This document shows positions 1 through 64,000 of a DNA stretch of 64,000 nt, in pieces. A program made the translations under genes and the position numbers. The notes beneath the pieces were generated by a model. It was not told where the DNA came from. It did no database searches and saw nothing but the letters and a program-made list of their open reading frames with translations. The stretch's first letter is position 1. Each line of letters begins with the position of its first letter. Source of the stretch: Phycicoccus sp. CSK15P-2 (GTDB lineage Bacteria > Actinomycetota > Actinomycetes > Actinomycetales > Dermatophilaceae); contig NZ_JAFDVE010000011.1 in assembly GCF_016888005.1 (NCBI RefSeq), positions 1 to 64,000 on the forward strand. The letters are read 5' to 3'.

Positions 1-26
1 TGGGGGGTGTGCCCGCCCTTTTGTGT

Positions 27-59
27 GGGCCCCCCGGCACGTTCCGTTAGCGGGGGCCC
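27..59. terminator. GC-rich hairpin at left edge
   Basis: GGGCCCCC at 27-34 pairs with GGGGGCCC at 52-59 around a loop containing CGTTCCGTTAG, with one possible bulged C. There is no T tract. It may end a gene lying left of the window or act together with the stronger hairpin at 65-102. Confidence 0.4.
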
Positions 60-64
60 GGCGC

Positions 65-102
65 CGGCTGAGGCATGGGCGGGCGCGCCCATGCCTCAGC
101 CG
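65..102. terminator. Strong hairpin downstream of the VOC gene
   Basis: The arm GGCTGAGGCATGGGCG (66-81) is perfectly complementary to 86-101 across a 4-nt loop GGCG, and C65-G102 extends it to 17 bp. It begins about 45 bp past the VOC stop codon on the minus strand. No U tract follows on either strand, as is common for actinobacterial terminators. Confidence 0.65.
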
Positions 103-146
103 TTACCCGTGCGCCCTCACGTGGCCTCGGGGTTCAGGCAGCGGGC

Positions 147-602
147 TCAGGCAGCGGTGACGCCGACGCTCCAGGTGACCCCGAAGCGGTCGGTGAGCAT
201 GCCGAAGCCCGGGCTCCAGTCGGATGCGGCGAGGGGCTCGACGACCGTGGAGCCGGCCGCCAGCCCGTCCCAGTAGGACTGCGCCTCCTCGAGGGTGTCG
301 GCGTTGACCGACACGAACAACGCCTGGTCGGTCAGCGTGGTGTTGTTCTCACGACGGGTGGAGGTCCCGCCCGTGATCGTGCCGCCCGTCTCGCCCGGGA
401 CGTCGTAGCCCATGACCCGGAATCCGGTGTCGGAGGCGACGAGCCCGAAGACGACCTTGTCGGCCCCGGGGACGTCCTTCGGCATGCCGAAGTCGGCGTA
501 GGTGTTGATGACGGCGTGGCCGCCGAAGACGGACCGGTAGAACTCCAGCGCCTCGCGCGCGTCGCCGCGGAAGTTCAGGTGGGTGGTCGTCTGGATGGTC
601 AT
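147..602 (-). CDS. VOC family (PhnB-like) protein
   Basis: A 151-residue protein of the vicinal-oxygen-chelate superfamily, PhnB/3-demethylubiquinone methyltransferase-like branch. Seen: an N-terminal beta-alpha-beta unit with HLNFRGDAREALEFYRSVFGG, a middle stretch FGLVASDTGFRVMGYD and the C-terminal FGMLTDRFGVTWSVG, the usual repeats of this fold. Length is normal. The start is the ATG at 602 because AGGAG lies 5 nt upstream; an in-frame start at 653 has no such site. It is divergent from the WYL regulator at 709 and shares an operator with it (668-697), so that regulator probably controls it. Members bind diverse small molecules or antibiotics and the substrate cannot be told from sequence. 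Confidence 0.85.
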   Translation of the reverse strand: MTIQTTTHLNFRGDAREALEFYRSVFGGHAVINTYADFGMPKDVPGADKVVFGLVASDTGFRVMGYDVPGETGGTITGGTSTRRENNTTLTDQALFVSVNADTLEEAQSYWDGLAAGSTVVEPLAASDWSPGFGMLTDRFGVTWSVGVTAA

Positions 603-661
603 GTGTGCTCCTGATGTCGCGTTCTCATCGGCCGTTCTGGCCGTGCACGACAAGTCTCGCG

Positions 662-701
662 ATTGTATAGGTCAGTTTTTGTCCTAGACCTGACCTAATC
701 T
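662..701. promoter_or_regulatory. Divergent VOC/WYL promoter with inverted-repeat operator
   Basis: TAGGTCAG (668-675) and CTGACCTA (690-697) form a perfect 8-bp inverted repeat with a 14-bp spacer. On the plus strand TAATCT (696-701) is a -10 lying 7 nt before the WYL ATG, so that transcript is probably leaderless. On the minus strand TACAAT (complement of 662-667) is the -10 for the VOC gene. The repeat abuts or overlaps both -10 elements, as expected for an autoregulating WYL repressor. Confidence 0.7.
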
Positions 702-708
702 GACGGGC

Positions 709-1689
709 ATGACGACGACCTCGCGACTTCTCGAGCTGTTGTCGCTCCTGCAGACCCGGCGCGACTGGCCGGGCCCTCTTCTGGCAGAGCGGCTGGGGGT
801 CAGCCACCGGACCATCCGGCGTGACGTCGACCGGCTCCGAGAGATGGGGTACGCGATCGAGACGACCATGGGCCCCGACGGCGGGTACCGGCTCGGGCAC
901 GGGAGCGAGCTGCCCCCGCTGCTGTTCGACGACGACCAGACCATTGCGGTCGCCGTAGCCCTGCAGACCGCGTCGGCCGCCGGGATAGGGATCGAGGATG
1001 GAGCCGTCCGCGCGCTGGCCACCGTTCGACAGGTGATGCCCTCGCGCCTACGCCGGCGGCTCGACTCCCTCGACGTCACCGCCATCGGCGCCCGGCCCGG
1101 GAGCAGCACACCGGCGACGGTCTCCACCGACGTTATCGTCTCCCTCGCCGACACGATCCGGGCCCGCGAGGTCCTCCGCTTCGACTACCAGCCCCGCGAC
1201 GCCGTGCCCGGTGAGCACCCCACGCCGCAGCGTCGCGTGGAGCCACACCACATCGCCACCTCACACGGACGCTGGTACCTCCTCGGCTGGGACCTCGACC
1301 GTGAGGACTGGCGGCTCTTCAGCGTGGACCGGGTCACGCCGCGGGTCCCCACCGGGCCGCGATTCACGCCGAGGACCGTCCCCGGGGGTGACGTGCACGA
1401 GTTCGTCTCGGCCCGCTTCAAGGGCCAGGACGTCAACCGGTGGCCGTGCAGAGGGCGTGTTGTCCTGCACCTCCCCGCCCGCGACGTCCTTCCGTTCGCC
1501 GGGGACGGGGTCGTCCGAGCGCTCGGAGTCGACCGCTGCAGCCTCGAGGTCGGCTCCTGGTCCTGGGGGGCGCTGGCCGCCTCCTACGGACGCTTCGAGG
1601 CCACGATGGAAGGGGTCGAGCCCCCCGAGCTCGTTGCCGCCTTCGCCGTGCTGGCGCAGCGCTACATGGCTGCCGCCCGGCAGGAGTGA
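709..1689 (+). CDS. YafY-type WYL-domain transcriptional regulator
   Basis: A 326-residue regulator. Residues 3-60 form an HTH_11 winged helix (recognition part LGVSHRTIRRDVDRL); the WYL domain follows around 140-210 with the signature GRWYLLGWD, then a C-terminal WCX-type extension. The family binds DNA through the N-terminus and senses small ligands or nucleic acid through WYL. Start at the ATG at 709, 7 nt after a TAATCT -10. The neighbouring divergent VOC gene and the operator between them make it the likely local regulator of that gene and of itself. The effector is unknown. Confidence 0.9.
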   Translation: MTTTSRLLELLSLLQTRRDWPGPLLAERLGVSHRTIRRDVDRLREMGYAIETTMGPDGGYRLGHGSELPPLLFDDDQTIAVAVALQTASAAGIGIEDGAVRALATVRQVMPSRLRRRLDSLDVTAIGARPGSSTPATVSTDVIVSLADTIRAREVLRFDYQPRDAVPGEHPTPQRRVEPHHIATSHGRWYLLGWDLDREDWRLFSVDRVTPRVPTGPRFTPRTVPGGDVHEFVSARFKGQDVNRWPCRGRVVLHLPARDVLPFAGDGVVRALGVDRCSLEVGSWSWGALAASYGRFEATMEGVEPPELVAAFAVLAQRYMAAARQE

Positions 1690-1814
1690 ACGCGGCCGAG
1701 TCCCGCGGACGTGGCGCCGGACGGCGTCACCCACAGTCGCTGCCGCACGGAGACAGCCGATGTGTCCCCAACGACAGGGCCATCCATCGACGGAACGATG
1801 TAGTCGAGTCGCAC

Positions 1815-3683
1815 TCAGCCGAGGTGCACGCGCAAGCGGGCGGCGACGGCGTCCGGGGTGAGGTCGACCGCATCGAGCACCTGGCCGCGCGAGGCATGGT
1901 CGAGGAAGCGCTTGGGCAGCCCGAAGACGTCGACCGGCACCGTGACCCCGACGTCCCGCAGCACCTGGGTGACCTGCGACCCGATGCCGCCCGCCACGAC
2001 GTTGTCCTCGACGACCGCCACCCGTCCGGCCGCACCGGCCAGGCCGACGAGCGCGTCCGGCACCGGCAGCGCCCAGACCGGGTCGACGACCCGCACCCGG
2101 TGTCCCTCGGCCGTGAGCTTCTCGGCGGCCGTCAGCGCCGTGGCGACCATCGACCCCACCCCGACGAGCAGGACGTCGACCTCGACCTCGTCCGGCTCCG
2201 CGAGCACATCGACACCGCCGACCTGCCGCACCGCCTCGATGGGGTCGGCCACCGTGCCCTTGGGGAAGCGCACCACGGACGGGGCGTCGTCGACGGCCAC
2301 CGCCTCGCGCACGGCCCGCGCGACCTGCTGGCCGTCCCGCGGCGCGGCGAGGTGCAGCCCGGGCACGACCCCGGTGATGGTGAGGTCCCACATCCCGTGG
2401 TGCGACGCGCCGTCCGGCCCCGTCACCCCCGACCGGTCGAGGACGATCGTCACCCCCGCCTTGTGCAGCGCGCAGTCCATGAGCAGCTGGTCGAACGCGC
2501 GGTTGAGGAACGTCGCATAGACCGCGACGACGGGGTGCAGCCCCGAGAACGCCAGACCGGCGGCCATCGTCAGGGCGTGCTGCTCGGCGATGCCGACGTC
2601 GAAGATGCGCTCGGGGAAACGCTGCGAGAACGGCTCGAGCCCGACCGGGATCATCATCGCCGCGGTGATGGCGACGACGTCCTCGCGCTCCTCCCCCAGC
2701 TGCACCATCGTGTCGGCGAACTCGTCGGTCCAGCTGCGCCCGGCGATCTCGAGCGGCAGTCCGGTCTCGGGGTTGATGACGCCGACCGCGTGGAACTGGT
2801 CCCCCTCGTGGTTCTCGGCGTGGTCGTAGCCGCGCCCCTTCTGGGTGATGACGTGGACGAGCACCGGCCCGCCGAACGACTTCGCCCTGCGCAGCGCCGC
2901 CTCGAGGGCCGGCTCGTCGTGGCCGTCGACCGGGCCGACGTACTTCAGCCCGAGGTCCTCGAACATGCCCTGCGGCGCGACGATGTCCTTGATGCCCTTC
3001 TTGACCCCGTGCAGCGTCTCGTACATCGCGCCACCGACGTACGGCGTGCGCGAGACGGTCGACTTGCCCCAGTCGAGGAAGCGCTCGTAGCCGCGCGTCG
3101 TGCGCAGCGTCGTCAGGTGGTCGGCGAGACCACCGCGGGTCGGGGCGTACGAGCGCTCGTTGTCGTTGACGACGATGACGAGCGGGAGGTCGTCCTCCGC
3201 GGCGATGTTGTTGATGGCCTCCCAGGCCATCCCGCCGGTCAGCGCGCCGTCGCCGATGACGGCCACCGTGTGCCGGTCCCGCTCGCCACGGACGACCCGG
3301 CCGGCCGCGATGCCGTGCGCCCAGGACAGCGAGCTGGAGGCGTGCGAGCTCTCGACGACGTCGTGCTCGGACTCGGCCCGGCTGGGGTAGCCGGAGAGGC
3401 CACCCTGCTTGCGCAGTCCGGAGAAGTCCTGGCGGCCGGTGAGCAGCTTGTGGACGTAGGACTGGTGCCCGGTGTCGTAGACGATCGCGTCGCGTGGGCT
3501 GTCGAAGACCCGGTGCAGGGCGATGGTGAGCTCGACGACGCCGAGGTTCGGGCCGAGGTGGCCGCCGGTGCGGGCGACCTGGTCGACGAGGAAGCCGCGG
3601 ATCTCCTCGGCGAGGTCGGGCAGGCTGGCCGCCGGCAGCGCCTTGAGGTCGCCCGGACCCTCGATCCGATCCAGCAGGCTCAC
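1815..3683 (-). CDS. dxs: 1-deoxy-D-xylulose-5-phosphate synthase
   Basis: Thiamine-diphosphate enzyme that condenses pyruvate and glyceraldehyde-3-phosphate, the first step of the MEP isoprenoid pathway, in the cytosol. 622 residues, normal length. Seen: [12 protein letters not shown] near 42, GDGALTGG (144-151, the GDG ThDP/Mg motif with NN following), [15 protein letters not shown] in the Pyr domain, and GIAEQHAL with the catalytic Glu. I chose the GTG at 3683 because GAGGAGGG precedes it and Mycobacterium Dxs begins at the equivalent residue. An ATG at 3719 lies exactly 7 nt after a TAGACT hexamer, so a leaderless 634-residue form is possible. The isoprenoid units would feed the polyprenyl synthase at 58 kb. 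Confidence 0.96.
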
Positions 3684-3726
3684 GCGGCCCTCCTCGTGGT
3701 CGTCTGCGGCTGCGCCCATCCCTTCG

Positions 3727-3732
3727 AGTCTA
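3727..3732 (-). promoter_or_regulatory. dxs -10 element
   Basis: TAGACT on the minus strand. It places the transcription start near 3719, giving either a leaderless ATG (3719) or a roughly 36-nt leader to the GTG at 3683 with its Shine-Dalgarno site. Confidence 0.5.
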
Positions 3733-3868
3733 GGCGGTGCATGTCCGCGGCCCCGGTGGGGACCGGAGGTCCGCAGGAGATGTGCACAACGACTTCAGGG
3801 CATCCGCACACCTGCCGTCGGCGGGAGCGGGCTGAGAGACTGGCGGTCCACCGGTCGAAGGAGCTCGG

Positions 3869-5209
3869 ATGCGACGTCTCGTCATGGCCACCCTCACCGC
3901 GTTCCTGCTGGTCATGGCGGCTGCGGCCCCGTCCGGCGCGACCCACCGCCCCCGGTACGAGGTGGACCGGGCGGCGCTGGCCGCCACGGTGGCGACGGTG
4001 GAGGACGCCACGGGCGAGGACGCGATGTCGGGCGAGATCGCCGGAGCCGCATGGGTCGCCCAGGTCCCGGAGGACTGGAACGGCGACCTCGTCGTGTACG
4101 CCCACGGCTACCGGGGCACGACGACCCGGCTCACCGTCGACCCGCCGCCGGCCTACCAGGCGCTCGTCGCCCAGGGGTACGCCTGGGCCGCCTCCAGCTA
4201 CCGTCGCAACGACTACGACCCCGGGGTCGGGGTCCTCGACACCAAGAACCTCACCCGGCTCATGCAGGCGAAGCTGCACCGCGGGCTCGACAAGACCTAC
4301 CTCGTCGGGTTCTCGATGGGCGGGCACGTCACCGCCGCGGCCATCGAGCGGTACCCGCACACGTGGGACGGGGCGATGCCCGCGTGCGGCGTGCTCGGCG
4401 ACGTCGAGCTGTTCGACTACTTCCTCGACTACAACCTCGGCGCCGCCGCGATCGCCGGCCTGCCCGCGGGCTCGTTCGAGTATCCCGACGAGGACTGGAC
4501 GACCACCACGGTGCCGCGTATCGAGGCGGGCCTCTCGAACGCGCCCGGACCGTCGTGGGCGTCCGCGCTCACCGACCGTGGCCGGCGGTTCAAGGACTTC
4601 GTCGAGGTGGGCTCCGGCGGCGAGCGGGTCACCTTCGACGCGGCGTGGCAGTACTGGCACGCCCCGCAGAACGAGTCCGGCGAGTTCCTGTTCGGGCTCG
4701 GCGAGGGCGACGGCACGATCGCGAACCGCCGCGGCCAGGTCGCGCAGAACAGCGACACCGTCTACGCCCACGAGTACGGCCCGCGGTTCGCCGACGTCGA
4801 CGACGACGTCGAGCGGGTGCGGGCGGCCCGCTGGACCCGGAAGGCGTACGGGCTGAACCCGTCGCCGATCGTCGCGGGACGTCCGTCGGTCCCCGTCCTG
4901 TCGATCCACACGACCGGCGACCTGTTCGTCCCGATCGAGATGGAGCAGATCTACGCGCGGGAGGTCGCGCGCAACGGCCGGTCCGACCTGCTCGTCCAGC
5001 GGGCCGTACGCGACGTCGGGCACTGCACCTTCACCGGCGAGGAGATCGTCGCCGCCTACACCGACCTCTTCCGCTGGGTCGAGACCGGGGTGCGGCCGGC
5101 GGGCGAGGACCTCGTCGGGGACATCTCCTCCCCCACCCTCGGCTGCGCCTTCACCCGCGGCGCCGGCGGCAGCGGCCTGCGGGCGGCGCTGGAGCCCTGC
5201 CCCGGCTGA
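3869..5209 (+). CDS. Secreted alpha/beta hydrolase (prolyl-oligopeptidase/amidase-like)
   Basis: 446 residues with an N-terminal signal peptide (MRR then a hydrophobic run to about residue 25, cleavage near SGA-TH). The hydrolase fold shows an oxyanion region VVYAHGYRG near 75-85, the nucleophile elbow GFSMGGH with catalytic Ser near 150, and a C-terminal DVGHCTF with the likely catalytic His. AAGGAG lies 6 nt before the ATG. It resembles secreted esterase/phthalyl-amidase-like proteins; substrate unknown. It stands alone, divergent from dxs. Confidence 0.75.
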   Translation: MRRLVMATLTAFLLVMAAAAPSGATHRPRYEVDRAALAATVATVEDATGEDAMSGEIAGAAWVAQVPEDWNGDLVVYAHGYRGTTTRLTVDPPPAYQALVAQGYAWAASSYRRNDYDPGVGVLDTKNLTRLMQAKLHRGLDKTYLVGFSMGGHVTAAAIERYPHTWDGAMPACGVLGDVELFDYFLDYNLGAAAIAGLPAGSFEYPDEDWTTTTVPRIEAGLSNAPGPSWASALTDRGRRFKDFVEVGSGGERVTFDAAWQYWHAPQNESGEFLFGLGEGDGTIANRRGQVAQNSDTVYAHEYGPRFADVDDDVERVRAARWTRKAYGLNPSPIVAGRPSVPVLSIHTTGDLFVPIEMEQIYAREVARNGRSDLLVQRAVRDVGHCTFTGEEIVAAYTDLFRWVETGVRPAGEDLVGDISSPTLGCAFTRGAGGSGLRAALEPCPG

Positions 5210-5233
5210 GCCACCGGCGCCGCCCGGCGGCCG

Positions 5234-5686
5234 TCACAGCCGCGGCACGAACTCCAGACCGCGGAAGGCGTCGAGGAGCAGCCCGGCCGAGCGGCGGGCG
5301 GCGACGAGGCGTACCCCCTCGCACTCGAGGTCGGCGAGGACCTGCACGACACCTTCGGGCCCGACGTCGTCGACGAGCGCGACACGCACCTCGCGGTAGG
5401 ACGAGCGCATCGCCTCGAGCTGGGCGTCGAGGTGGCGCACGGCGAGCCACGCGAGCGCCACCGGATGCCGCCGCCACGCCGGGTAGAGCCGGTAGTCCGG
5501 AGGGCAGTGGTCGAGCAGCCAGGCGACGGCGCGATGCTCCCACCCGACGCTGCCGGGAGGCGGGACCCCCTGCGGCCACCCCGGGGGGCCGCCCGTGCCG
5601 GTGGCACCCGCCCCCGACCGACGGCGGACAGGGGCGGCCGCGGTCGGCTCGCGTAGCGGAGGTCCGCCCTCCAGTTGCTCGAACAC
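5234..5686 (-). CDS. SOS-box-controlled actinobacterial protein of unknown function
   Basis: A 150-residue protein I cannot assign to a named family, although proteins with this C-terminal pattern seem common in actinobacteria. Seen: a Gly/Pro-rich N-terminus to about residue 50, then a mainly helical domain starting VGWEHRAVAWLLDHCPPDYR, with RRHPVALAWLAVRH and a C-terminal RGLEFVPRL. No signal peptide or membrane segment. The GTG at 5686 is chosen because it lies 7 nt after a TATCAT -10 and inside a perfect LexA box (5679-5694), the arrangement of a leaderless SOS gene. An in-frame GTG at 5743 would put the box inside the coding sequence. A DNA-damage role is inferred from regulation only. 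Confidence 0.75.
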   Translation of the reverse strand: MFEQLEGGPPLREPTAAAPVRRRSGAGATGTGGPPGWPQGVPPPGSVGWEHRAVAWLLDHCPPDYRLYPAWRRHPVALAWLAVRHLDAQLEAMRSSYREVRVALVDDVGPEGVVQVLADLECEGVRLVAARRSAGLLLDAFRGLEFVPRL

Positions 5687-5694
5687 ATGTTCGA
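5679..5694. promoter_or_regulatory. LexA (SOS) box
   Basis: TCGAACACATGTTCGA matches the actinobacterial LexA operator TCGAAC-N4-GTTCGA exactly. It overlaps the predicted transcription and translation start (GTG at 5686) and adjoins the minus-strand -10 TATCAT (complement of 5694-5699). Confidence 0.9.
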
Positions 5695-5763
5695 TGATAA
5701 GGGGTACGCCCACATCCTGGACCCGAGTGGCGGGAATAACCACGGGTTATAGATTGCAGAACC

Positions 5764-5777
5764 TACTGTGATTCACA
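5764..5777 (+). promoter_or_regulatory. Sulfite reductase promoter with small palindrome
   Basis: TACTGT (5764-5769) is a plausible -10. It overlaps TGTGA-T-TCACA (5767-5777), a perfect 5-bp inverted repeat about 24 nt before the ATG at 5801. It could be the operator of a sulfur regulator; none is encoded nearby. Confidence 0.4.
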
Positions 5778-5800
5778 TCCGACCCAGGGGACCTCACGAG

Positions 5801-7510
5801 ATGACGACGACCACCGACGCAACCGCTCGTGCGCTGCGTCCGCCCCGCTCCGGCCGGTCCAACGGCCAGTGGGCCGTCGACGGACGTGCACCGCTCAACC
5901 CGAACGAGGAGTGGAAGCAGGACGAGGGCGGCCTCGCCGTCCGGCAGCGCATCGAGGAGGTCTACAGCAAGGAGGGCTTCGGCTCGATCCCGGCGCAGGA
6001 CCTCTCCGGGAGGTTCCGCTGGTGGGGCCTGTACACCCAGCGCCGCCCAGGCATCGACGGCGGACGCACGGCCCAGCTCGACGACGCCGAGCTCTCCGAC
6101 GAGTACTTCATGCTCCGGGTGCGCCTCGACGGCGGCGCCCTGACCCTCGGGCAGCTCCGGGTCCTGGCCGACATCTCCACCGAGTTCGCCCGCGGCACCG
6201 CGGACATCAGCGACCGGCAGAACATCCAGTACCACTGGATCCGGGTCGAGGACGTCCCGGAGATCTGGCGCCGTCTGGAGTCCGTCGGTCTCCAGACCAC
6301 CGACGCCTGTGGTGACACCCCGCGCGTGGTCCTCGGCAGCCCCCTCGCGGGGATCGCGGCCGACGAGCTCATCGACCCGACACCCGTGATCGACGAGATC
6401 GTCTCGCGGTTCGTCGGCGACCCCGAGCTGCAGAACCTGCCCCGGAAGTTCAAGTCGGCGGTCACCGGTCACCCGAGTCTCGACGTCGTCCACGAGATCA
6501 ACGACGTCAGCCTCGTCGGGGTCGTCCACCCCGAGCTCGGCCCGGGCTACGACCTCTGGGTGGGCGGCGGGCTCTCCACGGCACCGCGGCTCGCCGAGCG
6601 GCTCGGCACCTTCGTGGCCGAGGACCGCGCCGCCGAGGTCTGGCACGGTGTGGTCCAGATCTTCCGGGACTACGGGTACCGCCGGCTACGGACCAAGGCC
6701 CGTCTGAAGTTCCTCCTCGCCGAGTGGGGCCCGGCCGAGTTCCGGCGCGTCCTCGAGGAGGAGTACCTCGGGTACGCCCTCCCCGACGGCCCTCCCCCTG
6801 CCCCGGCCACGACGCCCGGGGACCACGTCGGCGTACACCTGCAGAAGGACGGCCGACACTACGTCGGTGCGGCGCCGGTCGTCGGTCGGGTCAGCGGTGA
6901 CGTCCTCACCGGCCTCGCCGACCTCATGGCGGAGGTCGGCAGCGACCGGCTCCGGCTCACCCCGCACCAGAAGCTCGTCGTCCTCGACGTCCCGTCCGAG
7001 CAGGTGGACACCCTCGTCGCGGGGCTCGAGGGCCTCGGCCTGTCGGTCTCCCCGAGCCCGTTCCGCCGGCACACGATGGCCTGCACCGGCATCGAGTACT
7101 GCAAGCTCGCGATCGTCGAGACCAAGGCGACCGCGGCCACCGCGGTCGCCGAGCTCGAGCAGCGTCTCGCGGACGTCACCGTCGGGCTCGACACCCCGAT
7201 CAGCCTGCACGTCAACGGATGCCCCAACTCGTGCGCCCGGATCCAGGTGGCCGACATCGGCCTCAAGGGCCAGCTCGTGACGGTCGACGGCGAACAGGCT
7301 CCCGGCTTCCAGGTCCACCTCGGGGGCGGGCTCGCCTCGGCCGACCGCGACGAGGCCGGGCTGGGGCGTACCGTCCGCGGCCTCAAGGTCACCGCCGAGG
7401 AGCTGCCCGACCTCGTCGAGCGCCTCGTCCGACGCTTCGTCGACCAGCGCGAGGACGGCGAGACGTTCTCGTCCTGGGCGCACCGGGTCGACGAGGACGA
7501 GCTCCGATGA
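5801..7510 (+). CDS. Ferredoxin-dependent assimilatory sulfite reductase (SirA/NirA family)
   Basis: Reduces sulfite to sulfide with six electrons from ferredoxin, using siroheme and [4Fe-4S]. 569 residues in two ferrite-reductase repeats. Cluster cysteines are C428 and C434 (CTGIEYC) and C474 and C478 (CPNSC). Tyr78 (WGLYTQ) and Cys170 (TTDACGD) are 92 residues apart, the same spacing as the covalently linked Tyr69-Cys161 pair of Mycobacterium NirA, which marks sulfite rather than nitrite reductases. The ATG at 5801 is preferred to a GTG at 5768. It overlaps cysH (ATGA), so the pair forms one operon running APS to sulfide. Nitrite reduction remains a minor alternative. Confidence 0.93.
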   Translation: MTTTTDATARALRPPRSGRSNGQWAVDGRAPLNPNEEWKQDEGGLAVRQRIEEVYSKEGFGSIPAQDLSGRFRWWGLYTQRRPGIDGGRTAQLDDAELSDEYFMLRVRLDGGALTLGQLRVLADISTEFARGTADISDRQNIQYHWIRVEDVPEIWRRLESVGLQTTDACGDTPRVVLGSPLAGIAADELIDPTPVIDEIVSRFVGDPELQNLPRKFKSAVTGHPSLDVVHEINDVSLVGVVHPELGPGYDLWVGGGLSTAPRLAERLGTFVAEDRAAEVWHGVVQIFRDYGYRRLRTKARLKFLLAEWGPAEFRRVLEEEYLGYALPDGPPPAPATTPGDHVGVHLQKDGRHYVGAAPVVGRVSGDVLTGLADLMAEVGSDRLRLTPHQKLVVLDVPSEQVDTLVAGLEGLGLSVSPSPFRRHTMACTGIEYCKLAIVETKATAATAVAELEQRLADVTVGLDTPISLHVNGCPNSCARIQVADIGLKGQLVTVDGEQAPGFQVHLGGGLASADRDEAGLGRTVRGLKVTAEELPDLVERLVRRFVDQREDGETFSSWAHRVDEDELR

Positions 7511-8223
7511 CCGCCGTCGCCACCCCCACCCGACGCTCCACCGACCAGCTGCGGGCGCTGGCTGCCGACGGCGCCGCCCTCGTGGGCGACGCACCGGCCG
7601 ACGAGGTCGTGGCCTGGGCGGCCCGCACCTTCCCCGGCACCCTCGCCGTCGCCAGCAGCATGGAGACCGGCGTCCTCCCCCATCTCGTGTCGCAGCACGC
7701 GCCCGGCGTCGACGTCCTCTTCCTCGACACCGGCTACCACTTCGCAGAGACCCTGGGCGCCCGGGCGGAGGTCGAGCACTCCCTCGACGTCACCGTCGTC
7801 GACGTCCGGCCGCGTCTCTCGGTGGCCGAGCAGGACGCGAGGCACGGTCCCCGGTTGCACGACCGCGACCCCGAGGCCTGCTGCCGCATGCGCAAGATCG
7901 AGCCGCTGCGCGAGGCGCTGACCGGCTACGAGTGCTGGATGTCCGGGCTGCGCCGCGACGAGTCGCCCGACCGCGCCGGCACCCCCACGGTGACGTTCGA
8001 CGAGACCAACGGCATCGTCAAGGTCAACCCGCTCGCGGCATGGGCCTCGGACGACGTGCTCGGGTACGGCCTGCGCCACCGCGTGCCGGTCAACCTCCTG
8101 CTGTCCGACGAGTACCCGTCGATCGGCTGCGCGCCGTGCACGGCGCGGGTCGCGCCGGGTGCCGACCGCCGCTCCGGACGGTGGGCCGGCCGCGACAAGA
8201 CGGAGTGCGGCATCCACCAGTGA
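7507..8223 (+). CDS. cysH: Adenylyl-sulfate (APS) reductase, thioredoxin-dependent
   Basis: Reduces adenylyl sulfate to sulfite, just upstream of the sulfite reductase reaction. 238 residues, PAPS-reductase fold. Cys125-Cys126 (CCRMRK) and Cys208/Cys211 (CAPC) are the four [4Fe-4S] ligands that mark the APS-specific bacterial type, and Cys234 (KTECGIH) is the catalytic cysteine at the C-terminus. The start codon overlaps the reductase stop (ATGA at 7507-7510), indicating translational coupling. A long palindrome ends the operon. Sulfate-activation genes (cysD/N) are not in the window. Confidence 0.96.
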   Translation: MTAVATPTRRSTDQLRALAADGAALVGDAPADEVVAWAARTFPGTLAVASSMETGVLPHLVSQHAPGVDVLFLDTGYHFAETLGARAEVEHSLDVTVVDVRPRLSVAEQDARHGPRLHDRDPEACCRMRKIEPLREALTGYECWMSGLRRDESPDRAGTPTVTFDETNGIVKVNPLAAWASDDVLGYGLRHRVPVNLLLSDEYPSIGCAPCTARVAPGADRRSGRWAGRDKTECGIHQ

Positions 8224-8280
8224 CCCGTCGGCCGGCTCGCACCGGCCGGTACCCCGCACCACGACACGGACCCCCGCACG

Positions 8281-8320
8281 ACACGAGAGCGCCCTCCCGG
8301 CCGGGAGGGCGCTCTCGTGT
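8281..8320. terminator. 40-bp perfect palindrome, bidirectional terminator
   Basis: ACACGAGAGCGCCCTCCCGG (8281-8300) is the exact reverse complement of 8301-8320, giving 20-bp arms with no spacer. It sits between the convergent cysH (ends 8223) and acnA (ends 8337) stop codons, so it most likely terminates both transcripts. It lacks a U tract. Confidence 0.9.
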
Positions 8321-8336
8321 TCCGCTGCGGTCGGCC

Positions 8337-11123
<2,787 letters not shown>

Positions 11124-11171
11124 CGCGTCTCCTTCGTCGGTCGGGCGTCGTCGCGACCGGGGTCGTGGATT

Positions 11172-11189
11172 TATCTTGATGTCAAGATA
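11172..11189. promoter_or_regulatory. Palindromic operator upstream of acnA
   Basis: TATCTTGA-TG-TCAAGATA is a perfect 8-bp inverted repeat, 49-66 nt before the acnA GTG, in otherwise GC-rich DNA. It resembles MarR-family sites of TCTTGA/TCAAGA type; TamR-like control of aconitase in Streptomyces is a possible precedent that I recall but cannot verify. Confidence 0.65.
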
Positions 11190-11271
11190 TCTAACCACAC
11201 CAGGCCGTGGTCGTCGAGCCTATGCCCGCCCGGCGCGCGCCGCGAGGGCCGTGTGCGGTGCCGCGGCGCCG

Positions 11272-12123
11272 TCAGCCCGCGATGCCGTCGAGGACCTCCC
11301 GCGTCCCTGCCCAGGCGTCGGTGCCGGTGTCGATCTGGTCCAGGTGGTCCCCGGGGACCTCGACGAGCGTGGCGTCGCCCCCGGCCGCCCGCGCCGCGTC
11401 GACGTAGGTCCGCGACTGCGCGAGCGGCACGGTGCCGTCGTCCGTGCCGTGCACGCACCACACCGGCACCTCGAGCGGTACCTGGGCGGTGGGGTCGGCC
11501 AGCGCGTAGGAGTCGGGCACCTCCTCGGGCGATCCGCCGACGAGCTCCTCCACCGCTCCCCCGCCGAGCCCCTCCTCGACGGCTCCGCGCAGGTCGAGCA
11601 CCCCGGCCTGCGAGACGGCGTGGGTGACTCGGACGCGCGCCGACGACCAGCGCCCGAGGCGCTCCCGACCGGCCGCCCACACCGCGAGCTGGCCCCCGGC
11701 GGAGTGGCCCAGGGTGACGACGGCACCGTCACCGAGGCCGACGCCGTCCAGGAGGTCGACCGCGGCGGAGACGTCGTCGAGGGTCGACGGGACACCGCCG
11801 CCGTTCCCGACCCGGCGGTACTCGACGTTGAGCGCGGCCCAGCCGCGGCCCGCGAGGTCCTCGGCGAGCGGCCGCCCCAGCGAGAGGTCGTAGCTCGCGA
11901 GCCAGAAGCCGCCGTGCAGGACGACGACGACCCCGCGCGGCGTCCCGGCGGGGCGGTACAGCTCGGCGACCTGGGAGGGGTCGCCGCCGTAGGTCAGCTG
12001 CCGCGGGCCGCCCTCGCCCTCGGACGGAGGCCTGCGGGGCTCGCCGCACGCGGACAGCCCGGCCACGGCCGCGAGACCCAGCGCCGTCCGGCGGGTCGGC
12101 CTGCTCGTCGCGCCCGGCCTCAT
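11272..12123 (-). CDS. Alpha/beta-hydrolase lipoprotein (BD-FAE/carboxylesterase-like)
   Basis: 283 residues. The N-terminus has twin arginines (TRRTALG), a hydrophobic stretch and a lipobox LSAC with Cys near residue 26, so it is probably a Tat-exported lipoprotein. The mature domain shows the oxyanion motif LHGGFW, nucleophile elbow GHSAGG, acid region HGTDDG and a C-terminal PGDHLDQ His, an esterase triad. The ATG at 12123 overlaps the stop of the methyltransferase gene (ATGA), so it is the last gene of the kimA-methyltransferase-hydrolase operon. Substrate unknown. Confidence 0.8.
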   Translation of the reverse strand: MRPGATSRPTRRTALGLAAVAGLSACGEPRRPPSEGEGGPRQLTYGGDPSQVAELYRPAGTPRGVVVVLHGGFWLASYDLSLGRPLAEDLAGRGWAALNVEYRRVGNGGGVPSTLDDVSAAVDLLDGVGLGDGAVVTLGHSAGGQLAVWAAGRERLGRWSSARVRVTHAVSQAGVLDLRGAVEEGLGGGAVEELVGGSPEEVPDSYALADPTAQVPLEVPVWCVHGTDDGTVPLAQSRTYVDAARAAGGDATLVEVPGDHLDQIDTGTDAWAGTREVLDGIAG

Positions 12124-13427
12124 GACGGGACCAGGTGCGCGACGCACTCGACGTGGTGGGTCATCGGGAAGGCGTCGAACGCCCGCAGCGACGCCAGCCG
12201 GTACCCGGCTTCGGTCAGCGTCCGGGTGTCCCGGGCGAGCGCGGCGGGGTCGCACGCGACGTACGCGACCGCCCGGGGACCCAGCGCCGCGACCTCGCGC
12301 ACGACGTCCGGGCCCGCTCCGGTCCGGGGCGGGTCGAGGACGACGACATCGGCACGGGTCGGCATCATCGGCGACCGCACGGGCCGCCGCCCCCGGTGCG
12401 GCCGTCTCCCCCGCGACGTCCGCCGCGGCACCCCGAACGCGTCGTCGACCCGGGCCCGGACCGGCAGGACCCACGGCAGGTCGGCGAGGTTGCGCTCGGC
12501 GTGCTCCGTGGCGTCCCGGTCGGCCTCCACCGCGACGACCTGCCCCGCGGGCCCGACCGCCTCGCCCAGAGCCGCGGAGAACAGCCCGACGCCCGAGTAG
12601 AGGTCCAGGGCCCGCTCCCCCGGCCGGACGTCGAGCCCCGCCATGACGGCGCCCACGAACGTCGCCGCCGCGCCGGGATGCACCTGCCAGAACCCGCGCG
12701 CGGCGACGCCGAAGTCGCGCGCCAGCCGCCCGCCGCCGTCCGCCCCGGCCCAGGACGCCTCGACCCGCTCCACGACGTCGGGGACGTCCTCCGGCACGCT
12801 GCCGCGCGGCCCCACCGGGACCGCCACCGGTGCGCCCGTCGCCGGCGCGACAGCGTCGACCGCCTCGGACCCCGGCCACTCGCGCCGCGTGACGTCCAGG
12901 CCCGCCACGCCCTCGCTCGCGATCCGGCAGTGGTCGATGCGGACGACCTCGTGCGACCGGTGCCGCCGCAGCCCGGCCCGACCCGACGCGTCCACGGCGT
13001 ACTCGACCCGGGTGCGCCACCCCAGCCCGTCGGCGTCCCCGGTCACCGGCTCGACGACGACGGCGACCTCGAGCCCGGCGAGCCGGGCCAGCTGCTCACG
13101 GACGACGTCCGCCTTCAGCTCGCGCTGCCGCGGCCGCGCGACGTGCTGGAGGTCGCAGCCCCCGCATCGCCCGGGCCCCGACCACGGACACGGCGGCGTG
13201 GTGCGGTCCGGCGAGGCCGTCAGCACCTCGACGGCGTCGGCGCGCACGAACCGCGACCCACCACCGAGCTCGGTGACCCGGGCCCGGACCAGCTCCCCGG
13301 GCAGGGCGTGCCGCACGAAGACGACCTGGCCCTCGTACCGGGCGACACAGTGGCCCCCGTGCGCGACGGCGCCGACGACGACCTCGACCTCGTCCCCGAC
13401 GGCGACGCCGGGTGCGCGGTCGGTCAT
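12120..13427 (-). CDS. Class I SAM-dependent RNA (uracil-C5) methyltransferase, TrmA/RlmCD family
   Basis: 435 residues. An N-terminal TRAM-like beta-barrel (about 8-65) is followed by a [4Fe-4S]-type cysteine set (CPWSGPGRCGGCDLQH), an SAM motif LDLYSGVGLFS, DPPRTGAG, and the catalytic Cys in VACDPAALARD. This is the architecture of 23S rRNA m5U methyltransferases; whether it targets U747, U1939 or tRNA U54 cannot be told. A roughly 20-residue Arg-rich insertion (RRTSRGRRPHRGRR) precedes the DPPR motif. It overlaps both neighbours by ATGA. It appears to correspond to Mycobacterium Rv2689c, whose neighbours match as well. Confidence 0.88.
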   Translation of the reverse strand: MTDRAPGVAVGDEVEVVVGAVAHGGHCVARYEGQVVFVRHALPGELVRARVTELGGGSRFVRADAVEVLTASPDRTTPPCPWSGPGRCGGCDLQHVARPRQRELKADVVREQLARLAGLEVAVVVEPVTGDADGLGWRTRVEYAVDASGRAGLRRHRSHEVVRIDHCRIASEGVAGLDVTRREWPGSEAVDAVAPATGAPVAVPVGPRGSVPEDVPDVVERVEASWAGADGGGRLARDFGVAARGFWQVHPGAAATFVGAVMAGLDVRPGERALDLYSGVGLFSAALGEAVGPAGQVVAVEADRDATEHAERNLADLPWVLPVRARVDDAFGVPRRTSRGRRPHRGRRPVRSPMMPTRADVVVLDPPRTGAGPDVVREVAALGPRAVAYVACDPAALARDTRTLTEAGYRLASLRAFDAFPMTHHVECVAHLVPS

Positions 13428-15427
13428 CCGCGCCGGACGTCGCCGACGACCGGGCCCTCGAAGCGGTCCTCGGCCCCCTCGGACGACGCGAGCTGCCACG
13501 GCACCGACGCCACCATGACGCCCGGGGTGAAGAGGAGGCGGGTACGCAGCCGCAGCGCGCTCTGGTTGTGCAGGACCTGCTCCCACCAGTGCCCCACGAC
13601 GTACTGCGGGATGTACACGACGATGAGGTCGCGCGGGTTCTCGGACCGGATGGAGCGGACGTAGTCGAGCACCGGCCGGGTGATCTCGCGGTACGGGCTG
13701 TCCAGCGCCTTGAGCGGCACCGGGATGTCGCGGCGGTCCCACTCGGCCTGCAGGGCCCCGGTCTCGTCCGGGTCGACGGCGACGGTCACGGCCTCGAGCA
13801 CCGACGGCCGGGTCGCCCGCGCGTAGGCCAGGGCCCGCAGGGTGGGCTTGTGGATCTTCGCGACGAGGACCATCGCGTGCACCCGCGAGGGCAGCATCGA
13901 GGCCTTGGTGTTGCTCTCCTCGACCCCGAGCTCGTCGCTCACGTGGTCGTAATGCTTGCGGATGCCCGTCATGACGAAGTAGAGGAAGACCATCGCCGCC
14001 ACCGCGAAGCCCGCGCCGTGGACGAACTTCGTCGCCAGGACGACGAGCAGCACGAGCCCGGACATCGTCGCGCCGACGCCGTTGATGACCCGGCTGCGGA
14101 GCATCCGGCTGCGGACCGCGGTGTCCTTCTCGACCCGCAGGTGGCGGTTCCAGTGCCGCACCATCCCGATCTGGGAGAGCGTGAACGACACGAACACCCC
14201 GACGATGTAGAGCTGGATGAGGCTGGTGACCTTGGCGTCGTAGACGACGACGAGGAAGACCGCACCGCCCGCGAGGATGAGGATCCCGTTGGAGAACGCG
14301 AGCCGGTCACCGCGGGTGTGCAGCTGGCGCGGCAGGAAGCCGTCGCGGGCGAGGATCGAGCCGAGCACGGGGAAGCCGTTGAACGCGGTGTTGGCGGCGA
14401 GCACGAGGATGAGGCCGGTGACGACCGAGACGAGCACGACCCCCGGGTGGAAGCCGTCGAAGACCGCCTTGGACACCTGGCCCATCACGGTGTCCTGCAC
14501 GTAGTCCTCGGGGACGAGCACGCCGTCGCGGGCCAGCTGTAGGTGCGGGTCCTCGGCGTACTTGATGCCGGTCCACCGCGCGAGGGCGATCATCGACATG
14601 AGCATGGTCACCGAGACCAGGCCCATCATGAGCAGCGTCGTCGCGGCGTTGCGGCCCTTCGGCTTGCGGAAGGCCGGCACGCCGTTGCTGATGGCCTCGA
14701 CCCCGGTGAGGGCGGCACAGCCGGACGAGAACGCGCGCAGCAGGAGGAACACCATGGCGAACGAGCCGATGGTCTCGTAGCCCGGCTCGGGCATGAGCTC
14801 GAGGTCGGCGCTCTCGGCGAGCGGCAAGGAGCCGGTGACCTCCCGGACGAAGCCCACGGCCGCCATCCCGAGGACGGTGGCCATGAAGAGGTACGTGGGG
14901 ATCGCGAACGCCGTCCCCGACTCGCGCACCCCGCGCAGGTTCATCGCGGTGAGGAGCACGATGATCCCGACCGCCCAGACCGCCTCGTGGCCCCGGACGA
15001 ACGAGAACGCGGACGCGGCGTTCTGCACGCCGGCGGACACCGACACGGCGACGGTGAGCACGTAGTCGACGAGGAGGGCGCTCGCCACGCCCAGCCCGGC
15101 CTTGGGCCCGAGGTTCACGCTCGCGACCTCGTAGTCGCCTCCGCCGGAGGGGTAGGCGCGCACGTTCTGGCGGTAGCTCGTGATGACGACCGCCATGACG
15201 ACGACCACGACGAGGGCGATCTTCCACGACTGGGTCAGGGCAAGTGCGCCACCGGCGAACCCCAGGGTGAGCAGGATCTCGTCCGGAGCGTAGGCGACCG
15301 AGGACAGGGCGTCGCTCGCGAAGACCGGGAGCGCGAGCTTCTTGGGCAGCAGGGTCTCGCCGAGCCGGTCGCTGCGCATCGCCCGGCCCACGAGAACGCG
15401 CTTGACGACACGACCGGGTGTGGACAC
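13424..15427 (-). CDS. KimA-type potassium importer (APC superfamily)
   Basis: 667 residues: about 12 membrane segments in the first 480, then a cytosolic C-terminal domain. Alignment from memory with Bacillus KimA is strong: ASDALSSVAYAPDEIL, SYRQNVRAYPSGGGDY, FSSGCAALTGVEAISNG, LVLAANTAFNGFP, TRGDRLAFSNG and, in the tail, WWEQVLHNQSALRLR. KimA is a proton-coupled K+ importer inhibited by c-di-AMP. Two TrkA/RCK genes are divergently transcribed from the same promoter region, which fits potassium transport rather than amino acids. The GTG at 15427 lies 7 nt after a TACAGT -10 (leaderless). First gene of a three-gene overlapping operon; an Rv2690c counterpart by position. Confidence 0.82.
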   Translation of the reverse strand: MSTPGRVVKRVLVGRAMRSDRLGETLLPKKLALPVFASDALSSVAYAPDEILLTLGFAGGALALTQSWKIALVVVVVMAVVITSYRQNVRAYPSGGGDYEVASVNLGPKAGLGVASALLVDYVLTVAVSVSAGVQNAASAFSFVRGHEAVWAVGIIVLLTAMNLRGVRESGTAFAIPTYLFMATVLGMAAVGFVREVTGSLPLAESADLELMPEPGYETIGSFAMVFLLLRAFSSGCAALTGVEAISNGVPAFRKPKGRNAATTLLMMGLVSVTMLMSMIALARWTGIKYAEDPHLQLARDGVLVPEDYVQDTVMGQVSKAVFDGFHPGVVLVSVVTGLILVLAANTAFNGFPVLGSILARDGFLPRQLHTRGDRLAFSNGILILAGGAVFLVVVYDAKVTSLIQLYIVGVFVSFTLSQIGMVRHWNRHLRVEKDTAVRSRMLRSRVINGVGATMSGLVLLVVLATKFVHGAGFAVAAMVFLYFVMTGIRKHYDHVSDELGVEESNTKASMLPSRVHAMVLVAKIHKPTLRALAYARATRPSVLEAVTVAVDPDETGALQAEWDRRDIPVPLKALDSPYREITRPVLDYVRSIRSENPRDLIVVYIPQYVVGHWWEQVLHNQSALRLRTRLLFTPGVMVASVPWQLASSEGAEDRFEGPVVGDVRRG

Positions 15428-15434
15428 GGGGACC

Positions 15435-15508
15435 ACTGTAGGCAGTGCCGGGCGCCACGGCGCGCACCATCCGGTCCACGGTTCCGGCACGCCACGCCGT
15501 AGTAGCGT
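15435..15508. promoter_or_regulatory. Divergent leaderless promoters of kimA-like and trkA genes
   Basis: Minus strand: TACAGT (complement of 15435-15440) then 7 nt to the GTG at 15427. Plus strand: TAGCGT (15503-15508) then 7 nt to the GTG at 15516. Both genes lack Shine-Dalgarno sites, so both mRNAs are probably leaderless. Confidence 0.6.
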
Positions 15509-15515
15509 CGGCGTC

Positions 15516-16178
15516 GTGCACTTCGTCATCATGGGCTGCGGCCGGGTGGGCGCGTCTCTGGCCCGGGCCATCGAGGCCACCGGTCACGACGTCGCCGTCA
15601 TCGACCAGGACGAGGCGTCCTTCCGCCGGCTCGGAGCCTCCTTCGAGGGGCGGACGGTCACCGGTGTGGGCTTCGACCGCGACTGCCTGCGCGACGCCGG
15701 CATCGAGGACGCCTACGCGTTCGCCGCGGTCTCCAGCGGCGACAACTCCAACATCCTCGCCGCCCGGGTCGCGCGGGAGAAGTACGGCGTCGAGAACGTC
15801 GTCGCCCGCATCTACGACCCGGGCCGCGCCGAGATCTACCAGCGTCTCGGCATCCCCACGGTCGCCACGGTGAAGTGGACGAGCGACCAGATGCTGCGCC
15901 GGCTGCTCCCCCAGGGCCACGTGCCGGAGTTCACCGACCCCTCGGGCCGGGTCGTCATGGCCGAGATGCCGGTGTCCTCTGAGTGGATCGGCCGACGAGT
16001 CGCCGAGATCGAGGAGGCGACGGGCGGGCGCATCGCCTACCTGACCCGGCTCGGCGACGGCTTCCTCCCCGACGCCGAGACCGTGTACCAGGAGGGTGAC
16101 CTCGTCCACCTCGCGCTCCGGCGCGACGACCTCGCCGCCGCGGAGCGCGTCCTGGACGCCGCACCGCCGGCCCCCTGA
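15516..16178 (+). CDS. TrkA-family potassium uptake regulatory protein (CeoB-like)
   Basis: 220 residues: an RCK_N Rossmann domain with the NAD-binding GCGRVGASLARA at the start, ending in D-Q-D at the second strand, and an RCK_C domain after about 140. Such proteins gate K+ transporters in response to nucleotides. No TrkH/KtrB channel gene is adjacent; the divergent KimA-type importer is the nearest possible partner. It is followed 17 nt later by a second TrkA gene. Mycobacterium ceoB-ceoC have the same position. Confidence 0.9.
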   Translation: MHFVIMGCGRVGASLARAIEATGHDVAVIDQDEASFRRLGASFEGRTVTGVGFDRDCLRDAGIEDAYAFAAVSSGDNSNILAARVAREKYGVENVVARIYDPGRAEIYQRLGIPTVATVKWTSDQMLRRLLPQGHVPEFTDPSGRVVMAEMPVSSEWIGRRVAEIEEATGGRIAYLTRLGDGFLPDAETVYQEGDLVHLALRRDDLAAAERVLDAAPPAP

Positions 16179-16195
16179 CCGGAAGGCCACCCGTC

Positions 16196-16882
16196 ATGCG
16201 CGTCGTCATCGCCGGAGCCGGCAGCGTGGGCCGCTCGATCGCCCGCGAGCTGATCCGCAACGGCCACACCGTGCTCCTCGTCGACCGCGAGGCCGACAGC
16301 GAGCGCGTGTCGAAGGTGCCCGACGCCAGCTGGCTGCAGGCCGACGCCTGCGAGATCGAGGCGCTCTCGGAGGCGGGCCTGGCCGACTGCGACGTCGTCG
16401 TCGCCGCGACCGGCGACGACAAGGTCAACCTCGTGCTCTCCCTGCTCGCCAAGACCGAGTTCGGCGTGCCACGCACCGTCGCCCGGGTCAACAACCCGAA
16501 GAACGAGTGGATGTTCGACGAGGCATGGGGTGTCGACGTCGCGGTCTCGACGCCCCGGCTCATGACCGCCCTCGTCGAGGAGGCCGTGAGCGTCGGCGAC
16601 CTCGTGCGCATCTTCGAGTTCCAGCAGGGCCGCGCGATGATGGTCGAGATGACCCTGCCGGTGGGGTCGCCCCTCACGGGCGCGCGGGTCGGGGACGTGC
16701 CCTTCCCCGGCGACACCGTGCTCACCGGCATCATCCGCGACGGCTCCCCCATCGCCCCCAGCCGCGACGACGCCCTCGAGCCCCTGGACGAGCTGCTCTT
16801 CATCACCACTCCCGAGGCCGAGTCCGAGCTCGAGACGATGCTCAGCCCGGGCGAGCGGCAGGCGCGCGAGCAGGAGGAATGA
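16196..16882 (+). CDS. TrkA-family potassium uptake regulatory protein (CeoC-like)
   Basis: 228 residues, the second RCK protein of the pair. The N-terminal GAGSVGRSIARELI is the nucleotide-binding loop, VDRE ends the second strand, and RCK_C follows from about 140. GGAAGG lies before the ATG. The two proteins probably form a heteromeric ring. Its stop is only 4 bp from the convergent DUF3159 gene. Confidence 0.9.
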   Translation: MRVVIAGAGSVGRSIARELIRNGHTVLLVDREADSERVSKVPDASWLQADACEIEALSEAGLADCDVVVAATGDDKVNLVLSLLAKTEFGVPRTVARVNNPKNEWMFDEAWGVDVAVSTPRLMTALVEEAVSVGDLVRIFEFQQGRAMMVEMTLPVGSPLTGARVGDVPFPGDTVLTGIIRDGSPIAPSRDDALEPLDELLFITTPEAESELETMLSPGERQAREQEE

Positions 16883-16886
16883 GGCC

Positions 16887-17597
16887 TCAGGCGTCCAGGG
16901 CCGGCTCGTCGTCCGCTCCCGGCCCCTGCTCGGGCTCGAGCGGCGTGTGGCCCGAGACGAGCAGCCATCCCATGACGGCGATGCCGGTGACCCACAGCGG
17001 CCAGCCGAGGGCCACCTTGGCGATGCCGAGCGAGGTCACCCGGTCCGCGAGGTAGAGGGGGACCATGACGGCGAGCCGGACGACGTAGATCGCGACGAGC
17101 ACCCAGGTGAGCCGCGAGCACACCCGGACCATGCCGCGGTCACGCCTCCAGGCGAAGGGGTCCTCCTTCATCCGCGGGTCGCCCGCGCCGACGAGGAAGC
17201 CGAGGAAGGGCCACCGGGCGAGGATCGAGACGACCGTGGCGACGAGGTACGCGGCGTTGGTCAGCAGGCCCGGCACGAACGCGTCGCGGGCCTCGCCGGA
17301 CCGCCAGGCGAAGAACGCGGCGACCGCGGTCGCGACGAGCGCACCGAGGACGTGCTGCAGCGAGGACCGCTGGACGACCCGGACCACGGCCAGCACGACG
17401 GCCACCCCGACGGCGGCGACGGCCGCGGCCGTGACGTCGTGGTCGGAGATGGTCCACCAGGCGACGAACACGACGGTCGGGAGCGCGGTCTCGACCGAGC
17501 CACGCCAGCCGCCGAGCGCGGTCGAGAGCCGATGCCGGATCAGCGCCTCGACCGTGTCGGCCGAGGTCGCGGCACGGGTGTCGGGCTCGCTCGTCAC
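16887..17597 (-). CDS. DUF3159 multi-pass membrane protein
   Basis: 236 residues with five or six hydrophobic segments (e.g. TALPTVVFVAWWTI, VAAVGVAVVLAVVRVV, LVATAVAAFFAW, VLVAIYVVRLAVMVPLYL). DUF3159 proteins are actinobacterial with no firm function; Rv2693c is the counterpart by synteny. The GTG start overlaps the stop of the OB-fold gene (GTGA at 17597-17594), so it is translated with it. Last gene of the DUF3710-OB-DUF3159 set. Confidence 0.85.
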   Translation of the reverse strand: MTSEPDTRAATSADTVEALIRHRLSTALGGWRGSVETALPTVVFVAWWTISDHDVTAAAVAAVGVAVVLAVVRVVQRSSLQHVLGALVATAVAAFFAWRSGEARDAFVPGLLTNAAYLVATVVSILARWPFLGFLVGAGDPRMKEDPFAWRRDRGMVRVCSRLTWVLVAIYVVRLAVMVPLYLADRVTSLGIAKVALGWPLWVTGIAVMGWLLVSGHTPLEPEQGPGADDEPALDA

Positions 17598-17953
17598 TGC
17601 TTCGGGATGATCTCGTAGGCGGGGTTGAAGATCGTCGGCTGCCCCTTGAACAGCGCGACCCGCCCACGGGCCCGCAGGAACGTCCCGGGCTGGATCCCCC
17701 CGATGGCGCGCCGTCCGACCCACACGAGGTTGACCGACCCCTTGCCGTCCCACAGCTCCGCGACGAGCGCCGGCACGCTGCGACGCGGGGGCAGGGTGAC
17801 GGTCCGGACGGTGCCGCAGACACAGGCGGGGTAGCGCGGTGCGAGAGCGGTGAGGTCGTCGCCGCCCTCGGTGTACGACTGCTCGCGCACCTCGTCCGCC
17901 TCGGCCTCCATCGGCGTCCGGGCGAAGTCACGCAGCCGCTCGCGCAGGCTCAT
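17594..17953 (-). CDS. OB-fold nucleic-acid-binding protein
   Basis: 119 residues. The central strands VCGTVRTVTL, LVAELWDGKGSVNLVWVGRR, FLRARGRVALF and FNPAYEII match the OB fold of the RecG/AspRS anticodon-type family (Rv2694c-like). Its ATG shares one base with the DUF3710 stop (TGATG) and its stop overlaps the DUF3159 GTG. Binding to DNA or RNA is inferred from the fold only. Confidence 0.85.
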   Translation of the reverse strand: MSLRERLRDFARTPMEAEADEVREQSYTEGGDDLTALAPRYPACVCGTVRTVTLPPRRSVPALVAELWDGKGSVNLVWVGRRAIGGIQPGTFLRARGRVALFKGQPTIFNPAYEIIPKQ

Positions 17954-18711
17954 CAGCGGACCTCGGTGATCTCGGGACCACGCTCGAAGGGGTCGATGCC
18001 CGGGGCGTCGTCCTCCTCGTCCCCGGGCTCCCCGTCCTCCGACGTCTCCGGCCGGGCGTCCTGCGGAAGCTGCAGCGGGAGGAGCTCGCGAGGGGCCATC
18101 GGCTCCACGCCGCGGACGACGACGACACCACGGAGGACCTCGAGCAGCGGCTCGGCCGCGGCGTCGTCGATGGCGGCGCGGCCGGACAGCACCCCGCGGA
18201 GGAACCAGCGCGGCCCGTCGACCCCGACGAACATCGCCGGGGCGAAGACCGTGCGGCCGTCCGGGCCGGTGGACGGCATCCGGGTGCGCAGCGCGGTCCC
18301 GAGCGGCCCGTCCGTCTCCTCGACCGTCCCGCCCTGGGTCTCGACGGCACCCGCGATCTCGGTGCGGATCTCCTGCCACAGACCGCTGGAGCGCGGTGCC
18401 GCGAACGCCTGCAGCTGCAGGGCGGACTCGCCGAGGACGGCCGTCACGGCGTTGACCTGCTGGGTGGCCTGCTCGACCTCGAGCCGCAGCTCCATGCCCG
18501 GGACCCCGGTGACCCACAGCGCGCCGAGGTCGAGCCGGCCGTCACGACCGTCGACCTCGGTGACGTCGTACGGGCCGCCGGTGCGCTCCGGGGTCTCGGG
18601 GGCGTCGTCCACCGGCTCGGCGTCGGTCTCCGTGGGCTCGACGGCGGCCTGCTCGGCCGCGGTGTCGTCGGCGCCACGGCCGGCGTCCTTGTTCCTGCGG
18701 AAGATGCTCAC
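17953..18711 (-). CDS. DUF3710 domain protein
   Basis: 252 residues. An acidic, low-complexity N-terminus (MSIFRRNKDA then Glu/Asp/Thr-rich to about 48) precedes the DUF3710 domain (GPYDVTEVDGRDGRLDLGALWV through the GVEPMAPRELLPL strand), and the tail is again acidic. Function unknown in the family (Rv2696c). It lies 35 nt downstream of dut and begins the overlapping trio with the OB-fold and DUF3159 genes. Confidence 0.87.
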   Translation of the reverse strand: MSIFRRNKDAGRGADDTAAEQAAVEPTETDAEPVDDAPETPERTGGPYDVTEVDGRDGRLDLGALWVTGVPGMELRLEVEQATQQVNAVTAVLGESALQLQAFAAPRSSGLWQEIRTEIAGAVETQGGTVEETDGPLGTALRTRMPSTGPDGRTVFAPAMFVGVDGPRWFLRGVLSGRAAIDDAAAEPLLEVLRGVVVVRGVEPMAPRELLPLQLPQDARPETSEDGEPGDEEDDAPGIDPFERGPEITEVR

Positions 18712-18746
18712 GTCGGTGCGGTCCTCGGGTCGGTCGGTCGGTCGGG

Positions 18747-19226
18747 TCAGGCGGCGTCGGACGGGCCGAAGCCGCCGGTGGACCCGTGCCCAGTCTCCCC
18801 CCGGGCGCTCTCCGGAAGCGAATCGGCCTCGGCGAAGTCGGCGTGCAGGTACTCCTGCACGACGAGCTGGGCGATGCGGTCACCGACCCGCACGGTGAAC
18901 GTGTCGCGCGGGTCGAGGTTCACGAGGTTGACGAGCACCTCACCGCGGTAGCCGGAGTCGACGGTCCCGGGCGCGTTCACGACCGACACGCCGTGCCGGG
19001 CGGCGAGGCCGGAACGTGGGTGGACCAGCCCGACCGTGCCGGGCGGGAGGGCCAGGGCGATGCCCGTGGGGACCAGGGCTCGCTCCCCGGGGCCGAGCGT
19101 GACCTCGGCGACGCTCGCGAGGTCGGCACCGGCGTCGCCGTCGGTGCTGTAGCGCGGGAGCACCGCGTCGCGGTGCAGCCGCCGGACGGTGACCGGGACG
19201 CGGGCCGGTGCTGCCACCTCGTGCAT
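18747..19226 (-). CDS. dut: Deoxyuridine 5'-triphosphate nucleotidohydrolase (dUTPase)
   Basis: Hydrolyses dUTP to dUMP and PPi, keeping uracil out of DNA and supplying dUMP. 159 residues, trimeric type. All five motifs are present: DAGADLAS (31-38), PRSGLA (70-75), NAPGTVDSGYRGE (84-96), GDRIAQL (115-121) and the C-terminal P-loop-like ETGHGSTGGFG (144-154). The ATG at 19226 follows a GGGG-rich site. It sits 11 nt below DUF4193 in the same direction, as in mycobacteria. Confidence 0.97.
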   Translation of the reverse strand: MHEVAAPARVPVTVRRLHRDAVLPRYSTDGDAGADLASVAEVTLGPGERALVPTGIALALPPGTVGLVHPRSGLAARHGVSVVNAPGTVDSGYRGEVLVNLVNLDPRDTFTVRVGDRIAQLVVQEYLHADFAEADSLPESARGETGHGSTGGFGPSDAA

Positions 19227-19237
19227 CCCCACGCCCC

Positions 19238-19537
19238 TCAGGCCGCGCACTCCGTGCACACGTAGACCCCGCCCTTGTCGCTCGCGAGCTGGCTCACGTG
19301 GTGCACGAGGAAGCACCTCGAGCAGGTGAACTCGTCCGCCTGGCGCGGCAGGACCCGCACCGAGAGCTCCTCGCCGGACAGGTCCGCACCCGGGAGCTCG
19401 AAGCCCTCGGCCTGTTCCGTCTCGTCGACGTCGACGCTCGAGGAGCGCTTGTCGACGCGACGGTTCTTGAGCTCCTCGATGGAGTCCTCGTTGATGTCGT
19501 CGTCGGTCTTGCGCGGTGCGTCGTAGTCGGTTGCCAT
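19238..19537 (-). CDS. DUF4193 small zinc-ribbon-like protein
   Basis: 99 residues, highly acidic first half (KTDDDINEDSIEELKNRR) and a C-terminal four-cysteine knuckle CSRC...CTEC in the last 30 residues, likely zinc binding. Rv2699c is the counterpart by synteny. Function is unknown. It heads the DUF4193-dut-DUF3710-OB-DUF3159 run; the 159-bp space before it should hold the promoter. Confidence 0.9.
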   Translation of the reverse strand: MATDYDAPRKTDDDINEDSIEELKNRRVDKRSSSVDVDETEQAEGFELPGADLSGEELSVRVLPRQADEFTCSRCFLVHHVSQLASDKGGVYVCTECAA

Positions 19538-19696
19538 CGTGGATGTCCACCCTTCGTCGTGCCAGTCGGCCCTGACAACGCACGGCGACCTCGGTTCGTG
19601 CCCACCGGACTCGCCGTGCGCGGAGATTGTGCACCATCGCCAGACGCCGCGCCACGCGGGGTCGCGGCGTGGACCGCAGGCCCCCGAAAGCGCTGG

Positions 19697-20566
19697 TCAG
19701 CGGCGCGAGTCGGACGCACCGACGTGACGGTCGGTGAGGTCGCGCACGACGGCCCCGAACGGCTCGGCGAGGCCCGGCGCTGCGGCCCAGCTGAGCTGCC
19801 GCGCGAGCGAGGCGTCGACCGGCCCACCGAGCACGGCACCGGCCTCCCGGGCCACGAGCTGGCCCGCGGCGCGGTCCCACGCGTTGAGGCCGGTCTCGTA
19901 GTACGCGTCGAGCCGGCCGCACGCGACGGCGCAGAGGTCGAGGGCCGCGCTGCCCTGGCGGCGGATGTCACGGACCTGCGGGAGGAGGTCGACGAGGAGG
20001 CGGGCCTGCCGCTCGCGCAGGCCGGCGTCGTAGCCGAAGCCGGTGCCGACGAGCGAGAGCCCGAGGTCGGTGGCGTCGGACGTCCGGACGGGCCGGGTGC
20101 CGGTGGCCGTCGTGCACCATGCCCCGCCGCCCGCGTGGGCGTGGAAGAGCTCGCCACGGACGGGGTTGAGCACGGCCCCGGCGACCGGCTCCCAGCCGTC
20201 CTCCGTCGTCGGGTCGCCGACGACCGCCGCGACGGAGACCGAGAACTCCGGGATCCCGTAGAGGTAGTTGACGGTGCCGTCGATGGGGTCGACGACCCAG
20301 GTGATGCCGCTCGTGCCGCTCGCGCCGCCCTCCTCCTCGCCGAGGACGGCGTCGTCCGGCCGCAGCGTCGCGAGGCGGGCGACGAGGAGCTCCTGGCTGC
20401 GTTGGTCCATCTCGGTCACGACGTCGGTGCGGGTGGACTTCACGCTCGTGCCGAGCGCGTCCGGGCGCTCCTCGACGACGAGCCGTCCGGCCTCCTCGGC
20501 GACGGCCCGGGCGACGGCCTCGAGCTCCTCGGCGGCGACGCCGGCCGGCAGGGTCGGGCCGCCCAT
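19697..20566 (-). CDS. Inositol monophosphatase family protein (SuhB-like)
   Basis: 289 residues. Li-sensitive phosphatase motifs: GEEEG (metal-ligand Glu), WVVDPIDGTVNY and NAWDRAAG (Mg-binding Asp residues). In actinobacteria it dephosphorylates inositol phosphate for phosphatidylinositol and mycothiol, or acts on fructose-1,6-bisphosphate or histidinol phosphate in relatives; substrate not certain. The ATG overlaps the hemH stop (TGATG), so it is co-translated with ferrochelatase. Rv2701c is the synteny counterpart. Confidence 0.9.
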   Translation of the reverse strand: MGGPTLPAGVAAEELEAVARAVAEEAGRLVVEERPDALGTSVKSTRTDVVTEMDQRSQELLVARLATLRPDDAVLGEEEGGASGTSGITWVVDPIDGTVNYLYGIPEFSVSVAAVVGDPTTEDGWEPVAGAVLNPVRGELFHAHAGGGAWCTTATGTRPVRTSDATDLGLSLVGTGFGYDAGLRERQARLLVDLLPQVRDIRRQGSAALDLCAVACGRLDAYYETGLNAWDRAAGQLVAREAGAVLGGPVDASLARQLSWAAAPGLAEPFGAVVRDLTDRHVGASDSRR

Positions 20567-21675
20567 CAGTCACGTCCGCAGAGGGCCGGACGGCTCGTCC
20601 TCAGGTTGGGGCAGCACCCCGGGTCGCACACCGAGGGGCGGACGTCGCCGGGCAGCCAGGTCTCCGGGACCACGACCTCGTCCCGCGCCTCGGCCGCCCG
20701 CTCGAGGAGGAGGTCGACCAGGCCCTCGACGAAGCGTTCGGACGCGTGCGGCGTCGGGACGCGGACGAACGGGACACCCACGCGGGCGGCGGTCTCGGCG
20801 GCCTCGGTGTCGAGGTCGTGGACGACCTCCATGTGGTCGGACACGAACCCGATGGGCACGACGACGACGGGGTCGGTGGCCGAGTCCCGGGCGAGCTCCT
20901 CGATCCGGTCGTTGACGTCCGGCTCCAGCCACGGCACGGACGGGGGGCCGGACCGCGAGCAGAACACGAGCTCGCCCTCGACCGTCGTGCCGAGCGCCGC
21001 GTTGGCCTCGTCGGTGAGCCGCCGCGCGAGCCGGAGGTGCTGGTCGACGTAGAGGTTGCCGTCGCCGTCGCCGGGTCCCGAGGTGTCGTCCATGCCCTCG
21101 GGGACGGAGTGCGTGACGTAGAGCAGCCGGGCCCGGCCCGGGTCCGGCAGTCCCCGCAGGGCGGCGAGCAGGGCGTCCAGCCAGGCCAGGCCGAGCGCGG
21201 GGTGGTGGACGTACTGCCGGACCTTGTCGACGACGAGCCCGTCGGCGGCCGGCCCGACCTCCTCGACGGCGGCGGCGAGGTCCTCTCGGTACTGCCGGCA
21301 GGACGAGTAGCACGAGTAGGCGCTCGTGAGGAGCGCGACGACGCGGGCCGCCCCGAGGTCGAGGCACTCCTGCACGGCGTCCGGGAAGAACGGCGCCGAG
21401 TTGCGGTTGCCCCACACGACCGGCGTGTCCAGCCCACGGCGGTCGAGCTCGGCACGCAGCCTGGCGACGAGGTCACGGTTGAGGTCGTTGATCGGGCTCC
21501 GACCCCCCCGTGCGTAGTAGTGCTCCCCCACCTCCGCGAGGCGCTCGTCCGGGACGCCCCGGCCGGCGGTGACACGCCGGAGGAACGACATGACCTCGTC
21601 CTCGCTCTCCGGGCCGCCGAAGGACCCGAGGACCACGGCGTCGTAGGGGGCGAGGTCGGAGGTGTCGTCGGCCAT
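20566..21675 (-). CDS. hemH: Ferrochelatase (coproporphyrin type expected)
   Basis: Inserts Fe2+ into a porphyrin, the late step of heme synthesis. 369 residues. Seen: LGSFGGPE near the start, LTSAYSCYSSCRQYRED with an internal Cys, VTHSVPEGMD, and a C-terminal Cys cluster CDPGCCPNL...LCG, the [2Fe-2S] ligands of actinobacterial enzymes. In Actinomycetota the substrate is normally coproporphyrin III (CpfC); no other heme gene lies here to confirm that. Leaderless start: TAGCGT 6 nt before the ATG. It is operonic with the phosphatase gene downstream. Confidence 0.95.
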   Translation of the reverse strand: MADDTSDLAPYDAVVLGSFGGPESEDEVMSFLRRVTAGRGVPDERLAEVGEHYYARGGRSPINDLNRDLVARLRAELDRRGLDTPVVWGNRNSAPFFPDAVQECLDLGAARVVALLTSAYSCYSSCRQYREDLAAAVEEVGPAADGLVVDKVRQYVHHPALGLAWLDALLAALRGLPDPGRARLLYVTHSVPEGMDDTSGPGDGDGNLYVDQHLRLARRLTDEANAALGTTVEGELVFCSRSGPPSVPWLEPDVNDRIEELARDSATDPVVVVPIGFVSDHMEVVHDLDTEAAETAARVGVPFVRVPTPHASERFVEGLVDLLLERAAEARDEVVVPETWLPGDVRPSVCDPGCCPNLRTSRPALCGRD

Positions 21676-21681
21676 GGGACA

Positions 21682-21687
21682 ACGCTA
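21682..21687 (-). promoter_or_regulatory. hemH -10 element, leaderless start
   Basis: TAGCGT on the minus strand, 6 nt before the ATG at 21675, identical to the hexamer before trkA at 15503. Confidence 0.5.
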
Positions 21688-21783
21688 GTCGGCTCGTCCG
21701 GCGCGTCCCGGCGTGGGCTCCACGATCCGGGGCCCCTGCGGTGGCATGGTCGTCCCGTACGACGAGCGACCTGGGAGCCCGAC

Positions 21784-22860
21784 ATGCAGGACCTTCGCCT
21801 CATCGGCGTCCACGAGGACGGTCAGCATCTCCTGCTCGCGGACGCCGGGGGCGGGCGGTTCCGGCTTCCCCTCGACGAGCCGCTGCGAGCGGCGGCGAGG
21901 CGTGACCGGGCACGCCTCGGGCAGCTCCAGATCGAGATCGACGGCGGGATGCGCCCCCGCGAGGTGCAGGCGCTGATCCGTCGCGGACTGACCGCCGACG
22001 AGGTCGCCGACCGCGCGGGCTGGTCGGTCGAGAAGGTCCGCCGTTTCGAGGGCCCCATCCTCGCCGAGCGCGAGCACGTCGCACGCCGGGCCCGGAGCTG
22101 CGCGGTCGGCACACGGGGGTCGGCACCGGTCACCCTCGAGGAGCGGGCCGCGGAGCGGCTACGCGGCCGCGGGGTCGACCCGGACGACGTCGAGTGGGAC
22201 TCCGCCCGGGACGCCGAGGGCGTGTGGCAGCTGTCGATGACCTTCGTCGCCGGTGGCCAGCGCCGCAGCGCGACCTGGGTGTACGAGCCGCTCGGCGGCT
22301 CGGTCACCCCGAGCGACGACGAGGCACGGTGGGTCGGGGAGGACCCCACGTCCGGGCTCATCCCGGCACCGCACCGGGCGCCGCCCTCCGAGGACCTCGA
22401 CGTCTACGACATCGACGCCGACGGTGGCATCGAGCGCACGGAGCGTCCCCGGGGACCGCACGACCCCATCGACCTCATGGCCGCGATGCGCGCACACAGC
22501 TCGCGCGGCCGTCGCGCCCGCCGGCGCGGCACCCCCACGCACACCCCCGGCGACGAGCTGCCCCGCGAGGACGCGCTCCCGATCGAGGAGCTGGCCGTCG
22601 ACACCGCGTCGGTCCCTCCCCCGCCGGCGGCGCGTGCCCGCAAGCGGGTCGACGACCACCTCGAGAAGCCCACGGGCTCCCACGAGGTGGTGGGAGGCTG
22701 GCCGGAGGACGACGACGAGCAGCGCCCCGAGACCGATGTCGCGGAGCCCGTCGGGCACGGCACACGCCGTGCTGCCGGCGGTCGGCGCGGACGGGGCCGC
22801 ACGAGCGTCCCCAGCTGGGACGACATCGTCTTCGGCACCAAGGGCGGCGGACCCGCCTGA
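21784..22860 (+). CDS. sepH: Septation protein SepH
   Basis: 358 residues. The N-terminal DUF3071 domain (MQDLRLIGVHEDGQHLLL; LRPREVQ-like helix; LTADEVADRAGWSVEKVRRFEGP helix-turn-helix-like element at about 75-100) binds FtsZ, and the long acidic/Arg-rich linker ends in the conserved C-terminal peptide SVPSWDDIVFG. SepH stimulates FtsZ assembly at septa in Streptomyces and Mycobacterium. GGGAG precedes the ATG. It is divergent from hemH and near dut and parC, as in Streptomyces. Confidence 0.93.
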   Translation: MQDLRLIGVHEDGQHLLLADAGGGRFRLPLDEPLRAAARRDRARLGQLQIEIDGGMRPREVQALIRRGLTADEVADRAGWSVEKVRRFEGPILAEREHVARRARSCAVGTRGSAPVTLEERAAERLRGRGVDPDDVEWDSARDAEGVWQLSMTFVAGGQRRSATWVYEPLGGSVTPSDDEARWVGEDPTSGLIPAPHRAPPSEDLDVYDIDADGGIERTERPRGPHDPIDLMAAMRAHSSRGRRARRRGTPTHTPGDELPREDALPIEELAVDTASVPPPPAARARKRVDDHLEKPTGSHEVVGGWPEDDDEQRPETDVAEPVGHGTRRAAGGRRGRGRTSVPSWDDIVFGTKGGGPA

Positions 22861-22873
22861 CGCGGTCGGCCGG

Positions 22874-23551
22874 TCAGCCGCGCGGCGGCACCGGGCAGGC
22901 GTCGAGGTCGAACGGCAGGACGTCCGGCGTCGGCGAGGCGGCACGGGCCGCGTGGCTGTTCATCCGGCGCATGTGATGGCGCCGGCAGAGCACCTCGTAC
23001 TCCACGACGCCCTCCCGCGCCGCCGCGGTGTCGCCCACGACGACCTGTTCGCCCTCGACGACCATGACGCCGTCGACGATGCGCGCGTTGTGGGTGGCCC
23101 GGCGCCCGCACCAGCACAGCGCCTCGACCTGCAGCACCTCGACCCGGTCGGCGAGCTCGATGAGGCGCCGTGACCCCGGGAAGAGCTCGGTGCGGAAGTC
23201 GGCGGTGATCCCGAAGGCGGTGACGTCGACGCCCATCTCGTCGACCACCCGCGCGAGCTGCTCCACCTGTTCCGGCGTGTAGAACTGCGCCTCGTCGCAG
23301 ATGAGGTAGTCGACCCGCCCGCCGGCGGTCAGCCGTTCGACGACCACCTCCCAGAAGTCGACGTCGTCGTGGACCTCGACGGCGGTGGTCTCGAGGCCGA
23401 GCCGCGAGGACAGCACCGAGTCCCCCGCGCGGTCCAGCTTGGTGAAGATCAGGCCGCTGCGCCCACGGGCCCGCTGGTTGTGGTCGATCTGCAGCGCGAG
23501 GGTCGACTTGCCGCAGTCCATCGTGCCCGAGAAGAAGACCAGGTCCGCCAC
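22874..23551 (-). CDS. tdk: Thymidine kinase
   Basis: Phosphorylates thymidine in the salvage pathway. 225 residues, type II TK: P-loop SGTMDCGKST at about 8-17, DEAQF Walker-B/lasso region near 86, and zinc-site cysteines LCWCG and LCRRHH. I chose the GTG at 23551, 8 nt after TAGGGT, because the family begins directly before the first beta strand (ADLVFFSG); a TTG at 23558-23560 is possible. It is 11 nt after the phosphodiesterase stop. Confidence 0.94.
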   Translation of the reverse strand: MADLVFFSGTMDCGKSTLALQIDHNQRARGRSGLIFTKLDRAGDSVLSSRLGLETTAVEVHDDVDFWEVVVERLTAGGRVDYLICDEAQFYTPEQVEQLARVVDEMGVDVTAFGITADFRTELFPGSRRLIELADRVEVLQVEALCWCGRRATHNARIVDGVMVVEGEQVVVGDTAAAREGVVEYEVLCRRHHMRRMNSHAARAASPTPDVLPFDLDACPVPPRG

Positions 23552-23562
23552 GAGGGCCAACC

Positions 23563-24705
23563 CTAGGCGACCCGGGCGGGGACGTGGACGAGCGGCACGT
23601 CGAGCTCCTCGGCCTCGAGACCGCCGTGCATCCCGACCAGCGCGAGCAGCTGCGGGCGCATCCGCGCGGAGTCCATGACGGCCAGGTCACCGCGGGCGGC
23701 CACGACGACGTCGCCGATCCGCGGGAGGTGCCCCGGGAGGACCGGCCCGAACCACCCCTCCGCGACGGCCTCCTCGCGGGTCCGGACCCAGGCGCGCTCC
23801 CCGAGGCGGGCCGACCACGCCGCGGCGACGTCGGCGGCCGCACCGGGCCGGCAGTACACGTAGGTGGCACGCGGCTCCCCGCCGAGATGCCGGACGCCCT
23901 CGCGCAGACCGGGCTCGTCGGCGAGGTCGACGCGGGTCGCGTGCGGGCAGCGGACCATCCCGTGGTCGGCGGTCACGGTGAGCGAGGCGTCCGCCGGCAG
24001 CCCGGCCGCGAGCCGGGCGAGCTCCCGGTCGACCGACTCGAGCTCCTCGGTCCACTCGAAGGACTCCGGGCCGTGGACGTGGCCCAGCTTGTCGACCTCG
24101 CCCCAGTAGAGGTAGACGAGCGAGCGCGGTGCCGAGCGCACGGCACGCAGCGCGAGGTCGACCCGGTCGGCGAGCCGCTCGGCCGCCACGAAGCCCCCGC
24201 CTCGCAGGGCGGCCCGGGTCAGGCCCGACCCGTCGAAGTACGCCGCCCCGATCCGGGCCACCTCGAGCCCCTCGGTCTCGGCGCGCTCGAACCAGGTCCG
24301 GCGGGGCTGCCACTGCTCGGGGACCGGCCCGTCCTCCCAGGACAGCTCGTTGAAGACCCGGTCCTCCCCCGGGACCAGCACCTCGTAGCCGAGCATGCCG
24401 TGCGTGCCGGACGGCAGGCCGGTGCCGAAGGTGCCCATCGACGTCGCCGTGGTGGCGGGGAACCCGGCGGGGAGCGTCCGGGTCCGCGACGCCTGCGCCC
24501 GCAGCCACGGCGCGTGGCCGAGCCGACGTGCCAGCTGGGCCGCACCGAGACCGTCGACGAGGACGACCACGCCGCGCCGCGCCGCGGAGAGGCCGAGCCG
24601 CCCGGACTCCCCCGGTCCGGCCGGGACGCCGAGGGCGGCGCAGAGGTCCGGTAGGACGTCCGCGAGGCTGCCGGTGGCGTAGCCGGGCGCCGCGGGGGCG
24701 TCCAC
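23563..24705 (-). CDS. Alkaline-phosphatase-superfamily phosphodiesterase (type I nucleotide pyrophosphatase-like)
   Basis: 380 residues. Metal and nucleophile motifs of the Phosphodiest/NPP family: VVVLVDGLG (Asp ligand), FPATTATSMGTFGTG (Thr nucleophile), YWGEVDKLGHVHGP (Asp and His ligands), TADHGM (Asp-His) and a C-terminal GMHGG (His). No signal peptide, so cytosolic action is expected. The GTG at 24705 follows the DUF5998 stop by 1 nt. Substrate unknown; a nucleotide or phosphodiester is likely. Confidence 0.87.
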   Translation of the reverse strand: MDAPAAPGYATGSLADVLPDLCAALGVPAGPGESGRLGLSAARRGVVVLVDGLGAAQLARRLGHAPWLRAQASRTRTLPAGFPATTATSMGTFGTGLPSGTHGMLGYEVLVPGEDRVFNELSWEDGPVPEQWQPRRTWFERAETEGLEVARIGAAYFDGSGLTRAALRGGGFVAAERLADRVDLALRAVRSAPRSLVYLYWGEVDKLGHVHGPESFEWTEELESVDRELARLAAGLPADASLTVTADHGMVRCPHATRVDLADEPGLREGVRHLGGEPRATYVYCRPGAAADVAAAWSARLGERAWVRTREEAVAEGWFGPVLPGHLPRIGDVVVAARGDLAVMDSARMRPQLLALVGMHGGLEAEELDVPLVHVPARVA

Positions 24706-24706
24706 C

Positions 24707-25297
24707 TCAGCCCTGGCCGATGGCGCTGGACAGGTCCCGGGCGAAGGACAGCGCCCGCGCGAGCTGGTCGTCGCCGTCGGCCGCTGCGGCGATGCGCAGG
24801 GCGATGTCGTCGCCGGTGATGGTGCCCTCGTAGCCGTGGTCGGCGTCGCAGTCGGGGTCGCTGCACGACGCCGGCACCAGGTCGACCCGCGACACCGTGC
24901 CCCACCCGAGGGTCAGCGTGACCTCTCGGCCGAGCGCACCCGGGACGTACTGGTCGGGCCGGGCGACGACGTGCGTGAGCATGACGCCCCGGACGGCGGT
25001 GAGCGGGATGGCCTCGGTGGTCGCGGTGGCGACGTCCTGCGGTGCCGGGGGGTCGTCGGCGTGGTCGTCGGCGTGGGCGATGAGGAGGCGGGTGGGGGTC
25101 AGCGCGAGCACCGTCACGTGACGCCGGACGACGTCACGGTCGAAGGTGGTCTCGAGGTGGACCAGGTGGTTGTCGATGCGCTCGCCGCCGAGGGCCGCCG
25201 CGACGACGTCGGCCACCAGGGCCGGGTAGTAGCCCGCCTGCTCGATGTCCGCCATGAGGTTCTGCGGGAGCACGGTGGCGTGGTGCGCGGAGGTCAT
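24707..25297 (-). CDS. DUF5998 family protein
   Basis: 196 residues, no membrane segments. It begins QNLMADIEQAGYYPALVADVV and contains ETTFDRDVVRRHVTVLALTP and a short CSDPDCDADHGYEG element (Cys, Cys, His) that could bind a metal. The family is conserved in actinobacteria without a known role. The ATG at 25297 has no Shine-Dalgarno site; CACAAT lies 7 nt upstream, suggesting a leaderless mRNA that continues into the phosphodiesterase and tdk. Confidence 0.82.
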   Translation of the reverse strand: MTSAHHATVLPQNLMADIEQAGYYPALVADVVAAALGGERIDNHLVHLETTFDRDVVRRHVTVLALTPTRLLIAHADDHADDPPAPQDVATATTEAIPLTAVRGVMLTHVVARPDQYVPGALGREVTLTLGWGTVSRVDLVPASCSDPDCDADHGYEGTITGDDIALRIAAAADGDDQLARALSFARDLSSAIGQG

Positions 25298-25406
25298 GAC
25301 CCCTATTGTGCCGCGCGGCGGCGGTCCGCTCGGCGGGAAGGCCGGGATCCGGAGCGGGGCGTCCCGGGTCCGGTACGCGCCGGGCACACCCGCACCGGGT
25401 TCGGCG

Positions 25407-28073
25407 CTAGGTGAGCGAGCGCCGGCCCGGGTCGATGCGCCGTGGCGCCGGGGCGAGCGTGATGTCGGCACCGAGCACCTCGACCCCGCCCGGGTGCGCG
25501 TTGACCGGGTTGAGGACGAGCGAGAAGACCTCGGGCATGTCGTCCGCCAGCACCGAGACCCGCGCGATGAGGTCGGCGAGAGCGGCACGGTGCACGGGCG
25601 CCTGCCCCCGGTACCCGTGGAGCACCGGGGCGGCCTTGACCGACGAGATGAGCTCGGAGACGGTGACGTCGGTGAGCGGCGGGATGCGGTGCGCGACGTC
25701 CCCGAGCAGCTCGGTGGGCAGCCCGGCGACCGAGAAGCCGATGACCGGCCCGAAGAGCGGGTCCTCGTCCGAGGTGACGACGACCGGCACCCCGTCGCTG
25801 CCCATCTTCTGGACGACGAACGTGTCGGCCTGGAGCGGAGCGAGGTTCCTCGTCAGGGAGGCCCAGGCATCCCGGAGCGCGTACTCGTCCCCGAGGTAGA
25901 GCCGGACTCCCCCGGGACCGGAGCCGTGCCGGACCAGGGGTGCGTCGGACTTGAGCACGACCGGCCAGCCGACCTCGTCGGCGGCGGCGACGGCCTCCTC
26001 GACCGAGCCCACCCGGTACTGCCGCCACGCGTGGATGCCGTAGGCCGACAGCAGCGTGGCGGCCTCGTCATGGGTCAGCCGACGCCCGGCCGGGGTCTCG
26101 GCGAGGACCGTCCCGACGACGTCCTCGGCGACCCGCCGGTTGATCCCCACCGGCGCGACCGGGGTGCCGTGGTCCCGGGCGCGCCACTGGCCGTAGCGGG
26201 TCGCCGCCGCCAGCGCCCGGACCGCGTCCTCCGGCATCGCGTAGACCGGGACCGCGCGGGTCCCTCCCCCGGTGCCCGGGACCGTGGCCTGCCCGTCGTC
26301 GACGCCGCGCATGCCGAGGAAGGTGGCGACGACGGGCTTGTCCCTCCCGACGGCGGCGTCCCGCACGGCGGCCGCGACGGTGGCGTCGTCCGTGGCCAGC
26401 GGCGGGATGAAGCCGGCCACCACCGAGTCGACCGCGGGGTCGGCGAAGACCTCGTCGAGGGCGGCCCGGAAATCCTCCGCCGTGGCCTCGCCGGCCAGGG
26501 TGACCGGGCCGTGGGTGACCTCGAGGTCCCACGAGGTGCAGGCGTCCGCAGCCAGGGCCCCGAGGGCCGCCGAGTTCGCGACGACGCCGACGCGCACCCC
26601 TCGCGGCAGGGGCTGGTGGGCCACGATCTGGGCGACGTCGAAGAGCTGGTGGACGTTCTCGACGCGGATGACCCCGGCCTGCCGGAGCATCGCGGAGAAC
26701 ACCTCGGGACGGGCCTTGGTCGCGCGGACCCGGTGACCGGGCGGCACCCCGAAGCGCGAGACGCCCGACTTGACGACGATGACCGGCTTGATGAGCGCGA
26801 GCTTGCGGGCGATCCGGGAGAACTTGCGCGGGTTGCCCATGGACTCCAGGTACAGCCCGACGGCGTCGGTGGAGTCGTCGTCGATCCAGTACTGCATGAA
26901 GTCGTTGCCCGAGACGTCGGCCCGGTTGCCCGCCGACCCGAACGTCGAGATGCCGAGGTTGCGGCGGGCGGCCGAGGCGAGCACGGCGATGCCGAGGGCA
27001 CCGGACTGCGCGAAGAGGCCGAGCCGCCCGGGGGGCGGCAGGGTGGGGGCGAGCGACGCGTTGAGCCGCACCTCCGGGTCGTTGTTGATGACCCCGAAGG
27101 AGTTGGGCCCCACCAGCCGCATCCCGGACCCACGGGCCCGGCGGACGAGCTCGTTCTGCCGGGCGGCACCGGCCTCGCCGTCCTCGGCGAACCCGGAGGA
27201 GACGACGAGCAGACCCTTGACCCCCGCCTCGGCGCACTCGTCGACGACGTCGAGCACGTGGTCCGCCGGCACGGCGACGACCGCGAGGTCGACCGGGCCC
27301 GGGACGTCACGGACCGACGGGTACGACCGCAGACGGCGCAATCCGGACACGTTCGGGTTGACCGGGTGCACCTCGCCGGTGAAGCCGGCGTCGAGGAGAC
27401 GGTCGAGCAGCCGTCCCCCGAAGGTGTCGGCGTCCCGGCTGGCCCCGATGACCGCGACCACTGTCGGGCGCAGGAGGGCACGCAGGCTCTGGGCCTCCGC
27501 GCGATGCTCCCGGGACATCTCGACGGCGCGGGAGCGGTCCGTGGGCTCGATGTCGAAGCCGACCTCGACGACGCCGTCCTCGAGCCGTCGGGAGACCTCG
27601 TAGCCGGCGTCGGAGAAGACGGCGAGCATCCGGCGGTTCTGCGGGAGGACCTCGGCGGTGAACCGGACGATGCCGAGGTCCCGGCCGATCGCGGCGAGGT
27701 GCTCGAGGAGGACCGAGCCGATGCCCTTGCCCTGGTAGTGGTCGCTGATGTTGAACGCGACCTCGGCGCTGCGCGTGTCGAGCCGGTCGAACCGGCCGAT
27801 CCCGATGATCTCCTCGCGCATCGTCACCACGAGGGCGACACGGTCCGCGTAGTCGACGTGCGTGAAGCGGTGGACGTCGGCGTCCGAGAGACGGCGCAGC
27901 GGCGCGAAGAAGCGCAGGTAGATGGACTCGTCGGACTGCGCCGCGTGGAAGCGGCGGATGCCGTCGGCGTCGTCGGGACGGATCGGGCGCACGCTCGCGA
28001 CCGTCCCGTCGCGCAGGACGACGTCCGCCTCCCACTCGACGGGGTACCCCGGTGGGAGCGCCACCTCGGTCAT
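25407..28073 (-). CDS. Bifunctional GNAT / ADP-forming acyl-CoA-synthetase-like protein (Pat-type lysine acetyltransferase)
   Basis: 888 residues. Order: GNAT domain (about 20-170; acetyl-CoA loop HYQGKGIGSVLLEHL), CoA-binding Rossmann domain (VVAVIGASRDADTFGG, about 200-300), ligase-CoA flavodoxin-like domain, and an ATP-grasp domain (about 660-888; GWPVVLKSDAPLVRHGSGPGGV). Enteric Pat has GNAT at the C-terminus; the N-terminal placement is the actinobacterial form (as in Streptomyces PatA). The phosphohistidine segment reads GVPPGHRVRATKARPE rather than SHTGALAG, so CoA ligase activity is doubtful and the large domain may only sense acetyl-CoA. Start at the ATG at 28073; an ATG 9 nt upstream is also in frame. 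Confidence 0.87.
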   Translation of the reverse strand: MTEVALPPGYPVEWEADVVLRDGTVASVRPIRPDDADGIRRFHAAQSDESIYLRFFAPLRRLSDADVHRFTHVDYADRVALVVTMREEIIGIGRFDRLDTRSAEVAFNISDHYQGKGIGSVLLEHLAAIGRDLGIVRFTAEVLPQNRRMLAVFSDAGYEVSRRLEDGVVEVGFDIEPTDRSRAVEMSREHRAEAQSLRALLRPTVVAVIGASRDADTFGGRLLDRLLDAGFTGEVHPVNPNVSGLRRLRSYPSVRDVPGPVDLAVVAVPADHVLDVVDECAEAGVKGLLVVSSGFAEDGEAGAARQNELVRRARGSGMRLVGPNSFGVINNDPEVRLNASLAPTLPPPGRLGLFAQSGALGIAVLASAARRNLGISTFGSAGNRADVSGNDFMQYWIDDDSTDAVGLYLESMGNPRKFSRIARKLALIKPVIVVKSGVSRFGVPPGHRVRATKARPEVFSAMLRQAGVIRVENVHQLFDVAQIVAHQPLPRGVRVGVVANSAALGALAADACTSWDLEVTHGPVTLAGEATAEDFRAALDEVFADPAVDSVVAGFIPPLATDDATVAAAVRDAAVGRDKPVVATFLGMRGVDDGQATVPGTGGGTRAVPVYAMPEDAVRALAAATRYGQWRARDHGTPVAPVGINRRVAEDVVGTVLAETPAGRRLTHDEAATLLSAYGIHAWRQYRVGSVEEAVAAADEVGWPVVLKSDAPLVRHGSGPGGVRLYLGDEYALRDAWASLTRNLAPLQADTFVVQKMGSDGVPVVVTSDEDPLFGPVIGFSVAGLPTELLGDVAHRIPPLTDVTVSELISSVKAAPVLHGYRGQAPVHRAALADLIARVSVLADDMPEVFSLVLNPVNAHPGGVEVLGADITLAPAPRRIDPGRRSLT

Positions 28074-28127
28074 GCCGGTCATCCTGCCAGTCGTGGATGC
28101 GGGGCGTGGGGGCGGCACACTGGGGTC

Positions 28128-28742
28128 GTGGAGCTGCGCGAGGTGGTCCGTCGCCGCCGGATGGTGCGACGCTTCGACCCGGACGTCCCCGTCCCCGCCG
28201 AGGTCGTCGACGACCTCCTCTCGCTCGCCGTCCGGGCACCGAGCGCCGGGTTCAGCCAGGGCTGGGACTTCGTCGTGCTGCTCACCCCCGAGGAGCGGGA
28301 CCGCTTCTGGGGCGTGGCCGCCGGGCCCGGCCCGGGCGACGCCTGGCTGCGTGGGGTCTCGGCCGCCCCGGCCCTCGTCCTGTGCCTCTCCGACCCGGAC
28401 GCCTACCTCGAGCGCTACGCCGAGCCGGACAAGGGATGGACCGACCGCTCCCTCGACCGCTGGCCGGTCCCCTACTGGGACACCGACACCGCGATGGCCG
28501 CGATGCTCGTCCTGCTCGGGGCCGAGGACGCCGGGCTGGGAGCGCTGTTCTTCGGCGTCCCCCCGGACCGGCACGACGACGTGCGGGCGGCCCTGGGGGT
28601 GCCGCCCGGGCGCCGGCTCGTCGGCGTCGTGGCCCTCGGGCACGAGGCGGAACGGGTGTCGGGCTCGGCCCGCACCCGGGCGCGCCGGCCGCTCGCGGAG
28701 GTCGTCCACCACGGCCGGTTCGGAGTGTCGCGGCGGCCCTGA
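28128..28742 (+). CDS. Nitroreductase family protein
   Basis: 204 residues, FMN-dependent oxidoreductase fold. VVRRRRMVRRFDPDVPVP and LAVRAPSAGFSQGWDF form the FMN-binding N-terminus, with LGAEDAGLGALFFGVP as the second flavin contact. Similar to the BluB/FbiB-like branch; substrate unknown. The GTG at 28128 has no Shine-Dalgarno site; CACACT lies 6 nt upstream, so it may be leaderless. Divergent from the Pat gene across 54 bp. Confidence 0.85.
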   Translation: MELREVVRRRRMVRRFDPDVPVPAEVVDDLLSLAVRAPSAGFSQGWDFVVLLTPEERDRFWGVAAGPGPGDAWLRGVSAAPALVLCLSDPDAYLERYAEPDKGWTDRSLDRWPVPYWDTDTAMAAMLVLLGAEDAGLGALFFGVPPDRHDDVRAALGVPPGRRLVGVVALGHEAERVSGSARTRARRPLAEVVHHGRFGVSRRP

Positions 28743-28823
28743 CCCCTCCGATGTGGAGGATGGGCGGTGCCGGGCCCTGCGCCCGGGCCCGCCGCCGTCG
28801 ACCCGAGGACCCGTCACCACCCC

Positions 28824-31265
28824 ATGGCCACGCGCAGCAGCACCCCGCCGCCGGAGGAGTTCACCGAGCGGATCGTCGACATCGACGTCGAGGAGGAGAT
28901 GCGCACCGCGTTCCTCGAGTACTCCTACAGCGTCATCTACTCCCGGGCGCTGCCGGACGCCCGGGACGGCCTGAAGCCGGTGCAGCGGCGCATCCTCTAC
29001 GGGATGTCCGAGCTCGGGCTGCGCCCGGACCGTCCGCACGTGAAGTCCAGCCGGGTCGTCGGCGAGGTCATGGGCAAGTTCCACCCGCACGGCGACGGCG
29101 CGATCTACGACGCCCTCGTCCGCCTCGCCCAGCCGTTCACGATGCGCCTCCCGCTCGTCGACGGCCACGGCAACTTCGGCTCGCTCGACGACGGCCCGGC
29201 CGCGTCGCGCTACACCGAGGCCCGGATGGCACCGGCCGCCCTGCTCATGGTGAGCGGGCTCGACGAGGACACCGTCGACTACGTCCCGAACTACGACGAC
29301 TCCCTCGAGCAGCCGGGCGTCCTGCCCGCCGCCTTCCCCAACCTGCTCGTCAACGGCGCGAGCGGCATCGCGGTCGGCATGGCCACGAACATGGCGCCGC
29401 ACAACCTCGTCGAGGTCGTCGGCGCCGCCCGCCACCTCATCGACCACCCGGACTGCTCGCTCGACGACCTCATGAAGTTCGTCCCGGGCCCGGACCTCCC
29501 CGGGGGCGGGCGGATCGTCGGGCTCGACGGGGTCCGGGACGCCTACCTCACCGGCCGCGGCTCCTTCAGGACGCGCGCCACCGCCCGGGTCGAGAAGGTC
29601 ACGGCACGCCGGATGGGCATCGTCGTCACCGAGCTGCCCTACCTCGTGGGCCCGGAGAAGGTCATCGAGCGAGTCAAGACCCTCGTCCAGGGCAAGAAGC
29701 TGCAGGGCATCTCCGACGTCAAGGACCTCACCGACCGCAAGAACGGCATGCGTCTGGTCTTCGAGATCAAGAACGGCTTCAACGCCGAGGCCGTCCTCGA
29801 GCAGCTCTACAAGCTGACCCCCATGGAGGACTCCTTCGGGATCAACGCCGTCGCGCTCGTCGACGGCCAGCCCCAGACCCTGGGCCTGAAGGAGCTCCTG
29901 CGCGTCTTCGTCGAGTTCCGCATCGACGTCGTGCGGCGCCGCACCGAGTACCGGCTCGCCCGGCGCACGGAGCGCCTGCACCTGGTCGAGGGTCTGCTCG
30001 TCGCCATCCTCGACATCGACGAGGTCATCCAGCTCATCCGCGCCAGCGACGACGCCGCCGCGGCCAAGGAGCGGCTCGTCTCGGTCTTCGACCTCTCCCA
30101 GGCCCAGGCCGAGTACATCCTCGAGCTCCAGCTGCGCCGCCTCACGAAGTTCTCCCGGATCGAGCTCGAGGCCGAGCGGGACGAGCTGCAGCGGATCATC
30201 GAGGAGCTCGAGGCCGTCCTCGGCGACGACCGGCTCCTCCGGAAGACCGTCTCCACCGAGCTCGCCGACGTCCTCAAAGCCCACGGCACCCCCCGACGTA
30301 CGGTGCTCCTGGAGTCAGCGGGCACGCCCGCGGCCCAGACGACGCCGCTCGAGGTCGCCGACGACCCGTGCTGGGTGCTCCTGTCGTCCACGGGTCTGCT
30401 CGCCCGCACCTCGGATGCCGAGCCCGTGCCCGTGGACGGGCCACGCGCCAAGCACGACGCGATCGTCGGGGCGGTGCGGACCACCGCGCGCGGCGAGGTC
30501 GGCCTCGTCACCTCGCGGGGCCGGATGGTCCGGCTCTCGGCGCTCGAGCTGCCCTCCCTACCCCCGCTCGGCGGGGCCCCGAGCCTCTCCGGCGGCGCGC
30601 CGCTCGCGGTGTACGTCGACCTCCCCCGCGGCGAGGAGCCGCTCACCATCGTGCCGCTCGACGCCGAGGGCCCGGGCATCGCGCTCGGCACCGCCCAGGG
30701 CGTCGTCAAGCGGGTGACCACCGACTACCCTGCGCGCCCCGACTGGGAGGCCATCTCGCTCAAGGACGGCGACAGCGTCGTCGGTGCCGTCGCGCTGCGC
30801 GACGGCGGGGAGGACCTCGTCTTCGTCACGAGCGACGCCCAGCTGCTCCGCTTCCCCGCCTCGGCCGTGCGGCCGCAGGGCCGGACCGCCGGAGGGATGG
30901 CCGGTGTCCGCCTCGCACCGAAGGCCACCGTGGCGTTCTTCGGCGCCGTCGACCCGGCCACCGAGAACGTCGTCGTCACCGCCGCCGGCTCGTCGGACGC
31001 CCTTCCCGGCACCCAGCCGGGCTCGCTCAAGGTCGCGCCGTACGGCGAGTACCCCGCCAAGGGACGCGCCACCGGCGGGGTCCGGGCGCATCGCTTCCTG
31101 CGCGGCGAGGACTCCCTCGTGCTCGCCTGGGTGGGTGCGCAGCCGGCCCGTGCCTCGGGGGCCGGAGGGGTCGCCCTCGACCTTCCCGAGGCCACCGGCA
31201 AGCGGGACGGCTCGGGCACGCCGCAGAAGGCCGTCATCGCCGGGATCGGCTCACCGGTCCGCTGA
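28824..31265 (+). CDS. parC: DNA topoisomerase IV subunit A (GyrA/ParC family)
   Basis: 813 residues. Breakage-reunion domain with [24 protein letters not shown] and the active-site Tyr130 in [10 protein letters not shown], then a coiled-coil/exit gate and a six-bladed C-terminal pinwheel (e.g. [35 protein letters not shown]). A canonical GyrA box (QRRGGKG) is not evident, fitting decatenating ParC rather than gyrase. It lies near sepH and dut with the matching B subunit at 37.5-39.7 kb, as in Streptomyces. Start at the ATG at 28824; a GTG at 28767 is possible. Confidence 0.9.
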
Positions 31266-31327
31266 CCCACGGGTCGCGCTGCGCGGCGGCGCCGTGTGCG
31301 AACCCGCCGCTCCCCACCGTGACGATC

Positions 31328-31336
31328 GCGTTACGC
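31328..31336. promoter_or_regulatory. Possible upstream LacI half-operator
   Basis: GCGT-T-ACGC, a 4-bp inverted repeat followed by AATCGTTACC, about 50 bp upstream of the stronger operator at 31380-31393. It could allow looping or cooperative binding. Weak. Confidence 0.3.
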
Positions 31337-31366
31337 AATCGTTACCGCCAGGCTTTCGACGGCCCG

Positions 31367-31396
31367 TTGCCACGGATGCGTAAACGCTTTTACCGT
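31367..31396 (+). promoter_or_regulatory. Sugar ABC operon promoter with embedded LacI-type operator
   Basis: TTGCCA (31367-31372) and TACCGT (31391-31396) are separated by 18 bp. Between them GTAAA-CGCT-TTTAC (31380-31393) is a 5-bp inverted repeat with a central CG, the usual shape of LacI-family operators, and it overlaps the -10. Binding by the LacI protein encoded at the end of this operon would block transcription. Confidence 0.7.
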
Positions 31397-31465
31397 AGGC
31401 CCCGGTTCCCCTCACCGCCGAGGTGCCATCCGCCTCGGCCGACCCAGTGAAACAGGAGGCGGGCA

Positions 31466-32836
31466 ATGGCCCTCAACCACACACGTCGCGTGGCGGCGCT
31501 CTCGGGAGCACTCGCGGTGGCTCTCACCGCGGCTGCCTGTAGTTCCGGCGACGGCGGCGGAGCAGCCGGTGGAGACACCGAGGCCTCGCAGATCGACTGC
31601 GCCCCCTACGAGGCGTTCGGCGACCTCCAGGGCAAGACGGTGACGGTCTACACGTCGATCACCGCGCCCGAGGACGGCCCGCACATCGCGTCGTACAGGC
31701 CCTTCGAGGACTGCACCGGCGTGACCATCACGTACGAGGGCTCGAAGGAGTTCGAGGCCCAGCTGCCGGTGCGGGTCCAGGGTGGCAACGCCCCGGACAT
31801 CGCCTACCTCCCGCAGCCCGGGCTCCTCCAGACGATGGTCGCCACCGGCAAGGTCGTCCCCGCCCCGCCGGAGACCGAGGCCAACGTCGACGCCAACATG
31901 CCCGACTTCAAGGAGTACGGCACGGTCGACGGCACCTTCTACGCGGCCCCGCTCGGCGCCAACGTCAAGTCGTTCGTCTGGTACTCGCCGTCGGCCTTCG
32001 CGGACGCCGGCTACGAGGTGCCGACGACGTGGGCCGAGCTGACCGCCCTCTCCGACAAGATCGTCGCCGACAACCCCGACGGCGCCGTCAAGCCCTGGTG
32101 CGCCGGCATCGAGTCCGGTGACGCCACCGGCTGGCCGGCCACCGACTGGGTCGAGGACGTCATGCTGCGCACCGCGGGTGCCGAGACCTACGACGCGTGG
32201 GTCAACCACGAGATCCCGTTCAACGACCCGGCGGTCGCCGAGGCGCTCGCCGAGGTCGGCAGGATCCTCAAGAACCCCGAGTACGTCAACGGCGGCTACG
32301 GCGACGTCAAGACCATCGCCACGACGTCGTTCCAGGACGCCGGCCAGCCCATCCTCGACGGCTCGTGCCTCATGCACCGCCAGGCCTCGTTCTACGCGGC
32401 CAACTGGCCGGAGGGCACCGACGTCTCCGAGAACGGCGAGGTGTGGGCGTTCTACCTGCCGGCGATGACGGCCGACGAGCGGCCCGTCCTCGGTGGCGGC
32501 GAGTTCACCGCGGCCTTCGCCGACCGTCCGGAGGTCAAGGCGTTCCAGACCTACCTCTCCTCGGTCGAGTGGGCCGACGAGCGGGCCAAGACCTGCGGCG
32601 GCGGTGGCTGTGTCACGGCCAACACCAACGCGGACCCGAACCTGCTCACCAACCCGATCGACAAGCTGTCCGCCGAGCAGCTGACGGACGAGAACGCGAC
32701 GTTCCGCTTCGACGGCTCGGACCTCATGCCCGGCGCGGTCGGGGCGGGGACGTTCTGGAAGGGCATGACCGACTGGATCATCGGCCAGGACGACAAGGCC
32801 ACCCTCGACTTCATCGAGAGCTCGTGGCCGTCCTGA
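31466..32836 (+). CDS. Sugar ABC transporter substrate-binding lipoprotein
   Basis: 456 residues. Signal peptide with lipobox TAAAC (Cys near residue 25), then an extracellular solute-binding domain of family 1 (COG1653): VTVYTSITAPEDG, TGVTITYEGSKEFEAQL and ALSDKIVADNP, with a typical length for alpha-glucoside binders. AGGAGG precedes the ATG. Role: captures an oligosaccharide (alpha-glucoside-like by family; specificity not proven) for the two permeases that follow. A strong hairpin after it probably raises its yield over the permeases. Confidence 0.9.
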   Translation: MALNHTRRVAALSGALAVALTAAACSSGDGGGAAGGDTEASQIDCAPYEAFGDLQGKTVTVYTSITAPEDGPHIASYRPFEDCTGVTITYEGSKEFEAQLPVRVQGGNAPDIAYLPQPGLLQTMVATGKVVPAPPETEANVDANMPDFKEYGTVDGTFYAAPLGANVKSFVWYSPSAFADAGYEVPTTWAELTALSDKIVADNPDGAVKPWCAGIESGDATGWPATDWVEDVMLRTAGAETYDAWVNHEIPFNDPAVAEALAEVGRILKNPEYVNGGYGDVKTIATTSFQDAGQPILDGSCLMHRQASFYAANWPEGTDVSENGEVWAFYLPAMTADERPVLGGGEFTAAFADRPEVKAFQTYLSSVEWADERAKTCGGGGCVTANTNADPNLLTNPIDKLSAEQLTDENATFRFDGSDLMPGAVGAGTFWKGMTDWIIGQDDKATLDFIESSWPS

Positions 32837-32850
32837 CCTGACCCAGGTCA
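32834..32850 (+). terminator. Small hairpin over the binding-protein stop codon
   Basis: TGACCTG-ACC-CAGGTCA, 7-bp perfect arms and a 3-nt loop; the first TGA is the stop codon of the substrate-binding gene. It lies directly before the larger hairpin at 32854-32891. Confidence 0.5.
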
Positions 32851-32853
32851 TGA

Positions 32854-32891
32854 GAGCCGGGGCGGGGTGGCACGCCGCCCCGCCCCGGCTC
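32854..32891 (+). terminator. Intra-operon attenuator hairpin
   Basis: GAGCCGGGGCGGGG (32854-32867) pairs perfectly with 32878-32891 around a 10-nt loop, 14 bp nearly all G-C. It sits between the binding protein and the first permease. Such structures usually protect the upstream mRNA and limit readthrough, giving more binding protein than permease. Confidence 0.75.
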
Positions 32892-32922
32892 CTCCCCTCC
32901 CCCCTCACCGGAAAGGTGGTCC

Positions 32923-33945
32923 GTGACGGTGACCCGTGTCATCAGCGCCGTGCCCGTCGGCATCATCCCCGAGCCCCTGCTGCGGGCCCAGAGCACGGGC
33001 GGCAAGCTCCTGCTCATGGTCTTCGCGATCATCCTGTTCGCGGTGGTCTTCGGTCTCGTCCTCGCCTTCGCCAGCCTCTTCAAGGGTCGGAACGGCGAGA
33101 AGGTCCAGGGCGCCCTGTTCGCGCTCCCGGCAGTGGCGCTGCTCGCCGTCGGCCTCGTCTACCCGGCGCTGCGCACCGTCAACCTCAGCTTCCGGGGGCG
33201 GACCGCGGACGGTCCCTACTCGCTCGACAACTACGTGACGATGTTCACCTCGCCGGAGCTCCTCGTCGTCCTGCGCAACACGGCGATCTGGGTCGTGCTC
33301 GTGCCCTTCCTCGCGACCGCGGTCGGGCTGCTCTACGCGATCCTCATCGACCGGGCCCGTGGGGAGGCCTTCGCGAAGGCGCTGATCTTCCTGCCGATGT
33401 CCATCTCGATGGTCGGCGCCGGCATCATCTGGAAGTTCGTCTACGAGTACAAGCAGACCTCGCGCCCGCAGACCGGCCTGCTCAACGGCGTGCTCAAGCT
33501 GTTCGGCCTCGAGACCAGGCAGTGGCTCCTGGACGCCCCCCTCAACACGCTCATGCTCATCGTCGTCATGGTGTGGATCCAGGCCGGGTTCGCGATGACG
33601 GTGCTCTCGGCCGCCATCAAGGCCATCCCGGACGACATCATCGAGGCCGCCCGGCTCGACGGCGTGAGCGGCTTCCGGATGTTCCGCTACATCACCCTGC
33701 CGAGCATCCGCCCGGCCGTCGTGGTCGTGCTCACGACGATCGGTATCGCGACGATGAAGATCTTCGACATCGTCCGGACGATGACCGCCGGCAACTTCGA
33801 CACCTCGGTCGTCGCCTTCGAGTTCTACAACCAGATCTTCCGGTTCAACGCCCCCGGGGTCGGTGCCGCGCTCGCGGTGCTGCTCTTCGTGCTCGTCATC
33901 CCGGTCGTCGCCTACAACGTCGTGCAGATGCGCAAGGAGGCCTGA
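32923..33945 (+). CDS. Sugar ABC transporter permease, MalF-like
   Basis: 340 residues, about eight membrane segments. The binding-protein-dependent permease signature EAARLDGVSGFRMFRYITLP near 245-265 (EAA loop) contacts the ATPase. Two N-terminal segments precede the core, as in alpha-glucoside AglF proteins. GTG start after AAAGGTGG. No ATP-binding subunit is encoded in the operon; a shared MsiK/MalK-type ATPase elsewhere must energise it (inference). Confidence 0.92.
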   Translation: MTVTRVISAVPVGIIPEPLLRAQSTGGKLLLMVFAIILFAVVFGLVLAFASLFKGRNGEKVQGALFALPAVALLAVGLVYPALRTVNLSFRGRTADGPYSLDNYVTMFTSPELLVVLRNTAIWVVLVPFLATAVGLLYAILIDRARGEAFAKALIFLPMSISMVGAGIIWKFVYEYKQTSRPQTGLLNGVLKLFGLETRQWLLDAPLNTLMLIVVMVWIQAGFAMTVLSAAIKAIPDDIIEAARLDGVSGFRMFRYITLPSIRPAVVVVLTTIGIATMKIFDIVRTMTAGNFDTSVVAFEFYNQIFRFNAPGVGAALAVLLFVLVIPVVAYNVVQMRKEA

Positions 33946-33947
33946 GG

Positions 33948-34904
33948 ATGAGCACCCTCGAACCCACCGCCACGCCGGAGGACGTCACCCGCGAGATGGA
34001 GGAGACCACCGAGAAGAAGCCTCGCGGCGGCAAGCGGTCCCGGACCGGTCACGCAGCGAGCTCGCTGTCGTCACCCTGGGCCTCCCTCACCGCGGTCGTC
34101 ATCGCCGTGCTGTGGACGCTGCCGACCATCGGCCTGCTCGTCACCTCGTTCCGCGGCCAGCGGGACATCCAGCGCAGCGGCTGGTGGACCTTCTGGCAGA
34201 ACCCGGGCGGCCTGACCCTCGACAACTACCGCCAGGCCCTCGCCCCGGGGAGCAGCGCCGGCCTGTCGCAGTACTTCGTCAACACGGTCGTCATCACGCT
34301 GCCCGCCGTCGTGCTGCCGATCTTCCTCGCCTCGCTCGCGGCCTACGCGTTCGCGTGGATGCCCTTCCCCGGCAGGGACGCGCTCTTCGTCGCGGTCTTC
34401 GCGCTGCAGATCGTGCCCATTCAGATCGCCCTCGTGCCGCTCCTCGACATCTACGTCAACAAGCTCGGGTTCGGGGCGTCGTACTGGAGCGTGTGGCTGT
34501 CGCACACGATCTTCGCGCTCCCGCTCGCGACGTTCCTCATCCACAACTTCATGCGCGAACTGCCCGGCGAGCTCATGGAGGCCGCCCGGGTCGACGGCGC
34601 GGGGCACGTGACGATCTTCTTCCGGATCCTCCTGCCCCTGCTCACGCCGGCCCTGGCCGCGTTCGGCATCTTCCAGTTCCTCTGGGTCTGGAACGACCTC
34701 CTCGTGTCGCTCGTGTTCCTCGGCGGGACCCCTGACGTCGCGCCGATCACCGTGCGGGTCGCCGAGCTCTCCGGCTCCCGTGGCAGCGCCTGGTACCTGC
34801 TGTCCGCCGGCGCGTTCATCTCGATGGTCGTCCCGGTCGCGGTGTTCCTCGCCCTCCAGCGGTTCTTCGTGCGCGGTCTGCTCGCCGGCGGGCTGAAGGG
34901 CTAG
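33948..34904 (+). CDS. Sugar ABC transporter permease, MalG-like
   Basis: 318 residues: a charged cytosolic N-terminus to about 40, then six membrane segments and the EAA loop EAARVDGAGHVTIFFRILLP near 217-236. It begins 2 nt after the MalF-like stop, so the two are translationally coupled. With the MalF-like subunit it forms the transmembrane channel. Confidence 0.92.
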   Translation: MSTLEPTATPEDVTREMEETTEKKPRGGKRSRTGHAASSLSSPWASLTAVVIAVLWTLPTIGLLVTSFRGQRDIQRSGWWTFWQNPGGLTLDNYRQALAPGSSAGLSQYFVNTVVITLPAVVLPIFLASLAAYAFAWMPFPGRDALFVAVFALQIVPIQIALVPLLDIYVNKLGFGASYWSVWLSHTIFALPLATFLIHNFMRELPGELMEAARVDGAGHVTIFFRILLPLLTPALAAFGIFQFLWVWNDLLVSLVFLGGTPDVAPITVRVAELSGSRGSAWYLLSAGAFISMVVPVAVFLALQRFFVRGLLAGGLKG

Positions 34905-34921
34905 GCCCCGGGGGGCGCGTC

Positions 34922-35938
34922 ATCAGCACGATCACGGACGTGGCGCGGGTGGCCGGGGTGTCGGTCGCCACGGTCTCGCGCGCCCTCCGCGGGCTGGACC
35001 GCGTCTCGCCGCAGACCCGGCAGCGCGTCCTGGAGGTCGCCGAGGAGCTGCACTACGTGGCCTCGCCCACGGCCACCTCGCTCGTCTCCGGCCGCACCCG
35101 GGTCGTGGCGGTCGTCGCGCCGTTCCTCAGCCGCTGGTACTTCGCGACGCTCGTCAGCGCGATCGAGAAGGAGCTGCGTGCCCACGACCACCACGCGATC
35201 CTCTTCGACCTCGAGGACGACACCTACAGCTCCCGGCTGCCGCTGACCCAGAACATGCTGTGGAAGCGCGTGGACGGCGTCATCACCCTCGACGTCGCGA
35301 TGACTCCCGACGAGGTCGCCCTCGTCGACCGCCTGGGCCTTCCCCTCGTCGCGATCGGGGCGCCGGTCCCGGGCCGCACCTGCGTGCGGATCGACGACCA
35401 CGCGACGATGCGGACAGCCGTCGAGCACCTCATCGGGCTCGGGCACGAGCTGATCGGCTACATCGGGGACGTACCGGAGGACGTCGCCCACATCCGGGCA
35501 CCGCGGGACCGTCTCGACGCCTTCGTCGAGACGATGCGCGCCGCCGGCCTGGACGTCGTCGAGGAGTGGGTCCTCGGCTCCGACTGGACCGCCCAGAGCG
35601 CCGCCACCGGCAGCACGGCGGTGCTGAGCGGCGAGCCACGGCCCACCGCGGTGGTGGCGGCGTCCGACGAGATGGCCATCGGGGTGCGCGAGACCGCACG
35701 CAGGCTGGGCCTGCGGGTGCCCGAGGACCTCTCGATCATCGGGATCGACGACTTCGTGCTCAGCGACGTCCTCGGGCTCTCCACCGTGCGTCAGGACGTC
35801 GCCGCCCAGGGCCGCACGGCCGCGAGCCTGGTCCTCGGCGCCCTGGGCTCCGGCGAGCCACCGGAGACCGACGACGTCGTCATGCCGACCCGGCTCGTCG
35901 TCCGGGAGTCGACCGGGCCGGCCCCCGGGGTCAGCTGA
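34922..35938 (+). CDS. LacI-family transcriptional regulator, non-canonical start
   Basis: 338 residues if read from ATC at 34922. The helix-turn-helix ITDVARVAGVSVATVSRALRG is typical, followed by a sugar-binding periplasmic-type core ending in a standard RVPEDLSIIGIDDF motif. The first ATG/GTG/TTG in frame is the GTG at 34940 (GTG GCG CGG), which would remove STITD and cut into the first HTH helix; no canonical start exists upstream before a stop. ATC 34922 (ISTITDVARVAG) is where family members begin, preceded by GGGGGG. It probably represses the operon through the site at 31380-31393. Its end overlaps the convergent APC gene by 8 bp. Confidence 0.85.
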   Translation: MSTITDVARVAGVSVATVSRALRGLDRVSPQTRQRVLEVAEELHYVASPTATSLVSGRTRVVAVVAPFLSRWYFATLVSAIEKELRAHDHHAILFDLEDDTYSSRLPLTQNMLWKRVDGVITLDVAMTPDEVALVDRLGLPLVAIGAPVPGRTCVRIDDHATMRTAVEHLIGLGHELIGYIGDVPEDVAHIRAPRDRLDAFVETMRAAGLDVVEEWVLGSDWTAQSAATGSTAVLSGEPRPTAVVAASDEMAIGVRETARRLGLRVPEDLSIIGIDDFVLSDVLGLSTVRQDVAAQGRTAASLVLGALGSGEPPETDDVVMPTRLVVRESTGPAPGVS

Positions 35939-37378
35939 CGGTGTCGTCGCCCGAGAGCTCCTCGGGGTCGCGCAGGTAGGTGCGCTTGCCGCGGATGGCC
36001 CGGTTGGCCGTCCACGTGACGGCCCAGAGCACGACGCCGATGGCGAGCAGCCACGCGGCGATGACGTACTGGACCGTGTCCCGTCCGGTGACCGGCAGGG
36101 TGAAGAAGAAGCACGCGACGGCCCCGACGACGGGCAGCACCGTGGGCGTCACGAAGTGGTCGCGGTCGATGGGGTCGCGCCGCAGGACGAGGACCGCGAT
36201 GTTGACGATCGTGAAGACACCCAGCAGGAGCAGCGCGGTGGTCCCCCCGAGGGCCGCGACGGCGTCGCCGCTGTTCTCCGTCACGAGGACGATGAGGCCG
36301 AGGGCGACCGCGGTCGTGAAGAGGATGGCGACCCAGGGGGTCCGCCGTCCGGAGTGCACGCGCCCCAGGACCGGGGGCAGCACCTCCTGCCGCGCCATCC
36401 CGTAGACGAGCCGGCTCGCCATGAGCATGTTGATCAGCGCCGAGTTGGCCACGGCGAACATCGCGATGAACGGCATGACGGCGTCGACGGGGAAGTCGGG
36501 CAGACCCGCCGAGACGACCTTGGTCAGTGGGGTGTCCCCCTCGCCGAGCTCGCCCACGGGGACGAGCGCCACCGAGAAGACCGCGACGAGCAGGTAGATG
36601 ACGCCGGTGATGCTGATACCGGTGAGCATCATCCTCGGGAAGGTGCGCACCGGGTCGTGGGTCTCCTCGGCCATGTTCACCGCGTCCTCGAAGCCGACCA
36701 TCGCGAAGAACGCCAGGGAGGCGCCTGCGGTCACCGCGAGGAAGACGCTCTTGTCGCCCGAGGTGTCGAAGACCGTGACCCGGGAGAAGTCGGCCTTCCC
36801 GCCGGTCGCCGCGTAGAGCCCGACGAGGATGACGAGGAGCAGGCCGGACAGCTCGATGCAGGTGAGCACGACGTTGGCCTTGACGCTCTCCCCGACGCCA
36901 CGGAAGTTCACCGCCGCGACGAGGAGCATGAACCCAGGGCGATGAGCAGGACGAGGGTCGAGCGGTCGCCGTCCAGCCCGAGGCCGTCGGCGAGGTTCGC
37001 CGCGAACGCCTTGCTCGCCGTCGACGCAGAGGTGATGCCCGAGGACATCACCGTGAACGCGACGAGGAAGGTCACGAAGTGCAGGCCGAACGCCTTGTGC
37101 GTGTAGAGCGCGGCACCGGCCGCCCGCGGGTACTTGGTCACGAGCTCGAGGTAGGAGAACGCCGTGACGAACGCGATGGCGAACGCGACGAGGAACGGCG
37201 CCCATGCCGCTCCCCCCACCTCGCCGGCGATCTTCCCGGTGAGGGAATAGACCCCGGTGCCGAGGATGTCCCCGACGATGAAGAGCAGGAGCAGCTTCGG
37301 CCCGATCGCCCGCTTGAGGTCGGTCTGCTCCTCGCCGGCGACCTCGGTGGGCTCTGAGCGCTCCGCGACGTCGCCCAT
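35931..37378 (-). pseudogene. APC family permease, disrupted by a one-base frameshift
   Basis: The N-terminal part (from ATG 37378, GAGGGGAG upstream) reads MGDVAERSEP, then KRAIGPKLLLLFIVGDILGTGVYSL, then ...LVLLIALG, and runs into a stop after SCSSSRR. The rest (FMLLVAAVNFRGVGES to DPEELSGDDTVS) continues in the +1 frame without interruption to 35931. Adding one base near 36935, where the plus strand reads AACCCAGG, restores a 482-residue transporter with about 12 membrane segments and a cytosolic tail. Either a real inactivating deletion or a homopolymer sequencing error. Amino-acid or polyamine substrate by family; no partner genes. Confidence 0.85.
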
Positions 37379-37473
37379 GACTGCTCCCCTCGACCGGACA
37401 CCCGGCGGGCGTCGAGGGCTCCACTCTGGCCCCGCCACCCCACGGGGGCAACAGATGCCCTCGGGGGCGCCGT

Positions 37474-37490
37474 GTCCCGGGTCCCGGGAC
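37474..37490. terminator. Hairpin between parE and the APC gene
   Basis: GTCCCGGG-T-CCCGGGAC, 8-bp perfect arms, about 40 bp past the parE stop on the minus strand. Likely terminator. Confidence 0.55.
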
Positions 37491-37528
37491 GGGGGACGCC
37501 GCGACTCGATGGACGGCGGCCCGGCCCC

Positions 37529-39655
37529 TCAGGCGTCGATGCGCTCCTTGTCGAGCCGGTCGGCACTGTCGACGATGAAGTCCTTGCGCGGGCCGACCTC
37601 GCCGCCCATGAGCAGCTCGAAGACCTTCGCCGCCGACTCGATGTCGCCGAGCGTCACCTTCCGCAGCGTGCGCTGGCGCGGGTCCATCGTCGTCTCGGCC
37701 AGCTGGTCGGCGTCCATCTCGCCGAGGCCCTTGTAGCGCTGCAGCGGCTTGGTCCGCTTGTTCCGCTTCTGGAGGTTCGCCATCGTCCGGCGCATCTCGG
37801 CCTCGGAGTAGGTGTAGATCACCTCGTTGGCCTTGCCCCCCGGGTTGACGACCTCGATCCGGTGCAGCGGAGGGACCGCGGCGTACACCCGCCCCGCCTC
37901 GACGAGCGGCCGCATGTACCGGAAGAACAGCGTGAGCAGCAGGGTGCGGATGTGGGCGCCGTCGACGTCGGCGTCGGTCATGATGATGACCTTGCCGTAC
38001 CGGGCGGACTCGAGGTCGAACGTGCGGCCCGACCCGGCGCCGATGACCTGGATGATCGCGGCGCACTCGGCGTTGCCGAGCATGTCGGTCACCGACGCCT
38101 TCTGGACGTTGAGGATCTTGCCGCGGATCGGCAGCAGGGCCTGGTGGTCGCTGCTGCGCGCGAGCTTCGCCGTGCCGAGCGCGCTGTCGCCCTCGACGAT
38201 GAACAGCTCGGTGTGGTCGGGGTCGCTGCTGCGGCAGTCGGCCAGCTTCGCGGGCAGGCTCGAGGACTCCAGGGCCGTCTTGCGACGCTGGGTCTCCTTG
38301 TGCAGCCGGGCGCTGATCCGCGACTTCATCTCGGCGACGACCTTCTCGAGGACGCTCGCCGCCTGCTGCTTGACCGGGCGCTTCGTGGAGGTGAGCAGTC
38401 CGGTGAGCTCGGTCTCGACCACCTTGGCCACGATCTGGCGGACCGCGGCGGTGCCGAGGACCTCCTTGGTCTGGCCCTCGAACTGAGGCTCGGCGAGGCG
38501 GACCGTGACGACGGCGGTGAGGCCGGCCAGCGCGTCGTCCTTCTCGAGCTTGTCGGTGCCCGCCTTGAGCCGTCGCGCGTTGGCCTCGACCTGCTTGCGC
38601 AGCGTCTTGAGCAGGGCCTGCTCGAAGCCCGCGATGTGGGTGCCGCCCTTGGGGGTCGCGATGATGTTGACGAACGAGCGGACGGCGGTGTCGTACCCGG
38701 TGCCCCAGCGCAGCGCGATGTCGACGCCGCACTCCCGCTCGACCTCGGTCGGGGTCATGTGACCCTGGGCGTCGAGGACGGGGACGGTCTCGGTGAACGT
38801 GCCGGTGCCCTGCAGCCGCCAGACGTCGGTGACCGCGGCGTCCGGGGCGAGGAACTCGGTGAACTCGGAGATCCCTCCGTCGTGGAGGAAGACCTCCTCG
38901 GTGGGCTCCTCGCCCCGCTCGTCGCGGATGACGATGGTCAGCCCCGGGACGAGGAAGGAGGTCTGCCGGGCCCGCCCGAGCAGGCCCTCGAGGTCGAAGG
39001 AGGCGTCCTTGAGGAAGATCTGCCGGTCGGCCCAGTAGCGCACCCGGGTGCCCGTGACGCCCCGCTTGGCCCTGCCGACGACGGCGAGGTCGCTGGTCTT
39101 CGTGTACGGGGTGAAGTCGTGCTCGGGGTCCTTGCTGCCCTGCGCCCCGGCGACGTCGGAGAACACGCCCGGCTCGCCGCGGCGGAAGCTCATCGCGTAC
39201 GTCTTGCCGGCGCGGTCGACCTCGACGTCGAGGCGCGAGGAGAGCGCGTTGACGACCGACGCGCCGACGCCGTGCAGGCCACCGGACGCGGTGTAGCTGC
39301 CCCCGCCGAACTTCCCGCCGGCGTGCAGGCGGGTGTAGACGAGCTCGACGCCGGTCAGGCCGGTGCGCGGCTCGATGTCGACCGGGACGCCGCGGCCGTT
39401 GTCGTGGACCTCGACGGAGCCGTCGCGGTGCAGGACGACCTCGACGTGGTCGCAGTGGCCACCGAGGGCCTCGTCGACCGCGTTGTCGATGATCTCCCAG
39501 AGGCAGTGCATGAGCCCGCGGGAGTCGGTGGAGCCGATGTACATGCCCGGTCGCTTGCGGACCGCCTCGAGTCCCTCGAGGACCTGGAGGTGGTGGGCGG
39601 TGTACTCGGACGCGGACTTGCTCGTCGCGGTCTTCTTGGCAGCGGTCGTCGGCAC
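37529..39655 (-). CDS. parE: DNA topoisomerase IV subunit B (GyrB/ParE family)
   Basis: 708 residues. GHKL ATPase: EIIDNAVDEALGG, DNGRGVPVDI and GGLHGVGASVVNA; a transducer domain; then TOPRIM with the acidic residues in FIVEGDSALGTAK and IIMTDADVDGAHI, and C-terminal QRYKGLGEM. Forms the A2B2 enzyme with the product of parC at 28.8-31.3 kb; it is assumed to be the decatenase, the gyrase genes lying elsewhere. GTG 39655 (VPTTAAKK) is 7 nt after TAGCCT and lacks a Shine-Dalgarno site, so it is probably leaderless. Confidence 0.93.
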   Translation of the reverse strand: MPTTAAKKTATSKSASEYTAHHLQVLEGLEAVRKRPGMYIGSTDSRGLMHCLWEIIDNAVDEALGGHCDHVEVVLHRDGSVEVHDNGRGVPVDIEPRTGLTGVELVYTRLHAGGKFGGGSYTASGGLHGVGASVVNALSSRLDVEVDRAGKTYAMSFRRGEPGVFSDVAGAQGSKDPEHDFTPYTKTSDLAVVGRAKRGVTGTRVRYWADRQIFLKDASFDLEGLLGRARQTSFLVPGLTIVIRDERGEEPTEEVFLHDGGISEFTEFLAPDAAVTDVWRLQGTGTFTETVPVLDAQGHMTPTEVERECGVDIALRWGTGYDTAVRSFVNIIATPKGGTHIAGFEQALLKTLRKQVEANARRLKAGTDKLEKDDALAGLTAVVTVRLAEPQFEGQTKEVLGTAAVRQIVAKVVETELTGLLTSTKRPVKQQAASVLEKVVAEMKSRISARLHKETQRRKTALESSSLPAKLADCRSSDPDHTELFIVEGDSALGTAKLARSSDHQALLPIRGKILNVQKASVTDMLGNAECAAIIQVIGAGSGRTFDLESARYGKVIIMTDADVDGAHIRTLLLTLFFRYMRPLVEAGRVYAAVPPLHRIEVVNPGGKANEVIYTYSEAEMRRTMANLQKRNKRTKPLQRYKGLGEMDADQLAETTMDPRQRTLRKVTLGDIESAAKVFELLMGGEVGPRKDFIVDSADRLDKERIDA

Positions 39656-39662
39656 GCCCAGC

Positions 39663-39668
39663 AGGCTA
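39663..39668 (-). promoter_or_regulatory. parE -10 element, leaderless start
   Basis: TAGCCT on the minus strand, 7 nt before the GTG at 39655. Confidence 0.45.
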
Positions 39669-39900
39669 ACCGGCGGCCGGGACGGCTCCCGACAGGCGCA
39701 CCGGGCGTCCCGGGAGTCCACCGGCCGGAGGGGTCCGGGCTCGGTCGAAAGGTCACGATCCGGTGATGACGCGCCCGGGTGGGGCCCCCGTTGCACCCGG
39801 GGAAGCATCAGGCGTGCTTGACTGTTGCACAGGTCGCCGATCCGCACGGGTCGGTGACCCCGAACACCGGTAGGACCACGAGCGAGCCGAGGAGGCCGAT

Positions 39901-40122
39901 GTGAACGCCGCACTGGCACCCACCCTGACCACCGCGGACCGCTGCGACCGCTGCGGGGCCCAGGCCTATGTCCGGGCCCGCCTCAACGCCGGCGGCGAGC
40001 TGCTCTTCTGCGCCCACCACGGCCGCGAGCACGCTCCGGCCCTCGCCGACAAGGCGGAGATCCACGACGAGAGCGAGCGGCTCAACGAGCCCGAGCCCTT
40101 CGCCGCCCCCACCGAGGACTGA
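39901..40122 (+). CDS. DUF7455-type small zinc-ribbon protein
   Basis: 73 residues. CDRCGAQAYVRARL and LFCAHHGREH give a C-x2-C ... C-x2-H zinc knuckle; the C-terminal part is acidic (EIHDESERLNEPEP). The GTG is preceded by AGGAGG. Small proteins of this type commonly lie next to hrdB/sigA or topoisomerase IV genes in actinobacteria; function unknown. TTGACT at 39818-39823 may be part of its promoter. Confidence 0.85.
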   Translation: MNAALAPTLTTADRCDRCGAQAYVRARLNAGGELLFCAHHGREHAPALADKAEIHDESERLNEPEPFAAPTED

Positions 40123-40160
40123 GCCCACCCCGGCTCCTGCCACCGTCCGGCGGCTCACCC

Positions 40161-40655
40161 ATGGACGCGATGGCCGACGACGTCTGGATCGTCCTCCCCC
40201 CGCTGCTCATCGTCATCGGGCTGTTCGGGATCGTCGTCCCGGTCCTGCCCGGCATGCTGCTCATCGTCTTCGGCATGCTCGTGTGGGCGCTCGGCGAGCA
40301 GTCCGTCACCGGCTGGGTGCTGCTCGCGATGGCCCTGCTCCTCGCGGGCGCGGGGCTGGTGCTCCAGTACCTCCTCCCCGGCCGGCGGATGAAGGAGCGC
40401 GGCGTCCGGACCTCGACCCTCGTCCTCGCCGTCGGGCTGGGGATCGTCGGGTTCTTCGTCATCCCGGTCGTCGGAGCGGTCGTCGGCTTCGTCGGCGGGA
40501 TCTGGCTCGTCGAGACGGGTCGTGGGTCGGGGCGGTCGGATGCGTGGAGCCGCACCAAGCACGCGGTCGTCGCCATCGCTCAGGGCATCGGGATCGAGCT
40601 CGTCGCCGGGCTGTCGGTCGCCGCCCTCTACGTCGTGGGGCTGCTCGTCACCTGA
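40161..40655 (+). CDS. DUF456 membrane protein
   Basis: 164 residues with four or five hydrophobic segments (LLIVIGLFGIVVPVLPG, LLIVFGMLVWAL, VLLAMALLLAGAGLVL, LGIVGFFVIPVVGAVVGFVGG, VAALYVVGLLV). The GIVVPVLPG and GAVVGFVGG glycine-rich turns are typical of DUF456. Role unknown. It ends convergently, overlapping the 50-residue PGPGW gene by 8 bp. Confidence 0.85.
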   Translation: MDAMADDVWIVLPPLLIVIGLFGIVVPVLPGMLLIVFGMLVWALGEQSVTGWVLLAMALLLAGAGLVLQYLLPGRRMKERGVRTSTLVLAVGLGIVGFFVIPVVGAVVGFVGGIWLVETGRGSGRSDAWSRTKHAVVAIAQGIGIELVAGLSVAALYVVGLLVT

Positions 40656-40800
40656 CCGCGGCGCGCAGTGCCACGCCGATGCCGAGCAGGACAATGCTGG
40701 ACAGGACGAGGAGCCATCCGGGCCCCGGCAGGGGGACGAGGAGCAGGCCGAGGCCCAGAAGGACCGCGCCCACGGCCACCAGGACCGCGCCGGCGGTCAC
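40648..40800 (-). CDS. PGPGW-motif small transmembrane protein
   Basis: 50 residues: two short hydrophobic helices joined by VPLPGPGWLLVL, the PGPGW motif of a small membrane family. The GTG at 40800 overlaps the stop of the DUF3040 gene (GTGA), so it is translated by coupling. Function unknown; its size is easily missed. Confidence 0.75.
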   Translation of the reverse strand: MTAGAVLVAVGAVLLGLGLLLVPLPGPGWLLVLSSIVLLGIGVALRAAVR

Positions 40801-41183
40801 CAGTTGTTCTCGCGGCGCTCCCAGCGCTCGTCGAGGCGGTCGATGAGCGATCCGCCCTTCTTCCGCGACCGCGCGCCCTTCGACTGGACCGTGCCGTCCT
40901 CGCTGACGACCCCGAGGCGGGAGGCCCGCGATGGGGTGGCGGCGAAGACGGCGGCCATGACCATGACCGCGAATCCGACGGCCCCGACCCACATCGTCGT
41001 GTTGACCCCGACGAGGACGAGCCCGAGGCCGATAAGCACCCCGACCGCACCGACGACCCATCGCCGTCGCTGGATGGAGCCGAGTCCGCTGCTCTTCATC
41101 TGCGAGGCGAACTTGGGGTCCTCGGCGGTGAGCGCCTGCTCCATCTGCTCGAGCATCTGCTGCTCGTGGTCTGAGAGGGGCAC
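40797..41183 (-). CDS. DUF3040 membrane protein
   Basis: 128 residues. VPLSDHEQQMLEQMEQALTAEDPKFA is the conserved cytosolic N-terminus; two membrane segments follow (VGAVGVLIGLGLVLVGV and VGAVGFAVMVMAAVFAA), then a basic C-terminus (RSRKKGGSLIDRLDERWERR). GGAGG lies 5 nt before the GTG. Family function unknown in actinobacteria. Confidence 0.9.
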   Translation of the reverse strand: MPLSDHEQQMLEQMEQALTAEDPKFASQMKSSGLGSIQRRRWVVGAVGVLIGLGLVLVGVNTTMWVGAVGFAVMVMAAVFAATPSRASRLGVVSEDGTVQSKGARSRKKGGSLIDRLDERWERRENNW

Positions 41184-41241
41184 TGATCCTCCCGGTGGTC
41201 GGCTCGGACGCCCGACGAGCGCCCCGTTGGTCCCTGTCCGT

Positions 41242-42498
41242 TCAGGATAGGTGCCGAGGTCGCCGCACGGAAGCGGATGGACGAGGTTCCACGAGACTGG
41301 CTGGACGGACGACGTCCGAACCGAACCTGGCGCGGGCCCGGTCGACGGCACGGTCGGCGTCTCGCCAGCCGTGCTCGGGCTCCCCGAGGACCCCCTGGAG
41401 CGGGGCCCGCTCGGCGGGGACGAGACCGGAGAGCCGCACCCCGACGAGCCGGATCCGGGCCCGCTGCAGGCCGAGGGCGTCGAAGAGGTGGGTCGCGGTG
41501 GCATGGACCGCCCGCCCGCTGTCGGTCGGCTCCCGGAGGGTCCTCGCCCGGGTGATCGTCGTGAAGTCGCTGAACCTCACCTTGAGGGTGACGGTCCGAC
41601 CCGTGAGACCCGCGGTGCGGGTACGGGCCGCGGTGCGCTCGCTCAGGGCGAGCAGGTGGCGGCGGATGAGGACGGCGTCGTCGAGGTCGGCCTCGAACGT
41701 CTCGTCGCTGCCGATGCTCTTCTCCCGCTGCTCCCGCTCGACCGGACGCGGGTCGTGCCCCCACGCGAGCTCGTGCAGATGCCGGCCGGTGGCCTCCCCG
41801 AGGCCTCGGACGAGGGTCTCTACCGGGGTGTGGGCGATGTCGGCGACGGTGCGCAGCCCGAGCCGGAGCAGCGTCTCCTCCGTCCGGTCCCCCACCCCCC
41901 ACAGGGCCGCGACGGGCAGCTGCTGGACGAACGGGACGACCTCGTCGCCGGGCACGACGACCATGCCGTCCGGCTTGGCGAGGTTCGAGGCGAGCTTCGC
42001 GACGAGCTTGCTCGGGGCGACCCCGACCGAGCACGTGATCCCCTGCTCGTCGTGGACGGTGTCCCGCAGGTGCTGGGCGATCGTCGCGGGGCTGCCGAGC
42101 CGCCGGACCGCCCCGGAGACGTCGAGGAAGGCCTCGTCGAGGCTCAGGGGCTCCAGGTGCGGGGTGACCGCACGGAAGGTCTCCATGACCCCGGCCGAGA
42201 TCGTCGCGTAGAGGTCGTGGTCGGGACGCAGCACGGTCGCCTGCGGGCAGAGACGGCGGGCGCGTCCCATCGGCATCGCCGAGGTGACCCCGAACCGGCG
42301 GGCCTCGTAGGTGGCCGAGAGGACGACACCGCGGGTCCCGCCGCCGATGATGACCGGCGTGCCGACCAGCTCGGGGTGGGACAGCAGGGTGGCCGACGCG
42401 TAGAAGGCGTCCATGTCGACGTGGAGGACGGTGCACCCGGTGTCGTCGGGCGGGGTGTCGTGGAGCCTCTCGGGAAGGGCGAACTGGCGGCGGCTCAT
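41242..42498 (-). CDS. dinB: DNA polymerase IV (Y family)
   Basis: 418 residues, catalytically complete: D28 and D30 in VDMDAFYAS and D121-E122 in SLDEAFLD, HhH region, little-finger domain after about 240. A clear QxLxLF clamp-binding peptide is not evident at the C-terminus (ends SVRRPRHLS), recalling clamp-independent actinobacterial DinB2 types. Start ATG 42498, with GAGG about 8 nt upstream; an in-frame start at 42531 has less support. No LexA box lies before it, in contrast to the dnaE2 operon 5 kb away. Confidence 0.93.
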   Translation of the reverse strand: MSRRQFALPERLHDTPPDDTGCTVLHVDMDAFYASATLLSHPELVGTPVIIGGGTRGVVLSATYEARRFGVTSAMPMGRARRLCPQATVLRPDHDLYATISAGVMETFRAVTPHLEPLSLDEAFLDVSGAVRRLGSPATIAQHLRDTVHDEQGITCSVGVAPSKLVAKLASNLAKPDGMVVVPGDEVVPFVQQLPVAALWGVGDRTEETLLRLGLRTVADIAHTPVETLVRGLGEATGRHLHELAWGHDPRPVEREQREKSIGSDETFEADLDDAVLIRRHLLALSERTAARTRTAGLTGRTVTLKVRFSDFTTITRARTLREPTDSGRAVHATATHLFDALGLQRARIRLVGVRLSGLVPAERAPLQGVLGEPEHGWRDADRAVDRARARFGSDVVRPASLVEPRPSASVRRPRHLS

Positions 42499-42548
42499 GG
42501 GGACGCCTCGCTCCCCCGCCGCGCGACGCACCCTCCGCCGGCACCCGT

Positions 42549-42592
42549 GATGGTGCAGGAGCGGGGGTGGTCACCCCGGTTCCTGCACCATC
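42549..42592. terminator. Long hairpin between methyltransferase and dinB genes
   Basis: GATGGTGCAGGA (42549-42560) pairs perfectly with TCCTGCACCATC (42581-42592), and an inner stem GGGGTG/CACCCC (42564-42569/42572-42577) extends it. It lies 66-109 nt past the methyltransferase stop and 51-94 nt before the dinB ATG. Terminator of the upstream gene, or part of the dinB leader. Confidence 0.65.
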
Positions 42593-42657
42593 GGACGCGC
42601 CGCCGAGGGCTCCCGGGTGAGCCGGAGCGTCCCGCGGCGGGTCGGGCGGGCGCGCGG

Positions 42658-43437
42658 TCAGCCGCGGGCCGCGAGGACGTGCAGGGCGCTGCCGAGGCTG
42701 CCGAGCAGCGGGTGGTCGGCGGCCGCCGCGGCGGCGTCCTCGAGGGCGGCGAGAGCGGCCCGGTCCGAGTCGGAGTCCAGGAGCGCCGAGGGGACGAGGT
42801 CGGCGAAGACCCGGACCCCTTGGACGTGGACGGGCTCGAGACCGTGCTCACGCAGGAGGGCGAGCACGGCCGGCTCGTCGAACCGGTGGGGCGCGGGGTC
42901 GTCCTCCCCCCACCTGCCGTCGGGGCGCTCGAGGACCGCGCGGGCGCGGTCGAGCCGCCCGGCGAGGGCATGGGTGAGCACGGCGTGGAGGCGCTGGGCC
43001 ACGACGAGGCTGAACGTGCCGTCCGGGGCGAGGAGCGCGGCGACGGCACCGACCGCTGCGGCGGGGTCGTCGACGACCTCGAGGGTCCCGTGCAGGCAGA
43101 CGAGGTCGAACGCGGCGTCGGTGCCGACGAGGTCGCGGACGGTGTCGGCGTCGCCCTGGAGGGCGTGGATGCGCCCCTCCACACCCTGCTCGGTGGCCCG
43201 GCGGCGCAGCGAGAAGAGCGCGTCGGGGCTGGGGTCGACGACGGTGAGCCCGTGACCGGCCACGGCGAGCGGGACGGCCGTGCCGCCCGTGCCACCACCG
43301 AGGTCGAGGACGCGCAGCGGGCGGCCGAGCGCGGCGGACCGCTCGGCCACGTGGGCGTCGAGGACGCGCTGGACGACCGCGGTGCGGGACCCGGCCGCCA
43401 GGGCCGGGCGTGGGGGACGGCCACGGTCGTCGGCCAC
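42658..43437 (-). CDS. Class I SAM-dependent methyltransferase
   Basis: 259 residues. VLDLGGGTGGTAVPLA is SAM motif I, VVDPSP motif II, and DLVCLHGTLEVVDDP the post-II region, as in CmoM/SmtA-like enzymes. GAGGAG precedes the GTG at 43437. It lies 48 nt beyond the dnaE2 stop in the same direction and could be part of that transcript. Substrate unknown (small molecule or tRNA nucleoside). Confidence 0.8.
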   Translation of the reverse strand: MADDRGRPPRPALAAGSRTAVVQRVLDAHVAERSAALGRPLRVLDLGGGTGGTAVPLAVAGHGLTVVDPSPDALFSLRRRATEQGVEGRIHALQGDADTVRDLVGTDAAFDLVCLHGTLEVVDDPAAAVGAVAALLAPDGTFSLVVAQRLHAVLTHALAGRLDRARAVLERPDGRWGEDDPAPHRFDEPAVLALLREHGLEPVHVQGVRVFADLVPSALLDSDSDRAALAALEDAAAAAADHPLLGSLGSALHVLAARG

Positions 43438-43485
43438 GGGCGGTCTCCTCGGGGGGTCGTCGGCGGTGCTGCGGAGGGTCCCACC

Positions 43486-46400
43486 CTAGTGTCCCGAGCT
43501 TCCCGGGCTGGCGTGCCACAGCTTGCGCGACGGCAGCGCGGAGGAGCCCGGCACACCACGCCCGGAGCGGGGGTCGGCCCCGGCGGGCCGGATGTCGGCG
43601 TACGGCGACTGCCTGAACCCCGAGGCGTGGACGAGCACCCGGCGACCGGGCTGCTGCGCTGCCTCGCGGACGGCGTGCTCGGCGGCCTCCGCCCGAGCCA
43701 CGGCGCCGGCCTCCCCCGCCACGACGGCCTCCCGGACGGCCGCGAGCCCACCGAGCTGCCAGGCGTCCCACAGCGCGGCGAGCTCCCAGGCCCCGGTGGC
43801 CCGGATCGAGACGCCACGGTCGCCGGTGCGGCGCAGCACGCCGCGGACGAGGAGCATCCACGAGTGGAAGACGACGCCGGCGTACGGGCCCTGGACGTCC
43901 TCGAAGAACGTGCAGTCCGACGGGCCGGTGCCGTCGTCCAGGGTGAGGAAGACGACCCGCCGCCCGGAGCGGACCGGCGGGGTCTGGGTCGCGACCTTGA
44001 CCCCGGCGACCCAGACCTCGCTGCGGCTGCGGCTGCTCAACAGGTCGCGGCTGCGGGTGACGCCGAGCGCGGTGAGCAACGGCTCGTAGAACGAGGCGAC
44101 GTGGGCCGAGGCGTCGAGGCCGAGGACGTCGAGCTCGGCGCGGACCCGCTCGGCCCCGGTCATCTCGGGCAGCCCGGTGCCGGCGACGAGCCGCGGCCGG
44201 TCGCCGAGGTCGAGGGTCAGCTGGGTCGGCTGCTCCCGGGCCGGACGGACCTCACGGGCCGCCTGCGACTGAGCGGCCGCCCGGGCCCGGACGTCGGCGC
44301 CGGCCTCCTGCTCCTCGCGGACGGTGCTGGTCGGCACGACGAGCCGGTGGCCGTCGACGGTGCCCTCCTGCGGCGCGCGGTGGCCCCGGCGCGGACCGGC
44401 TCGCCGCCCCGCTCCCCCGTGCCGCTCCCAGCGGTCGAGCTCGGCGACGTGGAGCAGGAGGTCGCGCCGGGTGACCCGGCCGCGCCGCCCGAGGCTGCCG
44501 GGCCCCAGCCCGTGCAGGGAGTCGAAGGCTCCGGCCAGGACGAGCCGCTCGGTGACCGGGCGGCTGACCCGGGCCCGGGTCCAGAAGTCGCCGAGGTCGG
44601 AGTACGGCTGGCCGGCCACCGTCCGGGCGACCTCGGCCGCGCTGATGCCCTTGACGTCGGCGAGCGAGAGCCGGATGCCGTACGGCTGCGGGTCACGCTT
44701 CCACCCCGGCACCGCGTCGGGATCCGCTCCCTCGGGTGCTGCGTCGTCGGCTGCTCCGCTCAGCGCCTCCCCTCCCGTGCCGGCGACTCCGGCGTCGTCC
44801 ACCGGCTCGATGCGGTAGGTGTCGGACGAGACGTTGACGTCGAGGCCGAGGACCGGGATGCCGAAGGAGCGGGCGTCGTCGAGGAGCAGCCGCTTGGGGT
44901 ACATCCCCGGGTCGTGGGTGAGGATGCCTGCGAGGAAGGCCGCCGGGTGGTGGGCCTTGAGCCACGCCGAGTGGTACGTGGGCAGCGCGAACGCCGCGGC
45001 GTGCGCCTTGCAGAAGCCGAAGCTCGCGAAGCTCTTGAGCACCGCCCAGATCCGGTCGCGCTCCTCGGGGGTGTAGCCGCGGGCCCGCGCCGCCGGGCGC
45101 CACCACGCCTCGACCTCCTTCTGGCCCTTCGGCGTGCCCATGCTGCGGCGCACCTCGTCTGCCTGGGCCAGGCTCACCCCGGTGGTCTCGGCGACGATGA
45201 GCAGCACCTGCTCGTGGAAGACGACGACGCCCTCGGTCTCCTCGAGCGCCGGCACGAGGCTCGGATGGAGGAAGCGCCGCTCCCGCCAGCCGTGCCGGGA
45301 CTCGAGGAACGGGGTGATCATGTCGGACTTCACCGGCCCGGGCCGGAAGAGCGAGATGTCGATGACGAGGTCCTCGAACTCGGTGGGCCCGAGCTTGCCG
45401 ACGAGCTCGCGCTGCCCCGGGCTCTCGATCTGGAACATCCCGAGGGTGCGGGTCGTCCGGATGAGCTCGAAGGTGCTCTCGTCGTCGAGCGGCACCTGTG
45501 CCTCGTCGTCGAGGTCGATGCGCTCCCCCGTGACCCGCTCGACCTCGGCGACGGCGTGCGCCATCGAGGACTGCATCCGGATGCCGAGGACGTCGAGCTT
45601 GAGGAACCCGAGGGTCTCGACGTCGTCCTTGTCGAACTGGCTCATCGGGAAACCGAGCCAGCTGGCCTCGACCGGCGTGCGGTCGAGCATCCCGGCACTC
45701 GACAGCACGACCCCGCACGGGTGCAGCGCGATGTGCCGGGGCAGGCCGTCGAGGGCCTCGACGAGGTCGAAGAAGGCGCCCATCCGGGGCGAGTCCAGGC
45801 CACGGCTGCGCAGCTCGGGGAGGTCGGCGACGGCGCTGCGGGCGTCCCGGGCCCGGATGTGGGGGAATGCCTTGGCGATCTCGTCGACCTCCTGCGGGGC
45901 CATCCCGAGCGCGGCCCCGACGTCGCGGACGGCGTGCCGGACCTTGTAGGTGTCCGTCATCGACACGCACGTGACCCGCTCGCCGCCGAAGCGGTCGAGC
46001 ACCGCCTCGTAGATCTCGGTGCGCCGGGCGGACTCGACGTCGATGTCGATGTCCGGCAGCTCGGCCCGCAGCGGGGAGCAGAACCGCTCCATGAGGAGGC
46101 CGTGGCGGACGGGGTCGATGCCGCTGATGCCGAGGAGGTGGTTGACCAGGCTGCCGGCGCCGGAGCCACGGGCCGCGACCCGCACGCCGCGCTCCCGGAC
46201 GAGGTCGGTGACCTCGGCGACGGTGAGGAAGTACGTCGGGTAGCCGAGCGAGCGGATGACGGCGAGCTCGGCGTCGAGCCGGTCGTGGACGACGGCGAGG
46301 TGCGCCTCGGACGCCCCCGGGTAGCGCCGGCCGACCCCGGCCCGGCAACGGTGGACGAGCTCGTCCATCGGGTCCTCACCGGGCCCGAGGCCGAGGACCT

Positions 46401-47391
46401 CCGGCTCGGGGAGGTGGACCGCCCCGATGCCGAGGTCGTCGTGGGCGTGCTGGACGCACTCGGCGGCGAGCCGGGCGGTCATCGCGAGGAGCCGGTCGGC
46501 GCGGGCGGTGTCGCCGCCGGTGACGGCCAGGGCACGGGCCCGCATCTCGCCGGTGCCCGCGAGGTGCCCGGCGTCGGTGACGCGGTCGAGGTGGCGGGAG
46601 TCGAGGACGACGAGGCGGCGCGCGGCGTCGAGGACGTCGACGGTGCGGACCTGCCCGGGCTCGGCGTGCCTGACCGCGGCGGAGAGGACGGCCGGGACCC
46701 CGACCGCGTCGGCGAGCCCGAGCAGCCGGGCCGCGTGCGACCGGCATCCGGGCGTGCCCTCGGGGCCGCCGTGGAGGACGACCTCGAGGGCGAGGCCGTC
46801 GCGGGGCAGGAGGGTCTGCCAGCGGGTGAGGAGGTCGCGGGCCCGGGCGCGCTGCCCGGCGAGCAGCGCCCGGCCGACGTCGGAGTCCGGGCCGAGGAGG
46901 ACGACGAGCCGCGCCGGCCCCCCGGGGGCGTCCTCGGCCGCGAGGGACCACTGCCCGAGGAGGTCCGGGGTCGTCACGGGGACGCCGCGCTCGCCGCGCA
47001 GGTGGGTCGCGGTGACGAGCCGGCACAGGGCCGCCCATCCGGCCCCGGCGGCGGTGTCTCCGACCCGGCCGCGGGCGAGCACGGTGACCCGGGGGCGGCG
47101 CGGGTCGACGACCGCCCCGCCGCGCACCGGGGTGCGGGCCCGGGGCGTCCGGGGGGTGGGGGCGAGGTCGGAGACGGCGAGGTCGACGCCGAGGACGGGG
47201 TCGACGCCGGCCGCGCCGCAGGCCTGCGCGAACCGGACCGCGCCGTAGAGGCCGTCTCGGTCGGTGAGGGCGAGCGTCCCCTGGCCGAGCGCGACGGAGC
47301 GGGCGACGAGGTCCTCGGGCATCGAGGCGCCGTAGCGCATCGAGAAGCCCGAGGCGACGTGGAGGTGGGCGAAGCCGTCGGCGCCGGACAC
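43486..47391 (-). CDS. dnaE2: Error-prone DNA polymerase III alpha subunit
   Basis: 1301 residues, longer than usual (about 1050-1150) because of several Pro/Ala/Arg-rich insertions, for example a roughly 60-residue one after LLLHVAELDRW. PHP domain at the N-terminus (FAHLHVASGFSMRYGA), polymerase active site ELPDIDIDVES near 445 plus the third Asp in KLDVLGIR, tandem HhH and a C-terminal OB fold (VWVAGVKVATQTPP). DnaE2 performs SOS mutagenesis, normally with ImuA' and ImuB. The GTG at 47391 is 9 nt after the SAV_6107 stop; the operon has a LexA box at 48220-48235. Confidence 0.95.
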   Translation of the reverse strand: MSGADGFAHLHVASGFSMRYGASMPEDLVARSVALGQGTLALTDRDGLYGAVRFAQACGAAGVDPVLGVDLAVSDLAPTPRTPRARTPVRGGAVVDPRRPRVTVLARGRVGDTAAGAGWAALCRLVTATHLRGERGVPVTTPDLLGQWSLAAEDAPGGPARLVVLLGPDSDVGRALLAGQRARARDLLTRWQTLLPRDGLALEVVLHGGPEGTPGCRSHAARLLGLADAVGVPAVLSAAVRHAEPGQVRTVDVLDAARRLVVLDSRHLDRVTDAGHLAGTGEMRARALAVTGGDTARADRLLAMTARLAAECVQHAHDDLGIGAVHLPEPEVLGLGPGEDPMDELVHRCRAGVGRRYPGASEAHLAVVHDRLDAELAVIRSLGYPTYFLTVAEVTDLVRERGVRVAARGSGAGSLVNHLLGISGIDPVRHGLLMERFCSPLRAELPDIDIDVESARRTEIYEAVLDRFGGERVTCVSMTDTYKVRHAVRDVGAALGMAPQEVDEIAKAFPHIRARDARSAVADLPELRSRGLDSPRMGAFFDLVEALDGLPRHIALHPCGVVLSSAGMLDRTPVEASWLGFPMSQFDKDDVETLGFLKLDVLGIRMQSSMAHAVAEVERVTGERIDLDDEAQVPLDDESTFELIRTTRTLGMFQIESPGQRELVGKLGPTEFEDLVIDISLFRPGPVKSDMITPFLESRHGWRERRFLHPSLVPALEETEGVVVFHEQVLLIVAETTGVSLAQADEVRRSMGTPKGQKEVEAWWRPAARARGYTPEERDRIWAVLKSFASFGFCKAHAAAFALPTYHSAWLKAHHPAAFLAGILTHDPGMYPKRLLLDDARSFGIPVLGLDVNVSSDTYRIEPVDDAGVAGTGGEALSGAADDAAPEGADPDAVPGWKRDPQPYGIRLSLADVKGISAAEVARTVAGQPYSDLGDFWTRARVSRPVTERLVLAGAFDSLHGLGPGSLGRRGRVTRRDLLLHVAELDRWERHGGAGRRAGPRRGHRAPQEGTVDGHRLVVPTSTVREEQEAGADVRARAAAQSQAAREVRPAREQPTQLTLDLGDRPRLVAGTGLPEMTGAERVRAELDVLGLDASAHVASFYEPLLTALGVTRSRDLLSSRSRSEVWVAGVKVATQTPPVRSGRRVVFLTLDDGTGPSDCTFFEDVQGPYAGVVFHSWMLLVRGVLRRTGDRGVSIRATGAWELAALWDAWQLGGLAAVREAVVAGEAGAVARAEAAEHAVREAAQQPGRRVLVHASGFRQSPYADIRPAGADPRSGRGVPGSSALPSRKLWHASPGSSGH

Positions 47392-47400
47392 GGCCCGGCC

Positions 47401-47820
47401 TCAGGCGGTGCGGACGGGGGCCAGGCGCCGGGCCGCGGGATGCAGGGCGGGGACGCCGAGCCGGACCGCGACGAGGTCGACGAAGGTCTCGGCGTCGCGG
47501 AGCAGGTCGTCGGCCTCGCGGGCGGTGACCCGGACGAGACCGGTCTCGACCCCGACGCGCTGCCCGGTGACGGCGGCGAACCGCTGCGCCCACTCGGCGA
47601 GCTCGGGGGCGGAGCGGGCGGTGAGCGCCCAGACGTCGTGCGGGCCGGGCCCCGAGCCGTCCCGGACCGCAGGGCGCGCGGCGAGCAGCGCAGCGGCGGA
47701 CCGCAGCGCGGCCATCGAGGCGGCGAGGTACCGGGCGGAGGCGGCGTTCGCGGCGTAGCCCGAGGTCAGGGCGTCCCGGGCGCGGTCGAGGAGGTCGAGG
47801 GTCGTCGCAGCGTGGGGCAT
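47401..47820 (-). CDS. SAV_6107 family HEPN protein
   Basis: 139 residues, all-helical. TTLDLLDRARDALTSGY and ASARYLAASMAALRSAAALLAAR are typical HEPN helices; an Rx4-6H catalytic motif is not evident. The family is encoded next to dnaE2 in actinobacteria. It lies between DUF6504 and dnaE2 (16 nt and 9 nt gaps), so it is co-expressed in the SOS response. It might be a mutasome scaffold or a nucleotide-binding partner; this is inference. Confidence 0.87.
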   Translation of the reverse strand: MPHAATTLDLLDRARDALTSGYAANAASARYLAASMAALRSAAALLAARPAVRDGSGPGPHDVWALTARSAPELAEWAQRFAAVTGQRVGVETGLVRVTAREADDLLRDAETFVDLVAVRLGVPALHPAARRLAPVRTA

Positions 47821-47836
47821 GGGTCGTCGGTCTCCC

Positions 47837-48148
47837 TCAGTCGTGGGCCCGCAGGAGGAGCCAGTGGTCGTCGTCCCGGCCGAGGTCGAACACCCCGGGC
47901 GTCCCGGCCGGCGGCCGGGCCTCGACCCGCCACACCCGCCGCTCGGTGTCCGGTGCCCCCGCCGGGTGCTCCCCGACCTCGCGCCACCAGGCCCGACGCT
48001 CCTGCCAGGTGTCCAGGACGGCGCACACGGTGTACCGGCGGCCCCGCCAGACGAACGAGCGCGGGCCGGTGCCGACGGTGAGCGCACCCGCTCCTCCATC
48101 TGCCGCCCCGGAGCGCACCTCGACGGGCTCGTCGTGCCGACGTGCCAT
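47837..48148 (-). CDS. DUF6504 family protein
   Basis: 103 residues. EPVEVRSG, RSFVWRGRRYTVCAVLDTWQERRAWW, VWRVEA and FDLGRDDDHWLLLRAHD are conserved in small proteins that accompany ImuB/dnaE2 in actinobacteria. GGAGGT lies 5 nt before the ATG at 48148. First gene of the operon; LexA box 72 nt upstream. Biochemical role unknown. Confidence 0.88.
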   Translation of the reverse strand: MARRHDEPVEVRSGAADGGAGALTVGTGPRSFVWRGRRYTVCAVLDTWQERRAWWREVGEHPAGAPDTERRVWRVEARPPAGTPGVFDLGRDDDHWLLLRAHD

Positions 48149-48219
48149 GGCGACCTCCGCTGGGCAGGACCGACCGCCCGGCGAACCCTGTGGGTGCCGG
48201 TGGTCGGAGGACGGGCTGG

Positions 48220-48235
48220 TCGAACAGGTGTTCGA
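48220..48235. promoter_or_regulatory. LexA (SOS) box of the dnaE2 operon
   Basis: TCGAACAGGTGTTCGA, an exact TCGAAC-N4-GTTCGA match, lying just downstream of a minus-strand -10. Confidence 0.92.
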
Positions 48236-48245
48236 CCGGACATCC

Positions 48246-48276
48246 ACTCTAGCCCGCTCCCCCGACACCCCGTCAA
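48246..48276 (-). promoter_or_regulatory. Promoter of DUF6504-SAV_6107-dnaE2
   Basis: On the minus strand TTGACG (complement of 48271-48276), 19 bp, TAGAGT (complement of 48246-48251). The start site would fall near 48239, so bound LexA at 48220-48235 would block early elongation. Confidence 0.5.
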
Positions 48277-48380
48277 GCCGTTCCGGGACGACCGGCCGGT
48301 GACGGAGAGGTGCTCCTCCGTACGTGCCGGCCCTCCCGGGGTGGGTGTCACCGGGCCAGGTACGTCACCGAGATCGGCGT

Positions 48381-48386
48381 TACCGT
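48381..48386 (+). promoter_or_regulatory. -10 of the XRE regulator, leaderless start
   Basis: TACCGT, 6 nt before the ATG at 48393; no Shine-Dalgarno site. Confidence 0.5.
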
Positions 48387-48392
48387 CCCGAC

Positions 48393-49235
48393 ATGACCGC
48401 TTCCGCTCTCGGCGACTTCCTCCGCGCACGGCGCGCCGAGACCCGTCCCGATGACGTGGGGCTGCCGACCTACGGCTCTCGGCGCGTGCCGGGCCTTCGT
48501 CGCGAGGAGGTCGCGATGCTGGCCGGCATGAGCGTCGACTACTACGTGCGGCTGGAACAGGGACGCGAACGCAGCCCGTCCGCCCAGCTCCTCACGTCAC
48601 TGTGCCGGGCGCTCCGTCTGGACAGGGACGGTCGCGAGCACCTGTTCCGGCTCGCCGGCCTGGCTCCGGGGGACGAGGCCGCACCGCTGCCCGAACGCGT
48701 GGACGCCTCGCTGCTGACCTTGATGGAGGGGTGGCCGGACCATCCGGCGGTCGTCCTCGGTCGCGCCTACGACGTGCTCGCCGCGAACCGCCTCGGCCAG
48801 GCACTCTTCGAGGGGTTCGAGACCATGCCTAACCTTCTGCTCATGGTCTTCGCCGACCCCTCGGCGCGCCACTTCTACCGCGACTGGGACCTCGTGGCGG
48901 CCAACACCGTGGCCGGGTTCCGGGTGCTGCACGGCCGCTACCCGCACGACCAGCGCATCGCTGCCGTGCTCGCCAGGGCCACCGAGACCAGCGGGGAGTT
49001 CGGACGGCTGTGGAGGCGCCACGAGGCCCGCGGGAAGCGGCTCGAGGTGAAGCACCTCCGGCACCGGGAGGTCGGTGACCTCACCCTGAGGATGCACTCG
49101 TTCGACGTGAGGTCGAGTCCGGGGCAGGAGCTCGTCGTCTACCACGCCGAGCCCGGGTCGCCCAGCGAGGGGGCCCTGGCACTGCTGGGCACGGTGGCCG
49201 CCACCCGGGACCGGGACGCCGCGCCCAGGGACTGA
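48393..49235 (+). CDS. XRE-family regulator with MmyB-like ligand domain
   Basis: 280 residues. HTH at about 10-75 (RRVPGLRREEVAMLAGMSVDYYVRLEQGRE), then the MmyB-type ligand-binding domain (HPAVVLGRAYDVLAANRLGQALF; PSARHFYRDWDLVAANTVAGFR). These regulators bind a fatty-acid-like ligand and usually control an adjacent SDR or oxidoreductase gene. The SDR gene 155 bp downstream is the likely target. Confidence 0.9.
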   Translation: MTASALGDFLRARRAETRPDDVGLPTYGSRRVPGLRREEVAMLAGMSVDYYVRLEQGRERSPSAQLLTSLCRALRLDRDGREHLFRLAGLAPGDEAAPLPERVDASLLTLMEGWPDHPAVVLGRAYDVLAANRLGQALFEGFETMPNLLLMVFADPSARHFYRDWDLVAANTVAGFRVLHGRYPHDQRIAAVLARATETSGEFGRLWRRHEARGKRLEVKHLRHREVGDLTLRMHSFDVRSSPGQELVVYHAEPGSPSEGALALLGTVAATRDRDAAPRD

Positions 49236-49250
49236 GCGTCGTGGCGCACG

Positions 49251-49293
49251 GCGGGCGTGCCGGGTGGGAGTGCCGCACCCAGGAAGTGCCCGC
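49251..49293. terminator. Compound hairpin between XRE and SDR genes
   Basis: Outer arms GCGGGC (49251-49256) / GCCCGC (49288-49293) and an inner stem GGGTG (49262-49266) / CACCC (49276-49280). Probably terminates the regulator mRNA or forms structure before the SDR promoter. Confidence 0.4.
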
Positions 49294-49390
49294 CCTTCCT
49301 CGTCTCGTGCGACACGGCCAGCCTGGAGGCACGAGCCGGGTGACGACGTCCTCCGCTCGCCCACCCGAACCCCACCTCGGAGGAACCGTC

Positions 49391-50122
49391 ATGAGTGTCG
49401 TTCTCGTCACCGGTGCCAGCAGCGGCATCGGAGCGGCCACTGCCCACCGGCTCGCCTGCGCCGGCCACGACGTCGTCGCCGGAGCCCGGCGTACCGAGAG
49501 GGTCGACGCGCTGGTCGCCGAGCACGCACGGGCGGCCGAGGCGGCCGGCGGCAGCCTCCGCTCCCGCTCACTCGACGTCACCGACCTCGACCAGGTACGC
49601 CACTTCGTCGACGCCGCGGTCGAGGAGCTCGGCGCCGTGGACGTCATGGTCAACAACGCCGGCGTCATGCCGCTGTCACCCCTCTCGTCGCTCCTGGTCG
49701 ACGAGTGGAACCGGATGATCGACGTCAACGTCCGTGGCCTTCTCCACGGGATCGCGGCAGCTCTGCCCGTCTTCGCCCGCCAGGAGAGCGGCCACTTCGT
49801 CACCATCGCCTCCGTCGGCGCCCACGAGGTCTCCCCCACCGCCGCGGTCTACTGCGCCACGAAATACGCGGCGTGGGCGATCACCGAAGGACTCCGGCTG
49901 GAGGCCGACCCTTCCGTGCGGGTCACGACCATCTCACCGGGTGTCGTGGAGTCAGAGCTCGCCTCCACCATCACCGACCCCGAAGCCGCTGCCCTGATGC
50001 ACACCTACCGTGCCCACACCATTCCGCCCGAGGCCATCGCCGACGCCGTGTGCTACGCGGTCGAGCAGCCCGTAGGCGTCGACGTCAACGAGATCGTCGT
50101 CCGCCCGACCCGTCAGCGCTGA
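49391..50122 (+). CDS. Short-chain dehydrogenase/reductase
   Basis: 243 residues, classical SDR. Cofactor loop TGASSGIG (7-14) with GARRTERV at the second strand, suggesting NADP preference; NNAG; catalytic Ser near 140 and YCATK (Tyr-x3-Lys); ISPGVVESELA after it. GGAGG lies before the ATG. Likely controlled by the XRE/MmyB regulator just upstream, a frequent pairing. Substrate unknown. Confidence 0.92.
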   Translation: MSVVLVTGASSGIGAATAHRLACAGHDVVAGARRTERVDALVAEHARAAEAAGGSLRSRSLDVTDLDQVRHFVDAAVEELGAVDVMVNNAGVMPLSPLSSLLVDEWNRMIDVNVRGLLHGIAAALPVFARQESGHFVTIASVGAHEVSPTAAVYCATKYAAWAITEGLRLEADPSVRVTTISPGVVESELASTITDPEAAALMHTYRAHTIPPEAIADAVCYAVEQPVGVDVNEIVVRPTRQR

Positions 50123-50312
50123 CGCCCCGGCGACGCCACACCTGCGGGTGACCGGGCAGAGCCTGACCCGCCAGGAGCCCGCCGTCCTGCGCTGGGCCCG
50201 CGCTCGGCCGGGCGTCGACCGCGCCGTGGACCCGCAGGCCACCGAACCCACGTGGGTGACCTGCCGCCTGCCGGTGCGGGACCGTGGGTCGGTCTCGGGC
50301 GGGATGCATCGC

Positions 50313-50393
50313 GGGAGGGATACACCGAGCCCAGGGCCGGCACCGGTCCCGAGCGAGGCGGACGGCCGCGGGTCGGCTCGCTGTATCTCTCCC
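50313..50393. repeat. Long imperfect inverted repeat
   Basis: GGGAGGGATACACCGAGCC (50313-50331) against the reverse complement of 50375-50393, 17 of 19 positions matching, with a 43-nt loop that itself contains GGCCG/CGGCC. RNA hairpin or relic of an element end; no transposase nearby. Confidence 0.55.
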
Positions 50394-50693
50394 GTCGCCA
50401 CTGCCGAGGAACCCGGCCGTGGCCACCCCGGGACTCAGCGGTCGCCCCGGGCATCCTCGCCGACGAGCGCGTCACCCCGGGGTCCCGCGGGTGGCCGACC
50501 CCGTGAGAGGACCTGCGGCACTCCGAAGCACCTGGCGCCCGATGGTGTACGAAAGTTCCTGACACCACGTGTCCGACAGGTCCACACATGACACCGTGAA
50601 CGTGGCGGCGTGTTCACACACGTTCGCGGACGGAGGTCTCACCACCGCGGCGCCCGCGCGGCGAGGCGCCCACCGTCAACCCCTCCGGGCCAC

Positions 50694-50699
50694 TACGCT
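50694..50699 (+). promoter_or_regulatory. -10 of the YbaK gene, leaderless start
   Basis: TACGCT, 6 nt before the ATG at 50706. Confidence 0.5.
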
Positions 50700-50705
50700 C
50701 CCGCC

Positions 50706-51245
50706 ATGACGACCGACTCGGTCGGTGTCGCGCCGGACGACGTGCCTCCGCAGCGGGACCTCACCACGCACCGCCGGGTGGCCGCCGTGCTCGAGGTCCT
50801 GGCCCTCCACCACGTCACCCCCGAGCTGCGCCAGCTGCCCGGTGCGGTGCGGACCGCGGTGGCAGCGGCCGAGGCGCTCGGCGTCACCCCCGCCGAGATC
50901 GCGAACAGCCTCGTGTTCGTCGCGGTGCACCCCGACGGCAGCACCGAGCCGCTGCTCGTCCTGGCCTCCGGCGGGCACCGGGTCGACACGACGAAGGTCG
51001 CGGGCCTGCTCGGTCTGGCGGCCGTCGAGCAGGCCGATCCGGACTACGTCCGCGAGCACACCGGGATGGCGATCGGCGGGGTCGCGCCCGTCGCCCATCC
51101 GCAGCCGGTCCGCACCGTCGTCGACGTCACCCTCGGCCGGTACGCCACGGTGTGGGCCGCGGCCGGGCACAGCCATGCCGTCTTCGCGACGACGTACGAC
51201 GAGCTGATCCGGGTCACCGCGGGACAGCCGATGGACGTCGCCTGA
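50706..51245 (+). CDS. YbaK/EbsC-type aminoacyl-tRNA deacylase domain protein
   Basis: 179 residues, YbaK/ProX fold. ALGVTPAEIANSLVF carries the conserved Lys-like position region; LLVLASGGHRVDTTKVAGLLG and the GMAIGGVAPVAH loop are typical of the family, which hydrolyses mischarged Cys/Ala-tRNAPro. The active-site Lys seems to be replaced (IANSLVF rather than IAKTLVF), so hydrolase activity is uncertain. Convergent with the LigA-type gene, 12 bp apart. Confidence 0.8.
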   Translation: MTTDSVGVAPDDVPPQRDLTTHRRVAAVLEVLALHHVTPELRQLPGAVRTAVAAAEALGVTPAEIANSLVFVAVHPDGSTEPLLVLASGGHRVDTTKVAGLLGLAAVEQADPDYVREHTGMAIGGVAPVAHPQPVRTVVDVTLGRYATVWAAAGHSHAVFATTYDELIRVTAGQPMDVA

Positions 51246-51257
51246 GCCGCACGGCCG

Positions 51258-51620
51258 TCAGGTCGCGATGTCGGGGTACGGCAGCGACAGGTGGGCCAGC
51301 GCCTCGCCGTACGCCTTCTGGTAGGCCAGCGGCTCGTCGTGGTCGCGCTCGAACATCGCGATGAAGAGCGTGAGCGTGAGGAACGGGTGCGCGCCGAGCT
51401 CGAAGAGCGCGACGTGGTCGTGCTCGCGCAGCGCGGTCCGCTCGGCGTCGGTGAAGGCCAGCCAGGTGCTGCGCTCGTCGTCGATGCAGCTGAGGATCCG
51501 GTTCGCCTGCGTCTCCTCCCACCAGTCGACGGTGCCGACCGGGTCCTCGCGGTAGCGCTCGACGAGGTCGGGGTCGCGGTCGACGGTGAAGAGGAACTTG
51601 TCGACGAGGTACTTGCTCAC
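51258..51620 (-). CDS. LigA-type small subunit of an extradiol dioxygenase
   Basis: 120 residues, helical. SKYLVDKFLFTVDRDPDLVERYREDP and WLAFTDAERTALREHD match the protocatechuate 4,5-dioxygenase alpha subunit (LigA domain), which closes the active site of the LigB subunit. The GTG overlaps the LigB stop (GTGA at 51620-51617). Last gene of the four-gene operon. Confidence 0.87.
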   Translation of the reverse strand: MSKYLVDKFLFTVDRDPDLVERYREDPVGTVDWWEETQANRILSCIDDERSTWLAFTDAERTALREHDHVALFELGAHPFLTLTLFIAMFERDHDEPLAYQKAYGEALAHLSLPYPDIAT

Positions 51621-52480
51621 GCCGGGGCTCCTTCCGGGTACCAGGTGAAGTAGGCCTCCATCGTGTGGAAGAGGTCGAGGCTGTCGACGTGGTCGGCCCG
51701 CGCGCCGTCGCCCGCTGCGCCCATCATGAGCATGAAGTCCATGAACCCGTGGGTCGCGTTGCCCGGCGCGTGCAGGCTGTCGAGCGTCACCTCGGCGAGG
51801 CATCCCTCGACGTCCCCGCTCGCGATCCACTCGACGGCCCTGCGGTCGAACTCGGGGTCGGGGCCGTGCGGGCCGAACTGGCGCGGCCCGCCGAGCTCGA
51901 GCGAGAGGTGGCCGGTCCCGATGATCGCCACCCGCTGGTCGCTCGGCCACGACTCGACGAGCGCCCGGATCTGCCGGCCGAGCTCGACGAAGCGCTTCGG
52001 CTGCGGCAGGGGCGGCGCGAAGATGTTCGTGTAGATCGGCACGATGGGCAGGTCGGCCTCGGGGCGCAGCGTGATGATCGGGCACGTCACCGAGTGGTCG
52101 ATCCGCAGCTCGTTGCTGAAGGCGAGGTCGAAGCCGGAGTCCAGGCCGCCGCGCAGGATGTGCGAGCTCAGCTCCTCGTGCCCCTCGAGCCGGAACCTCG
52201 GGAGCCCGAACTCGCGCTCCTCGTTGTACCAGTTGGCGTCGTAGACGGGCGCCTTGCCGACGAGGAACTGCGGCATGTTGTCGAGCCACAGCTGGTGGAA
52301 GTGGTCGCTGCCGACCATGACGAGGACGTCGGGCCGGGCCCGCGTCAAGGTCTCCCGGAACCGCTCGATCTTCGCGACCCACTCGTCGGCGAACGGGGGG
52401 CGCTCGTCACCGGTCGAGGTGCTCGCGCGGTAGTAGAACGGGTGGTGCGTCGAGGCGATGACGGCGACGACCTGCGCCAT
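51617..52480 (-). CDS. LigB-type catalytic subunit of an extradiol ring-cleavage dioxygenase
   Basis: 287 residues, class III extradiol dioxygenase. Fe2+ ligands expected at H12 (STHHPF) and H60 (VGSDHFHQ), with a Glu near the C-terminus (FHTMEAYF); the second-shell catalytic His is in IIGTGHLS. Family members open catechol-type rings (protocatechuate, gallate) between C4 and C5. AAGGAG precedes the ATG. It follows a CoA-transferase and a CoA-lyase rather than ligC/I/J/K genes, so the ring substrate is open. Confidence 0.88.
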   Translation of the reverse strand: MAQVVAVIASTHHPFYYRASTSTGDERPPFADEWVAKIERFRETLTRARPDVLVMVGSDHFHQLWLDNMPQFLVGKAPVYDANWYNEEREFGLPRFRLEGHEELSSHILRGGLDSGFDLAFSNELRIDHSVTCPIITLRPEADLPIVPIYTNIFAPPLPQPKRFVELGRQIRALVESWPSDQRVAIIGTGHLSLELGGPRQFGPHGPDPEFDRRAVEWIASGDVEGCLAEVTLDSLHAPGNATHGFMDFMLMMGAAGDGARADHVDSLDLFHTMEAYFTWYPEGAPA

Positions 52481-52514
52481 TGCGGGTCTCCTTCTCGAGG
52501 GGTCGAGGGCCGGG

Positions 52515-53297
52515 TCACGACGCGGGGTCGACGTACTCGGCGTTGCGGTCGACGGTGAGGTAGGCGTCCATCCCGATGGGGCGCCGGGTCTCCTCGGCGA
52601 TCTGGCCGAGCAGGCCGGCACAGCGGGCGAGCAGCGCGAACCCGCGTAGCAGGTCGACCGGCAGCCCGAGGTCGGCCAGGGCGGCACCGCAGACGCCGGC
52701 CCCGTTGAGCGGCAGCCGGCGGCCGAGCACCTGGTCGTGGACCCGGCCGACCGCCTCGAAGAGCCGCAGGTGCGGCCCCCGTAGCCCCTCCTCGTCCGCG
52801 ATACCGACGAGCACGGGGGTGCGCGGGTCGCCGTGCTTGTGGACCGGGTGGCCGAGGCCGGGCACGTAGCGGCCGGCCTCACGCATCCGGCGGACGGCCG
52901 AGAGGGCCACCTCGTCCCAGCCGGCGTCGTCCTCCGGCAGCTCCTCGAGGTCGGCGAGGACGGCGTGCAGGAACTGGCCGCAGTCCTCGGTGACGCCGAG
53001 GAACCGGGACCCGCCACCGAGCAGCCCGGCCGCGAGCGCGCCCTGGATGGAGTCCGGGGCGGAGAGGTAGGTGAGCCGGGCGGCGATCGCGGTCGGGGTG
53101 AAACCGTGGTCGGCGAGCGCGACGAGGACCGCCTCGAAGACCCGGACCTCCGAGGGCGTCGGGCGGCGCATGGCGACGAGCCAGAACGCGAGCTCGCCGA
53201 AGCCCACCGTTCCCATGAGGTTTTCGGTGAGGTCCTGGCCGAGCAGCCGGATCTCGTCGGCACTCGACGTGCCGAGCGAGGTGGGGAACGTCGTCAT
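52515..53297 (-). CDS. Citryl-CoA lyase / citrate synthase-like protein
   Basis: 260 residues, short citrate-synthase fold as in citryl-CoA lyase (CcL). Seen: LGGGSRFLG...CGQFLHAVL (His region), GLGHPVHKHGDPRTP (catalytic His and CoA loop) and GVCGAALADLGLP. Cleaves or forms a citryl-CoA-type thioester. The ATG overlaps the CoA-transferase stop (ATGA), so the acyl-CoA made by that enzyme is the obvious substrate. True citrate synthase is unlikely at this length. Confidence 0.83.
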   Translation of the reverse strand: MTTFPTSLGTSSADEIRLLGQDLTENLMGTVGFGELAFWLVAMRRPTPSEVRVFEAVLVALADHGFTPTAIAARLTYLSAPDSIQGALAAGLLGGGSRFLGVTEDCGQFLHAVLADLEELPEDDAGWDEVALSAVRRMREAGRYVPGLGHPVHKHGDPRTPVLVGIADEEGLRGPHLRLFEAVGRVHDQVLGRRLPLNGAGVCGAALADLGLPVDLLRGFALLARCAGLLGQIAEETRRPIGMDAYLTVDRNAEYVDPAS

Positions 53298-54484
53298 CGC
53301 TGCTCCTCGGTGACGTCGGCCCGTGGGTCGTCGGCGGACGAGGCGAGCCAGCGGCGGATCTCCTCGCCGTGCTCGTCCAGCCCGGGCGGTGGGAGGTCGT
53401 AGCGGGCCTGGCTCTCGGAGAACCGGATCGGGTTGCGCACCGACGGGACGGCGGCCTCGCCCTCGCCGACGAGGACCACCGGGTCGAGCCCGACGTCCTC
53501 GGCGAACCGGACCCCGCCGTCGATCGAGTTGATCGGCCCGCAGGGCACCCCGGCGGCGATGATGTCCGAGAACCACTCCATCGCCGTGCGGGTGCCGAGG
53601 CGCTCGACGAGCAGGGGGCGCAGCTCGTCGCGGTTCGCGGTGCGGTCCTCGTTGCGGGCGAACCGGGGGTCGTCCGCGAGCTCGGGGACGCCGAGCACCT
53701 CGACGAGGCGACGGAACTGGGTGTTGTTGCCGGCCGTGACGATGAGGTCGCGGTCGGAGCACGGCAGCGGCTCGTACGGGAAGAGGCTCGGGTGGCTGTT
53801 GCCCATCCGGTGCGGGACGACCCCTCCGGCGACGAACGCGCTCGACTGGTTGACCAGCCCGGAGAGCGCCGAGGAGAGCAGGTTGACCTCGACGTGCTGG
53901 CCGCGGCCGGTGTCGTGGCGGGCGTTCAGGGCAGCGAGCACCCCGATCGTCGCGTGCAGGCCGGCCATGACGTCGAAGACCGAGATGCCGGCGCGGAACG
54001 GCTCCCCGTCGGGGGACCCGGTGAGGCTCATCAGACCCGAGATGGCCTGGACGATGAGGTCGTAGCCGGGGAGGTCCTTGCCCCCCGGGCCGCTGCCGAA
54101 GCCGCTGATCGAGGCGTAGACGATGCCGGGGTTGCCCACGGAGACGGTGTCGTAGTCGAGACCGAAGCGGGCCAGCCCCCCGGGCTTGAAGTTCTCGAGG
54201 AGGACGTCGGCGCGGCCGGCGAGCTCGCGGGCGAGGGCCAGGTCGGTCTCGTCCTTGAGGTCCAGGGCCACCGAGCGCTTGTTGCGGTTGACCCCGAGGT
54301 AGTACGTCGAGACGCCGTCGCGGACCGGAGGGCTCCACGTGCGGGTGTCGTCACCGCCGGGGGACTCGACCTTGACCACCTCGGCGCCGAGGTCGGCCAG
54401 GAGCATCGTCGCGTACGGGCCGGCGAGGATGCGCGAGAAGTCCGCGACGAGCAGCCCCGCGAGTGGTCCGGACCCCGTCGGCAT
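53294..54484 (-). CDS. CaiB/BaiF family CoA-transferase
   Basis: 396 residues, class III CoA-transferase. RILAGPYATMLLADLGAEVVKVE is the classical N-terminal signature; the catalytic Asp is D142 in LPGYDLIVQA; LENFKPG and NRNKRSVALDLK are conserved. It moves CoA between carboxylic acids through an aspartyl-CoA intermediate. GAGGAGGAG lies before the ATG at 54484. First gene of the operon, with operator copy 1 between promoter and start. Acceptor acid unknown; a tricarboxylic acid would suit the next enzyme. Confidence 0.9.
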   Translation of the reverse strand: MPTGSGPLAGLLVADFSRILAGPYATMLLADLGAEVVKVESPGGDDTRTWSPPVRDGVSTYYLGVNRNKRSVALDLKDETDLALARELAGRADVLLENFKPGGLARFGLDYDTVSVGNPGIVYASISGFGSGPGGKDLPGYDLIVQAISGLMSLTGSPDGEPFRAGISVFDVMAGLHATIGVLAALNARHDTGRGQHVEVNLLSSALSGLVNQSSAFVAGGVVPHRMGNSHPSLFPYEPLPCSDRDLIVTAGNNTQFRRLVEVLGVPELADDPRFARNEDRTANRDELRPLLVERLGTRTAMEWFSDIIAAGVPCGPINSIDGGVRFAEDVGLDPVVLVGEGEAAVPSVRNPIRFSESQARYDLPPPGLDEHGEEIRRWLASSADDPRADVTEEQR

Positions 54485-54511
54485 CCCCGTCTCCTCCTCG
54501 TCGTCGAGAAA

Positions 54512-54525
54512 CGGACACACGTCCG
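54512..54525. promoter_or_regulatory. Operator copy 1 (CGGAC-N4-GTCCG)
   Basis: CGGAC-ACAC-GTCCG, downstream of the leftward promoter and about 28 nt before the CoA-transferase ATG. Perfect 5-bp arms; same consensus as copies 2 and 3. Confidence 0.75.
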
Positions 54526-54541
54526 CCATCTGCGTCCATCG

Positions 54542-54628
54542 ATCGTCGCTCGGGCCGGACGGGCTGTCAAGGCGGGCCGCTACGAACGACCGAAGCCCTT
54601 GACAGGTCGAACACGATCGGGTGACAGT
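54542..54628. promoter_or_regulatory. Divergent promoters of the ring-cleavage cluster
   Basis: CTGTCAAGG (54564-54572) and CCTTGACAG (54597-54605) form a 9-bp perfect inverted repeat whose arms hold opposed TTGACA -35 boxes. Leftward: TTGACA, 17 bp, GACGAT (complement of 54542-54547). Rightward: TTGACA, 18 bp, GACAGT (54623-54628). Each predicted start site is followed by CGGAC-N4-GTCCG copies. Confidence 0.6.
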
Positions 54629-54636
54629 GACGTCAT

Positions 54637-54650
54637 CGGACGTCCGTCCG
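54637..54650. promoter_or_regulatory. Operator copy 2 (CGGAC-N4-GTCCG)
   Basis: CGGAC-GTCC-GTCCG, just past the predicted rightward start site; centre 19 bp from copy 3. Confidence 0.75.
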
Positions 54651-54655
54651 TCCAA

Positions 54656-54669
54656 CGGACAGACGTCCG
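54656..54669. promoter_or_regulatory. Operator copy 3 (CGGAC-N4-GTCCG)
   Basis: CGGAC-AGAC-GTCCG, 25 nt before the amidohydrolase ATG. Copies 2 and 3 together also make a 15-bp inverted repeat (54637-54651 / 54655-54669) with one mismatch. Confidence 0.75.
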
Positions 54670-54693
54670 TCATCGATGACGATGGGAGACCCG

Positions 54694-56169
54694 ATGCCGC
54701 ACGAGACCACCGACGCCCCGGCCGTCCTGTTCCGCGGGGGCACCGTCCTCCCGATGGACGACGCCCACTCCGTCCTCACCGACACCGACGTCCTCGTCGT
54801 CGGGGACCGCGTGGCCGAGGTGGGTGCGGGACTGTCCGGTCCGGACGGCACCCTCGAGGTCGACGCGTCCGGGGGCGTCGTCATGCCCGGCATGGTCGAC
54901 ACCCACCGGCACATGTGGCAGACCGCGATGCGCGGCTACGGGGCCGACTGGACGCTCACCCAGTACTTCGTCTGGTACTACCTCGAGAGCGGGAGGCACT
55001 TCCGGCCCGAGGACATCCACACCGGCAACCTCCTGTCCGCCTGGGAGTCGCTCGAGGCCGGGGTGACGACGACGGTCGACTGGTCGCACGGCCTGCAGAC
55101 CATCGACCACGGGGAGGCCGCGGTCGACGCCCTCGCCGCCGTGCCCGGCCGGTTCGTCCTCGCCTACGGCAACATCCAGGCCGGCCCCTGGGAGTGGACG
55201 GCCGACCCGGGGCTGCGCTCCTTCCTCGACCGCCGCCGCGGCGACCTCTACGGCTGGCAGCTCGCCTTCGACGTCACCGGAGACCCGGCGTTCCCGGAGA
55301 AGGCCGCGTTCGAGGCGGCCCGCGACCTCGGCCTGCCGGTGACCACCCACGCCGGGGTGTGGGGCGCGACGAACGACGACGGCATCCGGCTCATGACCGA
55401 CGCCGGGTTCGCCGACGAGTCCACCGTGTACGTCCACGCCGCGACCCTGTCGCAGGACAGCTACCACCGGATCGCCGCGACCGGCGGCTCGGTGTCGGTC
55501 TCGACCGAGTCCGAGCAGAGCGCCGGCCAGGGCTACCCGCCCACCTGGCAGGTCCGCCGGCACGACATCCCGGTGTCGCTGTCGATGGACACGAGCGTGT
55601 GGTGGAGCGGCGACCTCTTCTCCGCGATGCGCACGACGCTCGGTGCCGACCGCTCGCGCGAGCACCTCGAGGCGCACGCCACCGGAGACACCGTCACCAA
55701 CGTCCACCTGCGCGCCGAGCAGGTCGTCGACTGGGCCACCCGCGGCGGCGCCCGTGCCCTCGGCACCGACGAGATCGGACGGCTCGCTCCCGGGGCCAAG
55801 GCCGACGTCGTCCTCCTGCGCAACGACCGCTCCCCCGTGTCCTTCCCGCTGCTCAACCCGTACGGCCACGTCGCCTTCCAGGCCCAGCGCGGGGACGTCC
55901 ACACCGTGCTCGTCGACGGGAAGGTCGTCAAGCACGACGGCGCGCTCGTCGGCGTCGACCTCGCCGACCTCAGGCGCCGCGCCGAGGCGACCGTCGACCA
56001 CCTCCGCTCGGTCATGGGCGAGGAGGCCTGGACGGCCGGGATGAACCCCGCCATGCCGGACGCCGACGACAAGGTGCTGGACAACCCGTACCAGTACACC
56101 GACTTCCGCACCGACACCACGCTCGCCCGCGGCAGCATCTTCGGCGAGCCCGGGGCCGGCGAGGCGTAG
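54694..56169 (+). CDS. Amidohydrolase family protein (TrzA/SsnA-like)
   Basis: 491 residues, metal-dependent TIM-barrel hydrolase. GMVDTHRHMWQT provides H71 and H73, with further metal ligands in PVTTHAGVW and VYVHAATLS and the catalytic Asp in LSMDTSVWW; N- and C-terminal beta-sandwich pieces (VLFRGGTVLPMDD; GAKADVVLLRNDRSP). Closest in look to hydroxydechloroatrazine/8-oxoguanine-type deaminases and related amidohydrolases; the substrate is unknown, probably an N-containing ring or amide that feeds the pathway. Start ATG 54694 with GGGAG; ATGs at 54676 and 54682 are alternatives. Confidence 0.85.
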   Translation: MPHETTDAPAVLFRGGTVLPMDDAHSVLTDTDVLVVGDRVAEVGAGLSGPDGTLEVDASGGVVMPGMVDTHRHMWQTAMRGYGADWTLTQYFVWYYLESGRHFRPEDIHTGNLLSAWESLEAGVTTTVDWSHGLQTIDHGEAAVDALAAVPGRFVLAYGNIQAGPWEWTADPGLRSFLDRRRGDLYGWQLAFDVTGDPAFPEKAAFEAARDLGLPVTTHAGVWGATNDDGIRLMTDAGFADESTVYVHAATLSQDSYHRIAATGGSVSVSTESEQSAGQGYPPTWQVRRHDIPVSLSMDTSVWWSGDLFSAMRTTLGADRSREHLEAHATGDTVTNVHLRAEQVVDWATRGGARALGTDEIGRLAPGAKADVVLLRNDRSPVSFPLLNPYGHVAFQAQRGDVHTVLVDGKVVKHDGALVGVDLADLRRRAEATVDHLRSVMGEEAWTAGMNPAMPDADDKVLDNPYQYTDFRTDTTLARGSIFGEPGAGEA

Positions 56170-56186
56170 GCCGGCAGCGCGGCGCG

Positions 56187-56192
56187 TAGGGT
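56187..56192 (+). promoter_or_regulatory. Possible -10 of the IclR gene
   Basis: TAGGGT, 41 nt before the GTG at 56234, giving the regulator a promoter separate from the amidohydrolase. Confidence 0.35.
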
Positions 56193-56233
56193 CGTCGCGA
56201 CACGCAGGCGGACCCGAAGGAAGGACACACCCG

Positions 56234-57037
56234 GTGGCCGGTCGTGGGCAGAGCCCGGACTTCGTCGAGGCACTGGCACGCGGGCTCGACGTCCTCACGT
56301 GCTTCGACTCCGCGCACCCGGCACGCTCCCTCAGCGACGTCGCCGCGGCCACCGGCCTCGCCCGCCCCACGGCCCGGCGGCTCCTCCTGACGCTCGAGGA
56401 GCTGGGGTTCGTCCGCCAGACCGACGGCGTGTTCGCGCTGACCCCACGCGTGCTCGCCCTCGGGACGGCCTACGTCTCCTCGCTCGGCCTGTGGGACATC
56501 GCCCGTCCGCGGATGGAGTGGCTCGTGTCCCGCACCCACGAGTCGTCCTCGATGGCCCAGCTCGACGGGTCGGACATCGTCTACGTGGCACGCGTCGCGG
56601 TGCCGAAGATCATCTCGCTGCGGGTCGAGATCGGGACCCGCTTCCCCTCACCGCCGACCTCCCAGGGCAAGGTGCTGCTCGCGGGTCTCGACGACGACCG
56701 GCTGGCCGCGGCGCTCGCGACCCCGAGCCGGTCACCGGTCTCCCCGCGTCGGCACTGGGATCCCGAGGCGCTCGCCGAGGAGCTCCGCGGGGTCCGTGCG
56801 CGGGGCTGGGCCCTCGCCGACGAGGAGCTCGCCGCCGGAGTGCGGTCGGTCGCCGTGCCGGTCCGCGACGGCTCGGGTGCCGTGCGGGCCGCGATGAACG
56901 TGACCGTCCACGCCGCGGAGACCTCGACCGAGCGCCTCGTCGACGACCACCTGCCGCTGCTCCAACGCGCGGCCGGTGAGGTCAGCGCCGACTGGGCGCT
57001 GTGGGAGTCCCGTCCCACCACGGAGGCCCCGGCCTGA
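56234..57037 (+). CDS. IclR-family regulator (PcaR/PobR-like)
   Basis: 267 residues. It opens SPDFVEALARGLDVLTCFD, the usual start of PcaR/PcaU/PobR aromatic-pathway regulators; winged HTH at about 25-75 (SLSDVAAATGLARPTARRLLLTL), effector domain from about 90 (PPTSQGKVLLAGL; ADEELAAGVRSVAVPV). GTG start with AAGGAAGG. Placed behind the amidohydrolase, it is the likely regulator of the divergent cluster and the probable binder of the CGGAC-N4-GTCCG sites, with a ring compound as inducer (inference). Confidence 0.9.
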   Translation: MAGRGQSPDFVEALARGLDVLTCFDSAHPARSLSDVAAATGLARPTARRLLLTLEELGFVRQTDGVFALTPRVLALGTAYVSSLGLWDIARPRMEWLVSRTHESSSMAQLDGSDIVYVARVAVPKIISLRVEIGTRFPSPPTSQGKVLLAGLDDDRLAAALATPSRSPVSPRRHWDPEALAEELRGVRARGWALADEELAAGVRSVAVPVRDGSGAVRAAMNVTVHAAETSTERLVDDHLPLLQRAAGEVSADWALWESRPTTEAPA

Positions 57038-57055
57038 CGCAGACCTCGGCGGGCC

Positions 57056-57961
57056 TCACAGCCCGAGGGCGTCGTGCACCTCGAGGGTCGCGGTCGAGCG
57101 GTTCATCGTGATGAAGTGCAGGCCGGGCGCGCCCTCGTCGAGCAGCCGCCGGCCGATCTCGGTCGCGATGGCGACCCCCTCGGCCCGCACCGCGGCCGGG
57201 TCGTCCTTGACGGCCTCGAGCCGCTCCACGACCCGCGGCGGCAGCGGGGTGCCCATGAGCTCGGACATCCGCTGGATCTGCCGGTAGCCCGTGACCGGCA
57301 TCAGCCCCGGGGTGACCGGCAGCTCGCGGCGGGCCGCCACGCGGTCGCGCAGCCGCAGGTAGGTGTCGGGGTCGAAGACCATCTGGGTGACCGCGTACGA
57401 GGCGCCGGCGTCGGCCTTGCGGACGAGGACCTCGACGTCGTGGTCGAGGTCGGGGCTGTCCGGGTGGACGTCGGGGAAGGCGGCCACCCCGATCGTGAAG
57501 TCACCGAGGCCGCGCACGAGGTGGACGAGGTCCTCCGCGTGGTCGAGCCCGTCCGGGTGGGGCGTCCACGGCGCACGGACGTCACCGGGCGGGTCACCGC
57601 GCAGCGCGAGGATGTCCCGGACCCCCGAGGCCGCGTAGTGCCCGACGACCCGCCGGAGCTGGGCGACCGACTGCCCGACGCAGGTGAGGTGCGCGAGCGG
57701 CCGCAGCGAGGTCTCGTCCGCGATCCGGGCCGTGACCCGCACGGTGCGGTCCTGGTTCGTGCCCCCCGCCCCGTACGTCACGGAGACGAAGGCCGGACGC
57801 ACCCGCTCGAGGCGACGGATCGCGTCCCAGAGCGCGGACTCCGCGGCGTCGTCCTTCGGCGGGAAGAACTCGAAGCTGACCGTGGGAGCGCCCGCCCGCA
57901 GATGCGCGGGGATGACGGCGTCCGTGCCCGTCACCGCACCGGCTGCTCCGTTCTCGGCCAT
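57056..57961 (-). CDS. metF: 5,10-methylenetetrahydrofolate reductase
   Basis: 301 residues, FAD-containing TIM barrel. FEFFPPKDDAAES (catalytic Glu region), VSVTYGAGGTNQDRT, LAHLTCVGQS, LALRGDPPG and GASYAVTQMVFDPDTY are all present. Produces 5-methyl-THF for methionine synthesis. The ATG at 57961 is 6 nt after TACCCT, a leaderless start. It is convergent with the IclR gene (18 bp) and divergent from the prenyl synthase, the Rv2172c-Rv2173 order of mycobacteria. Confidence 0.93.
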   Translation of the reverse strand: MAENGAAGAVTGTDAVIPAHLRAGAPTVSFEFFPPKDDAAESALWDAIRRLERVRPAFVSVTYGAGGTNQDRTVRVTARIADETSLRPLAHLTCVGQSVAQLRRVVGHYAASGVRDILALRGDPPGDVRAPWTPHPDGLDHAEDLVHLVRGLGDFTIGVAAFPDVHPDSPDLDHDVEVLVRKADAGASYAVTQMVFDPDTYLRLRDRVAARRELPVTPGLMPVTGYRQIQRMSELMGTPLPPRVVERLEAVKDDPAAVRAEGVAIATEIGRRLLDEGAPGLHFITMNRSTATLEVHDALGL

Positions 57962-57967
57962 GCGCCG

Positions 57968-57996
57968 AGGGTACGTGAGCGGCGGCACCGTAGGCT
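57968..57996. promoter_or_regulatory. Divergent -10 elements of metF and the prenyl synthase
   Basis: Minus strand TACCCT (complement of 57968-57973), 6 nt before metF. Plus strand TAGGCT (57991-57996), 44 nt before the GTG of the prenyl synthase. Confidence 0.45.
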
Positions 57997-58040
57997 CGGG
58001 GGACCATCGTCCGACCGTCCCGCCGCGCCAGGAGCCACCC

Positions 58041-59126
58041 GTGACCAGCGTGCTCGACACCGCCGACCTGCGGCGCCGGGTGCAGGACGTCCTCGACGCC
58101 GAGCTCGCGGCCCAGGCCGAGGTCCTCGCCGAGCTCGGGCCGGACGTCGAGGACCTGCTGCGGGCCGTGCGCGCCCTGCTCCGCGGGGGCAAGCGGCTAC
58201 GTGCCGCGTTCCTCTACTGGGGCGCCCGCGCCGCGGGCCTCCCGGACTCCCCCGCCCTGGTCCGGCTGGCCGGTGCCATGGAGCTCTTCCAGGCCGCGGC
58301 CCTCATCCACGACGACGTCATGGACGACTCCGACACCCGGCGTGGCATGCCGGCCGCGCACCGCTCCCTCGCGACCCAGCACGTCGACCGCGGCTGGGCC
58401 GGCGACGGTGAGCGCTTCGGGCTCGCCGGTGCGGTCCTCGCGGGCAACCTGTGCCTCACCTGGACCGACGAGGTCTACGCCACCTCCGGGCTGCCCGCCG
58501 AGGACCTCGCCCGCGGCCGGACGGTCTTCGACCGGATGCGCACCCAGCTCATGGCCGGCCAGTTCCTCGACGTCGTCGAGTCGGTCCGCCCGTGGGAGGG
58601 CGTGGCCGACGAGGAGCGGGTGGCCCGGGCAGGGCGGGTCATCCGCTACAAGAGCGCGAAGTACACCGTCGAGCACCCGCTGCTCCTCGGCGCGACGGTC
58701 GGTGGGCTGGGCCCGGCCGGCCTGGACGCCCTCTCCCGCTACGGGCTGGACGTCGGGCGGGCCTTCCAGCTGCGCGACGACCTCCTCGGGGTCTTCGGCG
58801 ACCCCGAGGAGACCGGCAAGCCCGCGGGCGACGACCTGCGCGAGGGCAAGCGGACGGTCCTGCTCGCGCACGCCCTCGCCGGCGCCGGGGTGGACGCTCG
58901 TGAGCGGGTCGAGCGGCTGGTCGGCCGGGCCGACCTGGAGCGCACCGACGTCGACGAGCTGCGCGGGATCATCAGCGGGTCCGGGGCCGTCGAGGTCGTC
59001 GAGGCCGAGATCGACCGGCTCGCGGCGTCGGCCCGCGACGCGCTCGCCGAGGCGCCCGGTCTCGACCCGGAGGCGCGTGAGGTGCTGCTCGCCCTCGTGA
59101 CCACCGCCACCGCGCGGAGCGCCTGA
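58041..59126 (+). CDS. Polyprenyl (probably geranylgeranyl) diphosphate synthase
   Basis: 361 residues, trans-prenyltransferase. First Asp-rich motif DDVMDDSDTRRG (91-102), preceded by GGKRLR; second Asp-rich motif QLRDDLLGVFGDPEETGKP (Asp near 245). Condenses IPP with allylic diphosphates; chain length cannot be set safely, C20 is usual for the IdsA2/IdsB group. AGGAG lies before the GTG. Uses the IPP made by the pathway that dxs begins. Confidence 0.93.
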   Translation: MTSVLDTADLRRRVQDVLDAELAAQAEVLAELGPDVEDLLRAVRALLRGGKRLRAAFLYWGARAAGLPDSPALVRLAGAMELFQAAALIHDDVMDDSDTRRGMPAAHRSLATQHVDRGWAGDGERFGLAGAVLAGNLCLTWTDEVYATSGLPAEDLARGRTVFDRMRTQLMAGQFLDVVESVRPWEGVADEERVARAGRVIRYKSAKYTVEHPLLLGATVGGLGPAGLDALSRYGLDVGRAFQLRDDLLGVFGDPEETGKPAGDDLREGKRTVLLAHALAGAGVDARERVERLVGRADLERTDVDELRGIISGSGAVEVVEAEIDRLAASARDALAEAPGLDPEAREVLLALVTTATARSA

Positions 59127-59137
59127 CCGCCCGCACC

Positions 59138-59157
59138 GGCCGGGGCCGCCGCCGGCC
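59138..59157. terminator. Hairpin between convergent prenyl synthase and Rv2175c-type genes
   Basis: GGCCGG (59138-59143) and CCGGCC (59152-59157) with an 8-nt loop; it reaches the stop codon of the minus-strand gene. Probably a weak bidirectional terminator. Confidence 0.45.
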
Positions 59158-59540
59158 TAGAAGGCCTCCTCCATGGCACGCCGCCGCACCTCGGTCTTGA
59201 AGCCGGCGCGGATGGCGTCGAGCGGGCTGCCCGGCACCGGGAGGGTGGGGTCCGGGGTGTGCAGCCAGCGGATGATCTCGTCGTCGTCCATGCCACCGTC
59301 GGCGAGGACCGTGAAGGTGCCCTTGAGCGCGGGGAGCGGACCGTGGTCACCGAGGAACCCCTCCGGTACGGCGAGGACCTGCCGCTCCCCGACCCGCGCC
59401 GCGAGCACCTCGCGGTCCTCGACGAGGGAGCGCGCGCTGGACAGCCGCAGGCCGTAGCGCTCGGCGAGGTCGGGCACCGGGACCCAGGACGGGACGAGCT
59501 CCTCGAGGGGGACGGGGACGTCGGACGCGGTGTCGCTCAC
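59157..59540 (-). CDS. Rv2175c-type winged-helix DNA-binding protein
   Basis: 127 residues. SWVPVPDLAERYGLRLSSARSLVEDREV is the helix-turn-helix; LHTPDPTLPVPGSPLDAIRAGFKTEVRRRAM is the conserved C-terminal helix. In M. tuberculosis the homologue binds DNA and is phosphorylated on an N-terminal Thr by PknL. Here a PASTA kinase of that type lies 1.4 kb away, and the N-terminus contains Thr4 (MSDTASD), a possible phosphosite. GTG start without a clear Shine-Dalgarno site. Confidence 0.87.
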   Translation of the reverse strand: MSDTASDVPVPLEELVPSWVPVPDLAERYGLRLSSARSLVEDREVLAARVGERQVLAVPEGFLGDHGPLPALKGTFTVLADGGMDDDEIIRWLHTPDPTLPVPGSPLDAIRAGFKTEVRRRAMEEAF

Positions 59541-59690
59541 GTCGGCCAGCGTGCCACAGCCGCAGGACCCGCGAGACGTCGGATATTCCGAGTCTCTCCC
59601 TTACCACACGTCACTCGGGTAACGTTGGCCTCACCCTGCCCAGATTTCACACGGACACCCATCCGTCATCTCGCCGAAGGACCCCTCGTC

Positions 59691-60863
59691 ATGGTCGTCG
59701 CCGCACCTCCTCCCGCCACTCCTGTCCTGGAGTCCGTCACCGCGCTCGTGGAGCGCTCACGGACCGCTCCGCACGGCTGGACCACCTACACCGTGCGGTC
59801 CGGTGACACGCTCGTCGGCATCGCCGCGCGGCACCGGACCACCATCGGCACGCTGACCTCCCGCAACCACCTGGCGAACCCCGGCCTGATCCACCCCGGC
59901 CAGCGCCTGAGCGTCCCCCGGACCTCGGCCCCGGCGAAGAAGGCGGCGAGGACCGCCACCCCGGCCGTCGAGCGCACCGTGCACACCGTGCGGGCCGGCG
60001 AGACCGTGAGCCACATCGCCGCGCGGTACGGCGTCTCGGTCGCGAGCGTGCTCAAGGCCAACGGCCTGCGCGCCTCCAGCCTCATCCACCCGGGCGACCG
60101 CCTCACGGTCCGGGCGACCCGCACGACGACGAAGACCACGGCGTCGCGCACCGCGAAGCGGGCCTCGAAGGCCACCTCGGCGTCCGCGGCACGCACGTAC
60201 ACGGTCCGCTCCGGCGACACCCTGAGCCACATCGCCGCCCGCTACGGCACGACACCCGCGAAGATCGCCTCGGCCAGCGGCATCTCGACGCGCTCGCTGC
60301 TCCACCCGGGCCAGCGCCTGCGCATCCCCACCGGCAGCCCGAAGAGCAGCACGAAGACCACCTCGACCTCCTCCGGGGCCTCGGTGCCGTCGACGTTCAA
60401 CGGGGTCGGCTACCCGGAGGACGTCGTCGCCGCCGCCCGCCGGAACCACGCCAGGCTCGCGGCCCGCTCGGTGCCCAGCCGGGACCAGGTCAAGGCGATG
60501 GTCGCCCGCACCGCCCGGCGGCACGGGGTCGACCCGAAGCTGGCGCTCGCGATCTCGTACCAGGAGTCCGGCTGGAACCAGCGCGCGGTCTCCCCCGCGA
60601 ACGCCGTCGGCGTCATGCAGGTCATCCCGGCCGGAGGCGAGTGGGCCTCCTCGCTCGTCGGGCGCCGCCTGGACCTGCTCGACACCCAGGACAACATCAC
60701 CGCGGGTGTCGTCATGCTCCGGGCCCTCGGGCGCGCGACGTCGAACACCGAGACGGCCGTGGCCGCCTACTACCAGGGGCTGGCCTCGGTGCGGCAACGC
60801 GGCATGTACGCGGACACCAGGCGCTACGTCGCCAACGTCATGTCGCTGCGCAAGCGCATGTGA
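59691..60863 (+). CDS. Triple-LysM lytic transglycosylase
   Basis: 390 residues. Three LysM repeats at about 33-75, 97-140 and 170-212 (YTVRSGDTL, HTVRAGETV, YTVRSGDTL), a Ser/Thr/Lys-rich linker, then a transglycosylase SLT domain at 270-385 with catalytic Glu292 (ISYQESGWN) and AVGVMQVIP. It binds and cleaves peptidoglycan. No signal peptide is visible: the protein starts MVVAAPPPATPVL, and no start further upstream adds a hydrophobic segment. The GAAGGA before the ATG is weak. The kinase gene follows 28 nt later, so both are probably one transcript, tying wall cleavage to kinase signalling. Confidence 0.88.
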   Translation: MVVAAPPPATPVLESVTALVERSRTAPHGWTTYTVRSGDTLVGIAARHRTTIGTLTSRNHLANPGLIHPGQRLSVPRTSAPAKKAARTATPAVERTVHTVRAGETVSHIAARYGVSVASVLKANGLRASSLIHPGDRLTVRATRTTTKTTASRTAKRASKATSASAARTYTVRSGDTLSHIAARYGTTPAKIASASGISTRSLLHPGQRLRIPTGSPKSSTKTTSTSSGASVPSTFNGVGYPEDVVAAARRNHARLAARSVPSRDQVKAMVARTARRHGVDPKLALAISYQESGWNQRAVSPANAVGVMQVIPAGGEWASSLVGRRLDLLDTQDNITAGVVMLRALGRATSNTETAVAAYYQGLASVRQRGMYADTRRYVANVMSLRKRM

Positions 60864-60891
60864 GGACCGGACGGGGATCGGGAGGAGAGCC

Positions 60892-62838
60892 GTGACTACG
60901 TACACTCGTGCGGTGTCATCCACGGACGACGCCCTCATCGGGCGCACTCTCGACGGCCGCTACCGCGTGCTGTCGCGTCTCGCCGACGGCGGGATGGCCA
61001 CGGTCTACCTCGCGGTCGACGAGCGGCTCGAGCGTGAGGTCGCCCTCAAGGTCATGCGGACCCACCTCGCCCATGACGAGACGTTCGTCGACCGGTTCCG
61101 GCGAGAGGCCCGCTCGGCCGCCGCGCTCTCGCATCCGCACGTCGTGCAGGTCTACGACCAGGGCGAGGACGCGGGCCACGTCTTCCTCGCGATGGAGTAC
61201 GTCTCCGGGCAGACCCTGCGCGAGGTCCTCGCCGAGCAGGGCACGCTCTCGCCGCGCGCCGCGCTGGACGTCCTGGACGCCATGCTCCAGGCCCTCGGTG
61301 AGGCCCACCGCAAGGGCCTGATCCACCGTGACGTCAAGCCCGAGAACGTCATCATCAACGACAACGGCACCGTCAAGGTGGCCGACTTCGGCCTCGCCCG
61401 GGCGGTCTCGAGCCAGACGATGACGAGCTCGTCCGGGGTACTGCTCGGCACGGTCGCCTACCTGTCGCCGGAGCAGGTCGAGCGCGGCGGGGCCGACGCC
61501 CGCTCGGACGTCTACGCGGCCGGGCTCGTCCTGTTCGAGATGCTCACCGGCACCAAGGCCTTCACCGGCGAGACCCCCATCCACGTCGCCTACCAGCACG
61601 TCCACGGCGGGGTCCCGCAGCCCTCGAGCCGGGTCGACGACCTTCCGCCGGCGCTCGACGACCTCGTCGCCGTGGCCACGTCCCGCGACCCCGACGAGCG
61701 CCCCGCCGACGCCGGTGAGCTCCTCGAGCTCGTGCGCCGCACCCGGGCCACCCTGTCCTCCGATGTCCTCGACGCCCGGCCGGCCGGCGCGGCCGCGGCC
61801 GTGGCCGCCTCGTTGCCCACGGCCACCGCGGCCTTCCCCGCGCGGCACGCCGCCCCGTCGGCCGACCGGCCCTCCCCCGGTGGCGGCAGCGACACCACGG
61901 CTCTGTCGGTCCCGCCCCGGCCGCTCCAGGGCGTCGTCGTCGCCGACCCGAGCGGACGCCGGAGGGGCCGCAACTGGTGGCCGGCCGCGTTCGCCTCGAT
62001 GCTCCTCGCGGCCGCGACCGCCTGGTTCTTCTTCCTCGGGCCTGGCGCCACCGCCACGGTGCCGTCGGTCCTGGACCGCCCGCAGGACCAGGCCGTCGCC
62101 GCCGTCCGGGAGGCGCACCTCTCCCCCACGGTCCAGGAGGCGTTCTCCGAGGAGATCGCGGCCGGCACCGTCATGGGCGTCGAGCCCGGTGTCGGCTCGA
62201 ACGTGGGGCGCAACAGCGACGTCGTCCTCACCGTCTCCAAGGGCAAGGAGCGCTACGAGGTCCCCGACCTCACCGGCATGACGCGGGCGGAGGCCGAGCG
62301 CCGGCTCGCGGAGGCCAACCTCGCGCTCGGCAAGGTGACGTCGACGTTCGACGACGAGGTCCCCGAGGGCCAGGTCGTCTCCCTCGAGCCCGAGGCCGGA
62401 ACGCAGGCCAAGCGTGACGCGAAGGTCGCGCTGGTCCTCAGCAAGGGCCGCGAGCCGATCGAGGTCCCGGACTTCACGGGCAAGAACGCCGAGGAGGCGG
62501 GGCGCGCACTGGGCGACCTCGGCCTGAACGTCGACTCCGGCGAGCAGCAGAACGACGACACGGTGCCGGCGGGGGACGTCATCAGCCAGTCCCCCCGGGA
62601 CGGCACGCTCTTCAAGGGCGACACGGTGAAGCTCGTCGTCTCCAAGGGCCCGGTCATGGTCGACGTGCCGAACGTCGTCGGGAAGCAGCTGCCGGAGGCC
62701 CGGCGCATCCTCGAGGAGGCCGGCTTCCAGGTGCAGGTCGAGCGGGCCTTCGGAGGTGTCTTCGGCACCGTGCGCTTCCAGGACCCGACCGACGGGCAGC
62801 GCCCCAAGGGCAGCACCGTCAAGGTCACGATCGTCTGA
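60892..62838 (+). CDS. pknL: PASTA-domain Ser/Thr protein kinase (PknL type)
   Basis: 648 residues. Cytosolic kinase domain at about 24-285 with GGMATVYLA, Lys53 (VALKV), H145-R146-D147 (HRDVKPEN) and DFG 165-167; Pro/Ala-rich linker; one membrane segment 362-382; four extracellular PASTA repeats (about 388-452, 455-519, 523-587, 590-648). Senses cell-wall fragments and phosphorylates division or regulatory proteins, such as the Rv2175c-type protein nearby. M. tuberculosis PknL lacks PASTA, while that of Corynebacterium has it. GGAGGAG supports GTG 60892; TACACT (60901-60906), 6 nt before GTG 60913, could add a leaderless internal start. Confidence 0.93.
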
Positions 62839-62840
62839 CG

Positions 62841-62860
62841 CCGCACCCGGGCCGGTGCGG
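62841..62860. terminator. Hairpin after the kinase gene
   Basis: CCGCACC (62841-62847) and GGTGCGG (62854-62860) with a 6-nt loop, directly after the kinase stop and before the convergent aldolase end. Confidence 0.55.
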
Positions 62861-62933
62861 TCCGGGTCCCTCGGGGTCCAGGAGTCGGCGGTCCCGCACG
62901 ATGCCTCTGCGGCGCCCCTGCCGTGCCGCGGCG

Positions 62934-63977
62934 TCAGCCGCTCAGCACCGCGGTGGCGGCAGTGACGGCGGCGTCGGTGCCGGCGTCGTCGACGTCGAGG
63001 TGCCAGACCAGACGCACCGCCCCCGGGCCGATCGCGTAGGCGCGCACGCCCCGGTCGAGGAGCGCGGCGACGAAGTCCCGGGCGCTCACCCCGGCCGCCG
63101 CGACGTCGAGGACGATGATGTTGGTCTCGACCGCCGTGGGATCCACGACCGCGGGCGCGACGTCCGCACAGGCCTGCGCGAAGCGGCGGGCGCGAGCGTG
63201 GTCGTCGGCGAGGCGCTCCACGTGGTGGTCCAGGGCGTGCAGACCGGCCGCAGCGAGGACGCCCACCTGACGCATCCCGCCGCCGTAGCGCTTGCGCCAC
63301 ACCCGCGCCTCGGCCATCGCCTCGGCCGAGCCGACGAGCACCGACCCGACCGGCGCGCCGAGCCCCTTGGACAGGCACACCGACACGGTGTCGAACTCCG
63401 CACCGTACTCGGCGAGCGGGACGCCCGTGGCGACGTGGGCGTTCCACAGCCGCGCGCCGTCGAGGTGCATCGCGACCCCGAGCGCCCGCGTGCCGGCACG
63501 GACCTCCCGGATCGCCCCGAGCGGCTGCACCGTGCCCCCGCCGAAGTTGTGCGTGTTCTCGACGACGACGAGAGCGGTCTCCACCTGGTACGGCCCCACT
63601 CCCGTCGTGACGAGCGAGAGCGGGCCCGACGCCACGAGCCGGCCCTGCTCGCTCGGCCAGGTGCGGCTCGTGATGCCCGAGAACGCCGCCGCGGCACCGA
63701 GCTCGGCCCGCACCACGTGCGCGAGCTGGTCGGCGAGCATCTCGCGGCCGGGCACGACATGCAGCCGCAGGCCGAGCTGGTTGGCCATCGAGCCGGTCGG
63801 GGTGAACAGCCCGGCCTCGTGGCCGAGCATCCCCGCGACGCGCTCCTCGAGGGCCCGGACGGTCGGGTCCTCGCCGAAGACGTCGTCACCGACCTCGGCG
63901 CGGGCCATCGCCTCGCGCATGGCGGCGGTCGGACGGGTCAGGGTGTCGGACAGCAGGTCCGCGACGATCTCCGGCAC
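62934..63977 (-). CDS. Low-specificity L-threonine aldolase family protein
   Basis: 347 residues, PLP fold-type I beta-eliminating lyase. LSDTLTRPTAAMREAMARAEVGDDVFGEDP at the N-terminus, HLDGARLWNA (Asp binding the PLP ring N), and the Schiff-base Lys in CLSKGLGAPVGS near 205. Splits L-threonine or allo-threonine to glycine and acetaldehyde. GTG 63977. The stop of another minus-strand gene lies 5 nt upstream. Confidence 0.92.
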   Translation of the reverse strand: MPEIVADLLSDTLTRPTAAMREAMARAEVGDDVFGEDPTVRALEERVAGMLGHEAGLFTPTGSMANQLGLRLHVVPGREMLADQLAHVVRAELGAAAAFSGITSRTWPSEQGRLVASGPLSLVTTGVGPYQVETALVVVENTHNFGGGTVQPLGAIREVRAGTRALGVAMHLDGARLWNAHVATGVPLAEYGAEFDTVSVCLSKGLGAPVGSVLVGSAEAMAEARVWRKRYGGGMRQVGVLAAAGLHALDHHVERLADDHARARRFAQACADVAPAVVDPTAVETNIIVLDVAAAGVSARDFVAALLDRGVRAYAIGPGAVRLVWHLDVDDAGTDAAVTAATAVLSG

Positions 63978-63982
63978 GCGGG

Positions 63983-64000
63983 TCAGTCCTGCGCCAGCAT
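63983..64000 (-). CDS. C-terminal end of a gene continuing beyond the window
   Basis: Reading the minus strand in frame with the TGA at 63983-63985 gives the C-terminus MLAQD; the close spacing to the aldolase GTG suggests an operon. Nothing else can be said, and the frame itself is unproven. Confidence 0.3.
   Translation of the reverse strand: MLAQD

What the first reader, a model, noticed from the sequence alone, without database searches (positions are those of the whole stretch)
51258..57037. Candidate undescribed catabolic cluster: extradiol dioxygenase + CoA-transferase + citryl-CoA lyase + amidohydrolase under an IclR regulator
Four genes overlap by ATGA or GTGA or lie within 35 bp: CaiB-type CoA-transferase, citryl-CoA-lyase-like protein, LigB, LigA. 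An amidohydrolase and a PcaR-like IclR gene are divergent. Canonical protocatechuate or gallate 4,5-cleavage needs LigC/LigI/LigJ/LigK-type enzymes, none of which is here. A CoA-transferase plus citryl-CoA lyase would instead let a branched tri-acid from ring cleavage be activated to a CoA ester and split to acetyl-CoA (or similar) and an oxo-acid. The amidohydrolase could release or deaminate the ring substrate. This is a hypothesis from family roles.
Basis: partly seen in the sequence, partly recalled or inferred. Interest (0 to 1): 0.72.

Follow-up and report, generated by a model that had tools for sequence, protein, structure and literature searches.

The report
Uncharacterised CoA-linked aromatic breakdown module
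Six neighbouring genes form a conserved, probably self-regulated unit found in many actinobacteria that most likely opens an aromatic ring and splits the product through coenzyme A, using three enzymes whose usual catalytic residues have been exchanged, so it points to a degradation route that has not been worked out.

Summary
In detail: CoA-transferase (CoAT), citryl-CoA-lyase-like (CcL), LigB and LigA genes form one operon; an amidohydrolase (AmdH) and an IclR regulator lie divergently. The set is a functional unit: all six genes occur together in 72 of 80 named loci, in changing orders, and the palindrome CGGAC-N4-GTCCG lies between the divergent genes in 53 of 55 regions. The interpretation needs changing. 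LigB lacks the iron ligand Glu242 and catalytic His195 of Sphingobium LigB; CcL lacks the catalytic Asp; AmdH lacks the deaminase HxxE Glu. Six variant clusters have no LigAB and carry an intradiol dioxygenase of the hydroxyquinol 1,2-dioxygenase family instead. So LigAB most likely still opens a ring, probably of a trihydroxylated aromatic, giving a diacid for CoAT and CcL. The genome holds a separate canonical-type LigAB/LigK operon, so this is an additional route. Substrate, cleavage mode and the CcL reaction are inferred, not shown. Ten searches of open-access papers, seen as capped lists, showed no description. Verdict: new variant of a known kind, with unusual active sites.

The parts
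51258..51620 (-). LigA-like small subunit (120 aa)
   Evidence: GTGA overlap with LigB; next to LigB in 80 of 80 loci; sub-threshold PF07746 in 9 of 11 orthologues
51617..52480 (-). LigB-fold ring-cleavage protein (287 aa) with altered active site: H12, H60, H129 kept; Glu242 replaced by G245, His195 by L194; new H191 and H244
   Evidence: PF02900; alignments; model (mean pLDDT 73) closest to LigAB 1bou, then DesB
52515..53297 (-). Citryl-CoA-lyase-like protein (CcL, 260 aa), catalytic Asp replaced by Ala (LNGAG for LNVDG)
   Evidence: NF004868 above cut-off; closest solved relative 6hxp; residue checks
53294..54484 (-). Family III (CaiB-type) CoA-transferase (CoAT, 396 aa), Asp of the ISVFD motif kept
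   Evidence: PF02515 381 bits; best NCBIfam hit succinate--glutarate CoA-transferase, below its cut-off; solved relatives; residue check
54485..54675 (.). Divergent promoter region between CoAT and AmdH (191 bp)
54511..54526 (.). Operator copy 1, ACGGACACACGTCCGC
   Evidence: exact match to RCGGACRNNYGTCCGY
54636..54651 (.). Operator copy 2, one mismatch to RCGGACRNNYGTCCGY
54655..54670 (.). Operator copy 3, ACGGACAGACGTCCGT
   Evidence: exact match to RCGGACRNNYGTCCGY
54676..56169 (+). Amidohydrolase-superfamily protein (AmdH, 497 aa; best NCBIfam hit PRK08204, below its cut-off), metal ligands kept, HxxE glutamate absent
56234..57037 (+). IclR-family regulator, PcaR/PcaU/PobR-like
   Evidence: present with the other five genes in 72 of 80 loci

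Best explanation
A dedicated module for aerobic breakdown of an easily oxidised polyhydroxylated (probably trihydroxylated) aromatic. (1) Inferred: the LigAB-fold enzyme opens the ring and yields a dicarboxylic acid, the same kind of product that a hydroxyquinol-type intradiol dioxygenase gives in variant clusters. Its metal site is rebuilt: H12 and H60 stay, the carboxylate ligand is gone, and H244 or H191 is a candidate third ligand. (2) Inferred from family: CoAT puts CoA on the diacid; in some Actinobacteria an AMP-dependent ligase stands beside CcL instead. (3) Inferred: CcL, a citrate-synthase-fold enzyme without the catalytic Asp, breaks a C-C bond of that CoA ester to release acetyl-CoA and a C4-type acid. 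(4) Inferred: AmdH, or another hydrolase in some clusters, hydrolyses a precursor and feeds the route, or opens a lactone on the way. (5) The operator CGGAC-N4-GTCCG between the divergent units is shown by conservation; that the IclR protein binds it is inferred. The most likely ring type is hydroxyquinol-like, because its ring-opened product (maleylacetate type) is a beta-oxo acid that CoAT and CcL could use directly.
For: Co-occurrence 24 of 25 for both CcL and AmdH. Operator in 53 of 55 regions, against at most 4 for any dyad in 20 shuffles; 16 of 21 exact sites of the stricter form in 12 genomes lie at the cluster, and the other 5 equal the control count of 5. Ring opening: clusters L212-L217 have CcL, CoAT, AmdH and IclR without LigAB, and none of these six genomes is in the LigB list. 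Next to CcL they carry a related protein: PF00775 + PF04444 in the four scanned, best solved relatives of one of them 3n9t and 1tmx, hydroxyquinol 1,2-dioxygenases, E about 1e-72, Tyr/His motif positions kept in the five aligned, the sixth found by similarity. Aromatic context in some copies: FAD hydroxylases in L111, L112 and L237; FMN_red proteins in L236 and L240; a quinone-oxidoreductase-like protein after LigA in 67 of 80 loci. CoA step before CcL: an acyl-CoA ligase beside CcL in six loci, family checked in two.
Against: LigB lacks the third iron ligand and the second-sphere His of known members, so oxygenase activity is not assured. CcL lacks the Asp needed by citrate-synthase-type enzymes (role recalled), so acetyl-CoA release is not assured. 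The replacement argument rests on six clusters (seven if G291 is counted). Few operator sites lie outside the cluster in the 12 genomes scanned, so no co-regulated hydroxylase or transporter was found and the entry compound is unknown; two of those 12 cluster-bearing genomes have no exact site at all. Reductase and hydroxylase neighbours are not universal: 13 of 80 loci have no MDR hit above 90 bits, and the window genome has no close MDR match (34-36% at best). The loci compared are related to one another, so conservation counts overstate independence. The LigB model is weak around the active site. No activity or growth data.
Confidence: 0.55

Rival explanations
1. One reading: LigAB is an ordinary extradiol dioxygenase and CcL an ordinary citryl-CoA lyase acting on a branched tri-acid such as a gallate-derived one. 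For a gallate- or pyrogallol-type ring, extradiol and intradiol cleavage can give the same diacid, which would also explain the LigAB/intradiol swap.
For: Family assignments; structure hits to LigAB and the gallate dioxygenase DesB; MetE-like proteins, a possible demethylation link, near the core in L087, L111, L112, L113, L118, L161 (PF01717 checked in L111) and beside CcL in L236.
Against: Glu242 and His195 absent in the main-clade sequences aligned; Asp of CcL absent in the copies checked; no recognised hydratase in the core; the one intradiol partner searched is closest to hydroxyquinol enzymes.
Confidence: 0.17
2. LigAB is no longer an oxygenase but a metal-dependent hydrolase or lyase acting on the ring-cleavage product or on a cyclic diketone.
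For: Loss of the iron ligand Glu and the acid/base His with strong conservation of the rest; Memo1-type structures are remote hits.
Against: An intradiol dioxygenase with its iron-site motifs stands in the same place in clusters without LigAB; DOPA dioxygenases (BvDOD) of the same superfamily work with three His ligands (PMC11926856, passages read), so loss of Glu alone need not abolish dioxygenase chemistry.
Confidence: 0.2
3. The module belongs to biosynthesis or detoxification rather than growth on an aromatic.
For: No transporter or hydroxylase found under the same operator in the 12 genomes scanned.
Against: TRAP or branched-chain-type ABC importers beside it in three alphaproteobacterial plasmids; PcaR-type regulator.
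Confidence: 0.07

Closest known systems
Protocatechuate / gallate 4,5-cleavage pathway (LigAB, LigC, LigI, LigJ, LigK; DesB)
   Same: LigB fold and subunit order; an amidohydrolase-superfamily partner; IclR/PcaR-type regulator
   Different: Iron ligand and catalytic His lost; no LigC/I/J/K in the cluster; lower part goes through CoA. The window genome holds a separate operon with fused LigAB, LigK, PobA and LigC/I/J-like genes
Hydroxyquinol pathway (hydroxyquinol 1,2-dioxygenase, maleylacetate reductase)
   Same: Variant clusters hold an enzyme of the hydroxyquinol 1,2-dioxygenase family in place of LigAB; reductase neighbours
   Different: CoAT, CcL and AmdH instead of maleylacetate reductase; none was seen among the neighbours I scanned, but no directed search for it was made. 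The window genome has no match to the variant intradiol enzyme at E 1e-50
Citryl-CoA lyase / ATP-citrate lyase C-terminal domain (6hxp and others)
   Same: Fold by sequence; the His motifs DHG and PGxGH
   Different: NVDG Asp replaced by Ala or Ser in the copies checked
4,5-DOPA dioxygenases (BvDOD, YgiD)
   Same: LigB superfamily without the Glu ligand; three His bind the metal (PMC11926856, passages)
   Different: BvDOD keeps the His195 equivalent (His175); here it is Leu; sequence and model are closer to LigB/DesB
KpiC, an amidohydrolase-family 3,4-dihydroxypyridine dioxygenase (PMC7356986, passages and section 3.4)
   Same: Amidohydrolase fold in a ring-cleavage pathway
   Different: KpiC itself opens the ring; here a ring-cleavage enzyme is present as well. 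The paper names an enamidase, a hypothetical urease subunit and an uncharacterised protein as its nearest reviewed relatives; AmdH was not compared with KpiC directly

Membership tests
Class III (LigAB) extradiol dioxygenases | LigB fold and subunit pairing with LigA | tested here: met
   PF02900; model nearest 1bou, TM 0.77; small subunit adjacent in 80 of 80 loci, though its similarity to LigA is sub-threshold
Class III (LigAB) extradiol dioxygenases | Iron ligands His12, His61, Glu242 | tested here: not met
   His12 and His61 kept; Glu242 is Gly in the main clade and Gln or Gly in the sister rows
Class III (LigAB) extradiol dioxygenases | Second-sphere His127 and His195 | tested here: not met
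   His127 kept (H129); His195 is Leu, with a new His three residues earlier
Class III (LigAB) extradiol dioxygenases | O2-dependent extradiol ring opening | not testable with these tools
   needs purified protein
Citryl-CoA lyase | Family membership by profile | tested here: met
   NF004868 282 bits against cut-off 193
Citryl-CoA lyase | Catalytic Asp (NVDG motif; role recalled) | tested here: not met
   NGAG in 32 of 32 rows, 16 of 16 and 17 of 17; Ser at the position in three alphaproteobacterial copies
Family III CoA-transferase | Profile and catalytic Asp (role recalled) | tested here: met
   PF02515 381 bits; Asp of ISVFD kept
cog0402-type deaminases (amidohydrolase superfamily; group name recalled) | Metal ligands HxH, His, Asp (recalled) | tested here: met
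   H77, H79, H225, D305, with H254, invariant in 24 rows
cog0402-type deaminases (amidohydrolase superfamily; group name recalled) | HxxE glutamate (role recalled) | tested here: not met
   THAGV against THLAE of 3hpa; also absent in four copies at 30-33% identity
Canonical protocatechuate 4,5-cleavage pathway | LigC/I/J/K with the LigAB | tested here: not met
   absent from the cluster; LigK and LigC/I/J-like genes lie with another LigAB in the genome

The most novel reading that the evidence does not exclude
The LigAB-fold enzyme has become an intradiol-type ring cleaver of a hydroxyquinol-like triol, and the Asp-less citrate-synthase-fold CcL splits the CoA ester of the resulting beta-oxo diacid by adding water (hydrolytic retro-Claisen) to acetyl-CoA and a C4 diacid. 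That would be a hydroxyquinol route without maleylacetate reductase or beta-ketoadipate, with the cleavage mode switched inside the class III fold and a new reaction for the citrate synthase fold.
Probability: 0.18. Interest if true: 0.82.

Novelty: new variant of a known kind. Interest (0 to 1): 0.6.

Why it matters
A pattern scan of one genome for each of 84,980 species found 489 stretches that encode a relative of this LigB (organisms were shown only for the best 80, all but one labelled as Actinobacteria), and plasmids of rhizobia and others carry it too. It would thus be a widespread route that annotation names 'extradiol dioxygenase' and 'citryl-CoA lyase' although the active sites do not support those names. 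It offers a direct test of how the third iron ligand and the second-sphere His set the cleavage mode in the LigB fold, and of what a citrate-synthase fold does without its Asp.

Tried and rejected
Rejected: a canonical LigAB pathway at this locus (residues; separate canonical-type operon). Glu242 simply misaligned: the same Gly column is found with intermediates of about 30% identity and in a second alignment with partly other rows; the hmmsearch alignments end before this region. E195 or D248 as the universal third ligand: both vary. A wider regulon: outside the cluster the operator is at control level in 12 genomes. Within the window alone the pattern at one mismatch is not significant (4 hits, 13 of 100 shuffles have as many); the case rests on conservation. 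Two sites outside the cluster (L251, L254) had no module gene within 1.5 kb. Flavonoid ring-A pathways (fde/ifc): their ring-cleavage enzyme is a putative glyoxalase (PMC11069340, passages and sections 15 and 16 read), so not this LigB. PMC13118837 mentions citE only (passages). Other papers seen as passages: PMC11303751, PMC4250580, PMC12311729, PMC11264262. Neighbours of the CcL-ligase pairs gave no consistent clue. The structure model has low confidence near the active site, so I drew no geometry from it.

Rows left out of counts: one search counts 34 main-clade loci and leaves out 8 sister loci. In one search the 8 loci without all six genes are six near contig ends and two that are not (L131, L151; L131 has an Amidohydro_3 protein beside CoAT). 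Of the plasmid records with LigB I read 7 of 15. The genome lists used were copied by me with identity thresholds set by eye at gaps in the listings (LigB 64%, CcL 55%, AmdH 59%, intradiol 61%). One search took only loci with AmdH and IclR on one strand and CoAT on the other (54 of 80) plus the window.
Full report
What is there. On the minus strand CoAT (53294-54484), CcL (52515-53297), LigB (51617-52480) and LigA (51258-51620) overlap or lie 34 bp apart; on the plus strand AmdH (54676-56169) and IclR (56234-57037) face away, with 191 bp between the two units. Family searches give PF02515, PF00285 with NF004868 above its cut-off, PF02900, PF01979, and IclR with pcaR_pcaU just below its cut-off. 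LigA alone has no match above cut-off; nine of eleven orthologues touch PF07746 below cut-off.

It is a unit. A search of 149 family genomes found LigB at 87% identity or more in 10, the window's own included; the next matches are at 33% and below. In 394 class genomes 25 have LigB at 64% or more and 8 a sister type at 37-44%. Of 34 main-clade loci fetched, 30 have all six genes in several orders and strands. A pattern scan of a named genome collection gave 489 stretches with a relative; of the 80 best, 72 have all six genes, 79 have CoAT and CcL, 80 have LigA. Of the eight without all six, six lie near contig ends. In the class sample 24 of 25 LigB-bearing genomes hold CcL and 24 of 25 hold AmdH; these genomes are related, so the p values are not to be taken literally. 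Genera among the 80 include Nocardioides, Kribbella, Streptomyces, Micromonospora, Nonomuraea, Geodermatophilus and Phycicoccus. Plasmid records add Rhodococcus and Alphaproteobacteria: 15 records, 11 of them at 60% or more. I read seven of these 15 regions; their gene tables are incomplete by the tool's own note. Rhodococcus NBC_00297, Sinorhizobium B11 and Martelella hold LigB, the small subunit, CoAT, CcL and an amidohydrolase; Aminobacter MSH1 holds LigB, the small subunit, CoAT and CcL with a CocE/NonD (Peptidase_S15) hydrolase and no listed amidohydrolase; two Rhizobium plasmids and the K84 relative list LigB and the small subunit without CoAT or CcL nearby.

It has its own operator. In 55 intergenic regions between AmdH and CoAT (window plus 54 of the 80 loci) the dyad CGGAC-N4-GTCCG occurs in 53, in 40 of them twice or more; the commonest dyad in any of 20 mononucleotide shuffles reached 4. 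The window has three copies. The stricter form RCGGACRNNYGTCCGY has 21 sites in 12 cluster-bearing genomes, 16 of them at the cluster; the remaining 5 equal the 5 of the reversed control pattern, and two genomes have none. So the likely regulon is this cluster alone. By itself the window count at one mismatch is not significant. That the IclR protein is the binder is inferred.

The active sites are exchanged. The ligands of Sphingobium LigB are His12, His61 and Glu242, with His127 and His195 close by (PMC11926856, passages read). In the window LigB, H12, H60 and H129 correspond, but Glu242 is G245 and His195 is L194, while H191 and H244 are invariant in the main-clade alignments. The pattern holds at about 60% identity in Alphaproteobacteria; H191 also holds in the sister clade and the K84 relative, H244 does not. 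A tree puts the 31 main rows on one branch (support 100/100), apart from 17 rows of canonical or DOPA-dioxygenase type; the sister rows also lie apart from the main clade. Deep joins are uncertain because of long branches, and no characterised enzyme is among the rows; the fused LigAB of the window's own genome stands in for one. CcL reads LNGAG where 6hxp reads LNVDG, in 32 of 32 rows, 16 of 16 and 17 of 17 variant copies; three alphaproteobacterial copies have Ser there. AmdH keeps HxH, His and Asp metal ligands but has THAGV where 3hpa has THLAE; four copies at 30-33% identity also lack the Glu, and all share a Glu at the position of E280. CoAT keeps its Asp. The roles of these residues in the parent families are recalled, except LigB's, which come. 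That three enzymes show such changes together, in two phyla, suggests one common, unusual chemistry rather than decay.

The informative variants. Searching CcL and AmdH by themselves uncovered six clusters, L212-L217, with CcL, CoAT, AmdH and IclR but without LigAB; none of the six genomes is in the LigB list. Next to CcL stands a protein of about 290 residues shared by them. Four were scanned and have PF00775 and PF04444; for the one searched (L214) the best solved relatives are hydroxyquinol 1,2-dioxygenases 3n9t and 1tmx at E about 1e-72. Five were aligned and keep the Tyr and His motif positions of intradiol iron sites (motifs recalled); the sixth, in L217, was found at 68% identity. G291 is a possible seventh (CcL and the intradiol gene 1.3 kb apart). 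Across the 394 genomes this intradiol clade (61% or more) is in 9, of which 8 hold CcL. The simplest reading is non-orthologous replacement: LigAB does the same job, ring opening to a diacid. In six other loci (L220-L223, L225, L226) an acyl-CoA ligase stands beside CcL where CoAT would be (family checked in L225 and L226), which fits CoA activation before CcL. Hydrolases are the most variable part: another PRK08204-type protein (L081), Amidohydro_3 (L131), CocE/NonD (L236); and AmdH is found without CoAT, CcL or LigB in the fetched stretches L229-L231. I take that to mean a peripheral hydrolysis step; this is inference.

Neighbours. A quinone-oxidoreductase-like MDR protein follows LigA in 67 of 80 loci at more than 90 bits; the window genome has no close match, 34-36% at best. 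Two alphaproteobacterial copies have FMN_red proteins. FAD hydroxylases stand beside the core in L111 and L112 (PRK08243, below cut-off) and L237. MetE-like proteins are near the core in six actinobacterial loci (PF01717 checked in L111) and beside CcL in Aminobacter (PF01717). All fit a redox-active hydroxylated, perhaps methoxylated, aromatic. In the sister clade, read in L096 and L099, LigAB goes with CoAT, an Amidohydro_2 protein, an OsmC protein, an MDR and an NMT1-type ABC transporter, without CcL in the stretch.

Mechanism. For a hydroxyquinol-type ring the diacid would be of the maleylacetate type, a beta-oxo acid that CoAT and CcL could use without further steps (pathway knowledge recalled). 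This would need LigAB to cleave between the hydroxyls. Loss of His195 is suggestive: in homoprotocatechuate dioxygenase His200, which I recall as its functional counterpart, is reported to be critical for the reaction outcome (PMC11264262, passage read; a switch to intradiol cleavage in mutants is recalled, not seen here). For gallate- or pyrogallol-type rings both cleavage modes can give the same acid, so that substrate class stays open. DOPA dioxygenases with three His ligands show that the fold can work without Glu.

Own genome. Contig C30 holds IclR, PobA (511 bits, cut-off 351), an Amidohydro_2 protein, LigK (401 bits, cut-off 304), a second Amidohydro_2 protein, fused LigAB (PRK13366 519 bits, cut-off 317) and a GFO/IDH protein. 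So ordinary protocatechuate 4,5-cleavage is probably encoded there and the window module is something else.

Literature. Lists showed at most 20 rows each and were judged by titles and starts of abstracts; none was on this module. Subscription papers are mostly not held, so absence is weak evidence.

Verdict. A real, widespread catabolic module with altered active sites; substrate and products unknown. Interest 0.6.

Noticed in passing
G000:C30 (locus L192:1291-8360): A separate canonical-type protocatechuate 4,5-cleavage operon in the same genome: IclR, PobA, two Amidohydro_2 proteins, LigK, fused LigAB, GFO/IDH protein.
   Followed up: partly
L096-L103: Sister LigAB clade, also without Glu242 and His195, with a CoA-transferase in all eight loci; in L096 and L099 also Amidohydro_2, OsmC, MDR and NMT1-type ABC transporter genes, and no CcL in the stretch.
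   Followed up: partly
L220-L223, L225, L226: Asp-less CcL beside an acyl-CoA ligase (AMP-binding family checked in L225 and L226) in other Actinobacteria, with no LigB of this type in the stretch.
   Followed up: partly
L213 and L230: Two genomes of one genus share flanking genes; one holds the variant cluster, the other only AmdH.
   Followed up: no
L095 (G493): LigB, LigA and IclR with AmdH split over two pieces and no CoAT or CcL nearby: possibly a decaying module or an assembly fault.
   Followed up: no
window 50610-51245: A tRNA-editing-domain (PF04073) gene on the plus strand lies where many relatives carry the MDR gene downstream of LigA.
   Followed up: no
L243 (Rhodococcus rhodochrous BX2 plasmid): CoAT-CcL pair beside a FAD oxidoreductase, a glyoxalase-fold protein, an alpha/beta hydrolase and Rieske dioxygenase genes, a gene mix like flavonoid ring-A clusters.
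   Followed up: no
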